Of a DNA stretch of 64,000 bases, positions 1 to 64,000 are shown piece by piece. The first letter of the stretch is position 1. Each line of letters begins with the position of its first letter. Source of the DNA: Candidatus Gastranaerophilales bacterium (GTDB lineage: Bacteria > Cyanobacteriota > Vampirovibrionia > Gastranaerophilales > Gastranaerophilaceae); contig CALVBT010000004.1 in the NCBI GenBank assembly GCA_944325885.1, forward strand, positions 62,001 through 126,000, written 5' to 3'. The position numbers were made by a program, and so were the translations under genes. The notes beneath the pieces were generated by a model. That model saw only the letters and a program-made list of their open reading frames with translations. It was not told where the DNA came from and did not search any database.

Positions 1-1
1 G

Positions 2-706
2 CTGAAAGAACTCGTGGCATTGATAAAAGAACACGGAGCCGTATCAGTAGTGGATGGTGTAACCTCAGTCGGCGCAATAGAATGCAAAATGGATGAATGG
101 GGCATTGATGTACTTATTTCAGGTTCACAAAAAGGCTTTATGATTCCGCCGGGGCTGGCATTTCTTGCAGCGAGCGAAAAAGCCTTTAAAATGCATGAGC
201 AATGCAAACATCCTTCTTTCTACTTTGATTGGAGTGCTTACAGAAAATCTGTAAGAGCGAATTCAACGCCGTATACACCAGCTGTGAACCTTATTGTTGC
301 ATTGAACGAAGCTTTAAAAATGATGAAAAAAGACGGACTGGAAAATATCCTTGCCCGCCACGAAAAACATGCAAAAGCTCTGCGTGCTGCGATAAAAGCT
401 ATCGGGCTAAAACTCATGGTCGAAGATGACAAAATTGCCTCAAATGCAATAACTTCCGTTTTCCCGCCCGAGGGAATTTCTGTTCCGGATATCAGAAGCA
501 CTTTGAAAAAAGATTTTGATATCGTTGTTGCAAACGGCCAAAATGAACTCAAGGACAAAATCTTTAGAATGGGTACACTGGGCTTTGTCTGCGACAGAGA
601 TGTTCTGGCTGCAGTTGCTTCACTCGAGGCAAGTCTTTACAAACTGGGATACAAATTTGAATTGGGCTGCGGTGTCAAAGCTGCTGTTGAACAAATGTAT
701 TCTTAA
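2..706 (+). CDS. Class V aminotransferase (serine/alanine-glyoxylate type), 3' part
   Basis: The reading frame is open to the left edge, so the N-terminal part lies outside the window; 234 residues are visible. The visible part carries the fold-type I PLP signature of the class V family: an Asp (visible residue 18, VVDGVTSVG) that would contact the pyridine nitrogen, then SGSQKG with the Schiff-base Lys at visible residue 44, followed by PPGLAF. Members of this family (serine-pyruvate or alanine-glyoxylate aminotransferases) interconvert serine or glycine and their keto acids. The exact substrate cannot be read from this fragment. A clear intrinsic terminator follows 24 nt after the stop, so this is the last gene of its transcript. 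Confidence 0.88.
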   Translation: MKELVALIKEHGAVSVVDGVTSVGAIECKMDEWGIDVLISGSQKGFMIPPGLAFLAASEKAFKMHEQCKHPSFYFDWSAYRKSVRANSTPYTPAVNLIVALNEALKMMKKDGLENILARHEKHAKALRAAIKAIGLKLMVEDDKIASNAITSVFPPEGISVPDIRSTLKKDFDIVVANGQNELKDKIFRMGTLGFVCDRDVLAAVASLEASLYKLGYKFELGCGVKAAVEQMYS

Positions 707-729
707 AAAAGTTTAAAAAGAATAATTAA

Positions 730-753
730 AAAGCGGGCAAAACCCGCTTTTTT
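730..753 (+). terminator. Intrinsic terminator after the class V aminotransferase
   Basis: An 8-bp stem (AAAGCGGG / CCCGCTTT) with a CAAAA loop runs directly into a T tract, 24 nt after the stop codon. Confidence 0.9.
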
Positions 754-811
754 CTTACAAAAAAAGAAATCAGCAGCCTATAAAAACAGCAAAAAAAATT
801 TTTTTTGAACT

Positions 812-817
812 TATAAT
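812..817 (+). promoter_or_regulatory. Possible -10 box for the J-domain protein
   Basis: A perfect TATAAT lies 30 nt before the ATG at 848, in a very AT-rich stretch. No convincing -35 box is visible. Confidence 0.4.
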
Positions 818-847
818 AAAGTGTAATAAAACAATTTTTTGCAAAAA

Positions 848-2653
848 ATGATTTCTAAAATAAACACAATATCTTTTAAACAAAGCCTGCTAAATACAAT
901 CCCCATGCCGCAAAAGGCAGAAACTTCGCAAACCGCAAAAACCATGCCGGTGGTTAAAAAAACTGTCCCCGTACAGACAAAACAAACCAACCCCGAAAAA
1001 AAATTAAATAAAAAAAGAGCTTATATTATAGCAGGCGGCATTGCAGCACTGGCCATAATCAGCCTTGTGTCAAAACGCAGTGTAAAAAAAGGCCTGCCCG
1101 CCCAATCAACAGCCGGAGGCAGTGATATCATTGTTGATTTAAATTATCTGAAAAACAAAATCAAAACTTCAAAAAAAATAGAAGAAGTTTTTAATGATGC
1201 AAAAAAAATATTTGCGTCAAAAGATGATGTCCAAACCTTCGATGCAGCCAGCGTGCTGATAGACAATGTCCAAAACAACAATTTAAAATTTGACAAAAAA
1301 GCAGCAGGCGACCTTTTTGATGTTGTCATGAATTTAAAAAACTCTGACGAATTGTCTACAGAACAAATTAATACTGCAATAAACAATCTCGTTCAAATTT
1401 CTGCAAAACCTCACTATCTGCAAGAGAATTTTATAAAAACACATATACTGAGCAACAAAAATGCATCAGACAAAACAAAACTGCAGGTGCTGCAGTCACT
1501 TTTGGAACTACAGGCACAAAAATTTTCCAAAAATACAGTTAAAAATTTTCTGGATTTTATCAAAGATGTACAAATCAAAGATTTTGAATATGTTTCTAAA
1601 AATCTAAAAACCGCAAAAAGCAGCGTAAAAAATTTAAAACAAGAACTTTCTATAAGAATGTTCACAGACTCCCCTGCCGATGCGGAAAGCACAAAAGATT
1701 TTATAAAAATTATCTCTGATGACAAAATCAGTCTTGACGATGAATTGTATATTGTTGACAGAATCTTTTCTAAAAAATATGCGGCTTACAATTTCCGCAA
1801 TACATCTGATGAACACAAATTTTTGGATAGACTTTTAACATGTACCATCAACAATTCTTCAAAAACATATAAAATTTTTGACACAGAAAAAAGCACTTTT
1901 GAGCTTTCCTGCCAAATTTATGACAGACTAAAAATAAATCCAAATCCGGAATATCACCGCATGAAATTTCTATCGAATCAACTGATAGAAAAAGGTAAAA
2001 AAGTTTTTAAACATGACAGAGATTTCGGCTTAAGATTGAATTCACTCTATATAGACAAAATTGATTTTACCTACAAAAATGTATGCGACAATATTTTTTC
2101 AAGCATATTTGATTACGAAAAGGCTTTTAATACCATTTTCTGTACCTTTAATGAAGCAATGAATAATCTTTATTCAATCACAGGGGACAATAAAGCGGAA
2201 AAAGCAGCCTGGGAATTAAAAAGCACAATATTCAAAGCAAGGGTGTGGGCAAAATTTAAAAACTTGAAAAAAACTCATCCGGACTATTCAAACTGGGAAA
2301 ATCTCAACTTAAAATTCCAGAGATTTCACGAAAAACATTTTGAAAAAACAAACTCCTACCAGAAAAACTATGACAGCTACAGCGGAAATACAACAAGCCT
2401 GAGCAGTCAAAAAGAAAAAAATGCAAAAAACACTTTTAAATCTTATATGAACTCTATTGCCGAGCTAAAAAAATATATTGCAGACTTTGACGACAACAAA
2501 ATCAACAAACAAACACTAAAAAACATCTACAGAAAATTAGTCCTAAAATACCATCCTGACAAAGCTCCGCAGGGAGAGCAGGAAAAATACAAACTAATTA
2601 CACAAGCAATAAATGAATCATATCAAATTTTAAACGACGCTTTGATAAATTAG
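848..2653 (+). CDS. Membrane-anchored protein with C-terminal J domain
   Basis: A 601-residue protein if the ATG at 848 is used; a TTG three codons upstream is possible but has no better support, and neither has a Shine-Dalgarno. The N-terminus is Lys/Gln/Pro-rich and is followed by one hydrophobic segment at about residues 58-75, consistent with a single membrane anchor. A long Lys-rich, probably helical middle region has no domain I recognise. The last 70 or so residues form a J domain with the HPD motif at residues 569-571. The N-terminal anchor plus C-terminal J domain recalls DjlA, but the protein is about twice as long and I see no sequence link in the middle. It probably recruits Hsp70 to the membrane (inference). 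It stands alone between a terminator and the converging aroB. Confidence 0.75.
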   Translation: MISKINTISFKQSLLNTIPMPQKAETSQTAKTMPVVKKTVPVQTKQTNPEKKLNKKRAYIIAGGIAALAIISLVSKRSVKKGLPAQSTAGGSDIIVDLNYLKNKIKTSKKIEEVFNDAKKIFASKDDVQTFDAASVLIDNVQNNNLKFDKKAAGDLFDVVMNLKNSDELSTEQINTAINNLVQISAKPHYLQENFIKTHILSNKNASDKTKLQVLQSLLELQAQKFSKNTVKNFLDFIKDVQIKDFEYVSKNLKTAKSSVKNLKQELSIRMFTDSPADAESTKDFIKIISDDKISLDDELYIVDRIFSKKYAAYNFRNTSDEHKFLDRLLTCTINNSSKTYKIFDTEKSTFELSCQIYDRLKINPNPEYHRMKFLSNQLIEKGKKVFKHDRDFGLRLNSLYIDKIDFTYKNVCDNIFSSIFDYEKAFNTIFCTFNEAMNNLYSITGDNKAEKAAWELKSTIFKARVWAKFKNLKKTHPDYSNWENLNLKFQRFHEKHFEKTNSYQKNYDSYSGNTTSLSSQKEKNAKNTFKSYMNSIAELKKYIADFDDNKINKQTLKNIYRKLVLKYHPDKAPQGEQEKYKLITQAINESYQILNDALIN

Positions 2654-2664
2654 AGGAGAGCCTT

Positions 2665-3765
2665 CTAATTTATATCAACACTCTCAAGCACCTGAGCTTC
2701 TGTAACATCGTTTGCCACAGTTACGGAACCAAAACCGTTTGGCAAAACAAAACGGAGTTTTCCGTTTCTGGCTTTTTTGTCCAGTGCCATTTCGGGATAT
2801 AATTTTTCTCTGTCATACCCTGCAAAATCAGGTACTATATCATACTCATCCAAAAGCTCGTTTGCGAGTTCAAAATAGTGTTTTTCAATAAACCCTCTTT
2901 GCAAAGACATTTTAAAAGCCATTTTCATCCCGAGTGCAACAGCCTCGCCATGGGTGTATACAGTGTAATTTGTAAGACTCTCTATAGCATGCGCAAAAGT
3001 ATGACCGAGATTGAGAATAGCTCTTATTCCCTTTTCTGTTTCATCCTGATTTACCACACTGGCCTTTAAAGAACAGCAAATATTTATCAGCTGTGAAACA
3101 ACAGCAGGATTCAGGTCAAAAATCTCTTCCTTATGCTGTTTTAGAAAGTCAAACAGCCTGTAATTTAAAGGTGCATTGCAGGTTTTTTCAATAAAAGCAT
3201 ACTTTAAAACCTCACACAGTCCTGTTTTTAGCTGTCTTATATCCAGAGTTTTTAATGTTGTAATATCCGCAAGAACGAGCTTTGGCTGATAAAACGCCCC
3301 TATCAAGTTTTTTCCGTGTTCATGGTTTATTGCTACTTTGCCGCCGACAGAAGAATCTACCTGCGCAAGAAGAGTGGTCGGAATCTGTATAAAATCACAA
3401 CCACGCATATAGCTCGCCGCAGCAAACCCTGCCATATCGCCTATCACGCCGCCGCCAAAAGCTATTATACAATCAGACCTTTCCAGTCTGTGTTCTACTG
3501 CCGCATCCAGTATTGTTTTTAAAGTATTTATATTTTTGTATTCTTCGCCGGCTTCCAGCACAAGCCAGTGTGCATTTTTTATGTTCAAATTGTTTTTATA
3601 CAATTTTGCCGTGTTTTTGTCCGTAACAACAAGGAATTTGTCGGCTTTTGTATATTTTTTTATTATTTCGTCTGCTTTCTCAAGCAGATTTGTGCCTATC
3701 AAAATATCATAGCAAGAGGCTTCTTTTACCGGTATATTTACTTTTACGTTAAGCAATTGTTCCAT
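2665..3765 (-). CDS. aroB: 3-dehydroquinate synthase
   Basis: This 366-residue enzyme converts DAHP to 3-dehydroquinate, the second step of the shikimate pathway, using NAD and a divalent metal. The sequence shows the NAD-binding GGGVIGDMAGF stretch, then PTTLLAQVDSSVGGK, and the metal-ligand regions LGHTFAHAIE and YTHGEAVALGM. The length is normal for the family. Its ATG lies inside the 3' end of aroK (17-nt overlap), so the two are translationally linked. It is the last gene of a dnaA-aroC-aroK-aroB series and ends only 11 nt from the convergent J-domain gene, with no obvious terminator between. Confidence 0.97.
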   Translation of the reverse strand: MEQLLNVKVNIPVKEASCYDILIGTNLLEKADEIIKKYTKADKFLVVTDKNTAKLYKNNLNIKNAHWLVLEAGEEYKNINTLKTILDAAVEHRLERSDCIIAFGGGVIGDMAGFAAASYMRGCDFIQIPTTLLAQVDSSVGGKVAINHEHGKNLIGAFYQPKLVLADITTLKTLDIRQLKTGLCEVLKYAFIEKTCNAPLNYRLFDFLKQHKEEIFDLNPAVVSQLINICCSLKASVVNQDETEKGIRAILNLGHTFAHAIESLTNYTVYTHGEAVALGMKMAFKMSLQRGFIEKHYFELANELLDEYDIVPDFAGYDREKLYPEMALDKKARNGKLRFVLPNGFGSVTVANDVTEAQVLESVDIN

Positions 3766-4288
3766 ATTTTTCTAAAATCTCATCTACAATTTGTATCAGT
3801 TCTTTATTTTCCGTATCAATTTCAAAATCCGCCTGTTTGTAGAAAGGCTCTCTTTTTTTGATAAGTTCGCTCAAACGTTCTTTCGGATTCGGGTGTTTTA
3901 GCATAGGTCTGTCTTTTAAGTAAGCCTTATTTACCCTTGAAAACAGCTCATCTGCTGAGGCTTTGAGATAAAAAATCACGCTGTTTTTTTTGAGCAGTTT
4001 CATGTTTTCCATATTTTCCACCACTCCGCCGCCTGTAGATATTACCTGATTGTGGTAATTTGAATATTTAGAAATCATTTCGTGTTCAAGCTGCCTGAAG
4101 TGAGCCTCGCCGTGCTGTTCAAAAATCTCCGGTATATGTTTTTGAGCAAGTTTTTCTATCTCTTTATCAATATCAAGATACTGAAAATCCTTGAGTTTTT
4201 CATCGAGCAGGTGGCCGATGGTGCTTTTGCCCGCACCCATCATGCCTATTAATACTATATTTTTTTTGTTATCAGAAGAATTATTCAT
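3749..4288 (-). CDS. aroK: Shikimate kinase
   Basis: A 179-residue P-loop kinase that phosphorylates shikimate with ATP. The Walker A motif GMMGAGKST lies at about residues 15-23, and the shikimate-binding stretches (DIDKEIE, then STGGGVV) follow in the expected order; LKDRPML represents the lid region. The length is standard. It overlaps aroC by 8 nt upstream and aroB by 17 nt downstream, so aroC, aroK and aroB form a tightly coupled unit covering three of the seven shikimate steps. Confidence 0.97.
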   Translation of the reverse strand: MNNSSDNKKNIVLIGMMGAGKSTIGHLLDEKLKDFQYLDIDKEIEKLAQKHIPEIFEQHGEAHFRQLEHEMISKYSNYHNQVISTGGGVVENMENMKLLKKNSVIFYLKASADELFSRVNKAYLKDRPMLKHPNPKERLSELIKKREPFYKQADFEIDTENKELIQIVDEILEKYGTIA

Positions 4289-5369
4289 AATTTTTTCTTA
4301 TTTCTTCAATACTGTCACCGCCAAATTTTTCCAGAAAAGCATCTGCCAGAACAATTGCTGCCATTGCCTCGCCGACAACGGCACAGGCCTCGACAGCGCA
4401 GGTGTCGGAACGTTCAAAATGTGCGCTTATCGCTTCTTTTGTATCAATATCTACTGATTGAAGCGGCTTTTTCATCGTAGGGATAGCCTTCATTGTTATT
4501 GTCAGCACAATATCTTCACCGTTGGTCATTCCGCCTTCGATTCCGCCTGCGTTATTTGTTTTGCGGTAATATTTTTTGGACTCTGAGTCATAAAAAATCT
4601 CATCATGCATATTTGAGCCGTTTAGCTCTGCTGCTTTTGTTCCTGCACCTATTTCTACGGCTTTTACTGCAGGGATACTCATCAAAGCCTGCGCGAGCCT
4701 GCCATCCAAACGTCTGTCCCAGTTTACAAAAGACCCCAGACCTACAGGAAGGTTTTTAAAGCTTATTTCTATTTTACCGCCGAGAGTATCTCCGTTTTCT
4801 TTTGCTTCGTCTATTTGTTTTTTCATAGCATCTTCATCAAAGGCAGTTCCTATCTGCAAAACTCTTGATGATGCTGTTATTCCGAATTCTTTTAAAAGAC
4901 ATTTTGCCACTGCACCGACAGCGACTCTTGTTGCTGTTTCTCTGGCACTGGAACGCTCCAATACATTTCTTATGTCGTTGTGGTTATATTTTATTGCTCC
5001 TGCAAAATCAGCGTGTCCGGGTCTGACACGGGTGATTTTTTTTGCATTCACAGCCTCTAAAATATCAGGATCTGATAAATCCTGAGGTTCAACAGACATA
5101 GGTATCTGCCAGTTTTTCCAGTCTTTGTTTTCAATTTCCAGACAAACGGGTGCGCCTGTTGTTTTGCCGAATCTCACACCTGATTTTATCATGGCTTTGT
5201 CTGTTTCTATCTGCATTCTGCCGCCACGGCCATAACCCTGCTGACGACGAGCCAGTTCGGAGTTTACAAATTCCGTATCAATAAAAAGATTTGACGGAAG
5301 TCCTTCTATAATTGCATTCAGGCACATTCCGTGAGATTCACCCGAGGTTAAAAATCTAAATTTGTTCAT
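4281..5369 (-). CDS. aroC: Chorismate synthase
   Basis: A 362-residue FMN-dependent enzyme that makes chorismate from EPSP, the final shikimate-pathway step. Family signatures are present in order: SGESHG near the start, RQQGYGRGGRM, RVRPGHADFAG, and ERSSARETATRVAVGAVAK. A GGAG Shine-Dalgarno lies 8 nt before the ATG. The gene begins 13 nt after the dnaA stop codon, so it is very likely cotranscribed with dnaA, an unusual neighbour for this pathway. Confidence 0.97.
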   Translation of the reverse strand: MNKFRFLTSGESHGMCLNAIIEGLPSNLFIDTEFVNSELARRQQGYGRGGRMQIETDKAMIKSGVRFGKTTGAPVCLEIENKDWKNWQIPMSVEPQDLSDPDILEAVNAKKITRVRPGHADFAGAIKYNHNDIRNVLERSSARETATRVAVGAVAKCLLKEFGITASSRVLQIGTAFDEDAMKKQIDEAKENGDTLGGKIEISFKNLPVGLGSFVNWDRRLDGRLAQALMSIPAVKAVEIGAGTKAAELNGSNMHDEIFYDSESKKYYRKTNNAGGIEGGMTNGEDIVLTITMKAIPTMKKPLQSVDIDTKEAISAHFERSDTCAVEACAVVGEAMAAIVLADAFLEKFGGDSIEEIRKNYE

Positions 5370-5382
5370 CTTATAAACTCCG

Positions 5383-6771
5383 TTATTTACAAATCTGGTT
5401 TGTTATTGCTGTGACAGTATGCGCCAGAGCATTGTTTGTCTGCAATTCTGCTTTTATTTTGTCATAAGAATACAAAATAGTTGTATGTTTTTTGTCAAAA
5501 AAATCGCCTATTGCAGGGAAGCTCTGCTTTGTCAAATCTCTGCACAGGTATATGGAAACCTGTCTTGCTTCCGCAATTTTTGCACTGCGGCTCGAGCCTT
5601 TTATATCTTTTGGCGAAATATTGTAATACGATGCAACAGAATCAACGATGCCGTCAAAAGTATAGGATTTTTCTTTTTCACTGTAGCCGATTATATTTTT
5701 TACGTTTTCAATGGTCAGCGGCACTTCGTTTATGCTTGCATAAGCAGTAACACGGTTAAAAGCACCTTCGAGTTCTCTTATATTGCTGGAATATACAGTA
5801 GCCAAAAACTCTATAATATTTGAGGGAACCTCTATATTTGAATCTTTTGCAAGGTTGGACAAAATAGCCATTCTTGTTTCTATATCAGGAATTTGGATAT
5901 CAGCCATCAACCCCCACTCAAAACGGCTGATGAGCCTGTCAGACAGAGAAGGGATTTCTTTAGGGGTTCTGTCAGAAGTCAGGACAATTTGTTTTCCTGC
6001 GCCGTGCAGGGTATTGAAGGTATTAAAGACTTCTTCTTCCGTTCTTGTTTTTCCTGCAATGAGTTGTATATCATCAATCAAAAGAACATCAACTTCTCTG
6101 TATTTTTTACGGAATTTGTTCATGTTTTTTGTTTTTTCATCGCCTCTTGCAAGAGCGTTTACAACATCATTGACAAAATCCTCTGCTGTAATAAAAAGGA
6201 CTTTTAAATCAGGTCTGTTTTTGATTACATAGTGGCCTATCGCCTGCATAATATGTGTTTTCCCAAGCCCCGGGCCGCCATAAATATAAAGAGGGTTGTA
6301 TTTTTCACCAGGTTTTTGTGCAACTGTTTGTGCTGCGACATAGGCCAGTTTGTTGTTTGAGCCTACGACAAAATTTTCAAATTTATATTTTAAATTCAAA
6401 TTTGAAGACTGCATCTGAGTCAGGCTGTCATACTTTGGCCTTTGAGGAGTTTGAGATTCTGCTGATTCCGGCTGGGCTGCTTTGGCTTTTGATTTTTTAG
6501 AGATTTTTTTTGCCAGCTCTTCATCAAAAATTATTTTTACATCAAGATTTTTGTTCAAGACCTGTTTTACCGCATCAGCCATTGCACTGTAATGATTCTG
6601 GCGCAAAAGATGGCCTGCTATTGCCTGCCCCGTATGCAGGACAAAGCTCGTTTCATCAAAATATTGCGGTTCCAGAGGAAGAATCCATGTTGTAAAAGTT
6701 GATTCCGCAACATTTTTTTCTAAAATTTTTAAGACATCATTCCAAACTTCTATGATATTTTCCTGACTCAT
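5383..6771 (-). CDS. dnaA: Chromosomal replication initiator protein DnaA
   Basis: DnaA binds DnaA boxes and melts the origin. I place the start at the ATG at 6771 (462 residues, MSQENIIEVW), because the longer frame begins at a GTG 12 codons upstream with an atypical leader. Domain I is N-terminal, followed by a short Lys/Ala/Gln-rich linker. The AAA+ domain shows Walker A GGPGLGKTH and Walker B VLLIDDIQ. The C-terminal DNA-binding helix-turn-helix shows the signature around AEARQVSIYLCRDLT. dnaN, recF and gyrB are not adjacent (recF is 43 kb away), as is usual in cyanobacteria-related genomes. I see no cluster of TTATCCACA boxes beside it. Confidence 0.97.
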   Translation of the reverse strand: MSQENIIEVWNDVLKILEKNVAESTFTTWILPLEPQYFDETSFVLHTGQAIAGHLLRQNHYSAMADAVKQVLNKNLDVKIIFDEELAKKISKKSKAKAAQPESAESQTPQRPKYDSLTQMQSSNLNLKYKFENFVVGSNNKLAYVAAQTVAQKPGEKYNPLYIYGGPGLGKTHIMQAIGHYVIKNRPDLKVLFITAEDFVNDVVNALARGDEKTKNMNKFRKKYREVDVLLIDDIQLIAGKTRTEEEVFNTFNTLHGAGKQIVLTSDRTPKEIPSLSDRLISRFEWGLMADIQIPDIETRMAILSNLAKDSNIEVPSNIIEFLATVYSSNIRELEGAFNRVTAYASINEVPLTIENVKNIIGYSEKEKSYTFDGIVDSVASYYNISPKDIKGSSRSAKIAEARQVSIYLCRDLTKQSFPAIGDFFDKKHTTILYSYDKIKAELQTNNALAHTVTAITNQICK

Positions 6772-6851
6772 AAAATAAATATTACAACAAAACCTGTTAT
6801 CTGTCACAGTTTTTGTAGATTTTACTCAGGCAGGCATTCTCCTCAGACAAA

Positions 6852-7217
6852 TTATTTGCACAGACGGAGTTTTTTTGCTCTGTTTTCCGTAGAGTCGTTG
6901 AAATTTTGTCTGGGCTGTTTTATGACAATTTGTGCATTATCCAGTTTTAAAAGCTCGATTTGTTCTTTTATTGTTGTATCTTTTACGAGCCATTTAATTT
7001 TGCCGTTACAGTATTTTGTATAATGAAAAGTTGTGGACAAAACACATACTTTGATAGCATCAATAAGGTTGAGTCCTGAGATGTCCACGTTTAAAAACGG
7101 ACAGTGATTGTGTGAGATAAAATGTTTTGCTTCATCAATTGCCTCAAAAATACTTTGTCTGTAATTTCCGACTTTGAGATTGATTTCTTGTCCGTATAAT
7201 GATTCTGTATCAGCCAT
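6852..7217 (-). CDS. Small STAS-like protein of unknown function
   Basis: A 121-residue soluble protein. The pattern of a hydrophobic strand ending in D-S/G-L (VDISGLNLIDAIK), a Cys/Thr-rich helix and a second strand (GKIKWLVKD) resembles the STAS or anti-sigma-antagonist fold, but the Ser/Thr phosphorylation site is not obvious. The C-terminus is basic (RAKKLRLCK). It lies 80 nt upstream of dnaA on the same strand and may share its transcript. The function is unknown; the STAS resemblance is weak and based only on visual pattern. Confidence 0.6.
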   Translation of the reverse strand: MADTESLYGQEINLKVGNYRQSIFEAIDEAKHFISHNHCPFLNVDISGLNLIDAIKVCVLSTTFHYTKYCNGKIKWLVKDTTIKEQIELLKLDNAQIVIKQPRQNFNDSTENRAKKLRLCK

Positions 7218-7219
7218 AA

Positions 7220-7248
7220 ATTCTCTGCTAATTCTCTGCTATTCTCTT
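7220..7248. repeat. Tandem 11-bp repeat upstream of the STAS-like gene
   Basis: ATTCTCTGCTA occurs twice in tandem (7220-7230 and 7231-7241) and is followed by a partial third copy. On the minus strand the repeat supplies AGAGAAT immediately upstream of the start codon of the 121-residue protein, where a Shine-Dalgarno would be expected. Confidence 0.75.
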
Positions 7249-7417
7249 TATATTTTTATCTTTTTAATATCTGATTTGTTCAGGGAAATTAAAATTTTAA
7301 AATCAGGTTTACATTTAATATAACGAGTTTTTTTCGCAAAAATTAAGAGATTGGACAAAAACTACACCTTTTGTATGAGAATCAAGCTATAATTGAAAAA
7401 CAGACACACTCCGAATA

Positions 7418-8479
7418 CTATAAAAATTTTTCAACAGCTTCTTTTACCTGCTCTACAGTAATATCTTTTATGCATTGGTAATTACGTTTGCATTTTTTCT
7501 TTAAATTGCACGGCTGGCATGGAAGATTTGTCTTCAACACAACAGCATCATGGGCAAAAGCTCTCCATTTTTCCGTATTCATAGGGCCGTAAATGCCTAT
7601 AACCGGAGTTTCAACAGAAGCAGCAATGTGAAGATTCCCGCTGTCACAGCCCACTATCAAATCGCATAACTTTGTAAAAGCGAGTGTCTGACGCAGGCTG
7701 AATTTGCCGCAAAAATTTATCGGGGTAAATTTCAAATTCCCTTTGACATAAGACATTATCTCGTCATAAGTTCCGGCATCATTTTTTGAACCGTTAAACA
7801 CAACCTGAACCTGTTTTTCGTTGCTCAGCCATGTGATTATTTCTGCCCATTTTTCTTTATCCCATTCTTTTTTACGGTTTCCGCTGGTTGCATGGACAAT
7901 GACCTTTTTTACACCGTCATTCAAATGTACTCTTTTCTGACGCATGATATCTTTTACTTCATCGAGTTCTTTAGGCTCGAGCCAATTTTCAAGATAATTG
8001 TCTTTTACCTGTATTCTGTCCGCTCTTAAAACATCGAGAAAACATTCTATTTCGTGTTTGTTTTCCGCATACGGAACTCTCTTTGTCAAAAGAAAGCCTC
8101 TCATCTCTGTATCAAAACCAACACGCTCTTTTATTCCTGCAGCAAAAGCCAAAAATGCGCTGGAAAATGAACGTTTCAGAACATACGCTCTGTCATAATG
8201 GTTGTTTTTTAAGAGTTTTACATAGCTCCAGAAATTTTTCTTTCCTGAGTTTTCGTCTTTGTTTTCGTATCTGTGTTTTTTTGTTGTATCAAAATATATA
8301 AAATTGTCGACATAGGGACACTTTTCTATAATTTCGCCGGACACGGGAGCCACGAGCATATCTATCTGCGCATCAGGATATGCATCTCTCAGGTTTCTTA
8401 AAAAAGGAATGGTCAAAAGAGTGTCGCCTATAAATCTGTATCTCATTACGAGAATTTTTTTTATTTCATTATTGTTCAT
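7418..8479 (-). CDS. Family 9 glycosyltransferase (heptosyltransferase-like)
   Basis: A 353-residue GT-B glycosyltransferase of the ADP-heptose:LPS heptosyltransferase family. The N-terminal RFIGDTLLTIPFL matches the family start, and the C-terminal domain carries CDSGNLHIAASVETPVIG, the nucleotide-sugar site. A Cys-rich tail motif (CQPCNLKKKC) is typical of many members. The start overlaps the end of lpxK by 11 nt, placing it in the same operon as mlaEFD and lpxK, so it probably adds a sugar to the lipid A core or another surface glycan. The actual sugar donor is not evident. A second member of this family is at 58902-59879. Confidence 0.9.
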   Translation of the reverse strand: MNNNEIKKILVMRYRFIGDTLLTIPFLRNLRDAYPDAQIDMLVAPVSGEIIEKCPYVDNFIYFDTTKKHRYENKDENSGKKNFWSYVKLLKNNHYDRAYVLKRSFSSAFLAFAAGIKERVGFDTEMRGFLLTKRVPYAENKHEIECFLDVLRADRIQVKDNYLENWLEPKELDEVKDIMRQKRVHLNDGVKKVIVHATSGNRKKEWDKEKWAEIITWLSNEKQVQVVFNGSKNDAGTYDEIMSYVKGNLKFTPINFCGKFSLRQTLAFTKLCDLIVGCDSGNLHIAASVETPVIGIYGPMNTEKWRAFAHDAVVLKTNLPCQPCNLKKKCKRNYQCIKDITVEQVKEAVEKFL

Positions 8480-9551
8480 CAGATTCCAATAGTCCTTTCA
8501 AGTCCAGTACGGGTTTTAGCTTCAGCGCATATATGTCCGTATTTTCCGGAGCAATTTCTTTTAGCTTCACTGCATCTTTTTCTGTTGTGATAAGAGCCTG
8601 CGCTACGTATTTTTCTTTCAGTTTATAAAGTGTATCCAAATCTTCTTTTGTATAAATATGATGGTCGGGAAAATCCTGTGTGCCAACCACATCATACCCT
8701 CTTAAGAATTTGTAAAACTGCTCCGGCTGGCCTATTGCGCTAAAAGCAATTACCGCAGCAGAGTCCGAGAGCTTTTCATTTGTTTTGAGGTTATAAATTT
8801 CATCAGGAACCATCGAACAAACAAAGACCGGTATACTGTATTTTTTCCTTAAAAATCTTGCATAAGCTTTTGCTTTTTTGTCATTAAAGCTCTTGTTCAC
8901 AACAACAATTTTGTCCGCTCTTTTAATCGAAGACAAAGGCTCTCTAAGCGCACCCAGAGGAAGTATGCATCCGTTTGAGAATTTTTTTTCACTGTCCACA
9001 ACAAGGATATTCAAATCTCTTTGCAGTTTCAAATGCTGGAATCCGTCATCCAGAATCAATGCTGTGCAATTAAGATTTTCCTTTGCAAATTTTGCTGATT
9101 TTACTCTGCTGGAGCAAGTCAAAACAGCAGTATTTTTACAGTGTTTGGAAAGCCAGAAAGGCTCATCACCTGCTTCTATTGCCGTATGATTTATTGTTAG
9201 TCCGTCAGATATTACGTTTACATTTTTGTTGTTAAGTTTTCCGCCGTAACCTCTGGACAATATTGCAGGGAACCCGCCTTTTTTTGCCAGATAGTTCGCT
9301 ATTTCTGCAGTAATAGGAGTTTTACCCGTTCCGCCGGTTGTTATATTCCCGACAGAAATTGTGTACAAAGGCGATTTGTAAGATTTTAGAATACGTTTTT
9401 TATACAAAAAATTTCTTGTCTTTGCTACTGCCCAGTAAACTGCCGAAGGCAGACCCAGCACAGTGTAAAGTACACCGGCAGTGATTTTTTCTACCGGTGT
9501 AAATTCTTTTTTATAATGAAAATCTGTTAAAAGTACTTTTAGGTCTTTCAT
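8469..9551 (-). CDS. lpxK: Tetraacyldisaccharide 4'-kinase (lipid A kinase)
   Basis: A 360-residue membrane-associated P-loop kinase that adds the 4'-phosphate to the lipid A disaccharide. The N-terminal hydrophobic segment (about residues 25-45) would be the membrane anchor. The Walker A region GNITTGGTGKTP follows, and ILDDGFQHL is the conserved DDGxQ motif. The length is as expected. The start codon has no clear Shine-Dalgarno, and a GC-rich hairpin separates it from mlaD upstream. It overlaps the downstream glycosyltransferase by 11 nt. Its presence indicates an LPS-bearing outer membrane. Confidence 0.95.
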   Translation of the reverse strand: MKDLKVLLTDFHYKKEFTPVEKITAGVLYTVLGLPSAVYWAVAKTRNFLYKKRILKSYKSPLYTISVGNITTGGTGKTPITAEIANYLAKKGGFPAILSRGYGGKLNNKNVNVISDGLTINHTAIEAGDEPFWLSKHCKNTAVLTCSSRVKSAKFAKENLNCTALILDDGFQHLKLQRDLNILVVDSEKKFSNGCILPLGALREPLSSIKRADKIVVVNKSFNDKKAKAYARFLRKKYSIPVFVCSMVPDEIYNLKTNEKLSDSAAVIAFSAIGQPEQFYKFLRGYDVVGTQDFPDHHIYTKEDLDTLYKLKEKYVAQALITTEKDAVKLKEIAPENTDIYALKLKPVLDLKGLLESDEQ

Positions 9552-9564
9552 ATTTTTATATCAA

Positions 9565-9597
9565 GGGCCGGCGTTGTGTTTTACCGGCCTTTTATTT
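9565..9597 (-). repeat. GC-rich hairpin between mlaD and lpxK
   Basis: A perfect 6-bp inverted repeat (GGCCGG / CCGGCC, with a G-T pair extending it) encloses 12 nt in the 46-nt gap. Only a weak T run follows on the minus strand, so it could be an attenuator or an mRNA processing structure rather than a full terminator. Confidence 0.6.
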
Positions 9598-10962
9598 TTA
9601 GAACATTAATCTGAACAGAAGGAATCGTTTGTTCAATTTTTCCGAGAACTTGCGAAGGTTCTTAGAAGTTTCTGCAACGTTATTTATTGTATCATTCAAT
9701 TCCTCTTTTTTGTCTGTTGTCAGACCGTTGACTGTTTCCAGCGTACAGGACAGGTCATCCAGTGCTTTATTGAATTTTGTAACTGTTGTGTTAATCTGTG
9801 CCTTGAGCGCAGGATCTTTTGTCATTGTATTTACGTATTGAGAAATTTCTGAAATATTTTTACTTGCAACTTCAAGATTTTCCAGAGTTTGTTTTGTCTT
9901 TGGATCTTCCAGTACTGTGTTGAGATTCTTAGACAATCTGTCTATAGATTTTGTTGTGGACATAAGGGTTTCTTTAAATTCTTTGTCCCCGATAATAGCA
10001 TTTATATTATCAGTCAATACAACAACCTTGGCAGAAACTTCGTCTGTAGTATCCATCAATCTGTCAAGATCCTGTTTTGTTGAATCTATAAGTATCTGTG
10101 TTTTATCCAGAGTGGTATTAGCTTTTACAGTCAAGATGTCAACATTGCCGACGATTTTTTTGAGGTCTGCAATCACATCATCAGAAAGTATTGCGCTCAG
10201 TTTTTCATTTGTTTCAGCAAGCGAAGCTGCTGCTCTGTATTGCAAATCCATAAAGTCAGAAAGTCTTATAGGCTCTATGACGGTAAACTTGGAAGTGCTT
10301 TGAGGATATGCAAATTCCATTTTTGTATACGGTTTTATGCTGAGATAATGTTTTTTGTTTTCTGTTTTGATTTTACCCTGCATTCTATCCGGCAGCTGCA
10401 GCCCCGGCAAAGTTACAATATAACAAACTTTGTATGCAGAAGGTGTTTTTATCTCTTCTTGAATATTTATAGGGAGTGTTTTTGTTTCAATAATTTCTAT
10501 TTTTTTAACCTTACCTATATCGTAAGGTTTGTTGCTCAAAATCATCTGTACATTATCATTTGCATGCAGCACAAGTGATTTTTTGTTTATCGGAAGATAA
10601 ATTGTTCTCAATTTTGGCGGTGTAATTTCAAGAAACTGTTCGCCGATGATACCGGACTGCTGTATAGAAATTGTGGAAGCATCCGGAATATTTATATCAG
10701 GTTCTGTGATAACAAATTTTATTCGAACATAAGGGTCTTCAGGATTTGAGAGCTGTGGCGTAATTTCTTCTATCTGCCCGATTCTAAAACCCATCAGCTG
10801 TACTGCAGAGCCGGCTCTTATGCCGTTTACGTCTTTAAAATCAACAAAAAGTCTTTCTCCTGTAGACAACGCTCTGCCTTTTATCCACAGAATGGAGAAG
10901 ATTAGTATAATCAATGCCGTGAGGGTCAATATTCCGACTTTAAATGATGATGAAAAACGCAT
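9598..10962 (-). CDS. mlaD: MlaD/MCE-family lipid transport protein
   Basis: A 454-residue substrate-binding component of an Mla-type ABC lipid transporter. One N-terminal transmembrane helix (about residues 9-27) is followed by an MCE domain that begins with VDFKDVNGIRAGSAVQLMGFRIGQI. The remaining C-terminal region is Lys/Thr/Asn-rich and predicted helical (repeated TxxxLxxTKxxL-like pattern), far longer than the E. coli MlaD of about 180 residues, and resembles the long MCE proteins of cyanobacteria and chloroplasts (TGD2). A GGAAG Shine-Dalgarno lies 8 nt before the ATG. It follows mlaF after an 85-nt gap. Confidence 0.9.
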   Translation of the reverse strand: MRFSSSFKVGILTLTALIILIFSILWIKGRALSTGERLFVDFKDVNGIRAGSAVQLMGFRIGQIEEITPQLSNPEDPYVRIKFVITEPDINIPDASTISIQQSGIIGEQFLEITPPKLRTIYLPINKKSLVLHANDNVQMILSNKPYDIGKVKKIEIIETKTLPINIQEEIKTPSAYKVCYIVTLPGLQLPDRMQGKIKTENKKHYLSIKPYTKMEFAYPQSTSKFTVIEPIRLSDFMDLQYRAAASLAETNEKLSAILSDDVIADLKKIVGNVDILTVKANTTLDKTQILIDSTKQDLDRLMDTTDEVSAKVVVLTDNINAIIGDKEFKETLMSTTKSIDRLSKNLNTVLEDPKTKQTLENLEVASKNISEISQYVNTMTKDPALKAQINTTVTKFNKALDDLSCTLETVNGLTTDKKEELNDTINNVAETSKNLRKFSEKLNKRFLLFRLMF

Positions 10963-11047
10963 TTTATTTCTTCCAATTCTTTTGTTAGTATACCGTGAAA
11001 TAAGGATTTTATTTTTTTAATTTATATAGTGACGACAGTGATTTTTG

Positions 11048-11785
11048 CTAATTACCTTCCGTATTCGTGCCTGCCACCTGCATAGGCCCTTCTATTCGGG
11101 CGTTTATAAATTGTTTTGTGTATTCATTGCCGTTGTGTATCATATCATCAGGCGTACCCGAGTATACGATTTTTTTATTATATAACATAATAACTTTGTC
11201 AGCACACCTTTGAATGGTGGATAATTGGTGCGTTACAATAACAGAAGCAGGATTGAATTCATCTCTCAGTCTGACTATGTAATCTTCAATCATTGTAGAA
11301 GAAACAGGGTCAAGACCGGCCGTCGGCTCGTCATAGAGGATGGTTTTCGGGTCGGTAACTATTGCTCTCGCAAAACTTACACGTTTTTGCATACCGCCGG
11401 AGAGTTCGTGAGGCATTTTGTCCTCTATCCCTTCCAGACCTACGAGTTTTAGCTTTTGTGCGACTATTTCTCTCAACTGTTTTTCTGTATATTTATTTTT
11501 AAATTCTTTTCTTTCTTTTAGTGCAAAAGCTATATTTTCAAAAACATCAAGAGAATCAAACAACGCAGAATACTGAAAAACCATAGCTATATCACCCGGA
11601 GAAACAACAATCTCTCCGCTGTCGGGTTTTGTCAATTCGCAGATAAGTTTCAGGATTGTACTTTTGCCTGCACCGCTCAAGCCCACAACAGCCAGAATCT
11701 CTCCGTCTTCGACTTTGAAGGATACATCCTCAAGAACTGTCTTGCCTTTAAATGATTTTTTCAGATTTTTAACTTCTATGCTCAT
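11048..11785 (-). CDS. mlaF: ABC transporter ATPase of the Mla system
   Basis: A 245-residue ATPase that powers lipid transport with the MlaE permease and the MCE protein. Walker A is GLSGAGKST (about residues 34-42), the signature motif is LSGGMQKR and Walker B is ILYDEPTAGLD. The LSGGMQ plus EPTAGLDPVSS combination is characteristic of MlaF. A GAGG Shine-Dalgarno precedes the ATG. It lies 12 nt downstream of mlaE, in the order mlaE-mlaF-mlaD. Confidence 0.95.
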   Translation of the reverse strand: MSIEVKNLKKSFKGKTVLEDVSFKVEDGEILAVVGLSGAGKSTILKLICELTKPDSGEIVVSPGDIAMVFQYSALFDSLDVFENIAFALKERKEFKNKYTEKQLREIVAQKLKLVGLEGIEDKMPHELSGGMQKRVSFARAIVTDPKTILYDEPTAGLDPVSSTMIEDYIVRLRDEFNPASVIVTHQLSTIQRCADKVIMLYNKKIVYSGTPDDMIHNGNEYTKQFINARIEGPMQVAGTNTEGN

Positions 11786-11797
11786 TTATTAAATCCT

Positions 11798-12625
11798 CTA
11801 GAAAAAGAATATGGTTGCAAAAATATAGTCAATTATACAAATGGCTACGAAAGACCACACAACCGCTTTTGTTGTAGAAATACCAACACCTTTGGCACCG
11901 CCGTATGCAAGATATCCGCAGGTGCAGCTTATCAGAGCAATCGCAGCCCCGAAGCATGCAGACTTGCCCAGAGCGACACTGATATCTTTAATATAAAGCC
12001 CCTGCCACAGAGAGCTGATGTAATTAAGTTTGCTCACATGCGCACTCAAATATGCAGCAATACCGCCGCACAAAAGGCCGAAGGTCGATGCCAGCACAAC
12101 AACAAAAGGCATCATCACAAAACCCGCAAGCACTCTGGGTACAAACAAATATTCGATAGGGTTGACCTTTAAAACTTTCAGCGCATCAACCTGCTCTGTT
12201 ACCCTCATTGTAGCTATTTCTGACGCATAGGAAGAACCTATCATAGAAATTATGGCAAAACCCGCCATAATAGCCCCCATCTCACGGGTCATAACCACGC
12301 CCATGAGCATGCCAACATATTTTTCGCCGCCCTGCTTTACCATTTCCGGTGCGACCTGCATAGACACAATGACAGAAACCATCCCGACAATTGTCAGCGT
12401 AATAGGCAGAGAATCCACGGCAAAGCGGGAACACTGTTCAATAAAAAGTTTCCAGTTCATTTCTCTTTTTATCAGGTCATGCACAATCAATCTAAAAACC
12501 TGACATGCCCGTATTCCCATTTCGCCAAGTGTTTCAAAAAAATCCTGAGCCTGTTCAAGGAGCATTTTTGCCAGATTGTAGGTGGCAGTTTGTTTTATTA
12601 AAGCTATAGCTTTTGAATAATCCAT
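11798..12625 (-). CDS. mlaE: MlaE-family permease
   Basis: A 275-residue integral inner-membrane protein, the permease of the Mla/MCE lipid transporter. The central hallmark region is GMVSVIVSMQVAPEMVKQGGEKYVGMLMGVVMTREMGAIMAGF, recognisable by its TREMGAI stretch, with several hydrophobic helices to the C-terminus. It is the first gene of a minus-strand operon mlaE-mlaF-mlaD-lpxK-glycosyltransferase. There is no Shine-Dalgarno; an extended -10 box ends 7 nt before the ATG, so the transcript may be leaderless. Confidence 0.93.
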   Translation of the reverse strand: MDYSKAIALIKQTATYNLAKMLLEQAQDFFETLGEMGIRACQVFRLIVHDLIKREMNWKLFIEQCSRFAVDSLPITLTIVGMVSVIVSMQVAPEMVKQGGEKYVGMLMGVVMTREMGAIMAGFAIISMIGSSYASEIATMRVTEQVDALKVLKVNPIEYLFVPRVLAGFVMMPFVVVLASTFGLLCGGIAAYLSAHVSKLNYISSLWQGLYIKDISVALGKSACFGAAIALISCTCGYLAYGGAKGVGISTTKAVVWSFVAICIIDYIFATIFFF

Positions 12626-12632
12626 GTGAATA

Positions 12633-12641
12633 ATTGTATCA
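12633..12641 (-). promoter_or_regulatory. Extended -10 box directly upstream of mlaE
   Basis: On the minus strand TGA-TACAAT (extended -10) ends 7 nt before the mlaE ATG, which would put the transcription start at or next to the start codon. Confidence 0.5.
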
Positions 12642-12752
12642 AATATTTTAATAAATTAAATACTGTTAATGGTTTGGATTTGATAGTATAATAATTTTAC
12701 ATTTGAAAAAGATGTATAAAGAAAGATGTTTTAAGAAGGACGAGGAAGTTAT

Positions 12753-14033
12753 ATGAAAATTTACATCGAAGACATTGCAAAATACGAAGGACAAACCATT
12801 ACCCTGCAGGCATGGTTATACAACAAACGCTCCAGCGGTAAACTTCATTTTTTACAGCTCAGAGACGGCACAGGAGAGATTCAGGCTGTAGTTTTTAAAG
12901 GCAATGTTTCCGATGAAGTTTTTGCTCTTTCTGACAAAATCACACAGGAATCCAGCATAGAAGTAACAGGCACAGTAAAAAAACACGACCGTTCACGCAT
13001 CGGATACGAAATTGATGCCACAGATGTAAAAGTAATCGGCGAATCTGTTGATTACCCTATCACACCAAAAGAACACGGCACACACTTTTTGATGGAACAC
13101 CGCCACTTGTGGCTGCGTTCTTTAAGACAAAAAGCAATTTTAAGAATCCGCCACAGAATCATCAAATCTGTACGTGATTTCTTTGACAACAAAGGTTTTA
13201 CACTGGTAGATGCGCCTATTTTTACGCCGAATGCCTGTGAAGGTACAACAAACCTGTTTAAAGTTGATTACTTTGACCAGAATGCTTACCTCACACAAAG
13301 CGGCCAGCTGTATATGGAAGCAGCAGCAATGGCTGTTGGCAAGGCATATTGTTTCGGCCCTACTTTCCGTGCTGAAAAATCAAAAACAAGACGCCACTTA
13401 ACAGAGTTCTGGATGGTAGAACCTGAGGTTGCCTTCTTTGATATTTATGACGATATGGATCTTGCGGAAGAATTTGTTGAATACATTGTACAGGAAGTTG
13501 TAAAACACAACAGAGCAGACCTGGAAGTTCTTGAAAGAGATATTTCAAAACTCGAAAATATCAAACGTCCGTTCCCGAGAATTTCTTATGACGAAGCAAT
13601 TGAAATTCTCCACAAAAAAGGCAACGATACAGAATGGGGTGCAGATTTCGGCGGTGATGAAGAAACTCTTATCTCCGAAGAATTTGACAAACCTGTTATG
13701 ATTCACCACTATCCAATGGCTATCAAAGCATTCTATATGAAACAGGAAGGCGACAAAGCAGCCTGCGTTGATATGATTGCGCCGGAAGGCTACGGCGAAA
13801 TCATCGGCGGCGGACAGCGTGAAGAAGATATCGATAAACTCAAGGCAAAAATAAAAGAACAGGGCTTGCCGGAAGAAGTCTTTAACTGGTATCTCGATGT
13901 AAGAAGATACGGCAGCTGCAAACATGCCGGCTTTGGACTCGGTATTGAAAGAACCGTTGCGTGGATATGCGGTTTGCACCACGTTAGAGAAACTATCCCG
14001 TTCCCGAGATTGATGGACAGATTAACTCCTTAA
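12753..14033 (+). CDS. asnS: Asparaginyl-tRNA synthetase
   Basis: A 426-residue class IIb synthetase that charges tRNA-Asn with asparagine. An N-terminal OB-fold ([20 protein letters not shown]) is followed by the class II core, including [19 protein letters not shown] (motif 2 region) and [15 protein letters not shown] (motif 3). The length and sequence pattern match the about 430-residue AsnRS of Bacillus closely, including the PITPKEHG segment. A strong GAGGAA Shine-Dalgarno lies 6 nt upstream, and a TATAAT box is at 12687-12692. A terminator follows the gene, so it is transcribed alone. Its start diverges from mlaE. Confidence 0.96.
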
Positions 14034-14061
14034 GATTGTAAATTTAACTTAATAAAATAAC

Positions 14062-14105
14062 AAAAATATTAATGCACGGCTTTTGTCCATGCATTAATAT
14101 TTTTT
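14062..14105 (+). terminator. Intrinsic terminator after asnS
   Basis: A long inverted repeat (AAATATTAATGCA / TGCATTAATATTT) with a 13-nt loop ends in a T tract. Confidence 0.85.
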
Positions 14106-14132
14106 ATCCGCATACATAACAAAGGAAATTAG

Positions 14133-14570
14133 ATGAGAATTTTAAAAGTATTAAACAAACCGACCAGAATAAATATCACACAAAATGTCGTAAAAAATTG
14201 CCGTGACAAATACGGCGATGATTGGACAGGGCTGATACTGGAATCCATACGCAGTGTAGAAAATGACTATCCGGCACAAAAACCCGAGCAAAAATTTGTG
14301 AAAAAACTTATTAATAGACTTCGACCAAAAAAAGAATTTACAATTGATGTAATTTCAAATGAAAACAGAGATTTTTTTGTTACCTCAAACTTAAAAATAG
14401 GAGATTACAAATTCCAGAGCAAAAAAGTCCCCTTCAATATACTAGAAACTCTTGATACTCTAAAAAATTTCCGTGCAAAAATACAAGAAACAAGAAACGA
14501 TATTCTCGCACAAATCACAGGTTTTAACCAGTTGAGAAAAAGCAAAGACAAAAATATGCTGTTAAAATAA
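14133..14570 (+). CDS. Hypothetical 145-residue soluble protein
   Basis: I do not recognise this protein. It is Lys/Asn-rich, has no membrane segment or signal peptide, and appears to have an N-terminal helical half (NVVKNCRDKYGDDWTGLILESI), a middle part with beta-like strands (EFTIDVISNENRDFFVTSNLKIG) and a C-terminal helix. An AGGA Shine-Dalgarno lies just upstream of the ATG. It sits alone between the asnS terminator and the ROK kinase promoter region. It is likely real because of its codon pattern and ribosome site, but no function can be assigned. Confidence 0.65.
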   Translation: MRILKVLNKPTRINITQNVVKNCRDKYGDDWTGLILESIRSVENDYPAQKPEQKFVKKLINRLRPKKEFTIDVISNENRDFFVTSNLKIGDYKFQSKKVPFNILETLDTLKNFRAKIQETRNDILAQITGFNQLRKSKDKNMLLK

Positions 14571-14638
14571 CCACATTTTGTACGCTCGTGATATTATAAA
14601 TATTACATAAGAATTGAGAATTAGACGGGGAAGAAAAC

Positions 14639-15598
14639 ATGTTTGAAAAATTCAGAATAGGTGTAGACATAGGCGGAACTAACGTAAAAATTGCTCTTGT
14701 GGACAAAAACGGTGAAATTTCTCACCCAAAAACCGTTCCAACACGTGCAGAAATGGGCTATGAATACACTATCGGAAATATTACACAATGCATAAAAGAC
14801 GTACTGGCAGAAGCAAACCTCTCTACCGGCGACATTGAAGGCATTGGCTTTGGTTTCCCCGGACAGATAGATTGCGACAACGGTATTGTCAGAATTTTGC
14901 CTAACATACCGGGATGGATTGATGTACCTATTGCCGAAATCATGCAAAAAGAATTTAATGTACCGGTAAAAGTGGACAACGATGTACGCTGCATGGCTCT
15001 TGCAGAATTGAATTACGGAGCAGGCGCAGGCTGCAAAAACCTTATCTGTATCACAGTCGGCACAGGTATCGGCTCAGGTCTGGTTATCAACGGCAAACTC
15101 GTCAGAGGCGCAAGCAACGCAGCCGGCGAAATCGGACATATCAAAATGGAAATGCACAACGGGTTGCTCTGCGGATGCGGTGATACAGGCTGTTTTGAGG
15201 CTTACGTATCAGGGCCTTCCATTGTTGCTATGGCAAAAGAATACGTAAAAGGCGGCAAAAGCGCAAAATTTAGAGAAATCGCAGGCTCAACTTCTGCAAT
15301 CACACCGGCGATTGTTTGTCAGGCAGCACAGGAAGGCGATGTTGTAGCCAAAAAGATTTTTGAAAGAATGGGCGAATACCTCGGCATCGGCCTTTCGAGC
15401 GTGGTTAACCTTTTGAATCCGGAAAGAATTGTGATAGGCGGCGGTGTAGCTGACGCAGGCGATATATTGTTTGAGCCTTTAAAAGCTACTCTCAAACACC
15501 GTGCAATGCCTATTCAAGGAGCTGCCGTTGAGGTTGTTCCCGCACAGCTTGGCAACACAGCAGGCCTTATCGGAGCAAGCCTTTTAATAGACAATTAG
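14639..15598 (+). CDS. ROK-family sugar kinase (glucokinase-like)
   Basis: A 319-residue ROK kinase. It begins with the phosphate-1 ATP-binding motif GVDIGGTNVKIALVD and has a second glycine-rich stretch TVGTGIGSGLVING. The ROK zinc motif appears as GHIKMEMHNGLLCGCGDTGC, giving the CGCGxxGC ligands. Glucokinases of this group make glucose 6-phosphate; other ROK sugars cannot be excluded. A GGGG-type Shine-Dalgarno precedes the ATG. holA starts 12 nt after it and may be translationally coupled. Confidence 0.9.
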   Translation: MFEKFRIGVDIGGTNVKIALVDKNGEISHPKTVPTRAEMGYEYTIGNITQCIKDVLAEANLSTGDIEGIGFGFPGQIDCDNGIVRILPNIPGWIDVPIAEIMQKEFNVPVKVDNDVRCMALAELNYGAGAGCKNLICITVGTGIGSGLVINGKLVRGASNAAGEIGHIKMEMHNGLLCGCGDTGCFEAYVSGPSIVAMAKEYVKGGKSAKFREIAGSTSAITPAIVCQAAQEGDVVAKKIFERMGEYLGIGLSSVVNLLNPERIVIGGGVADAGDILFEPLKATLKHRAMPIQGAAVEVVPAQLGNTAGLIGASLLIDN

Positions 15599-15609
15599 GC
15601 GTATTAATT

Positions 15610-16581
15610 ATGCTCTATTTTTTGTACGGACAGGAAGATTTCAATATCGAACAGGAACTCCGGACTTTAAAATCAAAAGTCGTGGATAAGGCTTTTTTGT
15701 CCACAAATTATAGAGTGTATGACAATCCTGATTTTCAACAGCTTGAGGACATTCTTCGCACGCCGTCATTGATGTTCGGCAATGTGTTGTGTGTTGTGAA
15801 TTGCGATAGGTATTTCTTTGACGGAAAAGGCAAAATCAACTTTGATGACAAAGAACTTAAAGTCATAGAAGACCTGTTCCAATCCATGCCGGAAAGCCTG
15901 TATGTTGTGTTTGTGTGCAAAATAGAACGTGGAAGCACAAAAAAAATAGATACAAGAAGAAAACTCTATAAAATACTTTCAAAATACGCTTCCGTTACAG
16001 AGTTTGCAGAGTACAAACCCTATCAAAAAGAACTTGCCGTCTGGATACAAAAACAGGTAAAGAAAAAAGACATGATAATGTCTTCTGACGTTGTACAGTT
16101 TTTGATAGAAAGGCTCGGCACAAATCTAAGGGTAATAGATAACGAACTTGAAAAACTCAAGCTGGCAATTTATCCTGACAAAAATGTAAAAAAAGAACAC
16201 ATAAAAAATGTCTGTACATCAACAGAAGACATTTTTTTACTCTCGGATTACATTCTGAAAGGAGAAAAAGACAAAGCACTTCTGGAATTCAAAAAACTCT
16301 GTACAAACAAACATTATCTTGAAATTCTTGCTGTTTTGCAGACAAGTTTTACAAGACTGGCGCAGATGAAAGTGGATTCCGTGGACAAAAGTTCTTTTGA
16401 AATTGCAGCAAAAACACATCTGCCGGAATTCATTGTAAAAAAACAGCTGGAAAAACTCCGCACTGTTCCTATGGACAGACTGATAAAAATAAGACACAAC
16501 CTCCTCGAGGCGGAATACAGAGTAAAAACGGGCGAAATGGCTTTTTATGAACTGCCTGTAGAGCTGGCATTGTTAAATTAA
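15610..16581 (+). CDS. holA: DNA polymerase III delta subunit
   Basis: A 323-residue clamp-loader delta subunit. The family start is visible (MLYFLYGQEDFNIEQEL), followed by the usual AAA-like and helical domains without a working P-loop, and by the C-terminal collar region (HYLEILAVLQTSFTRLAQMK). The motif around SDVVQFLIERLGTNLRVIDNELEKL is typical of HolA. It lies between the ROK kinase and the delta'-like gene on the same strand, making a holA-holB pair 45 nt apart. Confidence 0.9.
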   Translation: MLYFLYGQEDFNIEQELRTLKSKVVDKAFLSTNYRVYDNPDFQQLEDILRTPSLMFGNVLCVVNCDRYFFDGKGKINFDDKELKVIEDLFQSMPESLYVVFVCKIERGSTKKIDTRRKLYKILSKYASVTEFAEYKPYQKELAVWIQKQVKKKDMIMSSDVVQFLIERLGTNLRVIDNELEKLKLAIYPDKNVKKEHIKNVCTSTEDIFLLSDYILKGEKDKALLEFKKLCTNKHYLEILAVLQTSFTRLAQMKVDSVDKSSFEIAAKTHLPEFIVKKQLEKLRTVPMDRLIKIRHNLLEAEYRVKTGEMAFYELPVELALLN

Positions 16582-16626
16582 ACAGTTTGAAAAATACCTG
16601 CAAGAATATTTAAAACAAAGGGAAAC

Positions 16627-17604
16627 ATGTTTCATCCGATATTAAAAAGAAAATTTGAATATTTCACAAACTATTTTGACGCTGCACTAAAAAGCGAACA
16701 AACAGGCAGAAGAAATTTTGCCCAGTCAATAGTTTTGTACGGACAAGACAGCATTGCACAGTACTATCTGGCAACAGAAATTGCAAGACAGCTAAACTGC
16801 CAAAAAGACGGTGCCTATGACTGTGACTGCATAAATTGCAACTGGATAAGAAACAACCAGCATCCGGCTGTTTTGACTATTTCAAAAAACGATAACAAAC
16901 CCTCTGATGATACCTCAAGCAAGGTAATATCTATCAAACAAACTCTTGCTATTAACAGCAGCCTTGTGAACACATCAGACTATTACAGGGTGTTTATCTT
17001 CTGTGATTCTGAACTGGAACCGCCATCAGAAGCACAACAAAAACATCTGTCAGAATTTGAAGGACTGCGTTTTAAATTTCCGCAGGAAAACTGGCTGCCT
17101 TTGCCTCTAAATAGAGATGTTTTGATAGAAGCTTCTGCAAATTCGCTCTTGAAATCAATAGAAGAACCTCCTGAACGCACATTATTTTTGTTTTTGACAG
17201 AGGACAAAGAAGATATTATAGAAACAATAATCTCCCGTTCGCAGTGTTTTTATGTACCTCCTGCATCCTCTTATAACAATGCGGGGTGTGATTGTGAATT
17301 TTTAAACAGCATTTTTGCGGATTATCCTGCAATAAAAAAAGTAAATGTCTTCAACCTTGTAGAACAGCTGGAGTCCGTTATGCAGGAAAAAGGCCTGAAA
17401 TTGGAGCAGGTTCTTGATTGTATGGAGTTTTATCTTGTTGAGATGATAAAAAGAAACATCAATACAGGCAGTGCAGGCAGCAAGGTTTTGATTCAAAAAA
17501 TCAAACAGGATATGCTAAAACTGCAGCATGCAAAAAAACAGGCCCAAGCTTATATAAAACCGCAGCTCGTGCTGGGTGATTTGTTGTTTTCGTTTACTGA
17601 ATAA
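16627..17604 (+). CDS. holB: DNA polymerase III delta'-type clamp loader subunit
   Basis: A 325-residue AAA+ protein similar to delta'. The nucleotide loop is degenerate (LYGQDSIAQYYLA instead of a GxxxxGKS P-loop), as known for delta'. A zinc module follows with Cys residues in CDCINCNWI after an upstream Cys, and SLLKSIEEPPERTLFLFLTE plus IISRSQCF correspond to the Walker B-adjacent and sensor/SRC regions. An AAGGGAAA Shine-Dalgarno precedes the ATG. Together with the upstream holA it would complete the sliding-clamp loader with DnaX encoded elsewhere. Confidence 0.88.
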   Translation: MFHPILKRKFEYFTNYFDAALKSEQTGRRNFAQSIVLYGQDSIAQYYLATEIARQLNCQKDGAYDCDCINCNWIRNNQHPAVLTISKNDNKPSDDTSSKVISIKQTLAINSSLVNTSDYYRVFIFCDSELEPPSEAQQKHLSEFEGLRFKFPQENWLPLPLNRDVLIEASANSLLKSIEEPPERTLFLFLTEDKEDIIETIISRSQCFYVPPASSYNNAGCDCEFLNSIFADYPAIKKVNVFNLVEQLESVMQEKGLKLEQVLDCMEFYLVEMIKRNINTGSAGSKVLIQKIKQDMLKLQHAKKQAQAYIKPQLVLGDLLFSFTE

Positions 17605-17633
17605 ATAAAAAACCGGATATAATGTCCGGTTAA
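17604..17633 (-). terminator. Terminator between convergent holB and the 175-residue gene
   Basis: AACCGGA / TCCGGTT forms a 7-bp stem. The strong T run is on the minus strand side, so it mainly serves the minus-strand gene; on the plus strand it has only a weak T-rich tail. Confidence 0.75.
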
Positions 17634-17692
17634 TAATCAAGCAATAATTAGTATTTACACTGGGGAATGAGTATATGGTTTATAATAGTTTA

Positions 17693-18220
17693 TTAAGCAA
17701 AGATGTTGATAACTTTTTCTTCGTGCTGTCTTTCTTTGCCTTTGTTTTCATTCATTGAGAAGAAAGAGAAAGGATTTGAACCTCTTTTGTCTTTATCAAG
17801 ATTTTTAGAATTTGACAATTCGATTGTTCCGGGGAGATTGAAGATATTTTTAACTTCAGATTTTTCGCCTTCTGCAACAGGAGCAATCAATTTGCCTTCA
17901 ACATTTTTTTGAACTTTTTCTGTATTCATAGCAGCCATTGTGTTGAGGTATTGAACATTTGCTATGAAATTCTGGTTTAAGTTGATATCAAGACCTGCAT
18001 TTCTTACTGCAACAAACTTTGCAGTGTCCATATTTGTTCTCTGGCTGTATAAATCGATACCTACTTCAGGTCTTCTGAATTTTGATAAATCTACAACATT
18101 TGTATCAAAAGAAGCTGCTTTGCTTTCTGCTTTTGTAAAAATTTGTTTTGCAACTTCGTTGATTGCTGAAGTGTCGATGTAATTTCTATTGTTGTTTATT
18201 GCTGTAAGACCAAGACTCAT
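17693..18220 (-). CDS. Hypothetical protein, 175 residues
   Basis: I do not recognise this protein. I prefer the second ATG (18220) because an AAGGGG Shine-Dalgarno lies 10 nt upstream of it, whereas it lies only 1 nt from the first ATG at 18229. The sequence is Asn/Lys/Asp-rich with no membrane segment; the middle (NAGLDINLNQNFIANVQYLNTMAAMNTEKVQ) looks helical and the C-terminus is highly charged. It is followed by a strong terminator and is divergent from ftsH. It resembles the small, lineage-restricted proteins elsewhere in this window in composition only. Confidence 0.65.
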   Translation of the reverse strand: MSLGLTAINNNRNYIDTSAINEVAKQIFTKAESKAASFDTNVVDLSKFRRPEVGIDLYSQRTNMDTAKFVAVRNAGLDINLNQNFIANVQYLNTMAAMNTEKVQKNVEGKLIAPVAEGEKSEVKNIFNLPGTIELSNSKNLDKDKRGSNPFSFFSMNENKGKERQHEEKVINIFA

Positions 18221-18297
18221 TTTTGCCATACCCCTTATTGCTTGTACTTTTTATATCGGTATAGTTTTGTGGAATCTTTAGTTTTTTTAGTTTATAA

Positions 18298-18327
18298 TTT
18301 ACATAAGTTTACAAAACATGATATAAT
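18298..18327 (+). promoter_or_regulatory. Promoter of ftsH
   Basis: TTTACA (-35) and an extended -10 TGA-TATAAT are separated by 18 nt. The predicted start gives a short leader carrying the AGAGGAA ribosome site. Confidence 0.7.
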
Positions 18328-18367
18328 CTTATAAATAGAAGATTGAATACAATTAGAGGAAAAAATA

Positions 18368-20239
18368 ATGAATAAAAGCCAATCTACAGGAATCTGGATA
18401 GTTGTAGTGCTGCTGGTATTGTGTCTGGGTTCAATGCTGTTCCCCGGTCAAACAACCAGCACAAAGGATATTTCTTATTCTCAATTTTTATCCAAGGTAA
18501 AAAGCGGACAAATAGAATCCGTACAAATAGACAAAGATACACTGATTGCAAAACCAAAAAGCGAAAAAGCAGAAACTGTCACTACAGTGATGAACTCAAA
18601 ACATCCTGTAACAGTCCAATACAGAGTAATGGTTCCGATGAACGACCTGAGCCTGTATGAAAAACTGGAACAAAACAATGTAGACGTAAATGTTAAAAAG
18701 CCGAGTGATTCTTCACAAATGCTGGCTATTTTGTCTACTGTTCTGCCTTTGCTTTTGATAATAGGTTTTGTTGTTTTGATGGCAAAAACTCTGCAATCAG
18801 GCGGCTCTCAGGCAATGTCTTTTGGCAAAAGCAAAGCAAAACTTATGCTGGACAGCAAAGTAAAAGTAACATTCAAAGATGTTGCCGGTATTGACGAAGA
18901 AAAACAAGAACTCGAAGAAATTGTAGATTTCCTCAAAAACGGTGAAAAATATATTAAGCTCGGAGCAAAAATTCCAAAAGGTGTTTTGCTCGTAGGTGTA
19001 CCCGGTACAGGTAAAACTCTTATGGCAAAAGCCGTTGCAGGCGAAGCAGGTGTCCCCTTCTTTTCTATAAGCGGTTCTGACTTTGTAGAAATGTTTGTCG
19101 GTGTAGGTGCTTCCCGTGTAAGAGATTTGTTTGAACAGGCTAAAAAACACCAGCCCTGTATTATATTTATAGACGAAATTGATGCAGTAGGCCGTCAAAG
19201 AGGTGCCGGCATGGGCGGCGGCCACGACGAAAGAGAACAAACCCTCAACCAGCTGCTTGTTGAAATGGACGGTTTTGATGAAAACACAAACATCATCGTA
19301 ATCGCAGCAACAAACAGACCTGACATCTTGGACAACGCTCTTTTGCGTCCGGGTCGTTTTGACAGACAGATTGTTGTTCACAGACCTGATATTCTTGGCC
19401 GTGAACAAATCCTGAATGTCCATGCAAAAAACAAACCTCTGGCTGATGATGTGGATTTAAAAGTTCTTGCAAAAAGAACACCCGGCTTTACCGGTGCTGA
19501 TTTGCAGAACCTGTTGAACGAAGCAGCTCTGCTCGCAGCAAGACACAACAAAGATAAAATCGACATGCCGGATTTGGAAGAAGCAATAGACAAAGTCATA
19601 GCAGGACCTGAAAAGAAAAGCAGAATAATCTCTGATGAAGAAAAAGAAAACACAGCTTATCACGAAGTCGGCCACGCACTTCTTGCAAAACTGCTTAAAA
19701 ATACGGACCCGCTTCATAAAGTATCAATTATTCCGAGAGGTATGGCTCTGGGCGTAACAATGACCCTGCCGGAGAAAGACCACCTCACTTTGAAAAAATC
19801 ACAGCTGCTGGATAGAATAACAATGCTTCTTGGCGGACGTGTTGCGGAAGAAATTATCTACGGCCCTGATTCTATTACAACAGGCGCACAAAATGACCTC
19901 GAAAAAGTAACTGCAACAGCACGCAATATGGTTACAACTTACGGTATGTCTTTTAAAATGGGTAATATGGCATACGGCAAGAGCGAAGAACACGTATTTA
20001 TGGGCAGAGATTTCGGCCACTCAAGAGATTATTCGGAAGAAATCGCTGCTGATATTGACAGAGAAGTTAAAAAGATTGTGGACGAAAGATACAATCTCGC
20101 AAAAGAACTCTTGCTCGGCAACCGTGATATGCTCGAAATAATTGCAAAAGAACTCCTCGAGCGAGAAACTCTTGATGAAGAAGAATTTGAAGCAATTATG
20201 AAACGTGTCGAAGAATCACGCCAGCCGCATGATGTATAA
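18368..20239 (+). CDS. ftsH: ATP-dependent zinc metalloprotease FtsH
   Basis: A 623-residue membrane AAA+ protease that degrades damaged membrane and regulatory proteins. Two N-terminal transmembrane segments lie at about residues 8-25 and 119-139. Walker A GVPGTGKT is at residues 210-217, Walker B is IIFIDEID, and the second region of homology includes [21 protein letters not shown]. The zinc site HEVGH is at residues 432-436. A strong AGAGGAA Shine-Dalgarno and a good promoter precede it, and a symmetrical terminator follows. The length is normal. Confidence 0.98.
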
Positions 20240-20267
20240 AAATTGTACAAAGTACAAATAAAAAATT

Positions 20268-20307
20268 AAAAGCCGATTTGTTCATTATTACAAATCGGCT
20301 TTTGTTT
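20268..20307. terminator. Bidirectional terminator between ftsH and the convergent small gene
   Basis: A 13-bp inverted repeat (AAAAGCCGATTTG / CAAATCGGCTTTT) with a 10-nt loop has T-rich tails on both strands. Confidence 0.9.
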
Positions 20308-20330
20308 TGAGTGTTTTTAGGTGAATGGAA

Positions 20331-20726
20331 TTACTTGCCTGTTTTTTCAGTTTTTGTTTTTGTTGTCAATGTTTTTAATTCATTTTTAAGAGCATTAACT
20401 TTTTCTTTTATGCCGTCTATAAAAGCATCTTTGAAAAATTTAGCTTCTTTTTTAGTATATTTTTCGCCAAAAGCTTCTTTTTGTGTTTTCAGAGTTTCTT
20501 TTAAACCTTTGTTCAAAACCTTATAACTTGCAAAAAATTCTTTTGTCCAAACATAAGCTCTTTTAAAAATATTTTTTGAATACGGAGCGGCTTTTGTTTC
20601 GATATCATGCATTACCTTAAAAGTATCTGATGCATTTTTTAAATCAATTTTGTTTTTTGCAGCTTGCTTTACAGTACTGCGGGCAACTTTTGTCATAGAT
20701 GCAGCTAATCTTGTAATTTGAAACAT
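20331..20726 (-). CDS. Hypothetical basic helical protein, 131 residues
   Basis: The ATG at 20726 is chosen because AAAGGA lies 9 nt upstream; a longer frame to 20879 would add a hydrophobic stretch encoded by intergenic-looking DNA. The protein (MFQITRLAASMTKV...) is very rich in Lys and Ala, lacks Cys and Pro-rich parts, and probably forms amphipathic helices. It has no recognised family. It shares the bidirectional terminator with ftsH and is divergent from miaB. Confidence 0.65.
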   Translation of the reverse strand: MFQITRLAASMTKVARSTVKQAAKNKIDLKNASDTFKVMHDIETKAAPYSKNIFKRAYVWTKEFFASYKVLNKGLKETLKTQKEAFGEKYTKKEAKFFKDAFIDGIKEKVNALKNELKTLTTKTKTEKTGK

Positions 20727-20880
20727 TATACTAAATCCTTTCTTCCTTATGGTATGGTAAACACTAAAAAGAGGATGAAGAAACAAAATTGCCACAAACA
20801 AATAATTTGTTAAAATTTTGTTACATTTTAACAAAAATAATCTCTGATTCTGTCGACTATGTGAAAAATTTTGTTTCACC

Positions 20881-20886
20881 TATAAT
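20881..20886 (+). promoter_or_regulatory. -10 box directly upstream of miaB
   Basis: A perfect TATAAT ends 6 nt before the ATG of miaB. There is no Shine-Dalgarno in between, so a leaderless transcript is likely. The -35 region is weak. Confidence 0.5.
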
Positions 20887-20892
20887 TTTTTT

Positions 20893-22290
20893 ATGGAAAA
20901 TAAAAATTTTAATAAAAAAGTTTATATCGAAACAATGGGCTGTCAGATGAACAAATCTGACACAGAGCGAATCCTCGGTATGCTATCTCATTTTGGTTAT
21001 GAGGAAACACAAGAACCCAAAGAAGCTGATTTGCTCATGGTAAACACCTGCTCAATCCGCCAGCTTTCTGCGGACAAAGCTTACAGCCTTGTCGGTGTAT
21101 GGGGAAAATGGAAAGACGAAGAGCGCAAAAAAGAACAGCAGGGCAAACCTTTTAGAGAAATAAAAGTCGCCTTTTGCGGATGTGTTGCCCAGCAGGACAA
21201 AGAAAAACTGCTGAAACGTTTTCCGTACGTAGATTTAGTTTTTGGAACAAACAATGTTTATGAGCTTCCTGACTTAATAAAAAGAATTAACGAAGGTGAA
21301 AGAGTCTGCGCAACAAACGAAACTCCGAAAAAATTCACAGACGGTGAAGAAGAAGCAAAATATGAAATCAAACGTGCAAAAAGCTTTAATGCATGGATTC
21401 CGATTATGGAAGGCTGCAACAATTTTTGTACCTATTGCATAGTTCCATTTACAAGAGGAAGAGAAAGAAGCCGAAAACCGTCAGAAATACTGGAAGAAGC
21501 AAAAAAAGCCATACAGGAAGGATTTAAAGAAATCACCCTTCTGGGGCAAAACGTAGACAGCTACGGCAAAAATCTTGATGCACAAAAAGATTACGACGGC
21601 AGACCGGTTACGCTGGCTAACCTGCTTCGTGACTTGAACAAAATCGACGGCAAGTTTAGAATCCGCTTTGTAACATCTTATCCGACGGACATCTCAGATG
21701 ACCTGATAAAAGCCGTCAAAGAATGCGACAAGGTTTGTGAATTTTTCCACATTCCCATGCAGTCAGGCAACTCAAAAGTTCTGAAAGAAATGAACAGAAG
21801 ATACAACAGAGAAGAATACGGAGCAATAGTTAAAAAAATCCGTGACACTTTTGAAGATGTTGCTATCACTTCTGATTTTATTGCCGGTTTCCCCGGAGAA
21901 ACAGAAGAAGAGTTTTTGGATACACTGAGCGCAATAGATGAGTTTGAACTTGACTATTCAAACACTGCAGCATACTCGCCACGTGTAAAAACAAAAGCAG
22001 CAAAATGGACAGAAAAATTTATTGACGAAGAAACAAAATCCGAAAGACTCTCAAGATTGAACGAAAAAAACAGAGAGGCCTGCTTAAAATCCAACAAAAA
22101 ATGCATAGGCAAAACCTTTGAGATACTTGTCGAGTCTTATGAAGACAAAGACGGAAAAATTATCCTCGCCGGCCGTGCGCCAAACAACAAAATAGTCCAT
22201 TTTGAAGGGGACAAAAATCTCGTCGGAACATTCTGCAATGTAGAAATTACAGGAGCCAGCACATGGCATCTTCGAGGTAAATTATCATAG
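20893..22290 (+). CDS. miaB: tRNA-2-methylthio-N6-dimethylallyladenosine synthase
   Basis: A 465-residue radical SAM methylthiotransferase that modifies i6A37 of tRNAs reading UNN codons. The N-terminal UPF0004 domain holds three Cys of the auxiliary 4Fe-4S cluster (GCQMNKSD, NTCSIR, FCGCVAQ). The radical SAM motif CNNFCTYC follows and continues into IVPFTRGRERSR, then a C-terminal TRAM domain. The length fits. A possible leaderless start is discussed separately. The downstream exported protein starts at a GTG overlapping the stop codon by one base. Confidence 0.96.
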   Translation: MENKNFNKKVYIETMGCQMNKSDTERILGMLSHFGYEETQEPKEADLLMVNTCSIRQLSADKAYSLVGVWGKWKDEERKKEQQGKPFREIKVAFCGCVAQQDKEKLLKRFPYVDLVFGTNNVYELPDLIKRINEGERVCATNETPKKFTDGEEEAKYEIKRAKSFNAWIPIMEGCNNFCTYCIVPFTRGRERSRKPSEILEEAKKAIQEGFKEITLLGQNVDSYGKNLDAQKDYDGRPVTLANLLRDLNKIDGKFRIRFVTSYPTDISDDLIKAVKECDKVCEFFHIPMQSGNSKVLKEMNRRYNREEYGAIVKKIRDTFEDVAITSDFIAGFPGETEEEFLDTLSAIDEFELDYSNTAAYSPRVKTKAAKWTEKFIDEETKSERLSRLNEKNREACLKSNKKCIGKTFEILVESYEDKDGKIILAGRAPNNKIVHFEGDKNLVGTFCNVEITGASTWHLRGKLS

Positions 22291-22742
22291 TGAAAAAATT
22301 ATCAAAAATTTTAATATTAACGGTTATTTTTTGCATAATGCAGCCTGCCTTTGCTCTAAAAGTAAAGAATCCAATGATATGGGGGCAAAAAGAGCCTGTG
22401 AGATTTGTATCCATTGATGATGTTCTGGATTTTAACGTTGTGTACAAACACAATCTCACACCTGTTTATATGCCCAATCTCATTTGCCACGAATTTACAA
22501 GAAGCTATACCCTGAAAAGCACAACAGGCCAGACCTATGTAAGACACAGACAAAGAACAGTGCGCATTACTGACAAACCTTCTTTGTATGTAAAAAAACT
22601 GATGAAAGAAAATGAAGGCAACATCTATCTTGCACCGCAGGGCTACGGGCTTTTTGGCGGACTTGTCGGAGATGTTTATATCGGAGATGAAAGCCTGAGC
22701 AAACATTTGATAGAAAAAGGTTATTGCGATTACGTTCAATAA
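22290..22742 (+). CDS. Exported protein with SNase-like C-terminal half
   Basis: A 150-residue protein starting with GTG, which overlaps the miaB stop codon by one base. Residues 1-22 form a clear signal peptide (basic KKLSK, hydrophobic ILILTVIFCIM, then AFA before the mature part). The C-terminal part (NIYLAPQGYGLFGGLVGDVYIG, then a helix ending KGYCDYV) resembles the last third of staphylococcal-nuclease-like domains, where a product strand is followed by a helix ending in GxAWV. The catalytic Arg/Asp/Glu set of active nucleases is not evident, so activity is doubtful. It is probably periplasmic or secreted. Confidence 0.65.
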   Translation: MKKLSKILILTVIFCIMQPAFALKVKNPMIWGQKEPVRFVSIDDVLDFNVVYKHNLTPVYMPNLICHEFTRSYTLKSTTGQTYVRHRQRTVRITDKPSLYVKKLMKENEGNIYLAPQGYGLFGGLVGDVYIGDESLSKHLIEKGYCDYVQ

Positions 22743-22765
22743 ACTATATAATTTAATTGAACGTA
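22731..22765. promoter_or_regulatory. Palindrome around a -10 box upstream of dapA
   Basis: Perfect 10-bp arms TACGTTCAAT (22731-22740) and ATTGAACGTA (22756-22765) flank 15 nt that contain TATAAT (22747-22752). The left arm overlaps the stop codon of the exported protein. No T tract follows, so a protein-binding operator is more likely than a terminator. Confidence 0.5.
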
Positions 22766-22806
22766 AAATGCTCGGACTATTACAAATTCAAGGAGAAATT
22801 TAATTT

Positions 22807-23694
22807 ATGGCTATGCGGTTTGATGCGGGTGAAATTATTACGGCAATGATTACGCCGATGGATAAAGACAGAAAAGTTGATTATAATGCGCTTGAAAAAC
22901 TCGTAGAACACCTTATTGCCACAGGGACAGAAAGTATCCTAGTTGCTGGTACAACAGGAGAATCTCCGACTCTTACTCACGATGAAGAAGTCGAAATTTT
23001 CAATTTTGTAAAAAAAGTAACAGCAGGCCGTGCAAAACTTATCATGGGTGCAGGTTCAAACTGTACTGCAACAGCCGTAATGGCTACTAACAATGCAAAA
23101 GAATGCGGCGCAGATGCCGTTCTTTCTGTTGTTCCTTATTACAACAAACCCTCTCAAAAAGGGCTGATTGAACATTTTTCAACTATCGCAAAATCAACTG
23201 ATTTGCCGGTGCTTTTATACAATATTCCGGGCAGAACAGGTATAACTATGAAACCTGAAACAATTGCACAGCTCGCAGAAGAAAATAAAAACATCTTTGC
23301 AGTAAAACAAAGTATCGCTGATATGGATATGATTACCGAAACAAGAAGACTCTGTCCGGATGATTTCTTGATTTATTCAGGTGATGACAGCCTCACTTTG
23401 CCAATGGTTTCTGTTGGTGCTTACGGTGTAATTTCTGTTGCTTCTCACATTATAGGCAAACAAATGCACGAAATGCTCAATCTGTACAAATCAGGAAAAG
23501 TCGCAGAAGCCACAAAAATGCATTTAAAATTATATCCTCTGTTCAAAAAGATTTTTATGGCACCGAACCCTGTTCCTGTTAAAGAATGCCTCAAAAAAAT
23601 GGGCATAATCGAAAATTATGTAAGACGTCCGCTCGTTGAACTCGATGAACAGGAAAGAAAAGAGCTTTATTCAGTGCTGGAGCAGTACATTTAA
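22807..23694 (+). CDS. dapA: 4-hydroxy-tetrahydrodipicolinate synthase
   Basis: A 295-residue TIM-barrel lyase that condenses pyruvate with aspartate semialdehyde, the first step of the lysine/diaminopimelate branch. Visible signatures are GTTGESPTLTHDE near residue 46, YYNKPSQKGL, LLYNIPGRTG with the catalytic Tyr, and FAVKQS with the Schiff-base Lys. An AAGGAG Shine-Dalgarno lies 11 nt before the ATG. It is separated from the upstream gene by a palindrome-flanked promoter. The length is typical. Confidence 0.96.
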   Translation: MAMRFDAGEIITAMITPMDKDRKVDYNALEKLVEHLIATGTESILVAGTTGESPTLTHDEEVEIFNFVKKVTAGRAKLIMGAGSNCTATAVMATNNAKECGADAVLSVVPYYNKPSQKGLIEHFSTIAKSTDLPVLLYNIPGRTGITMKPETIAQLAEENKNIFAVKQSIADMDMITETRRLCPDDFLIYSGDDSLTLPMVSVGAYGVISVASHIIGKQMHEMLNLYKSGKVAEATKMHLKLYPLFKKIFMAPNPVPVKECLKKMGIIENYVRRPLVELDEQERKELYSVLEQYI

Positions 23695-23708
23695 TTTTTT
23701 GTTTATTG

Positions 23709-23714
23709 TAAAAT
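23709..23714 (+). promoter_or_regulatory. -10-like box directly upstream of the HAD phosphatase
   Basis: TAAAAT ends 7 nt before the ATG, without a Shine-Dalgarno; same geometry as at miaB, rsgA and recF. Confidence 0.4.
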
Positions 23715-23721
23715 TTTTAGT

Positions 23722-24384
23722 ATGAAAAATTTACAGTTCTTTTGTGATTTTGACGGAACAATTACAAAAGAAGATACACTAAACAAATTTCTACGGATTT
23801 ACGCTTTTGATTTATGGTTGGAAGTTGAACAAAAGTGGCTCGACGGAAAAATCGGGTCAAAGCAGTGCATTGAAGAACAAATGCAGCTCTTCCCTCCAAT
23901 GAATCAAAAAACAATAGATGAGTTTGGTGATTCAATAGAAATAGACGAAACTTTTCCCGATTTTTTAAAATATCTGGAATCCGAAAATATTGATTTTACC
24001 ATTGTATCTGACGGGTTTGATTTTTTTATAGAAAGAATTCTCAAAAAAAACAACATAAAAAATGTAAGAGTTTTTTCTAACAAACTTGAGTTTGAAAACG
24101 GAAAATTCAAAACATATTTTCCATACTCTTATGACGCCTGCAAACGAAAATCAGGCGTGTGCAAATGTAATGTTTTAAATTTAAACAGAATTGTTACAAA
24201 ACCCGTAATGTACGCAGGGGACGGGATGTCAGACTTTTGCGTCAGCGACAAAGTTGATGTTTTGTTTGCCAAAGGGTCTTTGTTGGAGTATTGTAAAAAT
24301 ACTAAAATTAATAGAGGGAATGGTTTTGACCTTGTCGGTTTTAAGACATTTGAGGAAATAAAAAATTATATAGAAAATTTTTAA
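23722..24384 (+). CDS. HAD-superfamily phosphatase (MtnX/phosphoserine-phosphatase-like)
   Basis: A 220-residue HAD phosphatase of subfamily IB. Motif I is FCDFDGTIT (nucleophile Asp near residue 9), motif II is TIVSDGFDFF, and motif III/IV is YAGDGMSDFC. This pattern is shared by MtnX-like and phosphoserine phosphatase-like enzymes; the substrate cannot be decided from sequence alone. There is no Shine-Dalgarno, and the start codon may coincide with the transcription start. The class III aminotransferase follows 13 nt later. Confidence 0.85.
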   Translation: MKNLQFFCDFDGTITKEDTLNKFLRIYAFDLWLEVEQKWLDGKIGSKQCIEEQMQLFPPMNQKTIDEFGDSIEIDETFPDFLKYLESENIDFTIVSDGFDFFIERILKKNNIKNVRVFSNKLEFENGKFKTYFPYSYDACKRKSGVCKCNVLNLNRIVTKPVMYAGDGMSDFCVSDKVDVLFAKGSLLEYCKNTKINRGNGFDLVGFKTFEEIKNYIENF

Positions 24385-24397
24385 AAAGGAGAAAGAA

Positions 24398-25801
24398 ATG
24401 CTAGGTACAACAATGAAGCTTTCTGATGAAGAAATTAAAGCAATAGACAAAGAGTATTGCTCATGGGGTGATACAGTCCACTACCACGATGAACAAACAA
24501 TTTTCAGAAACTGTGAAGGCTCCTACATGTACGACAGCAAAGACACTCCTTATCTGGATTTGCAGATGTGGTACTCCAGCTGCAACCTCGGCTACAAAAA
24601 CAAAAGAGTGCTGAATGCAGTTCTTGACCAGTACCAGACAATGCCTCAAATTTCTTCAAGATTTGTTTATGATTACAAAGCTCTGCTTGCAGAAAAAATA
24701 GCAAAAGCAAACATCGACAGATACGGCATAAAAGGCCGTGTACAATTCAACGTTGGCGGCGCACAGGTCAACGAAGATATGCTCAAATTAATCAGAAACT
24801 ATACCAAAAAACCGAGAATGTTTGCTTTTATGGGCGGCTACCACGGCAGAACAATCGGCACCACTGCTGTAACTTCCAGCTACAGATACAGAGAGCATTT
24901 CGGCCACATTTCCGACACAGCTCATTTTGTTCCGTTCCCGTATTGTTTCAGATGTCCTTATGACAAAAAATGCGAATCCTGCAATATGTACTGCGTAAAA
25001 CAGTTCGCAAAACTGTTCGAAAGTGAATACAACGGTGTCTATGACCCGAAAACAAAAGACTGCGAATTCGGCGGATTTATTGCAGAGCCGCTTTTGGGTA
25101 CAGGCGGTTATATTGTTCCGCCAAAAGGATATTTTAAAGAATTGAAAAAAGTTCTTGATGAATACAATATCCTCTTTATGGCAGACGAAGTCCAGATGGG
25201 CTGCTTTAGAACAGGAAAACTCTGGGCAATGGAACACTTTGATGTAAAACCGGATGCAATGACCTTTGCAAAATCAATCACAAACGGTATGAATCCGCTC
25301 GCCGGTATGTGGGCAAAAGAAGAACTCATTAACCCTAAAGTCTTCCCTGCAGGAAGAACTCACTCAACCTATGCGGCAAATCCGATAGGTACACGTGCGG
25401 GTTATGAAGTTATGAGTATTTTTGAAGAAGAAAGAAAAGAACTCGAAACAGAAATCGCACGCAAAGGTAAAAAATTCCTCGACGGATTAAAAGTTCTCGA
25501 AAAGAAATACAAAAACATCGGTACAGTAAACGGTCTTGGTTTTGCGTTGAGCGTAGAAGTAACAGAAGCTGACGGCTACACTCCGGCAAGAGAACTCTGT
25601 GACGAAATTATCGAAGCAGGCCTCAAGGGCAATCTGTCTTACAAAGGCAAACGCTGCGGTTTGATTCTCAACAACGGCGGATATTACAAAAACATTATTA
25701 CTCTTGTTCCTCAGCTGTATATTTCTGATGAAGAAATAGATATGGCACTGGAACTTATGGATCAGTTGTTTGATATTTATATGGAAAAGACAGCCGGTTA
25801 A
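24398..25801 (+). CDS. Class III PLP-dependent aminotransferase
   Basis: A 467-residue fold-type I aminotransferase of the acetylornithine/4-aminobutyrate type. Signatures include GGAQVNEDMLKLIRNYT (substrate and PLP region), MADEVQMGCFRTGKLWAMEH, and FAKSITNGM with the Schiff-base Lys at residue 292. A Cys-rich insertion (CFRCPYDKKCESCNMYC) is found in many GABA/ornithine-type members. The substrate is not resolved. A good AAGGAG Shine-Dalgarno precedes the ATG. It is followed closely by an alpha/beta hydrolase. Confidence 0.88.
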   Translation: MLGTTMKLSDEEIKAIDKEYCSWGDTVHYHDEQTIFRNCEGSYMYDSKDTPYLDLQMWYSSCNLGYKNKRVLNAVLDQYQTMPQISSRFVYDYKALLAEKIAKANIDRYGIKGRVQFNVGGAQVNEDMLKLIRNYTKKPRMFAFMGGYHGRTIGTTAVTSSYRYREHFGHISDTAHFVPFPYCFRCPYDKKCESCNMYCVKQFAKLFESEYNGVYDPKTKDCEFGGFIAEPLLGTGGYIVPPKGYFKELKKVLDEYNILFMADEVQMGCFRTGKLWAMEHFDVKPDAMTFAKSITNGMNPLAGMWAKEELINPKVFPAGRTHSTYAANPIGTRAGYEVMSIFEEERKELETEIARKGKKFLDGLKVLEKKYKNIGTVNGLGFALSVEVTEADGYTPARELCDEIIEAGLKGNLSYKGKRCGLILNNGGYYKNIITLVPQLYISDEEIDMALELMDQLFDIYMEKTAG

Positions 25802-25818
25802 TTCCACATGCCGGATAG

Positions 25819-26700
25819 TTGGACAGGAAAAGACCCTTGGGTAAAAGTTTAGACTTTGAGTTTGTACATGATAATAAATGTAAAAGAGCAGTCCTGCTTT
25901 TTCACGGAATGACAGGCAGCCCTTATGAAATGAAAAAAATGGGCAAAGCTCTTTATGATGCAGACTTTGATGTCTTTTGCTACTGCCTGCCCGGACACGG
26001 CACAAGTCCCATAAATATAAAAACAGTACGCTGGGAAGACTGGTACACAGATTCGACCATGCATTACCGCAATCTTACACAGGAGTATGAAGAAGTATAC
26101 CTCGGCGGTTTGTGTATGGGTGCAGTGCTTGCACTGGCTATTGCCAGCGAATACAGAGAAGTAAGAGGAATCTTATCCCTTTCAACGACCCTGTTTTTAG
26201 ACGGGTGGACTATCCCGTGGTATAATTTTTTGATGCCTGTCGGGGTACATACTATTTTGAGGTATTATTATTCTTTTCCGGAAAGAGAACCTTACGGGCT
26301 TAAAAATGAAGTATTAAGAAAAAAAATTGCTGCACTGCAAAAACGCAACACAGAAGCACTGGACAACTACCCGATGTCGTGCATTTATGAACTTTTAAAA
26401 CTTTCAAAATGGGCGCAAAAAAATATGTTCAAAGTTCAGGCACCTGTTTTGTTAATACATGCAAAAGAGGATGACCTAACAAGCCCCAAAAGTGCAGAAT
26501 TTGTTTACAAACATATCGGCTCAAAAATAAAAAAATATATCCGTCTGGAAAACAGCTACCATCTTGTTGTTATGGATAATGAAAGAGATTTTGTTTTTGA
26601 ACAATCAATAGAATTTTTAAACAGCCTTTCGGCATACGGGCCAAAAATATCAAAACAACCGCCTGTGGAAGACGATTTAGCAGAAACGGCAGGTGTGTAA
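25819..26700 (+). CDS. Alpha/beta hydrolase with Cys in the nucleophile position
   Basis: A 293-residue esterase/lipase-like hydrolase. The oxyanion region is LLFHGMTGSP; the nucleophile elbow reads GLCMG with Cys99 where Ser is usual, as in dienelactone hydrolases. The acid is likely in DD at 218-219 and the His is His248 (NSYHLVVM). The start given is a TTG without a Shine-Dalgarno; an ATG at 25808 in another frame encodes a plausible N-terminus that stops after 14 codons, so a frameshift near the start is possible. It follows the aminotransferase and is followed one base later by a small membrane protein. Confidence 0.8.
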   Translation: MDRKRPLGKSLDFEFVHDNKCKRAVLLFHGMTGSPYEMKKMGKALYDADFDVFCYCLPGHGTSPINIKTVRWEDWYTDSTMHYRNLTQEYEEVYLGGLCMGAVLALAIASEYREVRGILSLSTTLFLDGWTIPWYNFLMPVGVHTILRYYYSFPEREPYGLKNEVLRKKIAALQKRNTEALDNYPMSCIYELLKLSKWAQKNMFKVQAPVLLIHAKEDDLTSPKSAEFVYKHIGSKIKKYIRLENSYHLVVMDNERDFVFEQSIEFLNSLSAYGPKISKQPPVEDDLAETAGV

Positions 26701-26701
26701 A

Positions 26702-27085
26702 ATGATAGATACAACATTGATATTAAAAATTTTCCACAGACTGCCCCTGTCACTGATTTCGATAATTGTAACAAACACATTGTTGATTTTCGGTTTTGTG
26801 ATAGGAAAAATTGTCCTGTACAAATTTGAAGATGCAATAAAATTCTTTGCGTATTTTTCTGTGTTGATGTGCGCATTATTTGTATTGTATTTTATATCTA
26901 TTCTGTGGTTTTCTGCAGGAAGTCTGTATAGAGGCAACACTGTTTATGCGGCGATTTTCCCGATATTTTTATTCTTACCGTTTTTTATCGGACATTTTGC
27001 CACTTATGAAAAAGTTCACTTATATACAAATATTCAGATTTTAACACTGGTAATCAGCCTTTTATTAGCACTGTCTTTTATATAA
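26702..27085 (+). CDS. Small integral membrane protein, four predicted helices
   Basis: A 127-residue protein beginning at the ATG just after the hydrolase stop codon, so translation is probably coupled. Four hydrophobic segments are apparent (about residues 15-35, 45-70, 80-97 and 107-127) with short loops. No motif is recognisable. Its position between the hydrolase and bioF suggests one transcript, but does not define a role. Confidence 0.7.
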   Translation: MIDTTLILKIFHRLPLSLISIIVTNTLLIFGFVIGKIVLYKFEDAIKFFAYFSVLMCALFVLYFISILWFSAGSLYRGNTVYAAIFPIFLFLPFFIGHFATYEKVHLYTNIQILTLVISLLLALSFI

Positions 27086-27101
27086 TACATAGGGAATTAA
27101 T

Positions 27102-28271
27102 ATGAAAAATTTGTTTGCAAGATATAAAAAAGAACTGGACGAACTGCACAAACAATCCTGCAGCAGAAAACTGATATCTTTTAAAAAAGATGGGAAATAT
27201 ATATTTGAAGAAAACAAAAAGTATCTCAACCTCTCATCCAACGATTATCTTGGCATAGCAGAAAATAAAGATGTGCTGGACAAATTTTTTCAGATAGCGG
27301 ATTTTTCTCTGGGTTCAACTTCATCCAGACTCCTCACAGGAAGCTCCTATGTATTTGCAAAGCTCGAATGCGTACTGGCAGCACTGCTGCGTAAAGACAA
27401 AGCCCTGATTTTTAACAGCGGTTATCACGCAAACACAGGTATCTTATCAGCACTTGCTTCCAAAAATGATGTTATATTTTCAGACAAACTGAACCATGCC
27501 AGCATAATAGACGGAATAAAATTGTCTGAAGCAAAAATGTTCAGATACAAACATCTGGATTACAATCATCTGGAAACTCTTTTAAAAGAACACAGGGACG
27601 AATATGACACAGCCATAATTGTGAGCGAATCTCTTTTCAGCATGGACGGAGATATTGCGGATTTAAACAAACTTGTAGAGCTAAAGAAAAAATACAATGC
27701 AATATTGCTTGTGGATGAGGCGCACGCCTTCGGAGTGTTCGGCGAAAAGGCTCTCGGCCTTGCGGAAGAACAGGGAGTATTAAAAGATATTGACCTTTTT
27801 ATCGCTACTTTTGGCAAAGCTGTCGGCTCTGTGGGCGCATTTTGCGCAGGACATGATGTTTTGATTAATTATCTTATCAACAAATGCAGGCCTTTAATTT
27901 TTTCTACGGCACTGCCTGATATCAACGTGGCATTTTCTTACTGCATGATTACGGAGATAATTCCTAATTTGAAAAAAGAAAGAAAAGAACTCCTTGTAAC
28001 AGCACAAAAACTGCGTGAAAAATTGCAGGCATACGGACTCACAACAACGGGCAGCAGTCAGATTGTACCTGTGATTTTAGGCAGCAACGAAACAGCTGTT
28101 AAAGTATCAAAAGAATTAATCAAAAACGGATATTACCTTTTACCAATCCGCCATCCGACTGTTGCCAAAGGTTCATCACGGGTTAGAATTTCATTAAGAG
28201 CAGATATAAGTTTTGAAGAGGTAGAAAAAATCCCTGAAATAATTAAAAATGTTTTGGATTCGGAAAAATAA
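27102..28271 (+). CDS. bioF: 8-amino-7-oxononanoate synthase-like enzyme
   Basis: A 389-residue alpha-oxoamine synthase. The family pattern is strong: NYLNLSSNDYLGI-like start, FNSGYHANTG, DEAHAFGVFG, and ATFGKAVGS with the PLP Lys at residue 239. BioF makes 8-amino-7-oxononanoate from alanine and pimeloyl-ACP in biotin synthesis; related family members make 2-amino-3-ketobutyrate. No bioB or bioD is nearby, so the biotin role is an inference. An AGGGAA Shine-Dalgarno precedes the ATG. Confidence 0.88.
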   Translation: MKNLFARYKKELDELHKQSCSRKLISFKKDGKYIFEENKKYLNLSSNDYLGIAENKDVLDKFFQIADFSLGSTSSRLLTGSSYVFAKLECVLAALLRKDKALIFNSGYHANTGILSALASKNDVIFSDKLNHASIIDGIKLSEAKMFRYKHLDYNHLETLLKEHRDEYDTAIIVSESLFSMDGDIADLNKLVELKKKYNAILLVDEAHAFGVFGEKALGLAEEQGVLKDIDLFIATFGKAVGSVGAFCAGHDVLINYLINKCRPLIFSTALPDINVAFSYCMITEIIPNLKKERKELLVTAQKLREKLQAYGLTTTGSSQIVPVILGSNETAVKVSKELIKNGYYLLPIRHPTVAKGSSRVRISLRADISFEEVEKIPEIIKNVLDSEK

Positions 28272-28284
28272 ACAAAAAGAAAAT

Positions 28285-28314
28285 CTGACATTTTTACAAT
28301 CTTCATTATATTAT
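28285..28314 (+). promoter_or_regulatory. Promoter of the DnaJ-like/queE unit
   Basis: CTGACA and TATTAT with an 18-nt spacer, located 35 nt before the GTG start. Confidence 0.55.
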
Positions 28315-28348
28315 CTGGTGTAGACAGTGACAAAAAACGGACAAACCA

Positions 28349-29479
28349 GTGAACCAGTACTATCAAAAAGATTTATATGCCATTTTAGGAGTTTCGCCTG
28401 ACTGTGACGAGGCAAAAATAAAATCTGCTTACAGAAAACAGGCACGCAGATGGCATCCGGACGTAAATGACAACTCGCCTGAAAGCATTGTCCGTTTTAA
28501 AGAAATTACAGAAGCCTACGAAATTTTGTGCGATGCACAGAGAAGAAGCCAGTATGACATAATAAAAGGATTTAATATAAGAAGAGAGGCTTCTTATTCT
28601 TCATCTGCGTCAAAAGCACAGACCCAATCTCAAGCAAGAAGAGCTTACAAAGAATCAAATACCGCCACAAAACAAGAAAGAACAACTGCCACTCATCAGA
28701 CACAAAGCGGCTACACAAAAAATAACAAGACTGAAAATGACAACAAAAGCTCTTTTTCTCAGGTTTTTGAAAATATATTAGACGGCTTGTTTACATCAAA
28801 TTCCGCACAAAAATCAAAAGAAAAACCAAAAGAAAAAAAACAAAAGCCTGAAAACGGAAGAGATATAAACCTCAATGTAAACATAAAAATGTCAGAGGCA
28901 ATCTCGGGAACACACAGAACAGTCAATGTTCTGCACAGCGAACGCTGTCCCAAATGCGAAGGCAGAAGATTTATTAACGGAACAAAATGCCCTCTTTGCA
29001 AAGGCAGCGGAGAGGTTTCCATCCACAAAAAACTAAACGTCAAAATCCCCGCAGGTATAAAAAAAGGTGCAAAAATAAGAATAGCAAACGAGGGAAACAA
29101 AGGTTACAACGGCGGAAAAAACGGCGACCTGTATCTTTTTATTGATATAGAAGAAAGCAAATTTTTCCATTACGAAGGCACAAACGTCCATTGTGAAATA
29201 CCTATCACACCTTTTGAGGCAGTTCTCGGCGCAAATATCGAAGTACCCACTCTGTGCGGAACAGTTTCCATGAAAATTCCGCCAAACACCTCTACCGGAC
29301 AAAAATTCAGATTATCAGAACAGGGTGTTGAAGACAAAAAAACAAAGAAAAAAGGCGACCAGATTGTTACCGTAAAAATCGAGGTGCCAAAAGAAATGTC
29401 CGCTGAAGAGATTAAACTTTATGAACAGCTGAAAAATATTTCCAGCCACAAAATCAGGGAGAATTTATTAAATGACTGA
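28349..29479 (+). CDS. DnaJ-like co-chaperone with reduced zinc domain
   Basis: A 376-residue J protein starting at GTG. The N-terminal J domain has the HPD motif at residues 36-38. It is followed by a Gln/Ser/Lys-rich linker, then a Cys-based zinc module and a C-terminal substrate-binding domain (NVKIPAGIKKGAKIRIANEG, GDLYLFIDIEE, MKIPPNTSTGQKFRL). Only two CxxC pairs are visible (C200/C203 and C214/C217), so one zinc centre rather than the two of canonical DnaJ. It may be a CbpA/DnaJ intermediate. It overlaps queE by 8 nt. Confidence 0.88.
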   Translation: MNQYYQKDLYAILGVSPDCDEAKIKSAYRKQARRWHPDVNDNSPESIVRFKEITEAYEILCDAQRRSQYDIIKGFNIRREASYSSSASKAQTQSQARRAYKESNTATKQERTTATHQTQSGYTKNNKTENDNKSSFSQVFENILDGLFTSNSAQKSKEKPKEKKQKPENGRDINLNVNIKMSEAISGTHRTVNVLHSERCPKCEGRRFINGTKCPLCKGSGEVSIHKKLNVKIPAGIKKGAKIRIANEGNKGYNGGKNGDLYLFIDIEESKFFHYEGTNVHCEIPITPFEAVLGANIEVPTLCGTVSMKIPPNTSTGQKFRLSEQGVEDKKTKKKGDQIVTVKIEVPKEMSAEEIKLYEQLKNISSHKIRENLLND

Positions 29480-30158
29480 CAAAATTGCAAAAATTTCCGA
29501 AATATTTGATTCCATACAGGGAGAGGGGCCTTATGTCGGCTGCAGACAAATTTTTATAAGATTTTGCGGCTGCAACATACTGTGCGACTATTGCGACACA
29601 GAATTTGATAAAGGAGAAAAATACACAGTAAAACAGCTTGTTGACAAAATAAAAACATTTGACCTGCAGGCTGTGCATTCTGTCAGCATTACAGGCGGCG
29701 AGCCATTGATTCATTATGAATTTTTGAGCGAATTTTTGCCTGAATTAAAAAAATTAGGACTGAAAATTTATCTGGAAACAAACGGAACACTGCCGGAATC
29801 TTTGAATAAAATTATTGATTGTGTAGATATTGTATCCATGGATTTTAAACTCGATTCCAGCGCAAAAATAGGAGATTTGTACACAAACCATGACATGTTT
29901 CTTGATATTGCAGTAAAAAATAAAAAAGAAGTGTTTGCAAAACTGGTTTTTGATGACTCGCTAAGAGATTTTGAAATAAATGAATGCGTGTCGCTTGCAA
30001 AAAAATACGGCATACTACTCGTATTGCAGCCAAAAATGCATGGCAAAGACATTTGTGTTTCGCATGATGATATTGTCAACACCTTCAACAAATTTACAAA
30101 ACTGTACCACAATACAAGGCTAATCGGACAGGTACACAAATTTTTTGATATTATTTAG
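29472..30158 (+). CDS. queE: 7-carboxy-7-deazaguanine synthase
   Basis: A 228-residue radical SAM enzyme of queuosine/7-deazapurine biosynthesis that contracts 6-carboxy-tetrahydropterin to 7-carboxy-7-deazaguanine. The short N-terminus SIQGEGPYVGCRQIFIRF leads to the cluster motif CNILCDYC, and SITGGEPLIH supplies the SAM site. Length is within the family range. The queuine tRNA-ribosyltransferase gene tgt is 12 kb away in the same window, consistent with a complete queuosine pathway elsewhere. It overlaps the DnaJ-like gene. Confidence 0.93.
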   Translation: MTDKIAKISEIFDSIQGEGPYVGCRQIFIRFCGCNILCDYCDTEFDKGEKYTVKQLVDKIKTFDLQAVHSVSITGGEPLIHYEFLSEFLPELKKLGLKIYLETNGTLPESLNKIIDCVDIVSMDFKLDSSAKIGDLYTNHDMFLDIAVKNKKEVFAKLVFDDSLRDFEINECVSLAKKYGILLVLQPKMHGKDICVSHDDIVNTFNKFTKLYHNTRLIGQVHKFFDII

Positions 30159-30673
30159 GCTGCATTTTCATTATCTCAGACAAAATAATTACAAAACTTT
30201 AACCAAAATTATTTTTATAAAGAAAAAGGGAATATTACAGCCGCCATGGTTTCAAGTCTTTTTTAAGAATTAATACAAAAATAAATGTAAAACTTTCAAA
30301 ACCCTACTTGAAATTGTTGAATAGAGAGAGATTCCAGAACTTCTACATAAGTAAAATTGTAAAAGAAAAAGCATGGAAAGACCAAAAATTGCCCATGCGA
30401 TAAAAATTTGTTTTAATATTGAATATACAAATTCGATGAGTTCGGAAATTAAAAAATTAAGTTTTATTTTATATAAAATTGAGATTAAATTTTAGGGGGA
30501 TAGCGTTTCGCTATCATATAAATTTTTTTATAGAATAAGTGTAAAAAATACCCTAAATTCCGGAACATAATACGGAGAAGATTACTCCATTTAATCGAAG
30601 AAAAACTATCAAAAGACATTTATAATGATGAATGAGATAAGAATCTCAATTTCATCAAACGGAGGAAAGAATT
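30159..30673 (+). other. Non-coding 515-bp stretch before the corrinoid adenosyltransferase
   Basis: AT-rich; no convincing gene. It contains a 40-codon open frame (30373-30495) without a ribosome site, a perfect 7-bp hairpin GATAGCG/CGCTATC with a 3-nt loop (30499-30515), a TATAAT (30621-30626) that could start the following gene, and a small hairpin TGAGAT/ATCTCA (30632-30648) just before its Shine-Dalgarno. The hallmarks of a cobalamin riboswitch (B12-box-like conserved stretch) were not seen. Confidence 0.55.
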
Positions 30674-31207
30674 TTGTTAGAGCACGGTTACATTCAGATT
30701 TACACTGGCGATGGAAAAGGTAAAACAACAGCATCATTAGGTTTGGCATTACGTGCTTTGGGTCATGGATGGAAAGTTCTTGTTATCCAATTTACAAAAG
30801 GCGACTCCGGAACAACTTACGGCGAAATTGCTTCTGCCGGTCAATTTTTACCGAACCTCGAAGTACATCAATTTGGTATGGACAGAGTTGTTTACAAACA
30901 CAATGTTTGTATGGAAGATTATAAAGAAGCAAAAAAAGGCTGGGAATTAGCTAAAAAAGCTATACAAAGCGGTGAATACCAGCTTGTTATTCTGGACGAA
31001 TTAAACATTTGCGTAGCAATGAATATGATAAAAGTTTCAGAAGTAAAAGATGTTTTATTAAATAAGCCGGAAAACCTTGAAATAGTGTTGACAGGCAGAT
31101 ATGCTCATCCTGAGCTTATTGCTTTGGCTCACCTTGTTACAGAGATGAAGCCGATTAAACACTACTTTGATATGGGTGTAATGGCAAGACAAGGTATCGA
31201 ATATTAA
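30674..31207 (+). CDS. cobO: Corrinoid adenosyltransferase (CobA/BtuR type)
   Basis: A 177-residue P-loop protein that transfers the adenosyl group of ATP to reduced corrinoids, making adenosylcobalamin or its precursors. It starts at TTG, supported by GGAGG with an 8-nt spacing. The Walker A region TGDGKGKTTASLGLALRALG, the VLVIQFTKGD strand and the VILDELN motif match the CobA/BtuR family. No other cobalamin gene is close. A terminator lies 47 nt downstream. Confidence 0.93.
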   Translation: MLEHGYIQIYTGDGKGKTTASLGLALRALGHGWKVLVIQFTKGDSGTTYGEIASAGQFLPNLEVHQFGMDRVVYKHNVCMEDYKEAKKGWELAKKAIQSGEYQLVILDELNICVAMNMIKVSEVKDVLLNKPENLEIVLTGRYAHPELIALAHLVTEMKPIKHYFDMGVMARQGIEY

Positions 31208-31253
31208 CGTATCGAGAAATCGAACGTAAATATACGGAGAAATGGGGAAATAC

Positions 31254-31286
31254 GGGAGGTTTGTTTTTAACAACTCCCTTTTTTTT
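31254..31286 (+). terminator. Terminator after the corrinoid adenosyltransferase
   Basis: GGGAG ... CTCCC with extra TT/AA pairs around one bulge, followed by a run of eight T. Confidence 0.75.
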
Positions 31287-31338
31287 GCGAAATCGTCCTG
31301 TCCACACAACAATGTACAAACGGATAATTATTATTAAT

Positions 31339-31407
31339 AAAGGTGTAAGATATTTACTTCGTCGTCCCTCCTTCGTAGTCACTCCGAAGCAAACATCTTA
31401 CACCTTT
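31339..31407. repeat. Long hairpin enclosing a tandem 14-bp repeat
   Basis: Perfect 13-bp arms AAAGGTGTAAGAT (31339-31351) and ATCTTACACCTTT (31395-31407) flank a second inner pair (CTTCG / CGAAG). Inside lie two similar 14-mers, TTCGTCGTCCCTCC and TTCGTAGTCACTCC, differing at two positions. A T-rich tail follows the right arm. Confidence 0.75.
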
Positions 31408-31559
31408 TATTTAAAAAGAGCGTAAATTTGCCCGTCAAAAATTCTATTTGCCAGAACCCGCATCACCACAGAGTTTTTCGATAGAATATTAAGAAACATT
31501 AAGAAAATACCGACAACTTTTTCTAAAAAAGGCAATTATTTAACTTGTAAATACTTTAT

Positions 31560-31720
31560 ATATATACGAGAGATAAAAAAGAGAATTAAAGAGAGAAAAG
31601 ATTTTCAATAACCATACATACACTGACCTACCACACTACTAACCTACACACTTACTACTTACTTACACACGAGGAATCAAAAAAGATTCGACGGGAAATC
31701 CATTGAGGGTTTCCCTTTTT
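31560..31720 (+). ncRNA. Candidate small RNA upstream of valS
   Basis: A possible independent transcript: AT-rich promoter-like DNA (TTTATATATAT around 31556), purine-rich start, then a run of about 60 nt almost without G (31610-31670, one G), a GAATC/GATTC hairpin and a strong terminator. It ends before the valS promoter, so it is not the valS leader. No ATG is present, so a leader peptide is unlikely. The promoter is weakly supported and the exact 5' end is a guess. Confidence 0.4.
31693..31720 (+). terminator. Strong intrinsic terminator upstream of valS
   Basis: A 9-bp stem (GGGAAATCC / GGGTTTCCC, one T-G pair) with loop ATTGA followed by TTTTT; it ends 34 nt before the -10 box of valS. 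Confidence 0.85.
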
Positions 31721-31754
31721 ATTATCTTTATTCTGTCTTTTCTTTGTGCTATCT

Positions 31755-31760
31755 TATAAT
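31755..31760 (+). promoter_or_regulatory. -10 box of valS
   Basis: A perfect TATAAT 30 nt before the start codon, giving a leader of about 24 nt with GAGG as ribosome site; the -35 is weak (around TTCTGT). Confidence 0.55.
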
Positions 31761-31790
31761 CAACCGAAAAATAAGAGAGGCGCAGATTAA

Positions 31791-34445
31791 ATGGAAAATA
31801 CAAAGACGATTAATTTTAGTGATTTGCCGACAACTTATGACGCAAAATCCACAGAAGAAAAGATTTACAAATTCTGGGAAGAAAACGAATGCTTTAAAGC
31901 AGATGCAAAATCTCCCAAAAAACCTTTTTCAATCGTCATCCCGCCGCCGAACGTTACCGGTGTACTGCACATGGGCCACGCCATTGACGAAACCCTGCAG
32001 GATATTCTTGTCAGATACCACAGAATGTCAGGATACGAAACTCTCTGGGTTCCGGGTACTGACCATGCCGGCATAGCAACACAAAACGTTGTGGAAAAAC
32101 AGCTGCGAGCCGAAGGCACAAACCGCCACGAACTCGGCAGAGAAAAATTTTTAGAACGCACATGGGAATGGGCAAATGAACACAAAAGCGCAATCTTAGA
32201 CCAGTGCAAAAGACTCGGTGCCTCTTTTGACAGAACAAGAGAAAGATTTACACTGGACAAAGGCTGCTCAGATGCAGTAAAAGAAGTTTTTGTAAGATTG
32301 TACGAAAAAGGGCTTATCTACAAAGGCTCATATATCGTAAACTGGTGTCCACGCTGCCAGTCTGCAATTTCTGATGTAGAAACGGAATACGAAACAGAAA
32401 GCAGCCACCTGTGGGAAATAAGCTATTCTCTAAAAGACGAACCGGGCGCAATCGTTGTAGCTACAACAAGACCTGAAACAATGTTCGGTGATGCAGCGGT
32501 GGCAGTAAATCCGACAGATTACAAATATAAAGATTTGATAGGAAAAACCGTTGTCGTACCTTTGACAGGAAGAGAAATTCCTATCATTGCAGACGAGTAT
32601 GTTGATAAAAAATTCGGCACCGGTGCGCTAAAAATTACACCGGCTCATGACCCTAACGATTATGAGATTGCAAAACGCCACAACTTAAAACCAATCTGGG
32701 TTATTGACGGCGAAGGCAAAATGAAAGCCTGTGCGGAAGTTCCTGAAGAACTACACGGACTCGACCGTGACGAAGCAAGAAAAAGAACAGTTGATATGCT
32801 TCGTTATCACAATGATTTAGTCAAGATTACAGACCTTGAACACAATGTCGGAAAATGCCAGAGATGCCACACAACTATCGAGCCGTTACTCTCAGAGCAA
32901 TGGTTTGTGAAAATGAAACCTCTTGCAGAAGCCGCAATAAAAGCAGTAAAAACAGGCGATATAAAATTTGTACCCGAAAAATGGGAAAAGAACTACCTCG
33001 GCTGGATGGAAAACATCCGTGACTGGTGTATTTCCCGTCAGTTGTGGTGGGGTCATCAGATACCGGCCTATTACCACAACCAAACAGGAGAAATGGTTGT
33101 TGCAAAAGAAAACCCTGATCCTGCAAATTATACACAGGAAACTGATGTACTCGACACCTGGTTTTCTTCAGGGTTGTGGCCGTTTTCCACAATGGGCTGG
33201 CCAAATACAGAGTCAGAAGATTTCAAAAAATTCTACCCGACATCCGTTCTTGTTACAGGATTTGATATTATCTTTTTCTGGGTAGCAAGAATGATAACAA
33301 TGGGGCTGGAATTTACCGGCAAGGCACCGTTTTCTACTGTGTACATACACGGCCTTATCCGTGACGAAAAAGGCCAAAAAATGTCAAAATCAAAAGGCAA
33401 CACTGTTGACCCTGTCGGTGTAATCGACAAATACGGCTGTGATGCATTGAGATTTACAATGACTTCCATGTGTACATACGGCGGTCAGGATATAAAAGTT
33501 AGCGAAGACAAATTTGAATACGGCAGAAACTTTGCCAACAAGATTTGGAACGCTTCCAGATTTGTGCTTATGAACCTTGAAGGCGTTGACAACAAAGCAA
33601 TTGATATGGACAACCTGACAATTGCAGACAGATGGATTTTGCACAGACTCAATGAAACAGCAAAACTTGTCAATGACAATATACAGACTTACAGAATCGG
33701 TGAAACAGCCCATGTTCTGTATGACTTTTTCTGGAATGAATACTGCGACTGGTATGTTGAAATTGCAAAAATTCAGCTTCAAGATTCCGAACAAAAAGCC
33801 AATACTCAGAGAGTTTTGAGATATGTATTGGATATGGCACTGCGTATGCTGCACCCGATTATGCCGCATATTACAGAAGCTATCTGGCAGTTGATTCCTC
33901 AGGAAAAAGAAGCTGTAGGCATTATAAAAGCAGCTTTCCCGACTTACAAAAAAGAGTTTGTTTTTGAAACAGAAAACAAAGAAATGGAACTCGTATTTGA
34001 AACTATCAAGTCGTTGAGAAATGTTCGCCAGAGCCTGAACATCCCGCTGAGTGCGCAGATGGATATTACAGTACTCGCCAGCAGCAATGAAAAACCGATT
34101 TTTGAGGCTGTTGTTCCTTATCTCAAACGTCTTGCAAGAATCGAAAGCGTAGAGTTCAAGGGCGAAGATACCCAGATGCCTAAAAAATCAGCCTCTGCTG
34201 TTGTCGGCAATTCAAAAATAATCATTCCTTTAGAAGGTTTGATTAATTTTGACGAAGAAATTGCCAGACAAAACAAAAAAATCGAAAAACTTACAAAAGA
34301 AAAAATGAGTCTTGACGGCAGACTAAAAAACAAAAACTTTGTTGAAAAAGCACCAAAAGAACTTATTGAAGAAACTCAAGCCCGTGCTGACGAACTCGAG
34401 GCTCAAATTAAAGCAATAAATGAGCTAATCGAAACTTTGAAGTAA
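31791..34445 (+). CDS. valS: Valyl-tRNA synthetase
   Basis: An 884-residue class Ia synthetase charging tRNA-Val. The HIGH region is PPNVTGVLHMGH (about residues 47-58), the editing domain carries TTRPETMFGDAAVAV, and KMSKSKGN is the second signature. The DWCISRQLWWGHQIP stretch and the C-terminal coiled coil (about residues 815-880, Lys/Glu heptads) are characteristic of ValRS. A GAGG Shine-Dalgarno lies 10 nt upstream. No T-box is visible. A strong terminator follows. Confidence 0.98.
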   Translation: MENTKTINFSDLPTTYDAKSTEEKIYKFWEENECFKADAKSPKKPFSIVIPPPNVTGVLHMGHAIDETLQDILVRYHRMSGYETLWVPGTDHAGIATQNVVEKQLRAEGTNRHELGREKFLERTWEWANEHKSAILDQCKRLGASFDRTRERFTLDKGCSDAVKEVFVRLYEKGLIYKGSYIVNWCPRCQSAISDVETEYETESSHLWEISYSLKDEPGAIVVATTRPETMFGDAAVAVNPTDYKYKDLIGKTVVVPLTGREIPIIADEYVDKKFGTGALKITPAHDPNDYEIAKRHNLKPIWVIDGEGKMKACAEVPEELHGLDRDEARKRTVDMLRYHNDLVKITDLEHNVGKCQRCHTTIEPLLSEQWFVKMKPLAEAAIKAVKTGDIKFVPEKWEKNYLGWMENIRDWCISRQLWWGHQIPAYYHNQTGEMVVAKENPDPANYTQETDVLDTWFSSGLWPFSTMGWPNTESEDFKKFYPTSVLVTGFDIIFFWVARMITMGLEFTGKAPFSTVYIHGLIRDEKGQKMSKSKGNTVDPVGVIDKYGCDALRFTMTSMCTYGGQDIKVSEDKFEYGRNFANKIWNASRFVLMNLEGVDNKAIDMDNLTIADRWILHRLNETAKLVNDNIQTYRIGETAHVLYDFFWNEYCDWYVEIAKIQLQDSEQKANTQRVLRYVLDMALRMLHPIMPHITEAIWQLIPQEKEAVGIIKAAFPTYKKEFVFETENKEMELVFETIKSLRNVRQSLNIPLSAQMDITVLASSNEKPIFEAVVPYLKRLARIESVEFKGEDTQMPKKSASAVVGNSKIIIPLEGLINFDEEIARQNKKIEKLTKEKMSLDGRLKNKNFVEKAPKELIEETQARADELEAQIKAINELIETLK

Positions 34446-34465
34446 AGTTGGTTATAATAATAGAT

Positions 34466-34500
34466 TTACAGGGCAGACTTAACTCTGCCCTGTAATTTTT
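34466..34500 (+). terminator. Terminator after valS
   Basis: Perfect 12-bp inverted repeat TTACAGGGCAGA / TCTGCCCTGTAA with a 6-nt loop and a following T run. Confidence 0.92.
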
Positions 34501-34685
34501 AATAGCAAAAATTTATCCAAATGGCTACAATTTTTATGTTATAATACAAGTATTATAATATCCCATTTTTCGCAAAATTATAAAATCATTTATGAATATA
34601 TTTTTTCAAAATAGTAAAAATAGTTGATTTATTATGCAAAAACAAACAGTAACATTAAACCAATAAAGTTATTATCGGATTATTA

Positions 34686-34715
34686 TTGACATAAATGTTT
34701 ATTTTAGAGTAAATG
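34686..34715 (+). promoter_or_regulatory. Promoter of the Panacea-domain gene pair
   Basis: A perfect TTGACA (34686-34691) with a -10-like GTAAAT/TAAATG 17-18 nt downstream, in a 250-bp very AT-rich stretch that otherwise contains no gene. Confidence 0.5.
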
Positions 34716-34758
34716 ATATATGTTCAATATTATATCCGCATAAAGACGGAGAATTTTT

Positions 34759-35376
34759 ATGAATCTAAATTTTAGGAATAAAAAAAGGCTTCAAGTTATT
34801 AATTATATTTTTAATAAGCTTAATGAACAAGAATTGTCTAAAGAATTTGTTATAAAACTTGTATATTTAGCAGATAAATTATTTTTGTTAAAATATGGAT
34901 GCACTATTACCTCTGATAAATTAATGGCGTTTAAACGTGGACCTGCTTGTTCACAGACACTTGCTATATTAGATATGGATAAAGACCACGTTGAAGATAA
35001 AGAAGACAAAGTTATTGATACTTTTAAAAATGTTTATGATGTAACAAAAAGACCACATACCAAAAAAGTGCATACTCTTTTTGCAAAAAATTTGCCTGAT
35101 AATTTTTCATCTTTATCAAAAAATGAAATGGATATAATTGATATTATAATAGAAAGATTTGGAAAACTTTCATACAATGAATTAAGCAATTATACTCATT
35201 CCTTTAACGAATGGAAAAAGCATGAAGATGCATTATTAGACGATACAATTGCAGAAGAGATTGATTGCAAAGATGTATTTGAAGATAAAACTTTCTTAAA
35301 TGATGAATTATTGTCTAAATATATAGATGAAGAAACTATTCAAAATTCTGCAGCTATTTATTACGGAGATTTTTAA
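34759..35376 (+). CDS. Panacea-domain (DUF4065) protein, antitoxin-like
   Basis: A 205-residue protein whose middle matches the Panacea/DUF4065 (SocA-like) pattern: FVIKLVYLADKLFLLKYG, ITSDKLMAFKRGPACSQ, then a helical part ending with GKLSYNELSNYTHS and EWKKHED. Panacea proteins are known as a promiscuous antitoxin domain that pairs with many unrelated toxins. A GGAG Shine-Dalgarno precedes the ATG. The next gene starts 2 nt after its stop. Codon use is more AT-rich than in the neighbours, suggesting transfer. The antitoxin role is inferred from domain and gene arrangement. Confidence 0.82.
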   Translation: MNLNFRNKKRLQVINYIFNKLNEQELSKEFVIKLVYLADKLFLLKYGCTITSDKLMAFKRGPACSQTLAILDMDKDHVEDKEDKVIDTFKNVYDVTKRPHTKKVHTLFAKNLPDNFSSLSKNEMDIIDIIIERFGKLSYNELSNYTHSFNEWKKHEDALLDDTIAEEIDCKDVFEDKTFLNDELLSKYIDEETIQNSAAIYYGDF

Positions 35377-35378
35377 CG

Positions 35379-35879
35379 GTGGGAATAAATCTTTTTTCTC
35401 AAAAAGAAAAACCACTAACTAAAGTTGTAAATACTTTTGCAACTATTCCATTATTAGAATTTAAAGTTGTAAGATTTAAGGATAAAACTCATAAAACTCC
35501 AAAGTTCAGATATTGGATAGCATTTAGGATTGAAGATTCAACATATTGTGTATTGAACACAATAACAAGCCAAATTGATTATATTGCAAGGTTTTATAGA
35601 AATGATGATAACGGAGCAAACAGCATAGTCGTTATTAAAGATAACGAATATAATCCCCCATTAGATAAATTATCTTACATAGATTGTAATATAAAATCAT
35701 CCAATTATAAAACATATAAAGAACTGGCTGACAATATTATTGATTGGGAAAAAGGACTGGAGTCTATTCCTGTTAATATTCCTGAAAATATAGTAAATAG
35801 AATAGTTGATGCAATATTAAACAGCAATCATACTTCAGAAGATTTAAAAAAATTACTGCGTAAAAAATATCAAAAATAA
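35379..35879 (+). CDS. Unknown partner of the Panacea protein, candidate toxin
   Basis: A 166-residue protein starting with GTG 2 nt after the Panacea stop, so translation is probably coupled. The N-terminal two-thirds seem beta-rich: LLEFKVVRF, FRYWIAFRI, TYCVLNTITSQ, SIVVIKDNEYN, LSYIDCNI. The order of strands and the ITS... and KLSYIDC stretches recall the SH3-like barrel of PemK/MazF endoribonuclease toxins, but I cannot recognise a family with certainty. The C-terminus is helical (NIVNRIVDAILNS, EDLKKLLRKK). If the pair is a toxin-antitoxin module, this is the toxin (inference). Confidence 0.65.
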   Translation: MGINLFSQKEKPLTKVVNTFATIPLLEFKVVRFKDKTHKTPKFRYWIAFRIEDSTYCVLNTITSQIDYIARFYRNDDNGANSIVVIKDNEYNPPLDKLSYIDCNIKSSNYKTYKELADNIIDWEKGLESIPVNIPENIVNRIVDAILNSNHTSEDLKKLLRKKYQK

Positions 35880-35949
35880 AAAACTTATAATAGATACGCA
35901 AAAAAATTTATTTTCATTTTTTATCCTTTACACATAGAGAGGAATAAAA

Positions 35950-36360
35950 ATGAAAATACAACAAACATATACAAAAAATTATCAGCCGGCCTTTGGGGCA
36001 AAATTTTTGCACAGCGAGTCATTAAAACAGATAGCTGATTATGCTGTTGAGCATAACAAGTTTGATAAACTCAATCAAGCACGAAAAAATATAGATTCAG
36101 CGTGTCTATTGACAAGGCTGCGTGTGGATACCGGAATAAATGAAAAAGGGTTTTCTTTTATTACTTTTACAAGGTTTGAGCCTAAAAAAAATATTAATAT
36201 TGCTATGTCGATGGACGATTATCAACAAACAAAGATAACTCTTTTTGAGAGTAAAAGAAAAGAAAATCTCTTTAAATTTGCCCTGGAAAAAATAATAAAA
36301 CTCTCTAATAATGCCCCTAAAAATAATATGTATAAAGATGTAGTTATCAATAAAAAATAG
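35950..36360 (+). CDS. Small protein with MKIQ...YxPxFG N-terminal signature
   Basis: A 136-residue protein of unknown function. An AGAGAGGAA ribosome site precedes the ATG. The first 20 residues (MKIQQTYTKNYQPAFGAKF) closely resemble the start of the next gene product (MKIQSYKTNYKPISI), which suggests a shared, lineage-specific leader or targeting element. The body contains helices and two likely strands (GFSFITFTRFEP, NINIAMSMDD). It ends 12 nt before the radical SAM gene and is probably cotranscribed with it; it might be a partner or substrate. Confidence 0.7.
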   Translation: MKIQQTYTKNYQPAFGAKFLHSESLKQIADYAVEHNKFDKLNQARKNIDSACLLTRLRVDTGINEKGFSFITFTRFEPKKNINIAMSMDDYQQTKITLFESKRKENLFKFALEKIIKLSNNAPKNNMYKDVVINKK

Positions 36361-36372
36361 ACATTTATAACA

Positions 36373-37860
36373 ATGAAAATCCAATCATATAAGACAAATT
36401 ACAAACCGATTTCAATAAATAATTCACAGCATAAAAACTTGCAAACAAAAATTTTACCTCAGAATAAACTGAAGCAAGCAGATGTACACAATATAAACTT
36501 TAAGGGCAATCCCCTTGTTGAAATTAAAAATGCTGCAAAATTTCTTTATGCCAAAAAGAAGGTTTCTGATTTAAAAAAATATATAGATGCAACAGACGGA
36601 AAAGATTCTTTTGTTCTAAGACAATTTGCCATGGAGCCATTTGAAGGGCTGCAGTACGGGATAAAAGCCTTTAAAGGTATGACAATGAAAGAGATTCAAT
36701 ACCTGTGCGAAAATCTTCACGTTATAGCTGTAAACAGAGGCTGCAAAAACATGTGCGGCTACTGTTATGCTGATGCAAAACCATCTAAAAAAGCAATGTC
36801 GTGGGAGGATTTTACAACAATAACAAAAGGCCTGAAAACTTTAAGAAAACGTTTTTTGGGGCTTGATATTTTCGGGGAAAATATTCCGATTTCAAAAGAG
36901 GATATTTTGTATAGAACAACAGAGCTTTTTTATGATTCCGATTGCATGAATATTGCAGTAAAAGATAAAAAAGGCAAATTATACGATTTTACCGAGCTTG
37001 CGACGGAACTCTACAACTCCACCGGCAGACGCACTGCTTTTGATACATCAGGGTGGTATAAAAACAATCCGATTATGCAAAAAAGAGCGGAAAAATACAC
37101 GGATTATTTTTCCAAACCCGAAAACATGAAAAAACTGAACGCCTTTAACGTTTCCTTTAATGTTTTTAATGCATCTTATATTGCCTCTGTAAAAGCTCTC
37201 AAAAAAGGTGACACTCAAAAGGCTCAACGGCTCAAAGAACGCTATATCAATAATATGGCCAATACTCTTTTTACTTTTATACCGCTTGCAGACCAGCCAA
37301 AATTCCATATTTTAATAAGGAGCTTTGATTCATCAAAAGCAAAAAATGCAAAAGACTTTAATGACAAAGCAATGACCTCTCTTATAAAAGAAGTTTATAA
37401 AAAAGTTGAGCGTATGTGCAAAGATGATATGGCAGGAGAACAAAAATATATAAAAAATCCTAACATGCTGGAATCAAAACTTGTTAATCTCTATTTTAAA
37501 CTTGGCATGATTGATACAAGTTTGAACTCTTCGGGACGAATGAAAAAATTTATGCAGGAATTTAATATAAAAGCACCGCTTTTGGAATATGACGAGTCAA
37601 TGAAAAAAGTTCTTGCAGACTTAAAAGAAAAAGGAAGACACCACAACTATATCATGCACAGGCTCATTGATACAGACGGCAAGGTATATCATATGAATTA
37701 TGCAAGGTTTATCCCAACAGAAATTCAATTAAACCTGGCGCAAAAAAATATACCTGCACCAAAGCTGGCAAATACTGTAGAGGATTTTGTTTTGACAAAA
37801 GAAATCCTGAACAGGCCGGAAATCCAAATCATCAAAAGAGCAAAAATAAAAGATAAATAG
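36373..37860 (+). CDS. Uncharacterised radical SAM protein
   Basis: A 495-residue protein with the radical SAM cluster motif CKNMCGYC (Cys124, Cys128, Cys131) after the strand HVIAVNRG. The N-terminal 50 residues are Lys/Asn/Gln-rich and contain the NINFKGNP element. After the cluster comes a large Lys-rich region with HVSF-like strands (NAFNVSFNVFNASY, LFTFIPL, FHILIRSF) expected of a partial TIM barrel. No extra 4-Cys SPASM cluster is evident. It is not a recognisable member of a known function class. No Shine-Dalgarno precedes the ATG; translation may be coupled to the upstream gene. Confidence 0.75.
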   Translation: MKIQSYKTNYKPISINNSQHKNLQTKILPQNKLKQADVHNINFKGNPLVEIKNAAKFLYAKKKVSDLKKYIDATDGKDSFVLRQFAMEPFEGLQYGIKAFKGMTMKEIQYLCENLHVIAVNRGCKNMCGYCYADAKPSKKAMSWEDFTTITKGLKTLRKRFLGLDIFGENIPISKEDILYRTTELFYDSDCMNIAVKDKKGKLYDFTELATELYNSTGRRTAFDTSGWYKNNPIMQKRAEKYTDYFSKPENMKKLNAFNVSFNVFNASYIASVKALKKGDTQKAQRLKERYINNMANTLFTFIPLADQPKFHILIRSFDSSKAKNAKDFNDKAMTSLIKEVYKKVERMCKDDMAGEQKYIKNPNMLESKLVNLYFKLGMIDTSLNSSGRMKKFMQEFNIKAPLLEYDESMKKVLADLKEKGRHHNYIMHRLIDTDGKVYHMNYARFIPTEIQLNLAQKNIPAPKLANTVEDFVLTKEILNRPEIQIIKRAKIKDK

Positions 37861-37870
37861 ACCTTTTTCG

Positions 37871-37898
37871 TAAAAAAAAAACGAGGCACAAGCCTCGT
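37871..37898 (-). terminator. Terminator for the tRNA-Glu transcript
   Basis: ACGAGGC / GCCTCGT 7-bp stem; on the minus strand it is followed by nine T. It also follows the radical SAM gene on the plus strand, but there the T run is weaker. Confidence 0.8.
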
Positions 37899-37918
37899 AA
37901 TTTTTGTCACTTCAAAAG

Positions 37919-38058
37919 TTCGGCGGCAACGACTCTGCCGAGCAAAACAATCCGGTGAATTGTTTTGCGAGAGGTTGAACCGCAAATTTATAAAAATAAA
38001 TTTGTCGTGAAAATCCCCAATCACATCAATATTACTTTATAATAATTCGGCGGCAACG
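37919..38058. repeat. Duplicated tRNA 3' end flanking a hairpin-rich 114-bp segment
   Basis: TTCGGCGGCAACG occurs at 37919-37931 and again at 38046-38058, the latter inside the tRNA-Glu 3' end. The DNA between contains two perfect inverted repeats: GCAAAACAAT/ATTGTTTTGC (10 bp) and CAAATTTAT/ATAAATTTG (9 bp). Confidence 0.75.
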
Positions 38059-38119
38059 GGATTTGAACCCGTGTCAACAGAATGAGAATCTGCTATCCTG
38101 ACCCCTAGACGATGCCGCT
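38048..38119 (-). tRNA. tRNA-Glu (anticodon CTC)
   Basis: On the minus strand the 72-nt sequence folds as a tRNA: acceptor, TCGTCTAG D-arm start typical of tRNA-Glu, anticodon stem GCAGA/TCTGT with loop TTCTCAT (anticodon CTC), T-arm ACGGG-TTCAAAT-CCCGT and discriminator G. The first acceptor pair would be A-C, a mismatch unusual for tRNA-Glu. CCA is not encoded. It reads GAG codons. Confidence 0.93.
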
Positions 38120-38186
38120 AAAAGGGAAAATTCTTTTTTACAATCCAAGTATATCACTAAAAGAAAAAAGCAAACTTATTTTTTTA

Positions 38187-38215
38187 TTTACCCTAAACCA
38201 CAATTGGGCTATAAT
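38187..38215 (+). promoter_or_regulatory. Promoter of rsgA with -10 next to the start codon
   Basis: TTTACC and TATAAT with a 17-nt spacer; the -10 ends 7 nt before the ATG, with no Shine-Dalgarno. Confidence 0.55.
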
Positions 38216-38222
38216 CTAATGC

Positions 38223-39245
38223 ATGCAAGGTCAAATTTTTAAAATACATTCTGATTTTTACTATATCCATACACCGGACAATGTCTATGAGTGCAAAATC
38301 AGAGATGTTTTAAAAAAACGCAAAGACAGTATAGTTGTCGGGGATTTTGTAGAGCTTGAACAAATAAATGAAAATTCCAAACAGGCTTTTGTTTCAAAAG
38401 TTTTGCCAAGAAAAACCTATATCCCCCGTCCTAAAGTTGCTAATATAGACCAGATTGTTATAGTATCCGCAATCAAAGAACCTGATTTGGATTTTGAACA
38501 ATTGAACAGATACCTTTGTTTTTGCGAATATTACAAACTCACACCGGTATTGTGCTTCAACAAAAACGACCTTGAAGGTGAAGAAGAAATCATCGCACAG
38601 ATAAAAAAAATCTACGAACCTTTAAAATACAAAATACTCTTTACCTCTGCTCTTGAGGGCAATGGAATAGATGAGTTTAAAAAACTGTTAAAAAACAAAA
38701 TCACAGTGCTATGCGGCTCTTCCGGAGTGGGAAAATCTTCTTTGATAAATGCAATCTGTCCGGGGCTGCAGCTAAAAACAAAACAGGTTTCCCAAAAATC
38801 AGAAAGAGGCACCCACACAACACGCCATTGCGAAATTATTTCTGTTGCAAAAAATTCTCAAATTGTGGACACACCGGGGTTCAGCCAGCTGAAATTTGAT
38901 TTTTTAATGCCTGCAGAAGTGGGGCTGCTGTTTAGAGAAATTATTAATATTCAAAAAAAATACGGAGCCTGCAAATTTTCCGACTGCATACACGAACACG
39001 AAACAGGCTGCCGTATAACAGAACATTTTGATTTGATTGACGAAACAAGATACAAAAGCTATCTTCAATTCATAAAAGAAGCAAAAGAATATAAAAAACA
39101 AATAACCTACGGCGGAAAGAAAACAGAAACCCGCTCAAAAATAGTTCATAATAAAGAAATTACAAAAATAAGCAGCAAAAAACGTCAAATCTCAAGACGC
39201 AAAAGCAATCAGTCCATTCATAAAGAAACAACAGAGGATGCATAA
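38223..39245 (+). CDS. rsgA: Ribosome small subunit-dependent GTPase RsgA
   Basis: A 340-residue circularly permuted GTPase that helps late 30S maturation. An OB domain comes first, then G4 NKND (about residue 117), G1 GSSGVGKSS (from residue 165) and G3 DTPG, the permuted order that defines the family. A zinc motif CKFSDCIHEHETGC follows. The C-terminus is an unusually long Lys/Arg-rich tail. ispA starts immediately after the stop. Confidence 0.95.
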   Translation: MQGQIFKIHSDFYYIHTPDNVYECKIRDVLKKRKDSIVVGDFVELEQINENSKQAFVSKVLPRKTYIPRPKVANIDQIVIVSAIKEPDLDFEQLNRYLCFCEYYKLTPVLCFNKNDLEGEEEIIAQIKKIYEPLKYKILFTSALEGNGIDEFKKLLKNKITVLCGSSGVGKSSLINAICPGLQLKTKQVSQKSERGTHTTRHCEIISVAKNSQIVDTPGFSQLKFDFLMPAEVGLLFREIINIQKKYGACKFSDCIHEHETGCRITEHFDLIDETRYKSYLQFIKEAKEYKKQITYGGKKTETRSKIVHNKEITKISSKKRQISRRKSNQSIHKETTEDA

Positions 39246-40133
39246 ATGCAGGAAAAAACAAAAATTGTATTTGAAGACTACAAAAAAATCATCGAACAAA
39301 AACTAGATGAATACATTCCGGTAAAATATCCGGAAGAAATCTGGGAATCTATGAGATATTCAGTACTTGCCGGCGGAAAAAGGCTGAGGCCGGTGCTTTG
39401 TCTGGAAACCTGCAAAGTGTTATCAGGAGATTATACACAGGCAATCCCCACTGCATGTGCAATAGAAATGCTCCACTCTCAGAGTTTGATTCACGATGAT
39501 TTGCCCTGCATGGACAACGATGACTATAGACGGGGAAAACCGACAAACCACAAAGTTTTTGGCGAGTCTACAGCTGTTCTGGCAGGCGATGCCCTGCTGT
39601 CTTTTGCGCCTCAGATTATTATTCAAAAAACACCAAAAACAGTTCCCGAGCAAAGTATCTTACGGGTACTCGAAGAATTTTTAGTCAGCGCAGGTGCAGA
39701 AAAACTCATTGCCGGTCAGGTTGTGGATATTGCATCAGAAGGAAAACAAATAGACAAACAAACCCTAAACTTTATCCATGACAACAAAACAGCAGCTCTT
39801 TTCAAATTGTCGCTGAGAACAGGCGCAATCCTCGGCGGAGCTGACGAAAATAAACTAAAAGCTCTCACGGATTACGCAGAAAAGCTCGGTCTTGCTTTTC
39901 AGATTATGGACGATATACTGGACGTGACTTCTACACTGGAAGAACTGGGCAAAACTCCGGGCAAAGATGAAAAAGAAGGGAAAGTCACTTACATAAGTTT
40001 TTACGGACTTGAAGAATCAAAAAAACAACTTTCTTCACTTTGCAGCGAGGCTTGTGATATATTAGAAAAGAACAATATTGATTCGGACATATTAAAAGAA
40101 ATCGCAAAAAACATATCAGAGAGGGTTAATTAA
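39246..40133 (+). CDS. ispA: Farnesyl/polyprenyl diphosphate synthase
   Basis: A 295-residue all-helical prenyltransferase. The first Asp-rich motif is HDDLPCMDND, with GKPTNHK after it, and the second is QIMDDILDVT. The LRPVLCLET start region and length match short-chain FPP/GGPP synthases. It starts right at the rsgA stop with GAGG 9 nt upstream, and its stop overlaps the next start (TAATG), so rsgA, ispA and the DUF212 gene form one unit. The chain length of the product is not determined. Confidence 0.93.
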   Translation: MQEKTKIVFEDYKKIIEQKLDEYIPVKYPEEIWESMRYSVLAGGKRLRPVLCLETCKVLSGDYTQAIPTACAIEMLHSQSLIHDDLPCMDNDDYRRGKPTNHKVFGESTAVLAGDALLSFAPQIIIQKTPKTVPEQSILRVLEEFLVSAGAEKLIAGQVVDIASEGKQIDKQTLNFIHDNKTAALFKLSLRTGAILGGADENKLKALTDYAEKLGLAFQIMDDILDVTSTLEELGKTPGKDEKEGKVTYISFYGLEESKKQLSSLCSEACDILEKNNIDSDILKEIAKNISERVN

Positions 40134-40591
40134 TGTTGTACGAAACAGGCACAGCAGTCGAAGTTCTTGGTAACGGTTGTATTTCTGCTCTTATCGCACA
40201 AATTTTAAAATTTTTATATTTTTTGATTGTTCATAAAAAAGTTAATTTTAAAATTTTTACCACAACCGGCGGTATGCCCAGCTCTCACAGTGCAGGAGTA
40301 ATAGCATTATCAATGACTGTGGGGTATAACGAGGGATTGAACTCCATCATTTTTGCGGTGGCTCTGGGCTATGCTTTTGTAGTAATGTATGATGCTGCAG
40401 GTATCAGACGCTCTGCAGGAAAAATTGCCGCAACTATGAACCGTGTTATGGAAGAATTTTACGCCCACAGACCTTCTGCTGCCGGCGAAAAATTAAAAGA
40501 GCTTTTGGGTCACACCCCGTTTGAAGTTTTTATGGGTGCTATTTTGGGGATTGTTGTATCTTACATAATACATTTTTATATTCTCCAATAG
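40133..40591 (+). CDS. Divergent PAP2-family (DUF212) membrane protein
   Basis: A 152-residue membrane protein. The conserved core GGMPSSHSAGVIALS is the phosphatase-like motif of the family, followed by VMYDAAGIRRSAGKIA and GHTPFEVFMGAILG, which are typical of DUF212/YuiD proteins. Three to four hydrophobic segments are evident. It overlaps ispA by one base and may act on prenyl phosphates, which would suit its position, but this is an inference. Confidence 0.88.
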   Translation: MLYETGTAVEVLGNGCISALIAQILKFLYFLIVHKKVNFKIFTTTGGMPSSHSAGVIALSMTVGYNEGLNSIIFAVALGYAFVVMYDAAGIRRSAGKIAATMNRVMEEFYAHRPSAAGEKLKELLGHTPFEVFMGAILGIVVSYIIHFYILQ

Positions 40592-40593
40592 CG

Positions 40594-40602
40594 TGCTAAA
40601 AT
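40594..40602 (+). promoter_or_regulatory. Extended -10 box directly upstream of the histidine kinase
   Basis: TGC-TAAAAT ends 7 nt before the ATG and no ribosome site is present. Confidence 0.5.
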
Positions 40603-40609
40603 ATTAAAC

Positions 40610-42295
40610 ATGCCAGATACTGATTTTAGTTTGTACAACAATTTTTTCAACTCTGTTTTAATTTTAAACAGTGATAATAAAATCGTATTCAAAAATATTG
40701 CTTTTATAAAAAACTTTGGCAACGTAAAAAATCTTGAAAAATTTTCTAACTATTTTTCTTTTGATATTTGCGTGCTTGATTCTGATGACATTTTGAACTC
40801 AAATCCGCTAAACTATGCCATCGATTCGAAAGAGAGCTTTACAGCCAGTGCTGTTTATCAAAAAACAAAAGAACAGTTTTTTTATTACAAAATAACATCC
40901 TTTTACGAAAAGGACTGCAAACTGCTGGTTTTTGACAATATAACAACAGAAATTCTCTTTGAAGAAACAGAAAAAAAATATAATTTTATAAGACAACAAT
41001 ACAAAAACCTTGCACAGGAAAACAAACAATTTGCGGCATTGCAGCAGCAATCACAAACCCAGACAGTAAAACTCGGCATTTTGCACAGGGTATCCAATGT
41101 AATCAGAGAGTCCATGGATATCGAAAAAATTCTTAATTCCACCCTCAAAGAACTGTTCAATTTGTTCGGAGCAACAAAAGTCTATTATGCTCAAAAAGAT
41201 AACAATCAATTTTTTATAAAAAATGTTTTCCCGCAAAAGTTTGAAGCAAAAATAGGCGAACTTGCAGAATTTTCACTGGATACTCAAAACCATATACAAG
41301 AAAAGAAAATAAAAGTTTCTCCCTGTGTAAAAGATTTTTTAAACAGTACAGAAACTTTCCCCTGCAGCACAAACCGCATTATAGTGCCTGTTTCCAGACT
41401 GCATGAGATTCTTGGTATATTGATTATTTATACAAACCAAAAATTCTATGAAGAATCACAAAATGATGTGCTGCAGTCAATAGCATCACAGCTTGCCTCT
41501 GCAATTGTACAGGCATCTTTATTCTCTCAGGTAAAACAAAAAAATCAGGAACTCGAAAATACTTTAAAAGAACTTAAAGAAACACAACTCCAGCTGATAA
41601 ATTCGGAAAAAATGGCCTCACTTGGCCAGCTCGTTGCAGGCATAGCACACGAAATAAACACCCCCTTAGGCTCTATCAATGCAAACAACGATATGCTGAC
41701 AAAACTCATAAAAAAACTGGAACCGCTGACAGACAACAAAATGATTGTAGACAGCATAAAAGACATTAACAACATAGATAAAGAGGCAATAAAAAGAATC
41801 ACAGGCATTGTTCAGGGGCTGAAACGTTTTGTCAGACTGGATGAGGCAGATTTGCAGTTTGCGGATATAAACAAAGAACTTGATTTAACACTGGAGCTAA
41901 TCAAACACGAAACAAAAAACAAAATAACCATAATCAAAAATTACAACGAAATCCCGAGTATAAAATGCTACCCCAATATGCTGAATCAGGTCTTTATGAA
42001 TATTTTAATAAACGCATGCCAGAGCATGCCGGAAGGCGGCACAATCACTATCTCGACGCTTTTTGAAAACAACAGCCTGACTGTCAGCATAAAAGACACA
42101 GGCACAGGTATTGACGAAAAAATTAAAGACAGGATTTTTGCTGCAGGCACAACCACAAAAAAAGCAGGCATAGGCACAGGGCTGGGGCTTGCTATATCAA
42201 AAAAAATCATAGAAAAACACAACGGCACAATAGATTTTGTTTCACAAAAAAATCTCGGTACCGAGTTTATTATAAAAATCCCAGGAACTGTTTAA
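40610..42295 (+). CDS. Sensor histidine kinase with GAF domain
   Basis: A 561-residue soluble kinase. The N-terminal about 120 residues look PAS-like, then a coiled coil (about residues 125-150), a GAF domain (about 155-300), and a second helix leading to the phosphoacceptor segment MASLGQLVAGIAHEINTPLG with His347. The HATPase domain shows NILINACQSMPEGG, IKDTGTGI and GLGLAIS, i.e. N, G1 and G2 boxes. No transmembrane segment and no response regulator are adjacent, so it is an orphan, likely cytoplasmic sensor. It overlaps the convergent tgt by 4 nt. Confidence 0.92.
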   Translation: MPDTDFSLYNNFFNSVLILNSDNKIVFKNIAFIKNFGNVKNLEKFSNYFSFDICVLDSDDILNSNPLNYAIDSKESFTASAVYQKTKEQFFYYKITSFYEKDCKLLVFDNITTEILFEETEKKYNFIRQQYKNLAQENKQFAALQQQSQTQTVKLGILHRVSNVIRESMDIEKILNSTLKELFNLFGATKVYYAQKDNNQFFIKNVFPQKFEAKIGELAEFSLDTQNHIQEKKIKVSPCVKDFLNSTETFPCSTNRIIVPVSRLHEILGILIIYTNQKFYEESQNDVLQSIASQLASAIVQASLFSQVKQKNQELENTLKELKETQLQLINSEKMASLGQLVAGIAHEINTPLGSINANNDMLTKLIKKLEPLTDNKMIVDSIKDINNIDKEAIKRITGIVQGLKRFVRLDEADLQFADINKELDLTLELIKHETKNKITIIKNYNEIPSIKCYPNMLNQVFMNILINACQSMPEGGTITISTLFENNSLTVSIKDTGTGIDEKIKDRIFAAGTTTKKAGIGTGLGLAISKKIIEKHNGTIDFVSQKNLGTEFIIKIPGTV

Positions 42296-43413
42296 TATTT
42301 CAACAGTCTGCTCATTCTTTGAGAATAAAATTCTTCGTATCTGTCTTCGAGAATTGCTTTTCTTGCATCTTTTACAAGGTCAAGCAAAAATTGAATATTA
42401 TGAATACTCAAAAGTATTGCAGCAGTAGCCTCTCCTACCCTGAACAAATGTCTTATATAAGCCTTTGAATGATTTCTGCAGGCATAACAGGTGCATTCGC
42501 TGTCCAGCGGAGAAGAATCTCTTTCAAACTCTTTGTTTTTAATAATTTTTCGGCCATCTCGTGTAAAGAATGAGCCGTGGCGGGCATTTCTCGTAGGCAA
42601 TACGCAATCAAACATGTCTATACCTCTTAAAATGCCGTCGAGCAAATCCTCAGGAGTGCCGACACCCATAAGATATCTGGGTTTTAATCTGGGAAGCAAA
42701 GGTGCTGTCAGTTCTACAAAATGGTTTTTAACCTCTGCAGGCTCTCCGACACTGACACCGCCTATTGCATATCCCACAGCATCGAATGTAGATATAACAG
42801 CTGCGCTTTCTTTTCTCAAATCATCATAAAATGCACCCTGCACAATAGGAAACAAAGCCTGATCATCTCTTGTATGTGCTTTAAAACACCTTTCCAGCCA
42901 CCTGTGAGTACGCTCCATTGCGGCTTTTGCTTCTTCATAAGAACACGGATAAGGTGCGCATTCATCAAAAGCCATTGCAATATCAGCACCCAGATCCTGC
43001 TGTATTTCCATGGAAATTTCAGGATTTATAAAATACTCAGTGCCTGTTTTTGCGTCCTTAAATTTTACACCGTCTTCTGTTATATTTCTCAAATCAGCAA
43101 GACTAAACACCTGAAATCCGCCGGAATCAGTAAGAATCGGCTTGTCCCAGTTCATCCATTTGTGCAGTCCGCCAAATTCTTTTATCAGTTTGTTCCCGGG
43201 CCTTAGAGAAAGGTGATAAGAATTTGCCAGAATAATCTGCGGGCCTGTTTCTTTCAACAGATTATTTGTCAGCATTTTGACAGCAGAATTTGTACCCACC
43301 GGCATAAAAATAGGTGTTTCTATATCACCGTGAGGCGTATGCAAAAGACCGGCTCTTGCTCCGGTCTTTTTGTCTTCTTTTAATAATTCGTATGAAAAAT
43401 AATCTGATTTCAT
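42292..43413 (-). CDS. tgt: Queuine/preQ1 tRNA-ribosyltransferase
   Basis: A 373-residue TIM-barrel enzyme that exchanges G34 of tRNA-Asp/Asn/His/Tyr for a 7-deazaguanine base. The catalytic region ILTDSGGFQVFSL, the substrate stretch GGVSVGEPAEV, and the zinc motif CTCYACRNHSKAYIRH are all visible. The length is typical. ndk lies just upstream on the same strand, 6 nt apart, so they may be cotranscribed. queE is encoded 12 kb away. Confidence 0.97.
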   Translation of the reverse strand: MKSDYFSYELLKEDKKTGARAGLLHTPHGDIETPIFMPVGTNSAVKMLTNNLLKETGPQIILANSYHLSLRPGNKLIKEFGGLHKWMNWDKPILTDSGGFQVFSLADLRNITEDGVKFKDAKTGTEYFINPEISMEIQQDLGADIAMAFDECAPYPCSYEEAKAAMERTHRWLERCFKAHTRDDQALFPIVQGAFYDDLRKESAAVISTFDAVGYAIGGVSVGEPAEVKNHFVELTAPLLPRLKPRYLMGVGTPEDLLDGILRGIDMFDCVLPTRNARHGSFFTRDGRKIIKNKEFERDSSPLDSECTCYACRNHSKAYIRHLFRVGEATAAILLSIHNIQFLLDLVKDARKAILEDRYEEFYSQRMSRLLKY

Positions 43414-43419
43414 AATATC

Positions 43420-43884
43420 CTATTCAGAAGGCATACTTTCCCAGACATAATCCATCATGGATTTCCAATCTCTGCAAAGTTCTTCCGGTTTAAAGTAAAT
43501 ATCGATTTCTCTTTGCGCGCTTTCGCAAGAATCAGAGCCATGGATAGTGTTGCATTCTTTTGTTTGTGCAAAATCCGCTCTGATTGTACCTACCTGTGCA
43601 TCATTCGGCACTGTAGAACCCATCATGTGGCGCATTCCTTCAATTACGTTTTTGCCTTCAACGACCATAGCAACAATAGGGCCTGATGTAATATAATTAA
43701 TCAATTCAGGATAAAAGGGCTTGCCTTTGTGTTCTGCATAGTGTTTTTCAGCAATTTCCAAAGTAGGCTGGAGCATTTTCATACCCACAATTTTGTAGCC
43801 TTTGTGTTCAATTCTTCTGATAATGTTTCCGATTAAACCTCTTTTTACACCGTCAGGTTTGATTGCAACAAATGTTCTATCCAT
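43420..43884 (-). CDS. ndk: Nucleoside diphosphate kinase
   Basis: A 154-residue enzyme that equilibrates nucleoside di- and triphosphates. The internal ATG (MDRTFVAIKPDGV) is chosen because GGAGG lies 7 nt upstream; the longer frame to 43935 has no support. The active-site motif NTIHGSDS contains the phospho-His. The sequence RADFAQTKECNTIHGSD and EIDIYFKPEE are conserved in the family. It precedes tgt. Confidence 0.95.
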   Translation of the reverse strand: MDRTFVAIKPDGVKRGLIGNIIRRIEHKGYKIVGMKMLQPTLEIAEKHYAEHKGKPFYPELINYITSGPIVAMVVEGKNVIEGMRHMMGSTVPNDAQVGTIRADFAQTKECNTIHGSDSCESAQREIDIYFKPEELCRDWKSMMDYVWESMPSE

Positions 43885-44063
43885 TAATTTCCTCCATTTC
43901 AAGTTTATTGAACCATAAACACACTGTTTTAACAATCTTTTGTATTTTATTTACTTTTATGAAAAAATGTAACAAGACTGGCCATTACATAGCATTATTT
44001 TTCATGTTTGAACTTCATGTAAATGAAAACCATTCATAACCGTGTGAAGAAAGCAAAAATCAG

Positions 44064-44660
44064 ATGACAATAAAAAGCTTTGCTTACGACAATTTAAAAA
44101 AGCTGTGTCTTTCATTGGGGAAACACAATGATGCACTTTATGCCGTGCTTGCAATCGCAATGTTCAAAGGCATAATGCGTCCTACTTTCACAATGATGGA
44201 CAAAGAATCTGATAAAGACACAAAAAAATACGCTGCTTTTAGAGAAGGTTTGACAGAAGCTATTGCCTTTTGTTCATATATTGCAACACACAAATTAATA
44301 CTGCCTCAGGGCGTACGATTAGCAAAGTATGTGAATAAAAACAGACCGAAAGAACTGCCTAATGTCAGTGTCAGAAAAGTTCAAAACGGTCTTTCGCTTT
44401 TGAGTGTTTGCTTGACAGCGGGCATTATTATTCCGGCTGTATGCAATGTTGTTCTAAAACCCGTTATGGACGGGGTTGCCAAAGTCATGAATAAAAACAA
44501 AAAAGATAAAACTCAAAAACTTGATATAAAAGAAAACGTAGTCCAAAACGTAACAGTTCCGACCGTATATTCACCAAAACTGTCAGAAAACAGCAAAAAA
44601 CTTCTTGCTATGGTGAAGACTCCTGTTGTTGCGAACAGTTCAATGAAGGTGGGGGGCTAA
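44064..44660 (+). CDS. Tandem membrane protein 1 with RPxFTxMDK motif
   Basis: A 198-residue protein of unknown function, paralogous to the next gene. The shared core is RPTFTMMDKESDKDTKKYAA, followed by a hydrophobic segment (LTEAIAFCSYIATH) and a second one near the C-terminus (LLSVCLTAGIIIPAVCNVV). A Lys/Thr-rich tail follows. No Shine-Dalgarno is obvious. The region upstream (43936-44063) holds no other gene. It does not match a family I recognise, but the duplication shows that it is a real, selected gene. Confidence 0.75.
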   Translation: MTIKSFAYDNLKKLCLSLGKHNDALYAVLAIAMFKGIMRPTFTMMDKESDKDTKKYAAFREGLTEAIAFCSYIATHKLILPQGVRLAKYVNKNRPKELPNVSVRKVQNGLSLLSVCLTAGIIIPAVCNVVLKPVMDGVAKVMNKNKKDKTQKLDIKENVVQNVTVPTVYSPKLSENSKKLLAMVKTPVVANSSMKVGG

Positions 44661-44663
44661 GAT

Positions 44664-45359
44664 ATGATAAACACATTTGTTAATGCAATCACAAGCAACA
44701 CCTTCCAATCCATCGTACAAAATACTGATGCGTGCGTAAAAATAGAAACAGGACTAAAAGCAGTAGGACGTCCGGCATTTACTTTGATGGACAAACATAC
44801 TGACAAAGAAACAAGAAAATACGCAGCAGTAAAAGAATTTATCTATCAGGTTTTATGTTTTGGTATATACATCGCAGTTATTCCTCCTATATTTAAAAAA
44901 GGCGGTTTTAAACTTGCACAAAAGATTTTCAAAAAAGAAGGGCTGCCAGCCTTCAAAAATGCCAAACAGATGCTGGCATATCATGATCTGGCACACATGA
45001 CGCCGGAAGAAAGATTGCGGCCTGACCAAAAGATTCAAAAACTGAGAGATTTAATTACTGATGATCTTGTAAATCCAAAAGATAACAATACAAAATTAAT
45101 TGATTACCTGTTAGGCCCCGATAAAAAAGGCGGTCTTCACAAAAAAACTCTTGAAAAACAGGGCAAAATGTTTGAACTCGCAAAAGGTTCTATAGAGCTG
45201 TCCTCTATCATCGGCTCTGTTGTAGGGCTTACGATTCTTGCACCGGAAATCAGCCATTTGATTTTGCACCCGATTATGAACGCATTACACCTCAAAGGTG
45301 AACCCAAAGAAGCAAAATCACCGGAAGAAAAAACACAGATTTTAGACAAAAACGCATAA
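44664..45359 (+). CDS. Tandem membrane protein 2 with RPxFTxMDK motif
   Basis: A 231-residue paralogue of the preceding protein, 3 nt apart. The core reads RPAFTLMDKHTDKETRKYAA, followed by a hydrophobic segment (VLCFGIYIAVIPPIF) and, after a polar insertion of about 80 residues, a second one (LSSIIGSVVGLTILAPEISHLIL). A GGGGG-type Shine-Dalgarno precedes the ATG. The two genes probably arose by duplication and are cotranscribed. The next gene is lptB after a palindromic gap. Confidence 0.75.
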   Translation: MINTFVNAITSNTFQSIVQNTDACVKIETGLKAVGRPAFTLMDKHTDKETRKYAAVKEFIYQVLCFGIYIAVIPPIFKKGGFKLAQKIFKKEGLPAFKNAKQMLAYHDLAHMTPEERLRPDQKIQKLRDLITDDLVNPKDNNTKLIDYLLGPDKKGGLHKKTLEKQGKMFELAKGSIELSSIIGSVVGLTILAPEISHLILHPIMNALHLKGEPKEAKSPEEKTQILDKNA

Positions 45360-45390
45360 TTTTTGATTAATTTTTCATCAGTTTTGTGCT

Positions 45391-45411
45391 ATCTTTATTA
45401 ATAATAAAGAT
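45391..45411. promoter_or_regulatory. 21-bp palindrome upstream of lptB
   Basis: ATCTTTATT-AAT-AATAAAGAT, perfect 9-bp arms, ends 12 nt before the lptB ATG. Candidate operator; the T content is not suited for a terminator. Confidence 0.5.
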
Positions 45412-45423
45412 GGAACACAAACA

Positions 45424-46149
45424 ATGAAAATTATTGCAAAAAATCTTGTAAAAATATACGGGGACAGAACAGTAGTAAACGATATCAGCTTTGAAGTAAA
45501 TCAAGGCGAGGTCGTAGGTCTTTTAGGCCCTAACGGGGCCGGAAAAACAACTACATTTTATATGGTAGTTGGACTTGTTAAAGCAAACGGCGGCTCTGTC
45601 TACCTCGGGGACAAAGATATTACCTCAGTCCCGATGAATATCCGTGCAAAAGAAGGTATCGGCTATCTTCCGCAGGAGGCTTCTATTTTCAGAAAACTTT
45701 CCGTAGAAGACAACATAAAACTTGTTTTGCAAATGAATGACAAACTAAATCCCGAAGAGAAAAAACAAAAACTCGAAGATTTGCTCAACGAGTTCGGTAT
45801 GGAAAAGAAAAGAAAATTTTCAGCAATCTCTCTTTCCGGCGGCGAAAGAAGAAGGGTCGAACTTGCAAGAGCATTGGCAGCCAGTCCGGAGTTTATTCTT
45901 CTTGACGAGCCGTTTACCGGTATTGACCCTATTGCGATAGGAGAAATCAAAGACAATATCAGAAAACTGTCCGAAGAAAAAGGCCTCGGTGTTCTTATTA
46001 CAGACCACAACCCGAAAGCCACACTCTCTATCACAGACAGGGCTTATGTCATTTTTGACGGAAAAATTAAAATTCAGGGCAACAGCATAGATGTTGCAAA
46101 CGACCCTGTTGCAAAACAATTCTACCTAGGAAAGGATTTCACATTGTAA
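45424..46149 (+). CDS. lptB: LPS export ABC transporter ATPase
   Basis: A 241-residue ATPase that powers LPS extraction from the inner membrane. Walker A is GPNGAGKTT (about residues 35-43), the Q loop region includes YLPQEASIFRKLSVEDN, the signature is LSGGERRR and Walker B is FILLDEPFTGIDPI. The LPQE...FRKL stretch is characteristic of LptB. Its stop overlaps the ATG of the permease gene (TAATG), as expected for a transporter operon. Confidence 0.96.
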   Translation: MKIIAKNLVKIYGDRTVVNDISFEVNQGEVVGLLGPNGAGKTTTFYMVVGLVKANGGSVYLGDKDITSVPMNIRAKEGIGYLPQEASIFRKLSVEDNIKLVLQMNDKLNPEEKKQKLEDLLNEFGMEKKRKFSAISLSGGERRRVELARALAASPEFILLDEPFTGIDPIAIGEIKDNIRKLSEEKGLGVLITDHNPKATLSITDRAYVIFDGKIKIQGNSIDVANDPVAKQFYLGKDFTL

Positions 46150-47273
46150 TGAAATTTCCAAAGATTGAATTACCCTTCAAAATATTCGACGGATACATTA
46201 CAAAACAGGTGCTTTCAGCAACATTAGTTTGTATATTTCTTTTTGTTGTAATCTGGATTGCGCCGGAAACCCTGCTAAAAGTCATAAAAAGAACGCTCGC
46301 AGGCTGGTACACACCGTGGGTAGCCATACAGCTTCTTGCATACGAAGTACCGAAAATCGTAGGGAAAGCATTGCCCGTAGGGCTTCTTTTAGGTACGCTT
46401 TTTACTTTTGACAAGTTGAGCAAGGACTCTGAGCTTACTATTTTACGAAGCATAGGCCTAACCTTCTGGCGTATTGTTTATCCTATTATAATTTTGAGTA
46501 TATTTGTTTCTGTACTATGTTTTTCACTGTACAACACACTTATTCCATACAGTGAAAAAAGAATCAACGACCTGAAACATGAAAGCTATGAAACACATTT
46601 TGTATACACCGTAAAAGCGGACAATGATCAGCTAAAAAAAATTCTCATTGTTCCGAGATACTACAATGATATGATTAGCCATCCGCTGGTATTGAATTTT
46701 GATTCTTCTCAATACAAAGACACCAGTGTACTAAGCAGTATTATGCAATCAGAATATGCTGTTTATACAAAAGACAGCTGGGTCATACACAATGTAAAAA
46801 AATACGAACTCACACAAGACGGGGTGTTTAAACGTATAGAAAATTTAAAACAGACCCAAATTTTAAAAGGCGAAAAAGCAAACATTGCCTACAAAATAAT
46901 GGCCTATTCAACAAAAAGAGATAGAGAACTCAACAATACCGAAATCACCGAATACATCAGCATGCTCCAGAAAGAAAATCTCAAAGATGAGTACAGGTTT
47001 ATGCTCAACAAATATCTGCAGAGATATTTTCATTCTGCTATTTGTGTGCTTTTTGCGGTGCTTGGATGTTTGTTAGGTTTTTCAAAACCGAGAGAACAAA
47101 AACTGGTCAACTTTGTTATAGGCATAGGTATTGTTTTCGGTTATTATATTACACTGCCGTTTTTTGACATGTGTGCAGAAAAAGGACTGTTGAGTCCTTA
47201 TCTCACGTCGTCGATTCAGCCTATTGCGATATTGATAGCGATATTTATATTCAAAAAAATAAAAGATATGTAA
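46149..47273 (+). CDS. LptF/LptG (YjgP/YjgQ) family permease
   Basis: A 374-residue permease of the LPS export complex. The family architecture is visible: two or three N-terminal transmembrane helices (residues about 15-40 and 55-80, and 100-125), a large periplasmic domain, then three C-terminal helices (HSAICVLFAVLGCLLGF, LVNFVIGIGIVFGYYITLP, IQPIAILIAIFIF). It is overlapped by lptB. Cyanobacteria-related genomes often have one such gene instead of the lptF/lptG pair, so whether it works as a homodimer is an inference. Confidence 0.93.
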   Translation: MKFPKIELPFKIFDGYITKQVLSATLVCIFLFVVIWIAPETLLKVIKRTLAGWYTPWVAIQLLAYEVPKIVGKALPVGLLLGTLFTFDKLSKDSELTILRSIGLTFWRIVYPIIILSIFVSVLCFSLYNTLIPYSEKRINDLKHESYETHFVYTVKADNDQLKKILIVPRYYNDMISHPLVLNFDSSQYKDTSVLSSIMQSEYAVYTKDSWVIHNVKKYELTQDGVFKRIENLKQTQILKGEKANIAYKIMAYSTKRDRELNNTEITEYISMLQKENLKDEYRFMLNKYLQRYFHSAICVLFAVLGCLLGFSKPREQKLVNFVIGIGIVFGYYITLPFFDMCAEKGLLSPYLTSSIQPIAILIAIFIFKKIKDM

Positions 47274-47288
47274 TCTTTGGGAGAAGCC

Positions 47289-48122
47289 ATGAAAAAATCA
47301 ATAACAATGCTGTGTTTGGCGTTATGTTTTGTTAGCGCAGCCGGTTTTGCACTGGCAGCAACCTGTGCAAAAAAAATAGAAATTACAACAAACAACGGTC
47401 TTTATATAATAAAAATCCCTAAAGAAAAAAACTACAAAGTTTATCCTTACGTAACAAAACTGCTCACTTTCAACAAAGATGTTTTTGAAAAAACAGATGC
47501 AGAACTCGTAATCAATGCAGGATATTTTGACCCGAACAACCACAAAACTTCTTCTTACGTAGTGATAGACGGGCAGACTATCCTCGACCCCACAACGAAC
47601 AAAGACCTTATGACCAACAAAGAGGTAGCACCCCACTTAAAAACAATCTTAAACAGAACAGAATTTAGAGTACTGGACTGCGGGGACGAAACAAAATACG
47701 ATATTGCCGCACACAATACAAGACCTCATTTCAGATGCAAAATAGTACACTCTATTCAGGCAGGGCCTATGATTTACCCTGATTTAAAACTTTCACGAGA
47801 ATATTTTGTTGCAAAAGACAAAGACGGCAAAGTCACAAGAGATTCCATAACAGCACTCAAAAAATGTGCAAGAACGATAATAGGACTCAAAGACGGCGAT
47901 ATTTATATCATTATTGCCAATATTTATCACAAACGTACTCTGCCGGAAATGTACAAAGTCTGCAAAGACCTGAACCTCGATAAAGCAATGAACTTTGACG
48001 GCGGCGGCTCAACCTCCTTAAACTACAAAGGAACAGACAATCCGCAATACAAAAACTTTGAAATTATTTCCGACAAAAAAGCCAGCGCAAGAAAACTTAA
48101 ATCTTTCCTTGTTATTAAATAA
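47289..48122 (+). CDS. Exported phosphodiester glycosidase-family protein
   Basis: A 277-residue protein with a signal peptide (residues 1-24, KKSITMLCLALCFVSAAGFALA). The internal ATG at 47289 is chosen because GGGAG lies 6 nt upstream. VINAGYFDPNNHKTSSY near residue 75 and NFDGGGSTSLNYKG near the C-terminus are hallmarks of the NAGPA/phosphodiester glycosidase domain, which removes N-acetylglucosamine-1-phosphodiester-type groups. Its substrate here is unknown. It follows the Lpt genes by 15 nt and may be in the same transcript. Confidence 0.88.
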   Translation: MKKSITMLCLALCFVSAAGFALAATCAKKIEITTNNGLYIIKIPKEKNYKVYPYVTKLLTFNKDVFEKTDAELVINAGYFDPNNHKTSSYVVIDGQTILDPTTNKDLMTNKEVAPHLKTILNRTEFRVLDCGDETKYDIAAHNTRPHFRCKIVHSIQAGPMIYPDLKLSREYFVAKDKDGKVTRDSITALKKCARTIIGLKDGDIYIIIANIYHKRTLPEMYKVCKDLNLDKAMNFDGGGSTSLNYKGTDNPQYKNFEIISDKKASARKLKSFLVIK

Positions 48123-48130
48123 TTAATAAT

Positions 48131-48136
48131 TAAAAT
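48131..48136 (+). promoter_or_regulatory. -10-like box upstream of the HD protein
   Basis: TAAAAT ends 6 nt before the ATG at 48143; a second TATAAT (48136-48141) is too close to the ATG to be used. No Shine-Dalgarno. Confidence 0.4.
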
Positions 48137-48142
48137 ATAATT

Positions 48143-49060
48143 ATGATAGATAAAAACATAAAATTAGATTTTTATAGAGCAATAGAAGAAATGGAAAAGC
48201 CGGACAGTGCTTTTTTGTCGGCAAATCTTGAGGCTGATGATTTCAAACTGGAATTGAAATACCCGAGAGAACAATTTATCGCTGACATAAAAAGGCTGCT
48301 CTCGTCTTATGAACAGGACAAACAAACAGATATTACAAGCTTTTTTGGTTTTGTTCTGGATGAACAAGACGGTCTTTGCACACTCAAAGGCTATCCCTCC
48401 GTCACAAATATTCAGCAAGAAGATTTGTCAAACATATCAGCAAAAGTCTACAACTATGTAAAAAGCTTTTGTGACGAAAACGAAGTTGTTGTAAAAGACA
48501 ACTACAGGCTGTCAGTATGCTTTAATGCAATAACAAAAGCTTTTCCGGAATTTTTAACTACAATAGGCAAACTCCAGCACAAAACACACAGCTACAGCGT
48601 TGATGTTCATACATTAAAAGTTCTGCAAGGCGTAATGCAAAATCCAAAGTATCAAAATCTCACAAACGAAGATAAAAGGGTTTTGCAAATCGCTGTTTTG
48701 ATGCATGACATAACAAAAAAAGAAGGAGAGATAGACAAATCTCATCCGGCATGCTCTGCAAAAGATGCTGCATTTATTCTGAACAAATTCGATATTTCTC
48801 AAGAAGTAAAAAATAGAATCTGCCTGATAATAAGAAACCACGACTGGCTCGAAAGATACAACAAAGGGCAGACCTCTGCACAGGAGTTTGCACAGATTTT
48901 AAAAGACGGCAACAATTTTTTAATGGAATGTATTCTTGCAGAAGCTGACCTGAAAGCTGTTCAACGTGGCGGTGCTTTTTATGAAAAATACAGTCCTGTC
49001 CTGAACACAGGTTATGAAGAAATCAAAAATCTTATAAACAAACAGCTCACTGCTGCATAA
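48143..49060 (+). CDS. HD-domain phosphohydrolase-like protein
   Basis: A 305-residue protein with a C-terminal HD domain. The ligands are visible in HSYSVDVHTLKV (first His), VLMHDITKKEG (HD) and later RNHDWLERY. The N-terminal 120 residues are not recognised. HD proteins hydrolyse nucleotides or cyclic nucleotides; here the pattern VDVHTL...LMHDI is like that of tRNA nucleotidyltransferase/HD-family proteins, and the substrate is uncertain. It converges on the DUF3137 gene with only 2 nt between. Confidence 0.85.
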   Translation: MIDKNIKLDFYRAIEEMEKPDSAFLSANLEADDFKLELKYPREQFIADIKRLLSSYEQDKQTDITSFFGFVLDEQDGLCTLKGYPSVTNIQQEDLSNISAKVYNYVKSFCDENEVVVKDNYRLSVCFNAITKAFPEFLTTIGKLQHKTHSYSVDVHTLKVLQGVMQNPKYQNLTNEDKRVLQIAVLMHDITKKEGEIDKSHPACSAKDAAFILNKFDISQEVKNRICLIIRNHDWLERYNKGQTSAQEFAQILKDGNNFLMECILAEADLKAVQRGGAFYEKYSPVLNTGYEEIKNLINKQLTAA

Positions 49061-49062
49061 AT

Positions 49063-50025
49063 CTACAATCCGATATTTTGATTCAACTTCAATTCATCAA
49101 TAAGTTCAAGTATAGATGCAAACTCTTCTGCAAGCTGTTTAAACTGCCTATAGTCACAAACAGCTTTGTGCAAACTACCGACCTTGAACATATCTTTGGT
49201 TGTCGACAGAGCAATAACTATACGGGAATCCTTTATAGATGCCTCTATCTTTGATGCATCAAAAGCAAGATTTATGTTGTTAAATCTGTTTAAAAAAGCC
49301 GTTGTCAAAACATATCTGGACTCTATCTGGTCATTGGAATACACGTTGTATTTTCTTTCAAATTCCGGGTCCTCGAGGTTCACTTTTTCCAGTCCTCCAG
49401 GCACAAAATCCACCAGACCATCTTTTTTTATAAGTATTTTGCATTTGTATTCTTTTTCCGGATACAAAGCTACAATTACACCCTTAAATTTTCTTTCATA
49501 AGTTTTATTCTTTCTTCCTACATAGCTGTGTCGCCATTCTCCCAGCTCAATTTCACTTATTGATACGCCGACATTTTTGTATTCGCCGGTAAAATTGTCA
49601 TCAACTTTTACCGCATTATAATTGCCTATAAGTTCAGAATCTCTGATAAGAGCATCATCCACAGTCTGTCTTTCTGTCCAGATAAATCCCTCTATACCCC
49701 GCAGCAAAATCGGCATTATGATTCTCTTTATTTTTAATTCAAAACCTTTTGCTGCACTGTAAGCAACACAAAAGAGCAATATACCGATAACAGCAGGTAA
49801 AAAACACATATAAAAAGCAATATCACTATCCATTCCGTCAGGAAGATTGTTCAAATTCATCAGAGAAATATATGTTAAAATAATAGACCCGACAAGCACT
49901 GCCAGACATACGGAATAAAAAACAAAACATCTTTTTCTTTCCTGTTCGTATGGTGCTATCATATTAAAAATTTTCTTAAAAAATATGTTGTTAAAATTCT
50001 TTCTAAATTCCTGAACAGATTGCAT
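49063..50025 (-). CDS. DUF3137-family membrane protein
   Basis: A 320-residue protein. The internal ATG at 50025 is chosen because GGAG lies 5 nt upstream; the longer frame has no support. Two transmembrane helices follow (residues about 31-52 and 70-92). The soluble C-terminal domain contains NLEDPEFERKYNVYSNDQIESRYVLTTAFLNRF, a hallmark of DUF3137 proteins. Function unknown. It is divergent from recF, and its 5' end is 93 nt from it. Confidence 0.87.
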   Translation of the reverse strand: MQSVQEFRKNFNNIFFKKIFNMIAPYEQERKRCFVFYSVCLAVLVGSIILTYISLMNLNNLPDGMDSDIAFYMCFLPAVIGILLFCVAYSAAKGFELKIKRIIMPILLRGIEGFIWTERQTVDDALIRDSELIGNYNAVKVDDNFTGEYKNVGVSISEIELGEWRHSYVGRKNKTYERKFKGVIVALYPEKEYKCKILIKKDGLVDFVPGGLEKVNLEDPEFERKYNVYSNDQIESRYVLTTAFLNRFNNINLAFDASKIEASIKDSRIVIALSTTKDMFKVGSLHKAVCDYRQFKQLAEEFASILELIDELKLNQNIGL

Positions 50026-50103
50026 AAAAACTCCACTACTACAATAAAACACTCTTTATTTTACCTTACAAAACGTGCAATAGTAACATTCAAAAATATT
50101 AGA

Positions 50104-50112
50104 TGTTATAAT
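50104..50112 (+). promoter_or_regulatory. Extended -10 box directly upstream of recF
   Basis: TGT-TATAAT ends 6 nt before the ATG at 50119; no Shine-Dalgarno lies between. Confidence 0.55.
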
Positions 50113-50118
50113 AAACCT

Positions 50119-51246
50119 ATGTTTATCAAATCGGTAGAACTCAAAAACTTCAGAAACTACAAGGATTTAAGCCTTAATTTTTCACGTGACAAAATTCTTT
50201 TAATAGGCAAAAATGCACAGGGGAAAACAAATCTTTTAGAATCAATTTATTATCTCTCCTGCCTGAATTCTGCCCGGGCAAAGACTGACGGGGAGTTAAT
50301 TTTATGGAAGGAAAATTTTGCACACCTAAAAGCAGTTGTTGAAAAAAATGACATGGAAAAAGAACTCGACGTCCTTATAAATCCGCCCAAAAGAAAAGAA
50401 CTAAAAGTAAACGGGGTAAAAAAGAGCAAGTCCGCAGAATTTTGTACAAACCTTTCTGTTGTATCCTTTTCGGTAAATGATTTGCTGCTTTTAAGAGGAG
50501 TTCCGGAGGACAGAAGAAGCTGGCTGGATATGGCTATCAGTCAGATTTACCCTGCTTATCCGGACAGAATCTCAAAATATAACAAAATCAGAATCCAAAA
50601 AAACAATCATCTAAAAGAAATCAAAGGCAACATCAACGCAGACAAAAGCCTTTTGGAAGTTTTTAATACACAGCTTGCAGTTGCAGGCAGCAATATAATT
50701 TTTTTACGCATAAAATTCTTAAAAGAACTTCAAAAAATAGCAATGGAAAAACATCTGCAAATTGCTCAACAAGAAATTTTAACTACCGTTTACAACTCAA
50801 CAGTAACAGGAGATGTCGACTTTTTTAACAAAAGCGATTTTACGGTCGAAGAAATTGCAGAACAGTTTGAACAAAAACTCAAAGAACGCCAGCTGGAAGA
50901 AATTATCCGTGCGCAGGCCCTTGTCGGCCCGCACAGGGACGATGTTTCATTTTTTATAAATGATATAGAGGCAAAAAAATTCGCCTCACAGGGTCAGCAG
51001 CGTACTATTGTACTGAGCCTGAAGCTGGCAGAACTCGAACTCATAAAACAAAAAATCGATGATACCCCTGTTCTGCTTTTGGATGATGTGCTGGCAGAAC
51101 TCGACAATATTCGCCAGAATTACCTTTTAAACGCAATCGGCGACAAAACACAAACTATTATTACATCAGTAGATACTCTCCATTTTGATGAAGAGTATCT
51201 AAAAGACGTAGAAATATTTAAAATTTCGGAAGGTGCTATTGTTTAA
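50119..51246 (+). CDS. recF: DNA replication and repair protein RecF
   Basis: A 375-residue SMC-like ATPase that assists RecA loading at gaps. The ATG at 50119 (MFIKSVELKNFRNYKDL) is the family start; an upstream extension to 50020 runs through the promoter region. Walker A is LIGKNAQGKTNLLESIYYLS, and the C-terminal signature and Walker B are QGQQRTIVLSLKLAE and PVLLLDDVLAELD. It is far from dnaA, dnaN and gyrB. It may be transcribed without a leader. It converges on the manC-type gene. Confidence 0.95.
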   Translation: MFIKSVELKNFRNYKDLSLNFSRDKILLIGKNAQGKTNLLESIYYLSCLNSARAKTDGELILWKENFAHLKAVVEKNDMEKELDVLINPPKRKELKVNGVKKSKSAEFCTNLSVVSFSVNDLLLLRGVPEDRRSWLDMAISQIYPAYPDRISKYNKIRIQKNNHLKEIKGNINADKSLLEVFNTQLAVAGSNIIFLRIKFLKELQKIAMEKHLQIAQQEILTTVYNSTVTGDVDFFNKSDFTVEEIAEQFEQKLKERQLEEIIRAQALVGPHRDDVSFFINDIEAKKFASQGQQRTIVLSLKLAELELIKQKIDDTPVLLLDDVLAELDNIRQNYLLNAIGDKTQTIITSVDTLHFDEEYLKDVEIFKISEGAIV

Positions 51247-51276
51247 TTAAAAAAGTATAAAAGCTACCTGCATATA

Positions 51277-52734
51277 TTATACTCTGCCGTACATATCTTC
51301 AAAACGGACAATATCGTTTTCATCCAGAATATCACCCTGCTGTACTTCAAGAATTTTCAGCGGTTCTTCATAAGGATTTTGCAGTGAATGTTTTTCTTCC
51401 ACAGCCAAATCTATACTGTCGCCGCAGTTTAATTCAAAGTAATCTTCTCCTTTCAGAACAAGTGCTTTGCCTTCAACAACGACCCAGTGTTCGCTTCTGT
51501 GGTGGTGCAGCTGCACACTGAGTTTTGCACCCGGATTGACATAGATACATTTTGTCAAAAATCCTTTACCCTCATTCAGCACCTGATAGTATCCCCACGG
51601 TCTGTAGACAGTTTTATGCGTATACTGGGTAGAATCATTGCGTTCTTTCAAGTGGTTGACAATTTTCTTAACGTCCTGTGAGCGGTGTCTGTCACACACA
51701 AGAACAGCATCTTCCGTTTCTACAACAACAGTATCTTTCAGCCCTATTGTGGTAATCAATTTTGAGGTCGAATACACCATAGAGTCCTCGCTGTCCAAGT
51801 CAAGGACATTGCCCATAATGTAATTGCCGTTGTCATCTTTTTCGGAAATTTCATATATAGCTTCCCATGAGCCTACATCTCTCCATTCGCAGTCCAGAGG
51901 AATCATTGCGAGTTTTTTTGTATGTTCCATTACAGCATAATCTATAGAGATATCAGGCATATCTTTAAAATCCTGATAAGGAATTGTCGGAGTTTGAGAA
52001 GAAATTTCCGCAAATTTCATGATGTTATAAATATCCATCTCGTATTTTTTCAGCTCTGCCATCATCACAGATGCTTTGAAAACAAACATTCCGCTGTTCC
52101 AAAAATACTTGTCAGACTCAACAAATTCCTCTGCTGTTTCCAAATCCGGTTTTTCAACAAAAGATTCCACCTTCAATCCTTCCGGAACAATAGATTTAAT
52201 CTTTCTGTTATTTTTTGCTCTGATATAACCCAGTCCGGTGTCAGGTCTGTCCGGTCTAACGCCAAAAGTAACAATATAATTTTCTTTTGCAAGTTCAATA
52301 CCTGCTGATACGGCTTTGCAGTATTTTTCATTATCGGTAATAAGATTGTCAGAAGGAACAGCAACAATGATAGGGTCTTCTTTTATATTTTTGTCCTGCT
52401 GCAGCATTTCTATATATTTAATAGCAAGAGCAATAGCAGGTGCAGTGTTTCTGCATTCCGGCTCCGTTATAACACGATAGCTTGATTTACGGCAGAATTT
52501 TTCCTGCATTTCTTTAAGCTGGGCTTTTACCTGACTTTCCAGTTTTACGTTGGTAATGCTCAAGATATTTTTGTCATCAACACAGTTTACAAGTCTGATA
52601 AAAGCAGACTGAAAAAGAGTGTAATCTCCCTCTATTTTCATAAGCTGTTTTGGATGAAGCTCTCTGCTCAAAGGCCAGAGTCTGCTGCCTGAGCCGCCTG
52701 CTAAAATAACTGCATATACATTACTGACTGCCAT
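51277..52734 (-). CDS. manC: Mannose-1-phosphate guanylyltransferase / mannose-6-phosphate isomerase
   Basis: A 485-residue bifunctional-type enzyme of GDP-mannose synthesis. The internal ATG (MAVSNVYAVI) is preferred because AGGAG lies 9 nt upstream. The N-terminal nucleotidyltransferase domain shows LAGGSGSRLWPLSRELHPKQ and VEKPDLETA; the C-terminal cupin domain shows YRPWGYYQVL, KLSVQLHHHRSEHWVVVEG and CGDSI, typical of type II phosphomannose isomerases. GDP-mannose would feed surface polysaccharides. It is monocistronic between recF and dedA-type genes. Confidence 0.92.
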   Translation of the reverse strand: MAVSNVYAVILAGGSGSRLWPLSRELHPKQLMKIEGDYTLFQSAFIRLVNCVDDKNILSITNVKLESQVKAQLKEMQEKFCRKSSYRVITEPECRNTAPAIALAIKYIEMLQQDKNIKEDPIIVAVPSDNLITDNEKYCKAVSAGIELAKENYIVTFGVRPDRPDTGLGYIRAKNNRKIKSIVPEGLKVESFVEKPDLETAEEFVESDKYFWNSGMFVFKASVMMAELKKYEMDIYNIMKFAEISSQTPTIPYQDFKDMPDISIDYAVMEHTKKLAMIPLDCEWRDVGSWEAIYEISEKDDNGNYIMGNVLDLDSEDSMVYSTSKLITTIGLKDTVVVETEDAVLVCDRHRSQDVKKIVNHLKERNDSTQYTHKTVYRPWGYYQVLNEGKGFLTKCIYVNPGAKLSVQLHHHRSEHWVVVEGKALVLKGEDYFELNCGDSIDLAVEEKHSLQNPYEEPLKILEVQQGDILDENDIVRFEDMYGRV

Positions 52735-52860
52735 AAATACTAACTCCTGACATTTTTCTCCGTCGCACCGAATTTTAATTCGGCCTCTTATCAAGAGTAT
52801 ATAGCAAAATATAATTACTTTAAAGTATTTAAAATAACTTCAGGGTGACAAAACTTAATA

Positions 52861-53481
52861 TTAATCATCCTTCAAATGTTTAAAATGTTTGTAAAGATAA
52901 GCAACACCGAGGACAAAGCATATCACAACTATCGCTATATCAAACTTGTGCCACAAATGTTTAAAAGCATCAAGATTCTGCCCCATTTTTACCCCAACAT
53001 AAACAAGAAGATAGCTCCAAACAAGAGAACCTAAAAATGTAAAAGTAAAGAAGAATCTTTTTTTAGCTCTCAATATACCGGCCGGCAGAGAAATAAATGT
53101 TCTGATAACAGGCAGCATTCTGCAGATAAAAAATGCCCAGTCACCGTATTTTTCCACCCATTTGTCAGCCTCGTCCAAATCCTTTTTGCTGACCAAAAAC
53201 CATTTTCCGTATTTTTCAACAAACTTTCTGCCGCCAAAATATCCTATATAATAAGAAGGAATAGATCCCAGCACACAACCGAAAGCCCCTGCCCATGCGG
53301 CAACATGAAAATTAAAAACACCCTTGGACACCAGATATCCGGCAAAAGGCAAAATTGCCTCACTCGGCAAAGGTATGTTGCATGACTCTATCGCCATTAA
53401 CAAACTTATGCCCAAAGGCCCCATTGCAGTAATAACATGCTCTATAAAGCTTATCAAATGACCGAGTATTGTATCCAGCAT
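52861..53481 (-). CDS. DedA-family membrane protein
   Basis: A 206-residue integral membrane protein of the DedA/SNARE-associated family, which includes undecaprenyl-phosphate and other lipid-phosphate flippases. Conserved parts are ESCNIPLPSEAILPFAGYL with the characteristic Glu/Pro, GSIPSYYIGYFGGRKFVEKYG, and CRMLPVIRTFISLPAG, with hydrophobic helices around them. The lipid substrate is not known. No clear terminator or Shine-Dalgarno is obvious near its ends. Confidence 0.92.
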   Translation of the reverse strand: MLDTILGHLISFIEHVITAMGPLGISLLMAIESCNIPLPSEAILPFAGYLVSKGVFNFHVAAWAGAFGCVLGSIPSYYIGYFGGRKFVEKYGKWFLVSKKDLDEADKWVEKYGDWAFFICRMLPVIRTFISLPAGILRAKKRFFFTFTFLGSLVWSYLLVYVGVKMGQNLDAFKHLWHKFDIAIVVICFVLGVAYLYKHFKHLKDD

Positions 53482-53581
53482 AAATCTCTATCCCCCATCC
53501 TGTGCCATTAGCAGCCAAAATTCTAAAGCCGTCTATGACACTTATTAGTTAAGTTATTAATAAGATTTTATCAGAAACATA

Positions 53582-53617
53582 AAAAAACACTCTCTTTTTA
53601 TCAAAGAGAGCGTTTTT
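53582..53617 (-). terminator. Terminator after tpiA
   Basis: CTCTCTTT / AAAGAGAG 8-bp stem with a 5-nt loop; on the minus strand it is followed by a T-rich tract. It is also T-rich on the plus side. Confidence 0.85.
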
Positions 53618-53634
53618 ACAATTTATTTGATTAT

Positions 53635-54414
53635 TTATTTCAAAGCACCTCTGACGATTTTTGCAAAGCTGTCAGCTTTAAGGCTTGCGCCGCCGACCAA
53701 TGCACCGTCAATATCAGATTGTGCCATTTGTTCTTCAATAGTTTCAGGTTTTACGCTTCCGCCGTAAAGAATTCTGATTTTATCAGCAGCATCTGCACCT
53801 GCAACTTCTTTTACAACGCCTCTTATCATAGCGATTACTCTGTTAGCTTCTACAGAATCACAAGTTTTGCCTGTTCCGATAGCCCAGATAGGTTCATAAG
53901 CAATGATTGATTTTGCAACTTCTTCAGAAGTCAAACCGTTCAATGCAGCTTTGATTTGAGAAGCGATGTGAGTATCTGTTACGCCTGATTCTCTTTGTTC
54001 AAGAGATTCGCCGCAGCAAATAATAGGTACAAGGCCTTCTGAAAGGATTTTTTTAGCTTTTTTGTTTACCATTTCATCAGTTTCGCCAAAGTACTGTCTT
54101 CTTTCTGAGTGACCGATGATAATATATTCACAACCTGCGTCTTTAGCCATTTCTACAGAAACTTCGCCTGTGAATGCGCCTTGTGTTTCAAAGTAGCAGT
54201 TCTGGCAGGCAAGTCTGACTCTGCCGCAGCCGCAATCTGTCATTGCTTTGTTTACTGCATACAAAGATGTGAAAACAGGAGCAACAACAACTTCCGGCAT
54301 TGTAGCTTTATCCATATCTTTCAATTCTGCCATCAAATCATTAACCAGTTGAGCAGATTCTGCCTGCAATTTGTGCATTTTCCAGTTGCCGGCAATAACG
54401 GGTCTTCTTGACAT
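53635..54414 (-). CDS. tpiA: Triosephosphate isomerase
   Basis: A 259-residue glycolytic TIM barrel that interconverts DHAP and glyceraldehyde 3-phosphate. The start at 54414 has AAGGAG 8 nt upstream. The N-terminal AGNWKMHK contains the catalytic Lys, the His is in IIGHSERRQYFGE, the Glu in IAYEPIWAIGTGK, and the phosphate loop is YGGSVKPE. The length is standard. A terminator follows. Confidence 0.98.
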   Translation of the reverse strand: MSRRPVIAGNWKMHKLQAESAQLVNDLMAELKDMDKATMPEVVVAPVFTSLYAVNKAMTDCGCGRVRLACQNCYFETQGAFTGEVSVEMAKDAGCEYIIIGHSERRQYFGETDEMVNKKAKKILSEGLVPIICCGESLEQRESGVTDTHIASQIKAALNGLTSEEVAKSIIAYEPIWAIGTGKTCDSVEANRVIAMIRGVVKEVAGADAADKIRILYGGSVKPETIEEQMAQSDIDGALVGGASLKADSFAKIVRGALK

Positions 54415-54536
54415 AATAAATCTCCTTTTATTGTACCAATTCACTCAAGAATCGTAGTCAAAACAAGGAGATTTATCAAGTGTTTAATATAGTCAACTGA
54501 CTCCAAAAATTATTTGACGAAAAGCAATAAGAACTC

Positions 54537-55019
54537 TTACTTAACGCCAAAGAGTCTTTCGTTTGCAAATTCTCTTAACGCTGTAGAGATTTTTTCAGCA
54601 TAAGGTTCAGACGGATTAAATTCTACCTTTTTGACAGGATAATGAGAGACAGCCTTCGGTGAGAACACGCCTTTGAAAACATCTTTAAAAAATCCGAAAA
54701 ATTCTTTGGTAGACATTGTCGGCAGCTGTTCTCTGTTCTTTTTGCTTCTAAACATATTGTCCAGAACAACGCCGACATCAGTGCTTGTCGGATTTTTTCT
54801 GTCTGCAATGCTCAATCTGATTTTGTCGCCTGATTCTTCAGGGAATGTAAAATGAAATCTAACGTCGCCTCTGTCAGCCCTTCTCTGAATGGATTTAAAT
54901 TTTTCAAAATCAGGGTTTGCAACCATTTTTCTTAAAAGCTGTCTTGGATTAACTGTCTTTTGCACTCCTTCAAAATAATCGTTCATCGGAGGCTGTATTG
55001 TTCTTAATGTAACTTTCAT
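54537..55019 (-). CDS. Hypothetical protein, 160 residues
   Basis: An unrecognised soluble protein. GAGGAAAAT precedes the ATG as ribosome site. The middle has a likely beta stretch (GDVRFHFTFPEESGDKIRLSIAD) followed by a disordered, Asn/Arg-rich part and a C-terminal helix (AEKISTALREFANERLFG). No Cys or membrane segment. It stands alone between tpiA and the Zn-ribbon gene, and it is AT-balanced like its neighbours, so it is probably native. The function is unknown. Confidence 0.7.
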   Translation of the reverse strand: MKVTLRTIQPPMNDYFEGVQKTVNPRQLLRKMVANPDFEKFKSIQRRADRGDVRFHFTFPEESGDKIRLSIADRKNPTSTDVGVVLDNMFRSKKNREQLPTMSTKEFFGFFKDVFKGVFSPKAVSHYPVKKVEFNPSEPYAEKISTALREFANERLFGVK

Positions 55020-55159
55020 ATTTTCCTCAAAGTTTTTTGTATCTGTTTACCTTAAAAGGCTAACATGAAAATTTTGAATATTTACAATTTCATAATTTTA
55101 CAATACTTAATATTTAACAAGTATAATATCAGTCCGCCATGACGATTAAAGCCCAGCAG

Positions 55160-55552
55160 CTAACTAAATGCCCCGCTAAGGTTAAATCCGAGAAGTTTTA
55201 TGGGTTCTGCCTCTCTGTCAATCCAGCTTTGAGAACGATTTTTAGACATTTGCTCGTTGACTTCTTTTACAAGCACGGCAAAATTTATATCAATAAAGTT
55301 TATAGACTTCACCTGTTCAATATGAAAATGCTCCGAGCCGCAATTAGGACAAAAACGTGTTTCCGGAATAATTTGGCCGAATTTTATTATTGTTTTGCGC
55401 TTGATATTACAGCAATTGCAACGTGTGAGATACCATCTGTTTTCTATATATTTGCCGCAATCCGGACAATAGCAAGAATCTTTGTCCGGCGTAACTTTTG
55501 AATGTGTACATTCTTTTTTTCTGTGAAAAAACACTTGCAACCCTCTGTACAT
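55160..55552 (-). CDS. Small zinc-ribbon protein
   Basis: A 130-residue protein with three Cys-based motifs: YCPDCGK, RCNCC and FCPNCGSEHFH. The pattern is of a double zinc ribbon. A GG-rich ribosome site is not obvious, and the C-terminal third (FAVLVKEVNEQMSKNRSQSW) is helical. It might bind DNA or RNA, but no family is recognised. It ends about 150 nt downstream of the 160-residue gene on the same strand and begins opposite the tuf promoter. Confidence 0.65.
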   Translation of the reverse strand: MYRGLQVFFHRKKECTHSKVTPDKDSCYCPDCGKYIENRWYLTRCNCCNIKRKTIIKFGQIIPETRFCPNCGSEHFHIEQVKSINFIDINFAVLVKEVNEQMSKNRSQSWIDREAEPIKLLGFNLSGAFS

Positions 55553-55630
55553 TAACTATTCACAATAAGTAATTAATAATTTATTTTGAAAAGTCAATTT
55601 TCTTGGCAGCCAGCCCCCGCACAAATCCGC

Positions 55631-55656
55631 TTGACATTTTCGAATGAGCATATAAT
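55631..55656 (+). promoter_or_regulatory. Promoter region of tuf
   Basis: A perfect TTGACA (55631-55636) precedes TATAAT boxes at 55651-55656 (14-nt spacer, short) and 55662-55667; the alternative hexamer TAATAT (55653-55658) gives a 16-nt spacer. Confidence 0.55.
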
Positions 55657-55768
55657 ATTAGTATAATAAAAGGGCATATTCTGCCCTAAATGCCAACCTA
55701 ATTGGCCGCACTATTTGAAAGACAATAGAAAAGTAGTAGATAATTTAACGAAAAAGGAGATTAATCTC

Positions 55769-56977
55769 ATGGCACGCGAAAAGTATGAACGTACGAAACC
55801 GCACGTTAACATTGGTACAGTAGGCCACGTTGACCACGGTAAAACTACATTAACAGCAGCAATCACTTCTGTATTGGCAGCAGCTGGTCAAGCTCAAGCT
55901 AAAAAATTCGATGAAATCGATGCTGCTCCTGAAGAAAAAGCAAGAGGTATCACTATCTCTACTGCTCACGTAGAATACGAAACAGAATCTAGACACTACG
56001 CACACGTTGACTGCCCTGGCCACGCTGACTATGTTAAAAACATGATCACAGGTGCTGCTCAAATGGACGGCGGTATTCTCGTTATCGCTGCTACAGATGG
56101 TCCTATGCCTCAAACTAGAGAACACATCCTGTTAGCTAGACAGGTTGGTGTACCTAGATTGGTTGTATTCTTGAACAAATGCGATATGGTTGACGATGAA
56201 GAACTTCTCGAACTCGTTGAAATGGAAACAAGAGAATTGTTGTCTTCTTACGAATTCGATGGCGATAACATCCCTGTTATCAAAGGTTCTGCTCTTAAAG
56301 CTCTCGAAGCTGTTCAAGCTAACCCGAACATCAAAAGAGGCGAAGACAAATGGGTTGACAAAATTTGGGAACTTATGGATGCAGTTGACTCTTACATCCC
56401 AACTCCTGAACGTGACTTAGACAAACCTTTCTTGATGCCGGTTGAAGACGTATTCTCTATCACAGGTCGTGGTACTGTTGCTACAGGCCGTGTTGAAAGA
56501 GGTAAAGTTAAAGTTGGTCAAGAAGTTGAAATCGTTGGTTTCGGCGAAACTAAGAAAACAACTGTTACAGGTGTTGAAATGTTCAGAAAACTGTTAGACG
56601 AAGGTCTTGCAGGTGATAACATCGGTGCATTGCTCCGTGGTATCGATAAAACTGAAATCCAGAGAGGTCAAGTATTGGCTGCTCCTGGTTCTATCACACC
56701 TCACACAAAATTCACAGCTAACGTTTACGTTTTGACAAAAGAAGAAGGCGGACGTCACACTCCTTTCTTCCCTGGTTACAGACCTCAGTTCTACATCAGA
56801 ACTACAGACGTAACTGGTTCTATCAAATTTGACGGCGAAATGGTTATGCCTGGTGACAACGTTGTTATGGACGTTGAATTGATCGCTCCTGTAGCTATCG
56901 AACAAGGTATGAGATTCGCTATCAGAGAAGGCGGACGTACAGTTGGTGCTGGTGTTGTTGACAAAATTATTGCTTAG
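55769..56977 (+). CDS. tuf: Elongation factor Tu
   Basis: A 402-residue GTPase that delivers aminoacyl-tRNA to the ribosome. The start at 55769 ([19 protein letters not shown]) has AAGGAG 10 nt upstream; the longer frame is leader DNA. G1 GHVDHGKT is at residues 18-25, G3 DCPGHADYV and G4 NKCD follow, and domain 2/3 hallmarks ([29 protein letters not shown]) are present. Codons are strongly biased to GCT/GTT/GGT compared with the neighbours, as expected for a highly expressed gene. fusA and rps genes are not adjacent. A terminator follows. Confidence 0.99.
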
Positions 56978-57000
56978 TCACAACAACGCATAAAAAATTA

Positions 57001-57035
57001 AAAACTGCTTCGAATTTTTTCGAGGCAGTTTTTAT
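57001..57035 (+). terminator. Terminator after tuf
   Basis: An AAACTGC ... GCAGTTT stem with a TCGA/TCGA extension, loop of T residues, followed by TTTTT. Confidence 0.88.
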
Positions 57036-57044
57036 TATTTTGTC

Positions 57045-57240
57045 TGAGGCGGCTTCGCTTATATCTACGGAAGTGACCCCATGCACTGTCTTGAAATCAG
57101 ACGTTCACGAAAACTGAACGTTTCCGTTCACAAGGGGCAAGGCCCCGTCTGATTTCGCTGTTGCCTGTGCCGGACTTGTTTAACAAAACGGACTTGCCAA
57201 ATGCACAGGTTCTACAAGTAGTCGGAGTCAGTTGACTATA
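57045..57240 (+). ncRNA. Candidate structured RNA between tuf and recA
   Basis: The region is richer in G+C than other intergenic DNA and contains several nested perfect inverted repeats: GAAATCAGACG/CGTCTGATTTC (57093-57103, 57146-57156); CGTTCA/TGAACG (57102-57120) with an alternative pairing TGAACG/CGTTCA (57115-57130); GGGGC-AAG-GCCCC (57134-57146); CCTGTGC/GCACAGG (57164-57170, 57203-57209). CGGACTTG is directly repeated twice inside the last one. It resembles none of 6S, tmRNA, SRP RNA or RNase P that I can recall. The strand is not certain. Confidence 0.5.
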
Positions 57241-57326
57241 TAAAATATTCACAAACCATTTGTATAAAACGCCAAAATAAGGTAAAATAGCATTATTACA
57301 GGAAAATGCTAAATGGGGAGAAACTA

Positions 57327-58355
57327 ATGGCAGTAAAAGAAAAAGATGCAGAAACTGTTGCCGTTTCTGAAGAAAAGAATAAAGCGCTAAAATTAGCGAT
57401 TGAAAAAATAGAAAAAGATTTTGGTAAAGGTTCTATCATGAAGCTCGGCGACAAAACAGCCGTAGCATGTGAAGCTATACCGACAGGCGCACTGGCTCTT
57501 GATATAGCTCTCGGTATAGGCGGTGTACCAAGAGGTCGTGTTATAGAAATCTACGGCCCTGAATCATCAGGTAAAACCACTCTGGCACAGCATATTGTAG
57601 CAGAATGCCAAAAAAGAGGCGGTATTGCAGCATTTGTTGACGCAGAACATGCACTCGACCCTGAATATGCAAGAGCTTTGGGAGTAAACGTAGACGAACT
57701 TCTAATTTCACAGCCTGACACTGGTGAACAGGCTCTTGAAATCGCAGAAGAACTTGTACGTTCATCTGCAGTTGATGTTGTGGTAATAGACTCTGTAGCA
57801 GCACTTGTACCAAAAGCAGAAATCGAAGGCGCAATGGAAGACCAGCAAATGGGTCTGCAGGCACGTTTGATGAGCAAAGCCTTAAGAAAATTGACAGGTA
57901 TTGTCGGCAAAACAAACACAACAGTAATTTTCATCAACCAGCTGCGTCAAAAAATCGGCGTTATGTACGGAAACCCTGAAACAACTACAGGCGGTAATGC
58001 GCTCAAGTATTACTCTTCCGTACGTCTTGATATCAGAAGATGCGACTCTATCAAAAAAGATGACAAAGACATCGGTAACAGAGTAAGAGTAAAAGTTGTT
58101 AAAAACAAAGTAGCTCCGCCGTTCAAAACATGCGAATTTGATATCATCTTTGGAAAAGGTATCTGCAAACTCGGCTGCATACTCGATGTTGCAGTAAATA
58201 TGGATATCGTGAAAAAAGCCGGAGCATGGTTCAGCTACAATGACGAAAAACTCGGACAGGGCAGAGAAAAAGCAAAAGAATACTTTGAAGCTCATCCGGA
58301 AGTGCTTGAAGAAGTCGAAGCTAAAGTAAGAGAAAAACTTGCTGCAGAAAAATAA
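57327..58355 (+). CDS. recA: Recombinase RecA
   Basis: A 342-residue strand-exchange ATPase for recombination and SOS induction. The start at 57327 ([11 protein letters not shown]) has GGGGAG 8 nt upstream; the ATG at 57306 is less supported. Walker A GPESSGKT is at residues 77-84; [28 protein letters not shown] and [20 protein letters not shown] (loop L2 and allosteric region) follow. A TAAAAT near 57282 could be the -10. No obvious LexA box was found upstream. Confidence 0.98.
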
Positions 58356-58394
58356 TCGACCGGCAAACAATCTATCATTAATAAAGGAAAATCT

Positions 58395-58892
58395 ATGTTC
58401 GATTGGGTAAAAGTAGAAACAGATGAACAAATAAAGGAGCTTTGTGAGCTTGCAAAAAAAATCTGGAATGAATATTCTATCTGCTTTATTTCTCAGGAAC
58501 AAATAGATTACATGCTCGAAAAATTTCAATCCGAGCAGGTTGTAAAAAGCCAGATAAACTTTGAGCGTTATCAATATTATTTTTTGGAAGAAGACGGTGA
58601 AAACTTTGGCTATTTTGCGATACAGCCAAAGAAAGACTACCTGTTTCTGTCAAAAATATACATAGATAAAGACCACAGAGGCAAAGGTTACGGCAAAAAA
58701 GCCTTTATTAATGCGATTGTAGAAATAGCAAAAGAACGTGAACTGCCGGCAATACAGCTGACAGTAAACAAATACAATTTTGCCGCATTCTGTGCTTATG
58801 AAAAACTCGGGTTCAAACGCATAGACTCTGTAGAAGCAGATATCGGCAACGGTTATATAATGGATGATTATATATACGAATTTAGATTATAG
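58395..58892 (+). CDS. GNAT-family N-acetyltransferase
   Basis: A 165-residue acetyltransferase. The acetyl-CoA loop is IDKDHRGKGYGKKAF (about residues 94-108), with the strand before it FLSKIYI and the later ANKYN-like NKYNFAAFCAYEKLGFKRI motif typical of GNAT folds. An AAAGGAAAA ribosome site precedes the ATG. It is 39 nt downstream of recA and 9 nt upstream of the glycosyltransferase. The acceptor is unknown. Confidence 0.85.
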   Translation: MFDWVKVETDEQIKELCELAKKIWNEYSICFISQEQIDYMLEKFQSEQVVKSQINFERYQYYFLEEDGENFGYFAIQPKKDYLFLSKIYIDKDHRGKGYGKKAFINAIVEIAKERELPAIQLTVNKYNFAAFCAYEKLGFKRIDSVEADIGNGYIMDDYIYEFRL

Positions 58893-58901
58893 AAAGATAA
58901 A

Positions 58902-59879
58902 ATGAAAAAAATTCTGATAATAAGACAGGGCGCAATAGGAGATGTTGTCCATACAACAAATGTTTTTCGAAGCATAAAAGAAACATTTCCTGACGCACAA
59001 ATCGACTACCTGACAGGCAAACTGCCGGCATCGCTTTTGCAGAATGATCCGAGGCTCAACAGGGTAATAGTTTTAAAGGATAAAAATTATTTTTATCTTT
59101 TCCAGCTTGCCAAAGAGCTTAAAAAAGAAAACTACAGCCTGATAATAAATCTTCAGCCTTCAATAAGATTTAAGGTACTGGCAGCACTATGCAAACCTAA
59201 AAAAACAGTGAACTACAAAAAAACTTTCCGCTTGCATGCAGTGGAAAACTTTTTTGAAACAGCCAGAAAAGTCTACAAAGAAATCCACAATCCAAATGAC
59301 TTAAGGCTAAAAATACCACAAGAAACTGTTGAACAGGTAAAAAAGAAACTTCCTTATCTGACAGAAAAAAAACTTGTCATAATGAACTATGCAGCCAGCC
59401 CTGCACGCCATGGCAGAAGATGGCCGCTTGAATATTACAAAGAGCTTTGCACAAAAATATTGGACAGATATGACTGCAACATCCTGATTTCAGGCGCAAA
59501 AGAAGATGTTAAAGAGGCAAAAATCTTCAAAAAGATTTCACCAAATGTTCACATAATAGCAGGACAGTTCAGCCTTTTGGAATCAGCTGCAATATTTTCT
59601 TTGTGCGATGTTTTTATCTCCGGTGACACAGGGCCTTTACATATTGCATCAGCTTTTGAAAAACCTGTTTGTATAGGCATTTACGGTTCCATGCCCGTAG
59701 GCAGAACAGGCCCCTGGGGAACAAACCATTTTGCACTCTCTTCGGACATGTATTGTGTCCCCTGCAACAGACGCCGCTGCAAACTCAAAGATTTCAAAAG
59801 ACAACAAATCACCCCCTGCATGAAATCCGTAAAACCGGAACACGTATTTAGAGTAATCACAGACAATGACCTTCTTTAA
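58902..59879 (+). CDS. Family 9 glycosyltransferase (heptosyltransferase-like)
   Basis: A 325-residue GT-B enzyme of the LPS heptosyltransferase type. The N-terminus RQGAIGDVVHTTNVFRSI and the C-terminal ISGDTGPLHIASAFEKPVCIG are the family hallmarks; CVPCNRRRC near the end is a Cys-rich tail. It is a paralogue (distant) of the one at 7418-8479. It precedes the addB-like gene by 9 nt. The sugar and acceptor are unknown. Confidence 0.9.
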   Translation: MKKILIIRQGAIGDVVHTTNVFRSIKETFPDAQIDYLTGKLPASLLQNDPRLNRVIVLKDKNYFYLFQLAKELKKENYSLIINLQPSIRFKVLAALCKPKKTVNYKKTFRLHAVENFFETARKVYKEIHNPNDLRLKIPQETVEQVKKKLPYLTEKKLVIMNYAASPARHGRRWPLEYYKELCTKILDRYDCNILISGAKEDVKEAKIFKKISPNVHIIAGQFSLLESAAIFSLCDVFISGDTGPLHIASAFEKPVCIGIYGSMPVGRTGPWGTNHFALSSDMYCVPCNRRRCKLKDFKRQQITPCMKSVKPEHVFRVITDNDLL

Positions 59880-59888
59880 GGAATAAAA

Positions 59889-62477
59889 ATGACAGACATA
59901 CTGCAGGATTTGACGGAAAATATACAGGAAGCGAAAACAAATTTCAGATTCCTTGCTTTTAATATATTAAAAGCAAAAGGAAAACAAATCTTTGCGCAAA
60001 ACAAGGCTCTTGACTGTCTGGCAAAATCTGATACTTTCTTTAAAGACCTTTTAAATATCTTCAATGAGCTTTTTTACTGCAATATATTACCTGAAAATTT
60101 TTATGAAATTATAACATCTGTACAAACCTCTCAAACAGACCAAGAACGATTAAAACTGTGCGCAAATCTCTATAAAGAATATACAAAAACCATGGAACAA
60201 AACGGGTTTAAGATACCTGCGTACATTCCTCTCTTTTTAAAAAAAACAAATAATCAAAACTGCAATGAACAAATCAAACAAAGAATAGAGTATTTAAAAA
60301 GCATTTTTGAAACAAAACAAAAAACTCAAACAAATTTTGATAATACAAAAGCCATAGAATACTTGCAATTCCCGGATATACAGTCAGAAGCCATTTATAT
60401 AACGGAAGAAATTGAATCGCTTGTTGAACAAACAGACCTGCAGTATCAGGATTTTGCAATTTTTGTGGACAAAACCGAAGCCAGACAAAAATTTCTGGAT
60501 ATTATGAAGGCAAAAAACATGCCTGTTGTCAGCAGTATTTATAACGAAGATTATGAAAACTTAAAATACAAAATTTCAATCTACCAGCAAATAAGCCAAA
60601 TTTGTGAAGAGCTGGGGCTTGAGGAGTTTGCTTCACAGAATTTTAAAAATATAAATATTTCATCAAAAGCAAAAAAGGAAATCTGCCTGAACAATCTGGA
60701 TGAAGTCTTAAAGAGTTTTCTTTCAGAGATTTTGACAGACCCTTATTCCGTTGACAGGCTGCTTTCCAAAAGCGAAAACTCTAACAAACCGCTGATAGAA
60801 GTTTTGTACGGTTCAAAAACCCTGCTTGCACAAAGCGATATGGAAATTTTGGCAAAAGAACTCTCCGCAATAAAAAATTTTTATGAAGCCTTCCGCATAA
60901 AAGACTATGCCGGAGCCATCAGCGGGATGATAAAAAGAGAGTTTTCAAAATTTCAATCCACTGCAGAAATAAAAGATATAGTCGCAGGAAAAATCAAGAG
61001 CCTTAATGAACTTCAGCACCTTTTTTCAAAACTGGAAGATACAAAACCTGAATTTGACTCTTTCAAAGAGATTATGGAATGGCTGCCGCAGGATAATAAC
61101 AAAAATGCTGTATATCTAGCCTCAATCAATGCTGATTTCAATACCAAAAACGGATTTGAATACGTTTATATAGCAGGGCTTACAGAAAACAATTTCCCTG
61201 CGGCAAACAGCTTTTATCCTTTTATTTCGCTGCAGACAAATGACCTGCTTTCAGAAAAAATCAAAAAAATCTCTCCGGAGTTCGAATACTTTTTAAAAAC
61301 CGACGAAATCCATTTCCAACAAAGATACCTTGCTTTTTGCAATGTAATGGCCTGCGCAAAAGAAAAACTCTGTCTTGCTGCACATTCTTATGAAGCAAAA
61401 AAACAAACCCAGCCCAGCATATTTTTTAAACTGTTATCACAAAATGACCCAAAAAACTTACAAATAATAGAAACAGCAAAAACAGAAAATCAGATTAACA
61501 AAAATACGAAGACAGCTGTTGTGACAGCAGAGTTTGAAAAAAAGCCTGTGCTTTCTTCAAAAGAACAAATAAAGCTCAATGCCTCTGCAATCAGCACGTT
61601 TCAAACCTGTCCGAAAAAATATTATTACAAAAATCTTTTGAACCTGAAAGAACCGTCAAATTTTGCAGCAAGTTACGGGAACATTGTTCACTGTGTTTTT
61701 GAAGTTTTAAATACAAAATTTTTGGACAAATATAACAAACAAACAGCCGCAGAGCTTGCTTGTATATTATTCGAGGCAGAAACTGATTCTGCCAAAGCTC
61801 TTAGTGCAGGCTTTAGCGAAACTGATATAGAACTTGTTAAAGCTGCGGACAAACTTTCTCTCGCAGAAATGAAAGAGAATTTTTTAAATGCAATAGAAGA
61901 CTTTGACATGTCAGGAGGCTTTGACCACTCGCCAAAAACCGCATTATGTGAAAAATCATTTGTTTTTAGCGTTCCTGAAATGCCGGAAATTGTCTTTGAC
62001 GGCAGGATAGATGCAATACTTGAAGACAACAGCGGCAACATCTCCATTGTGGATTACAAAACAGGAAAAAACAAACCGCCGCTCGACTATTTGATAAGCG
62101 ATTACGGCGTAAACTTTAAAACTTCACGAGGCTCCGACCCGGCAAACATAGAAGTTTTGCAAAACGCATACGATTATCAAATACCAATATACTATCTTGC
62201 CTGCTGCTACAGCAAAGAACTTGCGCAATACAAAGACGCTCTGTCCTGCGCAGGATATATCTATATACGCCCGAAATCAAGAGAAAACGGATGCGACACA
62301 GACTTTGTATCAAAAAAACAACTCGAACAACACAAAGACAGTATTATAAAAAACCTGAAAGAAACGATTGTGGACAAAATCATAAACACAACCGAGTTTA
62401 AAAAGAACAAAAGTTTTAGCTGCGACAACTGTGCTTACAAATTTTTGTGCGATGAAGAAGAGGAAGAAGATGAATAA
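59889..62477 (+). CDS. addB: AddB-like helicase/nuclease subunit
   Basis: An 862-residue protein of the AddAB/RecBCD-type end-processing complex. A helicase-like middle part (EYVYIAGLTENNFP) is followed by a RecB-type nuclease domain: a first Cys in FQTCPKKYYYKNLL (Cys574), the nuclease motifs DGRIDAIL and IVDYKTGK, and a final Cys triplet CDNCAYKFLC (Cys845, 848, 854), giving the 4Fe-4S clasp of AddB. It is about 300 residues shorter than Bacillus AddB, lacking much of the N-terminal helicase-like domain. It overlaps addA by 8 nt. Confidence 0.82.
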   Translation: MTDILQDLTENIQEAKTNFRFLAFNILKAKGKQIFAQNKALDCLAKSDTFFKDLLNIFNELFYCNILPENFYEIITSVQTSQTDQERLKLCANLYKEYTKTMEQNGFKIPAYIPLFLKKTNNQNCNEQIKQRIEYLKSIFETKQKTQTNFDNTKAIEYLQFPDIQSEAIYITEEIESLVEQTDLQYQDFAIFVDKTEARQKFLDIMKAKNMPVVSSIYNEDYENLKYKISIYQQISQICEELGLEEFASQNFKNINISSKAKKEICLNNLDEVLKSFLSEILTDPYSVDRLLSKSENSNKPLIEVLYGSKTLLAQSDMEILAKELSAIKNFYEAFRIKDYAGAISGMIKREFSKFQSTAEIKDIVAGKIKSLNELQHLFSKLEDTKPEFDSFKEIMEWLPQDNNKNAVYLASINADFNTKNGFEYVYIAGLTENNFPAANSFYPFISLQTNDLLSEKIKKISPEFEYFLKTDEIHFQQRYLAFCNVMACAKEKLCLAAHSYEAKKQTQPSIFFKLLSQNDPKNLQIIETAKTENQINKNTKTAVVTAEFEKKPVLSSKEQIKLNASAISTFQTCPKKYYYKNLLNLKEPSNFAASYGNIVHCVFEVLNTKFLDKYNKQTAAELACILFEAETDSAKALSAGFSETDIELVKAADKLSLAEMKENFLNAIEDFDMSGGFDHSPKTALCEKSFVFSVPEMPEIVFDGRIDAILEDNSGNISIVDYKTGKNKPPLDYLISDYGVNFKTSRGSDPANIEVLQNAYDYQIPIYYLACCYSKELAQYKDALSCAGYIYIRPKSRENGCDTDFVSKKQLEQHKDSIIKNLKETIVDKIINTTEFKKNKSFSCDNCAYKFLCDEEEEEDE

Positions 62478-64000
62478 CACAAAAAGCCTGAGTGAAAAAA
62501 TCTTAAACACAACAGACGGCCTCAACGATGCACAAAAACAGGCTGTGCTAAATTCTGCCGATTCCTGTACAAAAATTGTTGCCGGTGCCGGCACAGGCAA
62601 AACTAAAATTATCTCAAAAAGATTTTTAAAACTGGTGCTTGATTTGCTGGAGCAGGGAGAAGAAAACCCTCAATCGAAAATTCTTGTAATCACATTTACG
62701 GACAAAGCTGCAAATGAAATGAAAGAAAGAATAATACAGGAACTCGAAGCAAACGGAATTGATTCTTACGGCAGCGGGGATTTGTGGATTTCTACTTTTC
62801 ACAGTTTTTGTATAAAAATTTTAAAAAAATACTCAATAGAAGCAGGACTATCGCCTTCTTTTAAAATGGCTGAAGAACAACAGCTGCAAGATATCTACGA
62901 CAATCTGATAAAACACATAAAATACGGCGAAACAGAAAACGAAATACTGTCCATAGAAAATATATCAAAACTCTCCAAAATCACAGACCTTGACAGCCTT
63001 TTTGCGGATATTTATTCCACTATAAAAAAGATTAAATCACTCGGAGTTTCTCCGCAGGAGTTTCTGGCACAATCAACACAGGCTGTTGAAAAATTTTCTG
63101 ACTGCATGGAATCGACACCGTTTAGATTCGAATCAAAAGAAGACTATGCAAACAGCTGGTCGCAGCATTTCAAAGCTTATACGGATGACTCTTGTGTTTT
63201 AGACGAAAAAGTTTTTGATGACATTGCAAAAACAAAATTGATTCTTGATAAAAACGGAAAAAGAAAAGCCATAGAATACGGACAGGCAACAGGTTTTCCG
63301 GAAAATATAAAACCGATTCAAGAATACGAAATCCTTTTGACAAAAGTAATTGCAGAAATATACGGGCTTTATCAACAGGAACTTGAAAAAAACGATATTG
63401 CAGACTTTGACGACCTGATAAACAAAACAATCCAAATTTTTAAAGAAAATGAACTCATCAGAGCATATTATCAAAAATATTTTAAACAAATAATTGTAGA
63501 CGAATTTCAAGACACAAACGGTGCGCAGCTGGAACTCATAAAACTGCTGCTAAATCCGCAGCACCCTGACCTGACTTTTGTAGGGGACAGAAAACAATCC
63601 ATCTACGCTTTCAGATATGCTCAGATGGAAAATCTTGAGGTTCTGCAGCAAGAGGTAGAAAAAAAATACGCTCAAAAATATTCACCGATAAATCTTTCTA
63701 TCAACTACCGCTCAACACCCGAGGTTCTGCATGCCGTAAACTATGTGACACAGGAAGAACTCAACCTGCCTCAAGAAGCATTGAGTGCAAACCCGAACAT
63801 TACCTTCCCTGACACTGCAAAAGATATAAAAGTCACGTTAATAGACGGATTTGAAAACGCTTTTGAACAAAAAATCCAAGAAGCAAAATACATTGCAGAA
63901 GAAATAGAAACCCTCATTGCACGTGATAATGCACACTACAAAGACTTTGCCGTGCTGGTAAAATCACACTCTCAGGCAGATATTATAGAAAAAGAATTGA
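62470..64000 (+). CDS. addA: AddA-like UvrD-family helicase/nuclease, 5' part
   Basis: A frame open from ATG 62470 to the window end, 510 codons visible. Walker A AGAGTGKTK (39-45 for the GAGTGKT core), motif Ia ITFTDKAANEM, motif II VDEFQDT, motif III VGDRKQSIYAFRYAQ and motif IV SINYRSTPEV place it in the UvrD/RecB/AddA group. The C-terminal nuclease domain would be to the right of the window. It starts inside the end of addB (8-nt overlap), the gene order known for addAB pairs. Confidence 0.85.
   Translation, partial: MNNTKSLSEKILNTTDGLNDAQKQAVLNSADSCTKIVAGAGTGKTKIISKRFLKLVLDLLEQGEENPQSKILVITFTDKAANEMKERIIQELEANGIDSYGSGDLWISTFHSFCIKILKKYSIEAGLSPSFKMAEEQQLQDIYDNLIKHIKYGETENEILSIENISKLSKITDLDSLFADIYSTIKKIKSLGVSPQEFLAQSTQAVEKFSDCMESTPFRFESKEDYANSWSQHFKAYTDDSCVLDEKVFDDIAKTKLILDKNGKRKAIEYGQATGFPENIKPIQEYEILLTKVIAEIYGLYQQELEKNDIADFDDLINKTIQIFKENELIRAYYQKYFKQIIVDEFQDTNGAQLELIKLLLNPQHPDLTFVGDRKQSIYAFRYAQMENLEVLQQEVEKKYAQKYSPINLSINYRSTPEVLHAVNYVTQEELNLPQEALSANPNITFPDTAKDIKVTLIDGFENAFEQKIQEAKYIAEEIETLIARDNAHYKDFAVLVKSHSQADIIEKEL

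Follow-up and report, generated by a model that had tools for sequence, protein, structure and literature searches.

A panA-panT gene pair of Candidatus Gastranaerophilales bacterium as a probable Panacea toxin-antitoxin module with a divergent MazF/PemK-like partner

Here, we present an analysis of a two-gene unit, panA-panT, in a stretch of 64,000 nucleotides from Candidatus Gastranaerophilales bacterium (contig CALVBT010000004.1; referred to below as the window). We conclude that the pair is probably a PanAT-type type II toxin-antitoxin module, in which PanA would be the antitoxin and PanT a divergent endoribonuclease of the MazF/PemK fold. This reading builds on the operon structure, the conservation of the pair, the homology of the partner family, the predicted fold, the alignment of individual residues and the absence of the pair from the relatives searched; on these grounds, we propose that PanT is toxic, cleaves RNA and is neutralised by PanA in a complex, and that the module has a trigger and a biological role. 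The analysis thereby provides a likely function for a protein that the Pfam, NCBIfam, PHROG and PADLOC models do not recognise in this genome.

Organization and genomic setting of the pair

The two genes are separated by 2 nt, and the next gene starts 70 nt behind panT (Table 1). The original prediction of a DUF4065/Panacea gene followed at this distance by a GTG-started gene for 166 residues agrees with the open reading frames and with the match of PanA to the PF13274 SocA_Panacea model (E=1.3e-20; 74.9 bits at a cut-off of 25.7). This match covers PanA residues 32-153 and leaves a tail of about 50 aa behind it. The survey in which PanAT pairs were defined asked for two genes within 100 nt, present in at least two species and not part of a long operon (PMC8832971). 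panA and panT lie less than 100 nt apart, are conserved as a pair in at least two species and are not part of a long operon, as judged within the window from the hairpin that precedes the pair and the distance to the next gene.

Table 1. Positions of the features discussed, numbered from the first nucleotide of the window
Feature	Position	Strand	Basis or remark
panA, 205-aa Panacea-domain antitoxin (putative)	34759..35376	+	ATG start; ORF list, PF13274 match
panT, 166-aa putative toxin, predicted MazF/PemK-fold barrel and C-terminal two-helix extension	35379..35879	+	GTG start
GGAG, possible ribosome-binding site of panA	34748..34751	+	sequence; inferred
GGAG, possible ribosome-binding site of panT, within the panA 3' end	35365..35368	+	sequence; inferred
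GPV signature position of Panacea, reads Gly-Pro-Ala (PanA residues 61-63)	34939..34947	+	sequence
Codon of PanT Arg44, aligned with the Arg of the MazF RP motif (Arg25 in B. cereus/B. subtilis MazF)	35508..35510	+	hhalign
Codon of PanT Thr63 in the TSQ motif, aligned with the Thr of the MazF TS motif (Thr48)	35565..35567	+	hhalign
Codons of S-Y-I-D-C-N, PanT residues 99-104, strongly conserved family motif	35673..35690	+	alignment
Terminator-like hairpin behind valS, between valS and the pair	34466..34495	+	12 pairs; read on the minus strand as well
tRNA-Glu	38047-38120	minus	about 2.2 kb from the pair

The pair was also predicted to be AT-rich and to have its own promoter. The first holds: the GC content is 25.4% for panA and 26.3% for panT (about 26% for the pair) versus 37.2% for the window, and among 629 window stretches of the length of the pair, taken every 100 nt and including those that overlap it, four match or undercut its GC content. 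The second is not borne out. Based on a scan of positions 34300-36500, promoter-like sites occur at chance level (17 versus 15.7 +/- 4.4 expected), and no plus-strand site is listed between the valS hairpin and panA (34496-34758). Terminator-like sites in the same region number 4 versus 0.4 expected. It is solely because the strong terminator-like hairpin follows valS that a transcription start for the pair, separate from that of valS, is plausible.

The signature GPV is typical of the Panacea domain without being strictly required, and PanA, which the Pfam model recognises, reads GPA and so lacks this mark; GPV is present in 68 of 79 distinct Panacea relatives, as counted with a first-match pattern that may contain a few misreadings. 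In one PanA for which GPV mutants are described, G62A or V64S alone was tolerated and the double change was not (PMC8832971). The genome contains one Panacea match and no match to the PemK_toxin model PF02452.

The pair lies behind valS. To place it in the genus, we compared the 0.9-1.5 kb behind valS in 21 of 22 relatives, leaving out one (L156) that lacks the valS end, and found panA-panT in none of the 21. The stretch (window positions 34446-35950; relatives L135-L155) is a variable site in the genus. A Fic-family gene is located there in 3 of the 21 relatives (L137, L141 and L142), recognised in L137 by Fic_N (E=8.4e-18 for the first 170 residues) and in the other two by eye; L143 carries a Gp49-like protein (PF05973) together with an addiction-module antidote (PF21716); and several relatives carry YjbR-type genes (PF04237 for L153, the others by eye). 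In L137, homology to the window resumes at position 35875, the end of panT (85.6% identity over 167 columns), and the Fic gene therefore occupies the place that the pair takes here. L153 and L144 have a homologue of the gene at 35950-36360 behind valS with only a YjbR-type gene between. The simplest reading is that the pair was gained by horizontal transfer at this variable site, and the low GC content of the pair agrees with it. The site behind valS thus appears to take up toxin-antitoxin-like genes in the genus.

The window gene at 35950-36360 encodes a 136-aa protein without a Pfam match, and that at 36373-37860 a protein of 495 aa that includes a CxxxCxxC stretch and is only weakly similar to Radical_SAM (E=0.037); by eye, NY(Q/K)P can be seen close to the N-terminus of both proteins. 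The original prediction had placed the pair next to a tRNA with a duplicated 3' end. The duplication exists: an 18-nt near-copy (89%) of the tRNA-Glu 3' end is found at 37914-37931 relative to 38041-38058, 127 nt apart. The adjacency does not, given the distance listed in Table 1. Since the two copies are found on the same side of the pair, we rejected the duplication as the mark of an integrated element carrying panA-panT; it may be the trace of an old integration that had nothing to do with the pair.

Conservation of the pair and homology of PanT

On its own, PanT leads to no relatives. With PanT as the query, its own genome was the sole match among 288 family genomes (1/288), and searches of viral contigs, phages, plasmids and genome contigs confirmed none. 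Four relatives were also used as queries and had no match at E 0.01 or 0.001, L055 and L108 in phages and plasmids, L094 in plasmids and L110 in phages, so that these searches yielded no annotated record for any family member. In viral contigs, 69 pattern matches to the partner alignment A6 and 128 to the PanA alignment A3, which has two rows, led to no confirmed relative. Relatives of PanT were reached instead through their Panacea neighbours, partners being chosen by their position downstream. In the first set of same-phylum genomes, the best PanA match (L027, E=1.2e-13) is followed directly by the best PanT match of the set, which is still insignificant (E=0.64). In a viral contig (L055), PanA is 33% identical to the window PanA (147 columns, E=6e-19), and a 147-aa partner aligns with the window PanT (E=2e-5), both E-values being those of single comparisons. 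The alignment of the partners runs through ITSQ and S[FY]IDCN; the strings KLSYIDC and ITSQ, which had been pointed out in PanT beforehand, are indeed present and belong to the family motifs.

When genome contigs were scanned with a PanA alignment of three rows, 49 named PanA-relative loci were obtained. Each locus was tested with a leave-one-out profile, built without that locus, without the window and without any row that shares 80% or more identity with the row under test. In 43 of these 49 loci, the gene directly downstream on the same strand belongs to the partner family. This count includes L066 (E=0.0006), L064, L071 and L080 on partial frames, as well as L067 and L057, which are not independent as near-identical rows stayed in the training set. 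Five of seven loci in viral contigs gave the same result, and at the other two (L058 and L059) no family member was found downstream. Of the six misses among the 49, L060 and L098 have no family member in the 2,976 and 2,892 nt, respectively, downstream of PanA, and in L063 and L079 the contig ends 80 nt behind PanA and with 410 nt left, respectively. The other two were also counted as misses: L061 has a family member upstream of PanA on the opposite strand (1199-1648), and in L082 (2944-3708) the match to the partner profile falls within the PanA frame, as would be seen if the two genes were fused or frameshifted. Judged from the record titles, the loci represent about a dozen phyla and include Bacteroidales and other Bacteroidetes, Fibrobacteres, Endomicrobium, Verrucomicrobiales, Alphaproteobacteria, Candidatus Jorgensenbacteria and other Patescibacteria-type groups, Dehalococcoidia, Zixibacteria, Ignavibacteria, Desulfobacterales, Bacilli, Sphaerochaeta, Sericytochromatia and Corynebacterium.

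The product of panT is homologous to this PanA-linked partner family. We built a profile from 34 partners, leaving out the window protein, the truncated, fragmentary or doubtful frames of L064, L071, L080, L082 and L084, and identical duplicates. This profile ranks PanT first among 455 window ORFs (E=2.3e-22), with the next best ORF at E=0.03. Similarly, a 41-row profile finds PanT at E=6.7e-23 and the next window ORF at 0.13. The family counts below refer to alignment A7, which has 42 rows including the window and leaves out L057, L067 and fragments. These observations support the original prediction of a two-gene Panacea toxin-antitoxin module: the genes co-occur as a unit, where separate occurrence had been named as evidence against it, and the partner did not turn out to be a conserved non-toxic protein with an assigned function.

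In the phylum, 21 of 386 genomes together hold 23 matches to the partner profile (window included), and 17 of these matches, the window among them, adjoin a Panacea match (compared by eye). Three of the remaining six look like canonical MazF proteins (L124-L126), two more carry stops, and the last (L132) is an additional short copy. Panacea is more common than the partner family (79 versus 21 of the 386 genomes), and most Panacea genes of the phylum must therefore have other neighbours. Such an excess is expected of the partner-swapping antitoxin described in PMC8832971 and does not help to establish the pairing.

Predicted fold and catalytic positions of PanT

In searches of single-protein models, the panT product stays below every cut-off in Pfam and NCBIfam; the MazF/PemK models in Pfam, NCBIfam, PHROGs and PADLOC do not match it, PF02452 up to E=1 and the PHROG "MazF-like growth inhibitor" included. 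PADLOC has no match for PanA either. Four matches of PanT were set aside: PF13315 DUF4085 (E=0.024) and glutamate--tRNA ligase (E=0.023), both far below the cut-off, and the weak phrog_35216 (E=0.15), its sole PHROG match, and PDB entry 8vb2 (E=1.3). At the level of the family, PF02452 matches 7 of the 42 members at E up to 1 (best 8.3e-5) and the PHROG "MazF-like growth inhibitor" matches 2 of 42 (best 1.9e-5).

We modeled PanT with AlphaFold2 from 42 aligned sequences (pLDDT 87.0, pTM 0.81); a prediction from the single sequence was poor (pLDDT 45.2) and was discarded. Comparing the model with PDB chains by VIA-align, we obtained a block of 46 chains with Z from 8.5 to 6.1, after which Z drops to 4.0. 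The titles in this block are MazF, mRNA interferase, endoribonuclease, YdcE, MoxT, Kid and CcdB, and four entries are titled only as a toxin or toxin-antitoxin complex (7ewj, 7bye, 7ewi and 5cca). The best match is the mRNA interferase of B. cereus (7bxy, rmsd 3.5, 107 aligned residues). Only seven chains reach Z 8, and according to the tool a lower Z may mean a common arrangement; we suggest that the weight of the result lies in the uniform block of MazF-group entries and the drop in Z behind it. Foldseek returned no PDB match at E<=0.001, and its first rows are MazF-mt3 and the MazF of Deinococcus radiodurans (E=8.6e-3 to 2.8e-2, probability 0.98-0.99). In the viral library of Foldseek, an uncharacterised Hyperionvirus protein ranks first (E=2.8e-3, probability 0.85) and a PemK-like phage protein second (E=3.3e-3, probability 1.00).

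Profile comparisons point in the same direction. Aligned by hhalign with seven MazF-type sequences, the partner family scores a probability of 90.7 (E=1.2e-6). The family profile finds six of the seven as single sequences (E 2.4e-9 to 1.9e-5; L164 at 0.12), E-values that refer to the seven-sequence set. Among these single-sequence alignments, L160 agrees at the Arg and TS positions, L124 and L125 agree at the Arg position with the TS position shifted, and L161, L162 and L165 align with the family profile in its C-terminal half only. In a profile search of the PDB, MazF-type chains appear at E 0.014-0.1 within profile positions 13-120. The designed helical proteins that come first in this search (5cwb, 8cwy, 8cws and 6w2q, E 2.7e-5 to 0.012) cover the C-terminal helices only, and we treated them as composition matches. 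Altogether, the model and these comparisons argue that PanT has the MazF/PemK/CcdB fold with its barrel. The hint in the original prediction at a PemK/MazF barrel is thereby strengthened by the predicted fold, the profile-profile comparison and the weak PemK_toxin matches within the family.

In the MazF proteins of B. cereus and B. subtilis, Arg25 as general acid/base and Thr48 as charge stabiliser are described as the key residues, and in two MazF proteins of Mycobacterium tuberculosis Lys replaces the Arg and Ser the Thr (PMC7354611). In the hhalign alignment, R44 of PanT falls on the arginine of the MazF RP motif and T63-S64 on the TS motif. Thus, the window PanT carries the MazF pair, and most of its relatives carry His: column 44 of the family has His in 39 and Arg in 3 of 42 members, and column 63 has Thr in 29, Ser in 11 and Val in 2 (Thr or Ser in 40/42). 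Because of the His at the position of the MazF Arg, the chemistry of the partner family may differ from that of MazF. Of the other family positions, Cys103 is kept in 40 of 42 members and Ser149 in 41 of 42.

Proposed function and comparison with known systems

We propose that free PanT would cut RNA and stop translation, with Arg44 acting as the general acid/base and Thr63 as the transition-state stabiliser, as in MazF. PanA would bind PanT in a complex and hold it inactive, and the loss or triggering of PanA would release the toxin. The literature on PanAT provides the frame for this model. Kurata 2022 identified DUF4065/Panacea as an antitoxin domain, reported 88 clusters of potential toxins and validated nine new PanAT pairs (PMC8832971). 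Two of the PanT proteins described there, from Pseudomonas moraviensis and Bifidobacterium ruminantium, have no CDD match and were found to be MazF/PemK-like by HHpred; both specifically inhibit protein synthesis and are neutralised by Panacea (PMC8832971). Ernits 2023 places MazF/PemK among the most common folds of the toxin network and reports that a stand-alone Panacea domain can neutralise directly (PMC10440598). Beyond PMC8832971 and PMC10440598, none of the papers listed in our literature searches deals with the present partner family, and we found no experiment on it.

A role chiefly in abortive infection against phages, with Panacea sensing infection and the MazF-like toxin as the effector, would add to the proposed mechanism rather than compete with it. 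We regard this role as possible and less probable than the mechanism itself. Ernits 2023 favours a role of Panacea in sensing cues of unknown nature (PMC10440598), the pair occupies a variable site behind valS at which some relatives carry other toxin-antitoxin-like genes, and members of the partner family occur in viral contigs. Against such a role, PADLOC matches neither PanA nor PanT, and in the family it gives only weak matches to single members.

We also consider, somewhat more tentatively, that the partners form a separate and widespread MazF-fold subfamily that has co-evolved with Panacea, characterised by His in place of the catalytic Arg in most members, by SxIDCN and by a C-terminal helical pair that might serve as the docking element for Panacea. 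If so, the RNA target or the chemistry could differ from those of MazF, and the window PanT would be among the few members (3/42) that keep the MazF Arg. The family-wide change from Arg to His at the catalytic position is directly testable.

It is improbable, in our view, that PanT has the MazF/CcdB fold and is no ribonuclease, acting by binding or, like CcdB, by poisoning another target such as gyrase, and being neutralised by PanA. CcdB shares the fold and is among the structural matches (4elz, Z 6.5), and most family members lack the catalytic Arg. However, the nearest structural and profile matches of PanT are MazF proteins, the column of the catalytic Thr is almost always Thr or Ser, the window PanT itself has the Arg, and the two MazF-like PanT proteins described by Kurata 2022 act on protein synthesis specifically (PMC8832971). 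Slightly less probable still is a pair that is decayed or non-toxic, either an old functionless module or a two-gene unit with a role outside toxin-antitoxin systems, as the presence of PanT in one of 288 family genomes, the GPA in PanA and the eight tested PanT proteins that were non-toxic in E. coli (Kurata 2022, PMC8832971) could suggest. Against decay or lack of toxicity, neither frame is disrupted, the pair retains its spacing, its start signals and the conserved motifs, and V64S alone did not abolish neutralisation by the tested PanA (PMC8832971).

The reading of PanT as a MazF-fold partner of Panacea bears on two families in public collections. PHROG 19071, a phage family without known function, matches 6 of the 42 members (best E=5.9e-22) and two 130-aa Panacea partners in same-phylum genomes (L018 and L021), and therefore it is probably the same MazF-fold group. 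The NCBIfam family NF045891, "Mbov_0400 family ICE element protein", matches 7 of 42 members (best E=1.5e-5); these sequence matches suggest that the Mbov_0400 family of the mycoplasma ICE may belong to the same Panacea-linked group, and among the proteins of M. bovis, PMC8249566 lists Mbov_0376 as SocA/DUF4065. Thus, PHROG 19071 and, by the weaker matches, NF045891 become linked to a MazF-fold family that accompanies Panacea.

Compared with known systems, the pair shares a Panacea-domain antitoxin with the type VI SocAB system of Caulobacter, in which SocA promotes the proteolysis of SocB (PMC8832971); unlike in SocAB, the partner in the window is MazF-like. By its predicted fold, PanT belongs to the group of the gyrase poison CcdB; however, it matches MazF better and keeps the Arg and Thr positions of the MazF type. 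With canonical MazF, PemK and Kid (PF02452), the window PanT shares the predicted barrel, the order of the motifs and the aligned Arg and Thr. It differs from them in that PF02452 misses it, in that the neutraliser would be Panacea and not a MazE-type protein, in its C-terminal two-helix extension and in its membership of a family with TSQ, SxIDCN, Ser149 and, in most members, His for Arg. The pair is most like the PanAT pairs of P. moraviensis and B. ruminantium as described in PMC8832971, in which a Panacea gene likewise adjoins a gene for a toxin without a recognised domain that is MazF/PemK-like by remote comparison, and its antitoxin-first order is the more common one in that survey. The toxins of these two pairs are WP_083201923.1 (P. 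moraviensis) and WP_026646888.1 (B. ruminantium) in Table 1 of PMC8832971. The window PanT has a C-terminal two-helix extension and SYIDCN, which may set it apart from them. The original prediction that PanT could be a new type of toxin partner is not supported, because MazF/PemK-like toxins neutralised by Panacea have already been shown experimentally for these two species (PMC8832971). Rather, we regard panA-panT as a further PanAT module with a MazF-like toxin and not as a new class of system.

Follow-up and report, generated by a model that had tools for sequence, protein, structure and literature searches.

A dispersed, hairpin-forming mobile repeat in the tuf–recA spacer of a Gastranaerophilales bacterium

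The spacer between tuf and recA in the analysed window, a stretch of 64,000 nucleotides of Gastranaerophilales DNA, carries a copy of a dispersed, recently mobile repeat family that is found so far in one Gastranaerophilales-like bacterial family only. The repeat is of a known kind, the small non-autonomous mobile repeats, and is uncommon in its zero target duplication, covarying core, hairpin modules and recent burst. It accounts for ~100 intergenic sites in the home genome, plus contig ends in the assemblies of relatives. We lean towards the explanation that the element, non-autonomous and gene-less, is moved in trans as folded single-stranded DNA, with an HuH-type enzyme as the best guess for the mobiliser. 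The original prediction had named a structured RNA, a mobile miniature element and a recA leader as options for this spacer; dispersed copies, precise empty sites and identical units indicate that the second was right.

The tuf gene ends at position 56977. The spacer contains the tuf terminator (56992–57041), a separate feature just upstream of the repeat, followed by a GC-richer block of 206 bp (57041–57246, + strand). The block is a complete copy of the repeat in its long form, as indicated by whole-element BLAST and by its 5' end (TGTCTGAGG) and 3' end (GTTGACTATATAAAAT), both of which match ends fixed at empty sites elsewhere. The G+C of the block is 0.48, whereas the spacer on either side of it has 0.27 and the whole window 0.37, in line with the higher G+C noted originally.

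All parts of this copy are given on the + strand. The 5'-terminal motif TGTCTGAGGCGGCTTCGCTTATA (57041–57063) is conserved among copies and, as read from the sequence, is partly complementary to the 3' end. The 5' arms of the core hairpin (57075–57087; helices 1–3 of the covariation analysis) begin with GACCCC (57075–57080) and ACT (57085–57087), are interrupted by an optional hairpin module of 71 bp (GTCTTGAAATC...GATTTCGC, 57088–57158), and resume with TGTTG and the apical CCTGTGC (57159–57170), the apical stem showing compensatory variation. The apical loop (57171–57196), which is variable between copies, contains the direct repeat CGGACTTG twice, at 57171 and 57189. The 3' arms GCACAGG, CTACAAGT and GGAGTC (57203–57229), assigned by the covariation analysis, lead into the conserved 3' terminus CGGAGTCAGTTGACTATATAAAAT (57223–57246). 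The inverted repeats and the 8-bp direct repeat noted originally are thus present where they had been placed. The 7-bp pair CCTGTGC/GCACAGG (57164–57170/57203–57209) forms the apical stem, and the arms GACCCC/GGAGTC and ACT..TGTTG/CTACAAGT are weaker. The longest stem, the perfect 11-bp inverted repeat GAAATCAGACG/CGTCTGATTTC (57093–57103/57146–57156), is real, but it is part of the 71-bp add-on module, together with a GGGGC/GCCCC stem, and is missing from most copies. A second copy of the family, degenerate or truncated, adjoins tpiA (54482–54562, − strand; covariance model match, 24.5 bits, E 4e-5), with the 3' motif at 54487–54505.

The core hairpin is maintained by compensatory changes. 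The block had been described as far more structured than a spacer should be; its stems are real and covary, but the stability of its fold exceeds that of dinucleotide-shuffled sequences only moderately, not extremely (z −2.3 for the + strand and −3.2 for the − strand). Folding energy alone is no proof of functional structure, and the proof lies in the compensatory changes across copies, which had been proposed as a check and are seen among 81 distinct copies of the repeat. Pairing holds for 95.8% of cells in an alignment of 30 diverse copies and for 93.5% among the 81 distinct copies, where 76 cells have changed on both sides; shuffles give 21.0 such cells and slid controls no more than 31. 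Alignment A2 was fitted to the structure and leans that way; alignment A1 was not so fitted. In particular, the apical stem occurs as CTGTGC, GGGTGC, TTGTGC, CGGTGC and GGGTAC, each with a matching partner. G-T pairs outnumber A-C by 88 to 31. A single column contributes 42 of the 88, and the assignment to the + strand is therefore only weakly supported. The preservation of the stems among copies indicates that the folded strand matters; it does not by itself imply production of an RNA.

With the block as query, BLAST returns 62 pieces in the home genome (G000). The first 19 bases of the 3' terminus (CGGAGTCAGTTGACTATAT) match 106 times in this genome with at most three mismatches, compared with one match for the reversed control. 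Occurrence at many unrelated loci had been named in advance as the mark of a mobile repeat, and dozens of such loci are found in the home genome, where the copies are mixed in orientation to genes and unrelated in gene context. The whole-element search matches 22 of 22 genomes of the same genus and 0 of 17 more distant genomes. Among 192 genomes from the order, 14 match the core covariance model. All 14 belong to the same family, with no match elsewhere in the order, and in a second genus (G186) the model detects at least 20 copies. An exact 24-mer of the 3' end is matched mostly in Candidatus Gastranaerophilales contigs. Genome G011 contains about 130–155 copies by the two end motifs, and many of them are identical 177-bp units, indicating recent movement. 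For an uncultured gut lineage, this offers a burst that is both recent and traceable, by an element whose insertion is precise. Several fresh insertions lie close together in G011 (L153, L154 and L156). A variant subfamily in G000 (L075 and L086), with terminus GTTGACTGGATTGTCTT, forms tandem units of ~129 bp. The repeat family has no match in Rfam, and a phage or plasmid origin was rejected on the lack of a match in phage, plasmid and viral collections. The titles and abstracts returned by a keyword search of the open literature on Gastranaerophilales and Melainabacteria repeats do not describe the family.

Insertion of the repeat is precise, falls at AT-rich sites that approximate AAWW^WTT, and produces no target-site duplication. 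Two empty-site comparisons fix the ends exactly as TGTCTGAG...GAAAA, with zero duplication; the 3' end occurs as GAAAA or GAAAT. A copy in G013 sits in another dispersed repeat. In the sister genome G002, paralogs of that repeat without an insertion (six alignments, of which two overlap on one contig stretch) read AAGAAAAAATT^ATTTCTGTC, fixing the insertion point as AATT^ATTT, with no duplication. A copy in G011 (L156) splits a GH108 (phage-type lysin) gene. Plain joining of its flanks restores an ORF of 306 aa, and removal of 1, 2, 3 or 4 bp at the joint breaks it. The orthologous empty site at L155 agrees with these ends, and that at L157 agrees within a base or two. When the flanks were searched together in G001, G007 and G015, one empty site was clear and another approximate. 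Direct repeats flanking 96 copies show no clear excess at any length or offset, including 2–10 bp and shifted boundaries. In the left flank, A is favoured at −4 (77%) and at −3 (56%), followed by A/T at −2 and −1; the flank is loosely conserved, with no fixed target tetranucleotide. With an enzyme in hand, the chemistry of transposition could be tested directly at these exact, duplication-free boundaries. A further dispersed repeat (TTCTTTCTTTTGG...) serves as an insertion target and is seen in the flanks of L271 and at L275, L277, L279, L281, L283 and L290 (G002).

The orientation of copies is biased with respect to the replication strand in the home genome. With the element masked, 69 of 80 copies in G000 lie on the locally G-rich, presumably leading, strand (p 2e-11), compared with 76 of 137 long ORFs; GC skew here is a proxy for the replication strand. 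Among the matches listed, neighbouring copies share their orientation in 48 of 67 cases in G000 and 36 of 53 in G011 (each p below 0.01). Local GC skew shows no strand bias in G011 (12 of 24 copies tested), and a replication bias is therefore well supported for G000 only.

A Y1 transposase and a reverse transcriptase were rejected as universal mobilisers because neither was found in key genomes. The Pfam domain Y1_Tnp (PF01797) was not found in G000 or in the copy-rich G011, G007 and G015, and is present in G001, G002, G004, G009 and G013. No autonomous parent with the same ends was found among the examined loci with distant or unpaired ends. In G000, a candidate autonomous copy with distant ends (C12:23161) is a truncated copy followed by ordinary genes. 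The unpaired ends examined in G011, judged by end-motif positions, show no coding element. Identical copies break contigs in incomplete metagenome-assembled genomes, so an autonomous copy could be hidden.

That the mobiliser is specifically a RAYT, and the element an unusually large REP-like sequence, seems to us rather unlikely. RAYTs belong to the HuH enzymes and act on hairpin repeats (PMC6006769), and G013 has a RAYT gene (L166, 1477–2013; NF047646, 143 bits) immediately between two complete copies of the same orientation. Like REP/REPIN sequences, the family is also dispersed, mostly intergenic, hairpin-forming and gene-less. However, the RAYT of G013 is accompanied by a palindrome of its own, GTTGGGCAGGTATGCCCAAC, and the segment that holds this palindrome is conserved together with the RAYT in other genomes. 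At the other RAYT loci retrieved no copy is adjacent, L168 alone having one ~0.7 kb away, and presence of the enzyme does not track copy number: G002 has a Y1 transposase and hardly any copies, whereas none is detected in the four copy-rich genomes above. Unlike REP sequences of 21–65 nt, the family has a 107-nt core in elements of about 130–320 bp, and alignment A1 conserves no GT[AG]G guide at the hairpin foot. Improbable, in our judgement, is integration of the folded single strand, or of a circular form, by a tyrosine recombinase, comparable to the action of integron integrase on attC. A shared A/T core would then explain both the AT-rich target and the missing duplication, and the long imperfect hairpin with complementary arms, the tandem copies (L075 and L086) and the strand bias would fit; integron attC sites and CALIN arrays likewise combine long imperfect hairpins with some tandem copies. 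But the boundaries of the family do not fall at a GTTRRRY core, since GTTGACT is one position off and the insertion end lies ~14 nt beyond, and no coding cassette accompanies the element.

That the repeat is a functional structured RNA or a recA leader, repeated by chance, is very improbable. The covariation and the slight + strand excess of G-T would agree with an RNA; the lack of an Rfam match and the mobility seen in precise empty sites and identical copies argue against it. A recA leader is not supported: copies occupy dozens of unrelated loci and face genes in no set direction, and most relatives have nothing like the repeat upstream of recA; L091 has a divergent copy there. Another dispersed palindromic repeat of ~200 bp lies upstream of recA in G015 and is missing from the same place in G001 (L099 compared with L100). 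Copying through RNA by a reverse transcriptase, in the manner of a group II intron or a SINE, is disfavoured and is given hardly any weight. It would fit the zero duplication, the strand bias and the A-rich 3' end, but RVT_1 has no match in G000, G011, G001, G007 or G013, and, unlike group II intron or retroelement derivatives, the repeat matches no intron domain in Rfam.

Movement in trans as folded single-stranded DNA by an HuH-type enzyme is the reading that we prefer. Single-stranded exposure on the lagging-strand template would let the + strand of the element fold. An enzyme acting in trans, possibly an HuH-type transposase, would recognise the folded core and the ends, and the single strand of the element would be cut out or copied and then joined into AT-rich single-stranded DNA. 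Its placement before recA would then be incidental. IS200/IS605 elements use the lagging-strand template (PMC6006769), and elements derived from them resemble the repeat in zero target duplication and folded structure; the strand bias that GC skew indicates in G000 would fit that template. Unlike IS200/IS605, the repeat has no conserved left target tetranucleotide, its ends are partly complementary to each other, and the home genome has no detected tnpA. The repeat is short, gene-less, high-copy and dispersed, as MITEs generally are, but differs from them in having no target-site duplication and, among the loci examined, no autonomous parent with the same ends. It resembles ERIC and Correia-type MITEs, which are imperfect palindromes of 100–200 bp, largely intergenic and numbering tens to hundreds of copies (PMC10969869); size, palindromy, copy number and placement are shared. 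By their descriptions, it differs from them in zero target duplication and in extra hairpin modules at three internal sites.

The short form (~135 bp) consists of the 5' motif and the core hairpin of ~107 nt, 3' motif included. Optional extra hairpins occur at three internal positions, after CTTGTA, after GCACT and after TACAAG. The second position is occupied in the window copy, where short-form copies read CACT-TGTTGCC. Complementarity between the element ends, as read from the letters, is only partial and involves CTGA/TCAG, GRC/GTC and CTTGT/ACAAG. Interchangeable hairpin modules are unusual, and they show diversification of a short mobile sequence around a constant folded core. ERIC elements can carry internal insertions. 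Rather doubtfully, the repeat may represent a new class of modular element, moved as a folded single strand, without duplicating its target, by an enzyme outside the known IS200/RAYT group, and gaining or exchanging hairpin cassettes with TCTTGAAATC...GATTYCGC feet at fixed internal sites. Tandem arrays of ~90-bp hairpin units related to the modules are present at L162, L163, L164, L202 (5000–5400) and L020; the units have the constant feet TCTTGAAATC...GATTYCGC and variable interiors.
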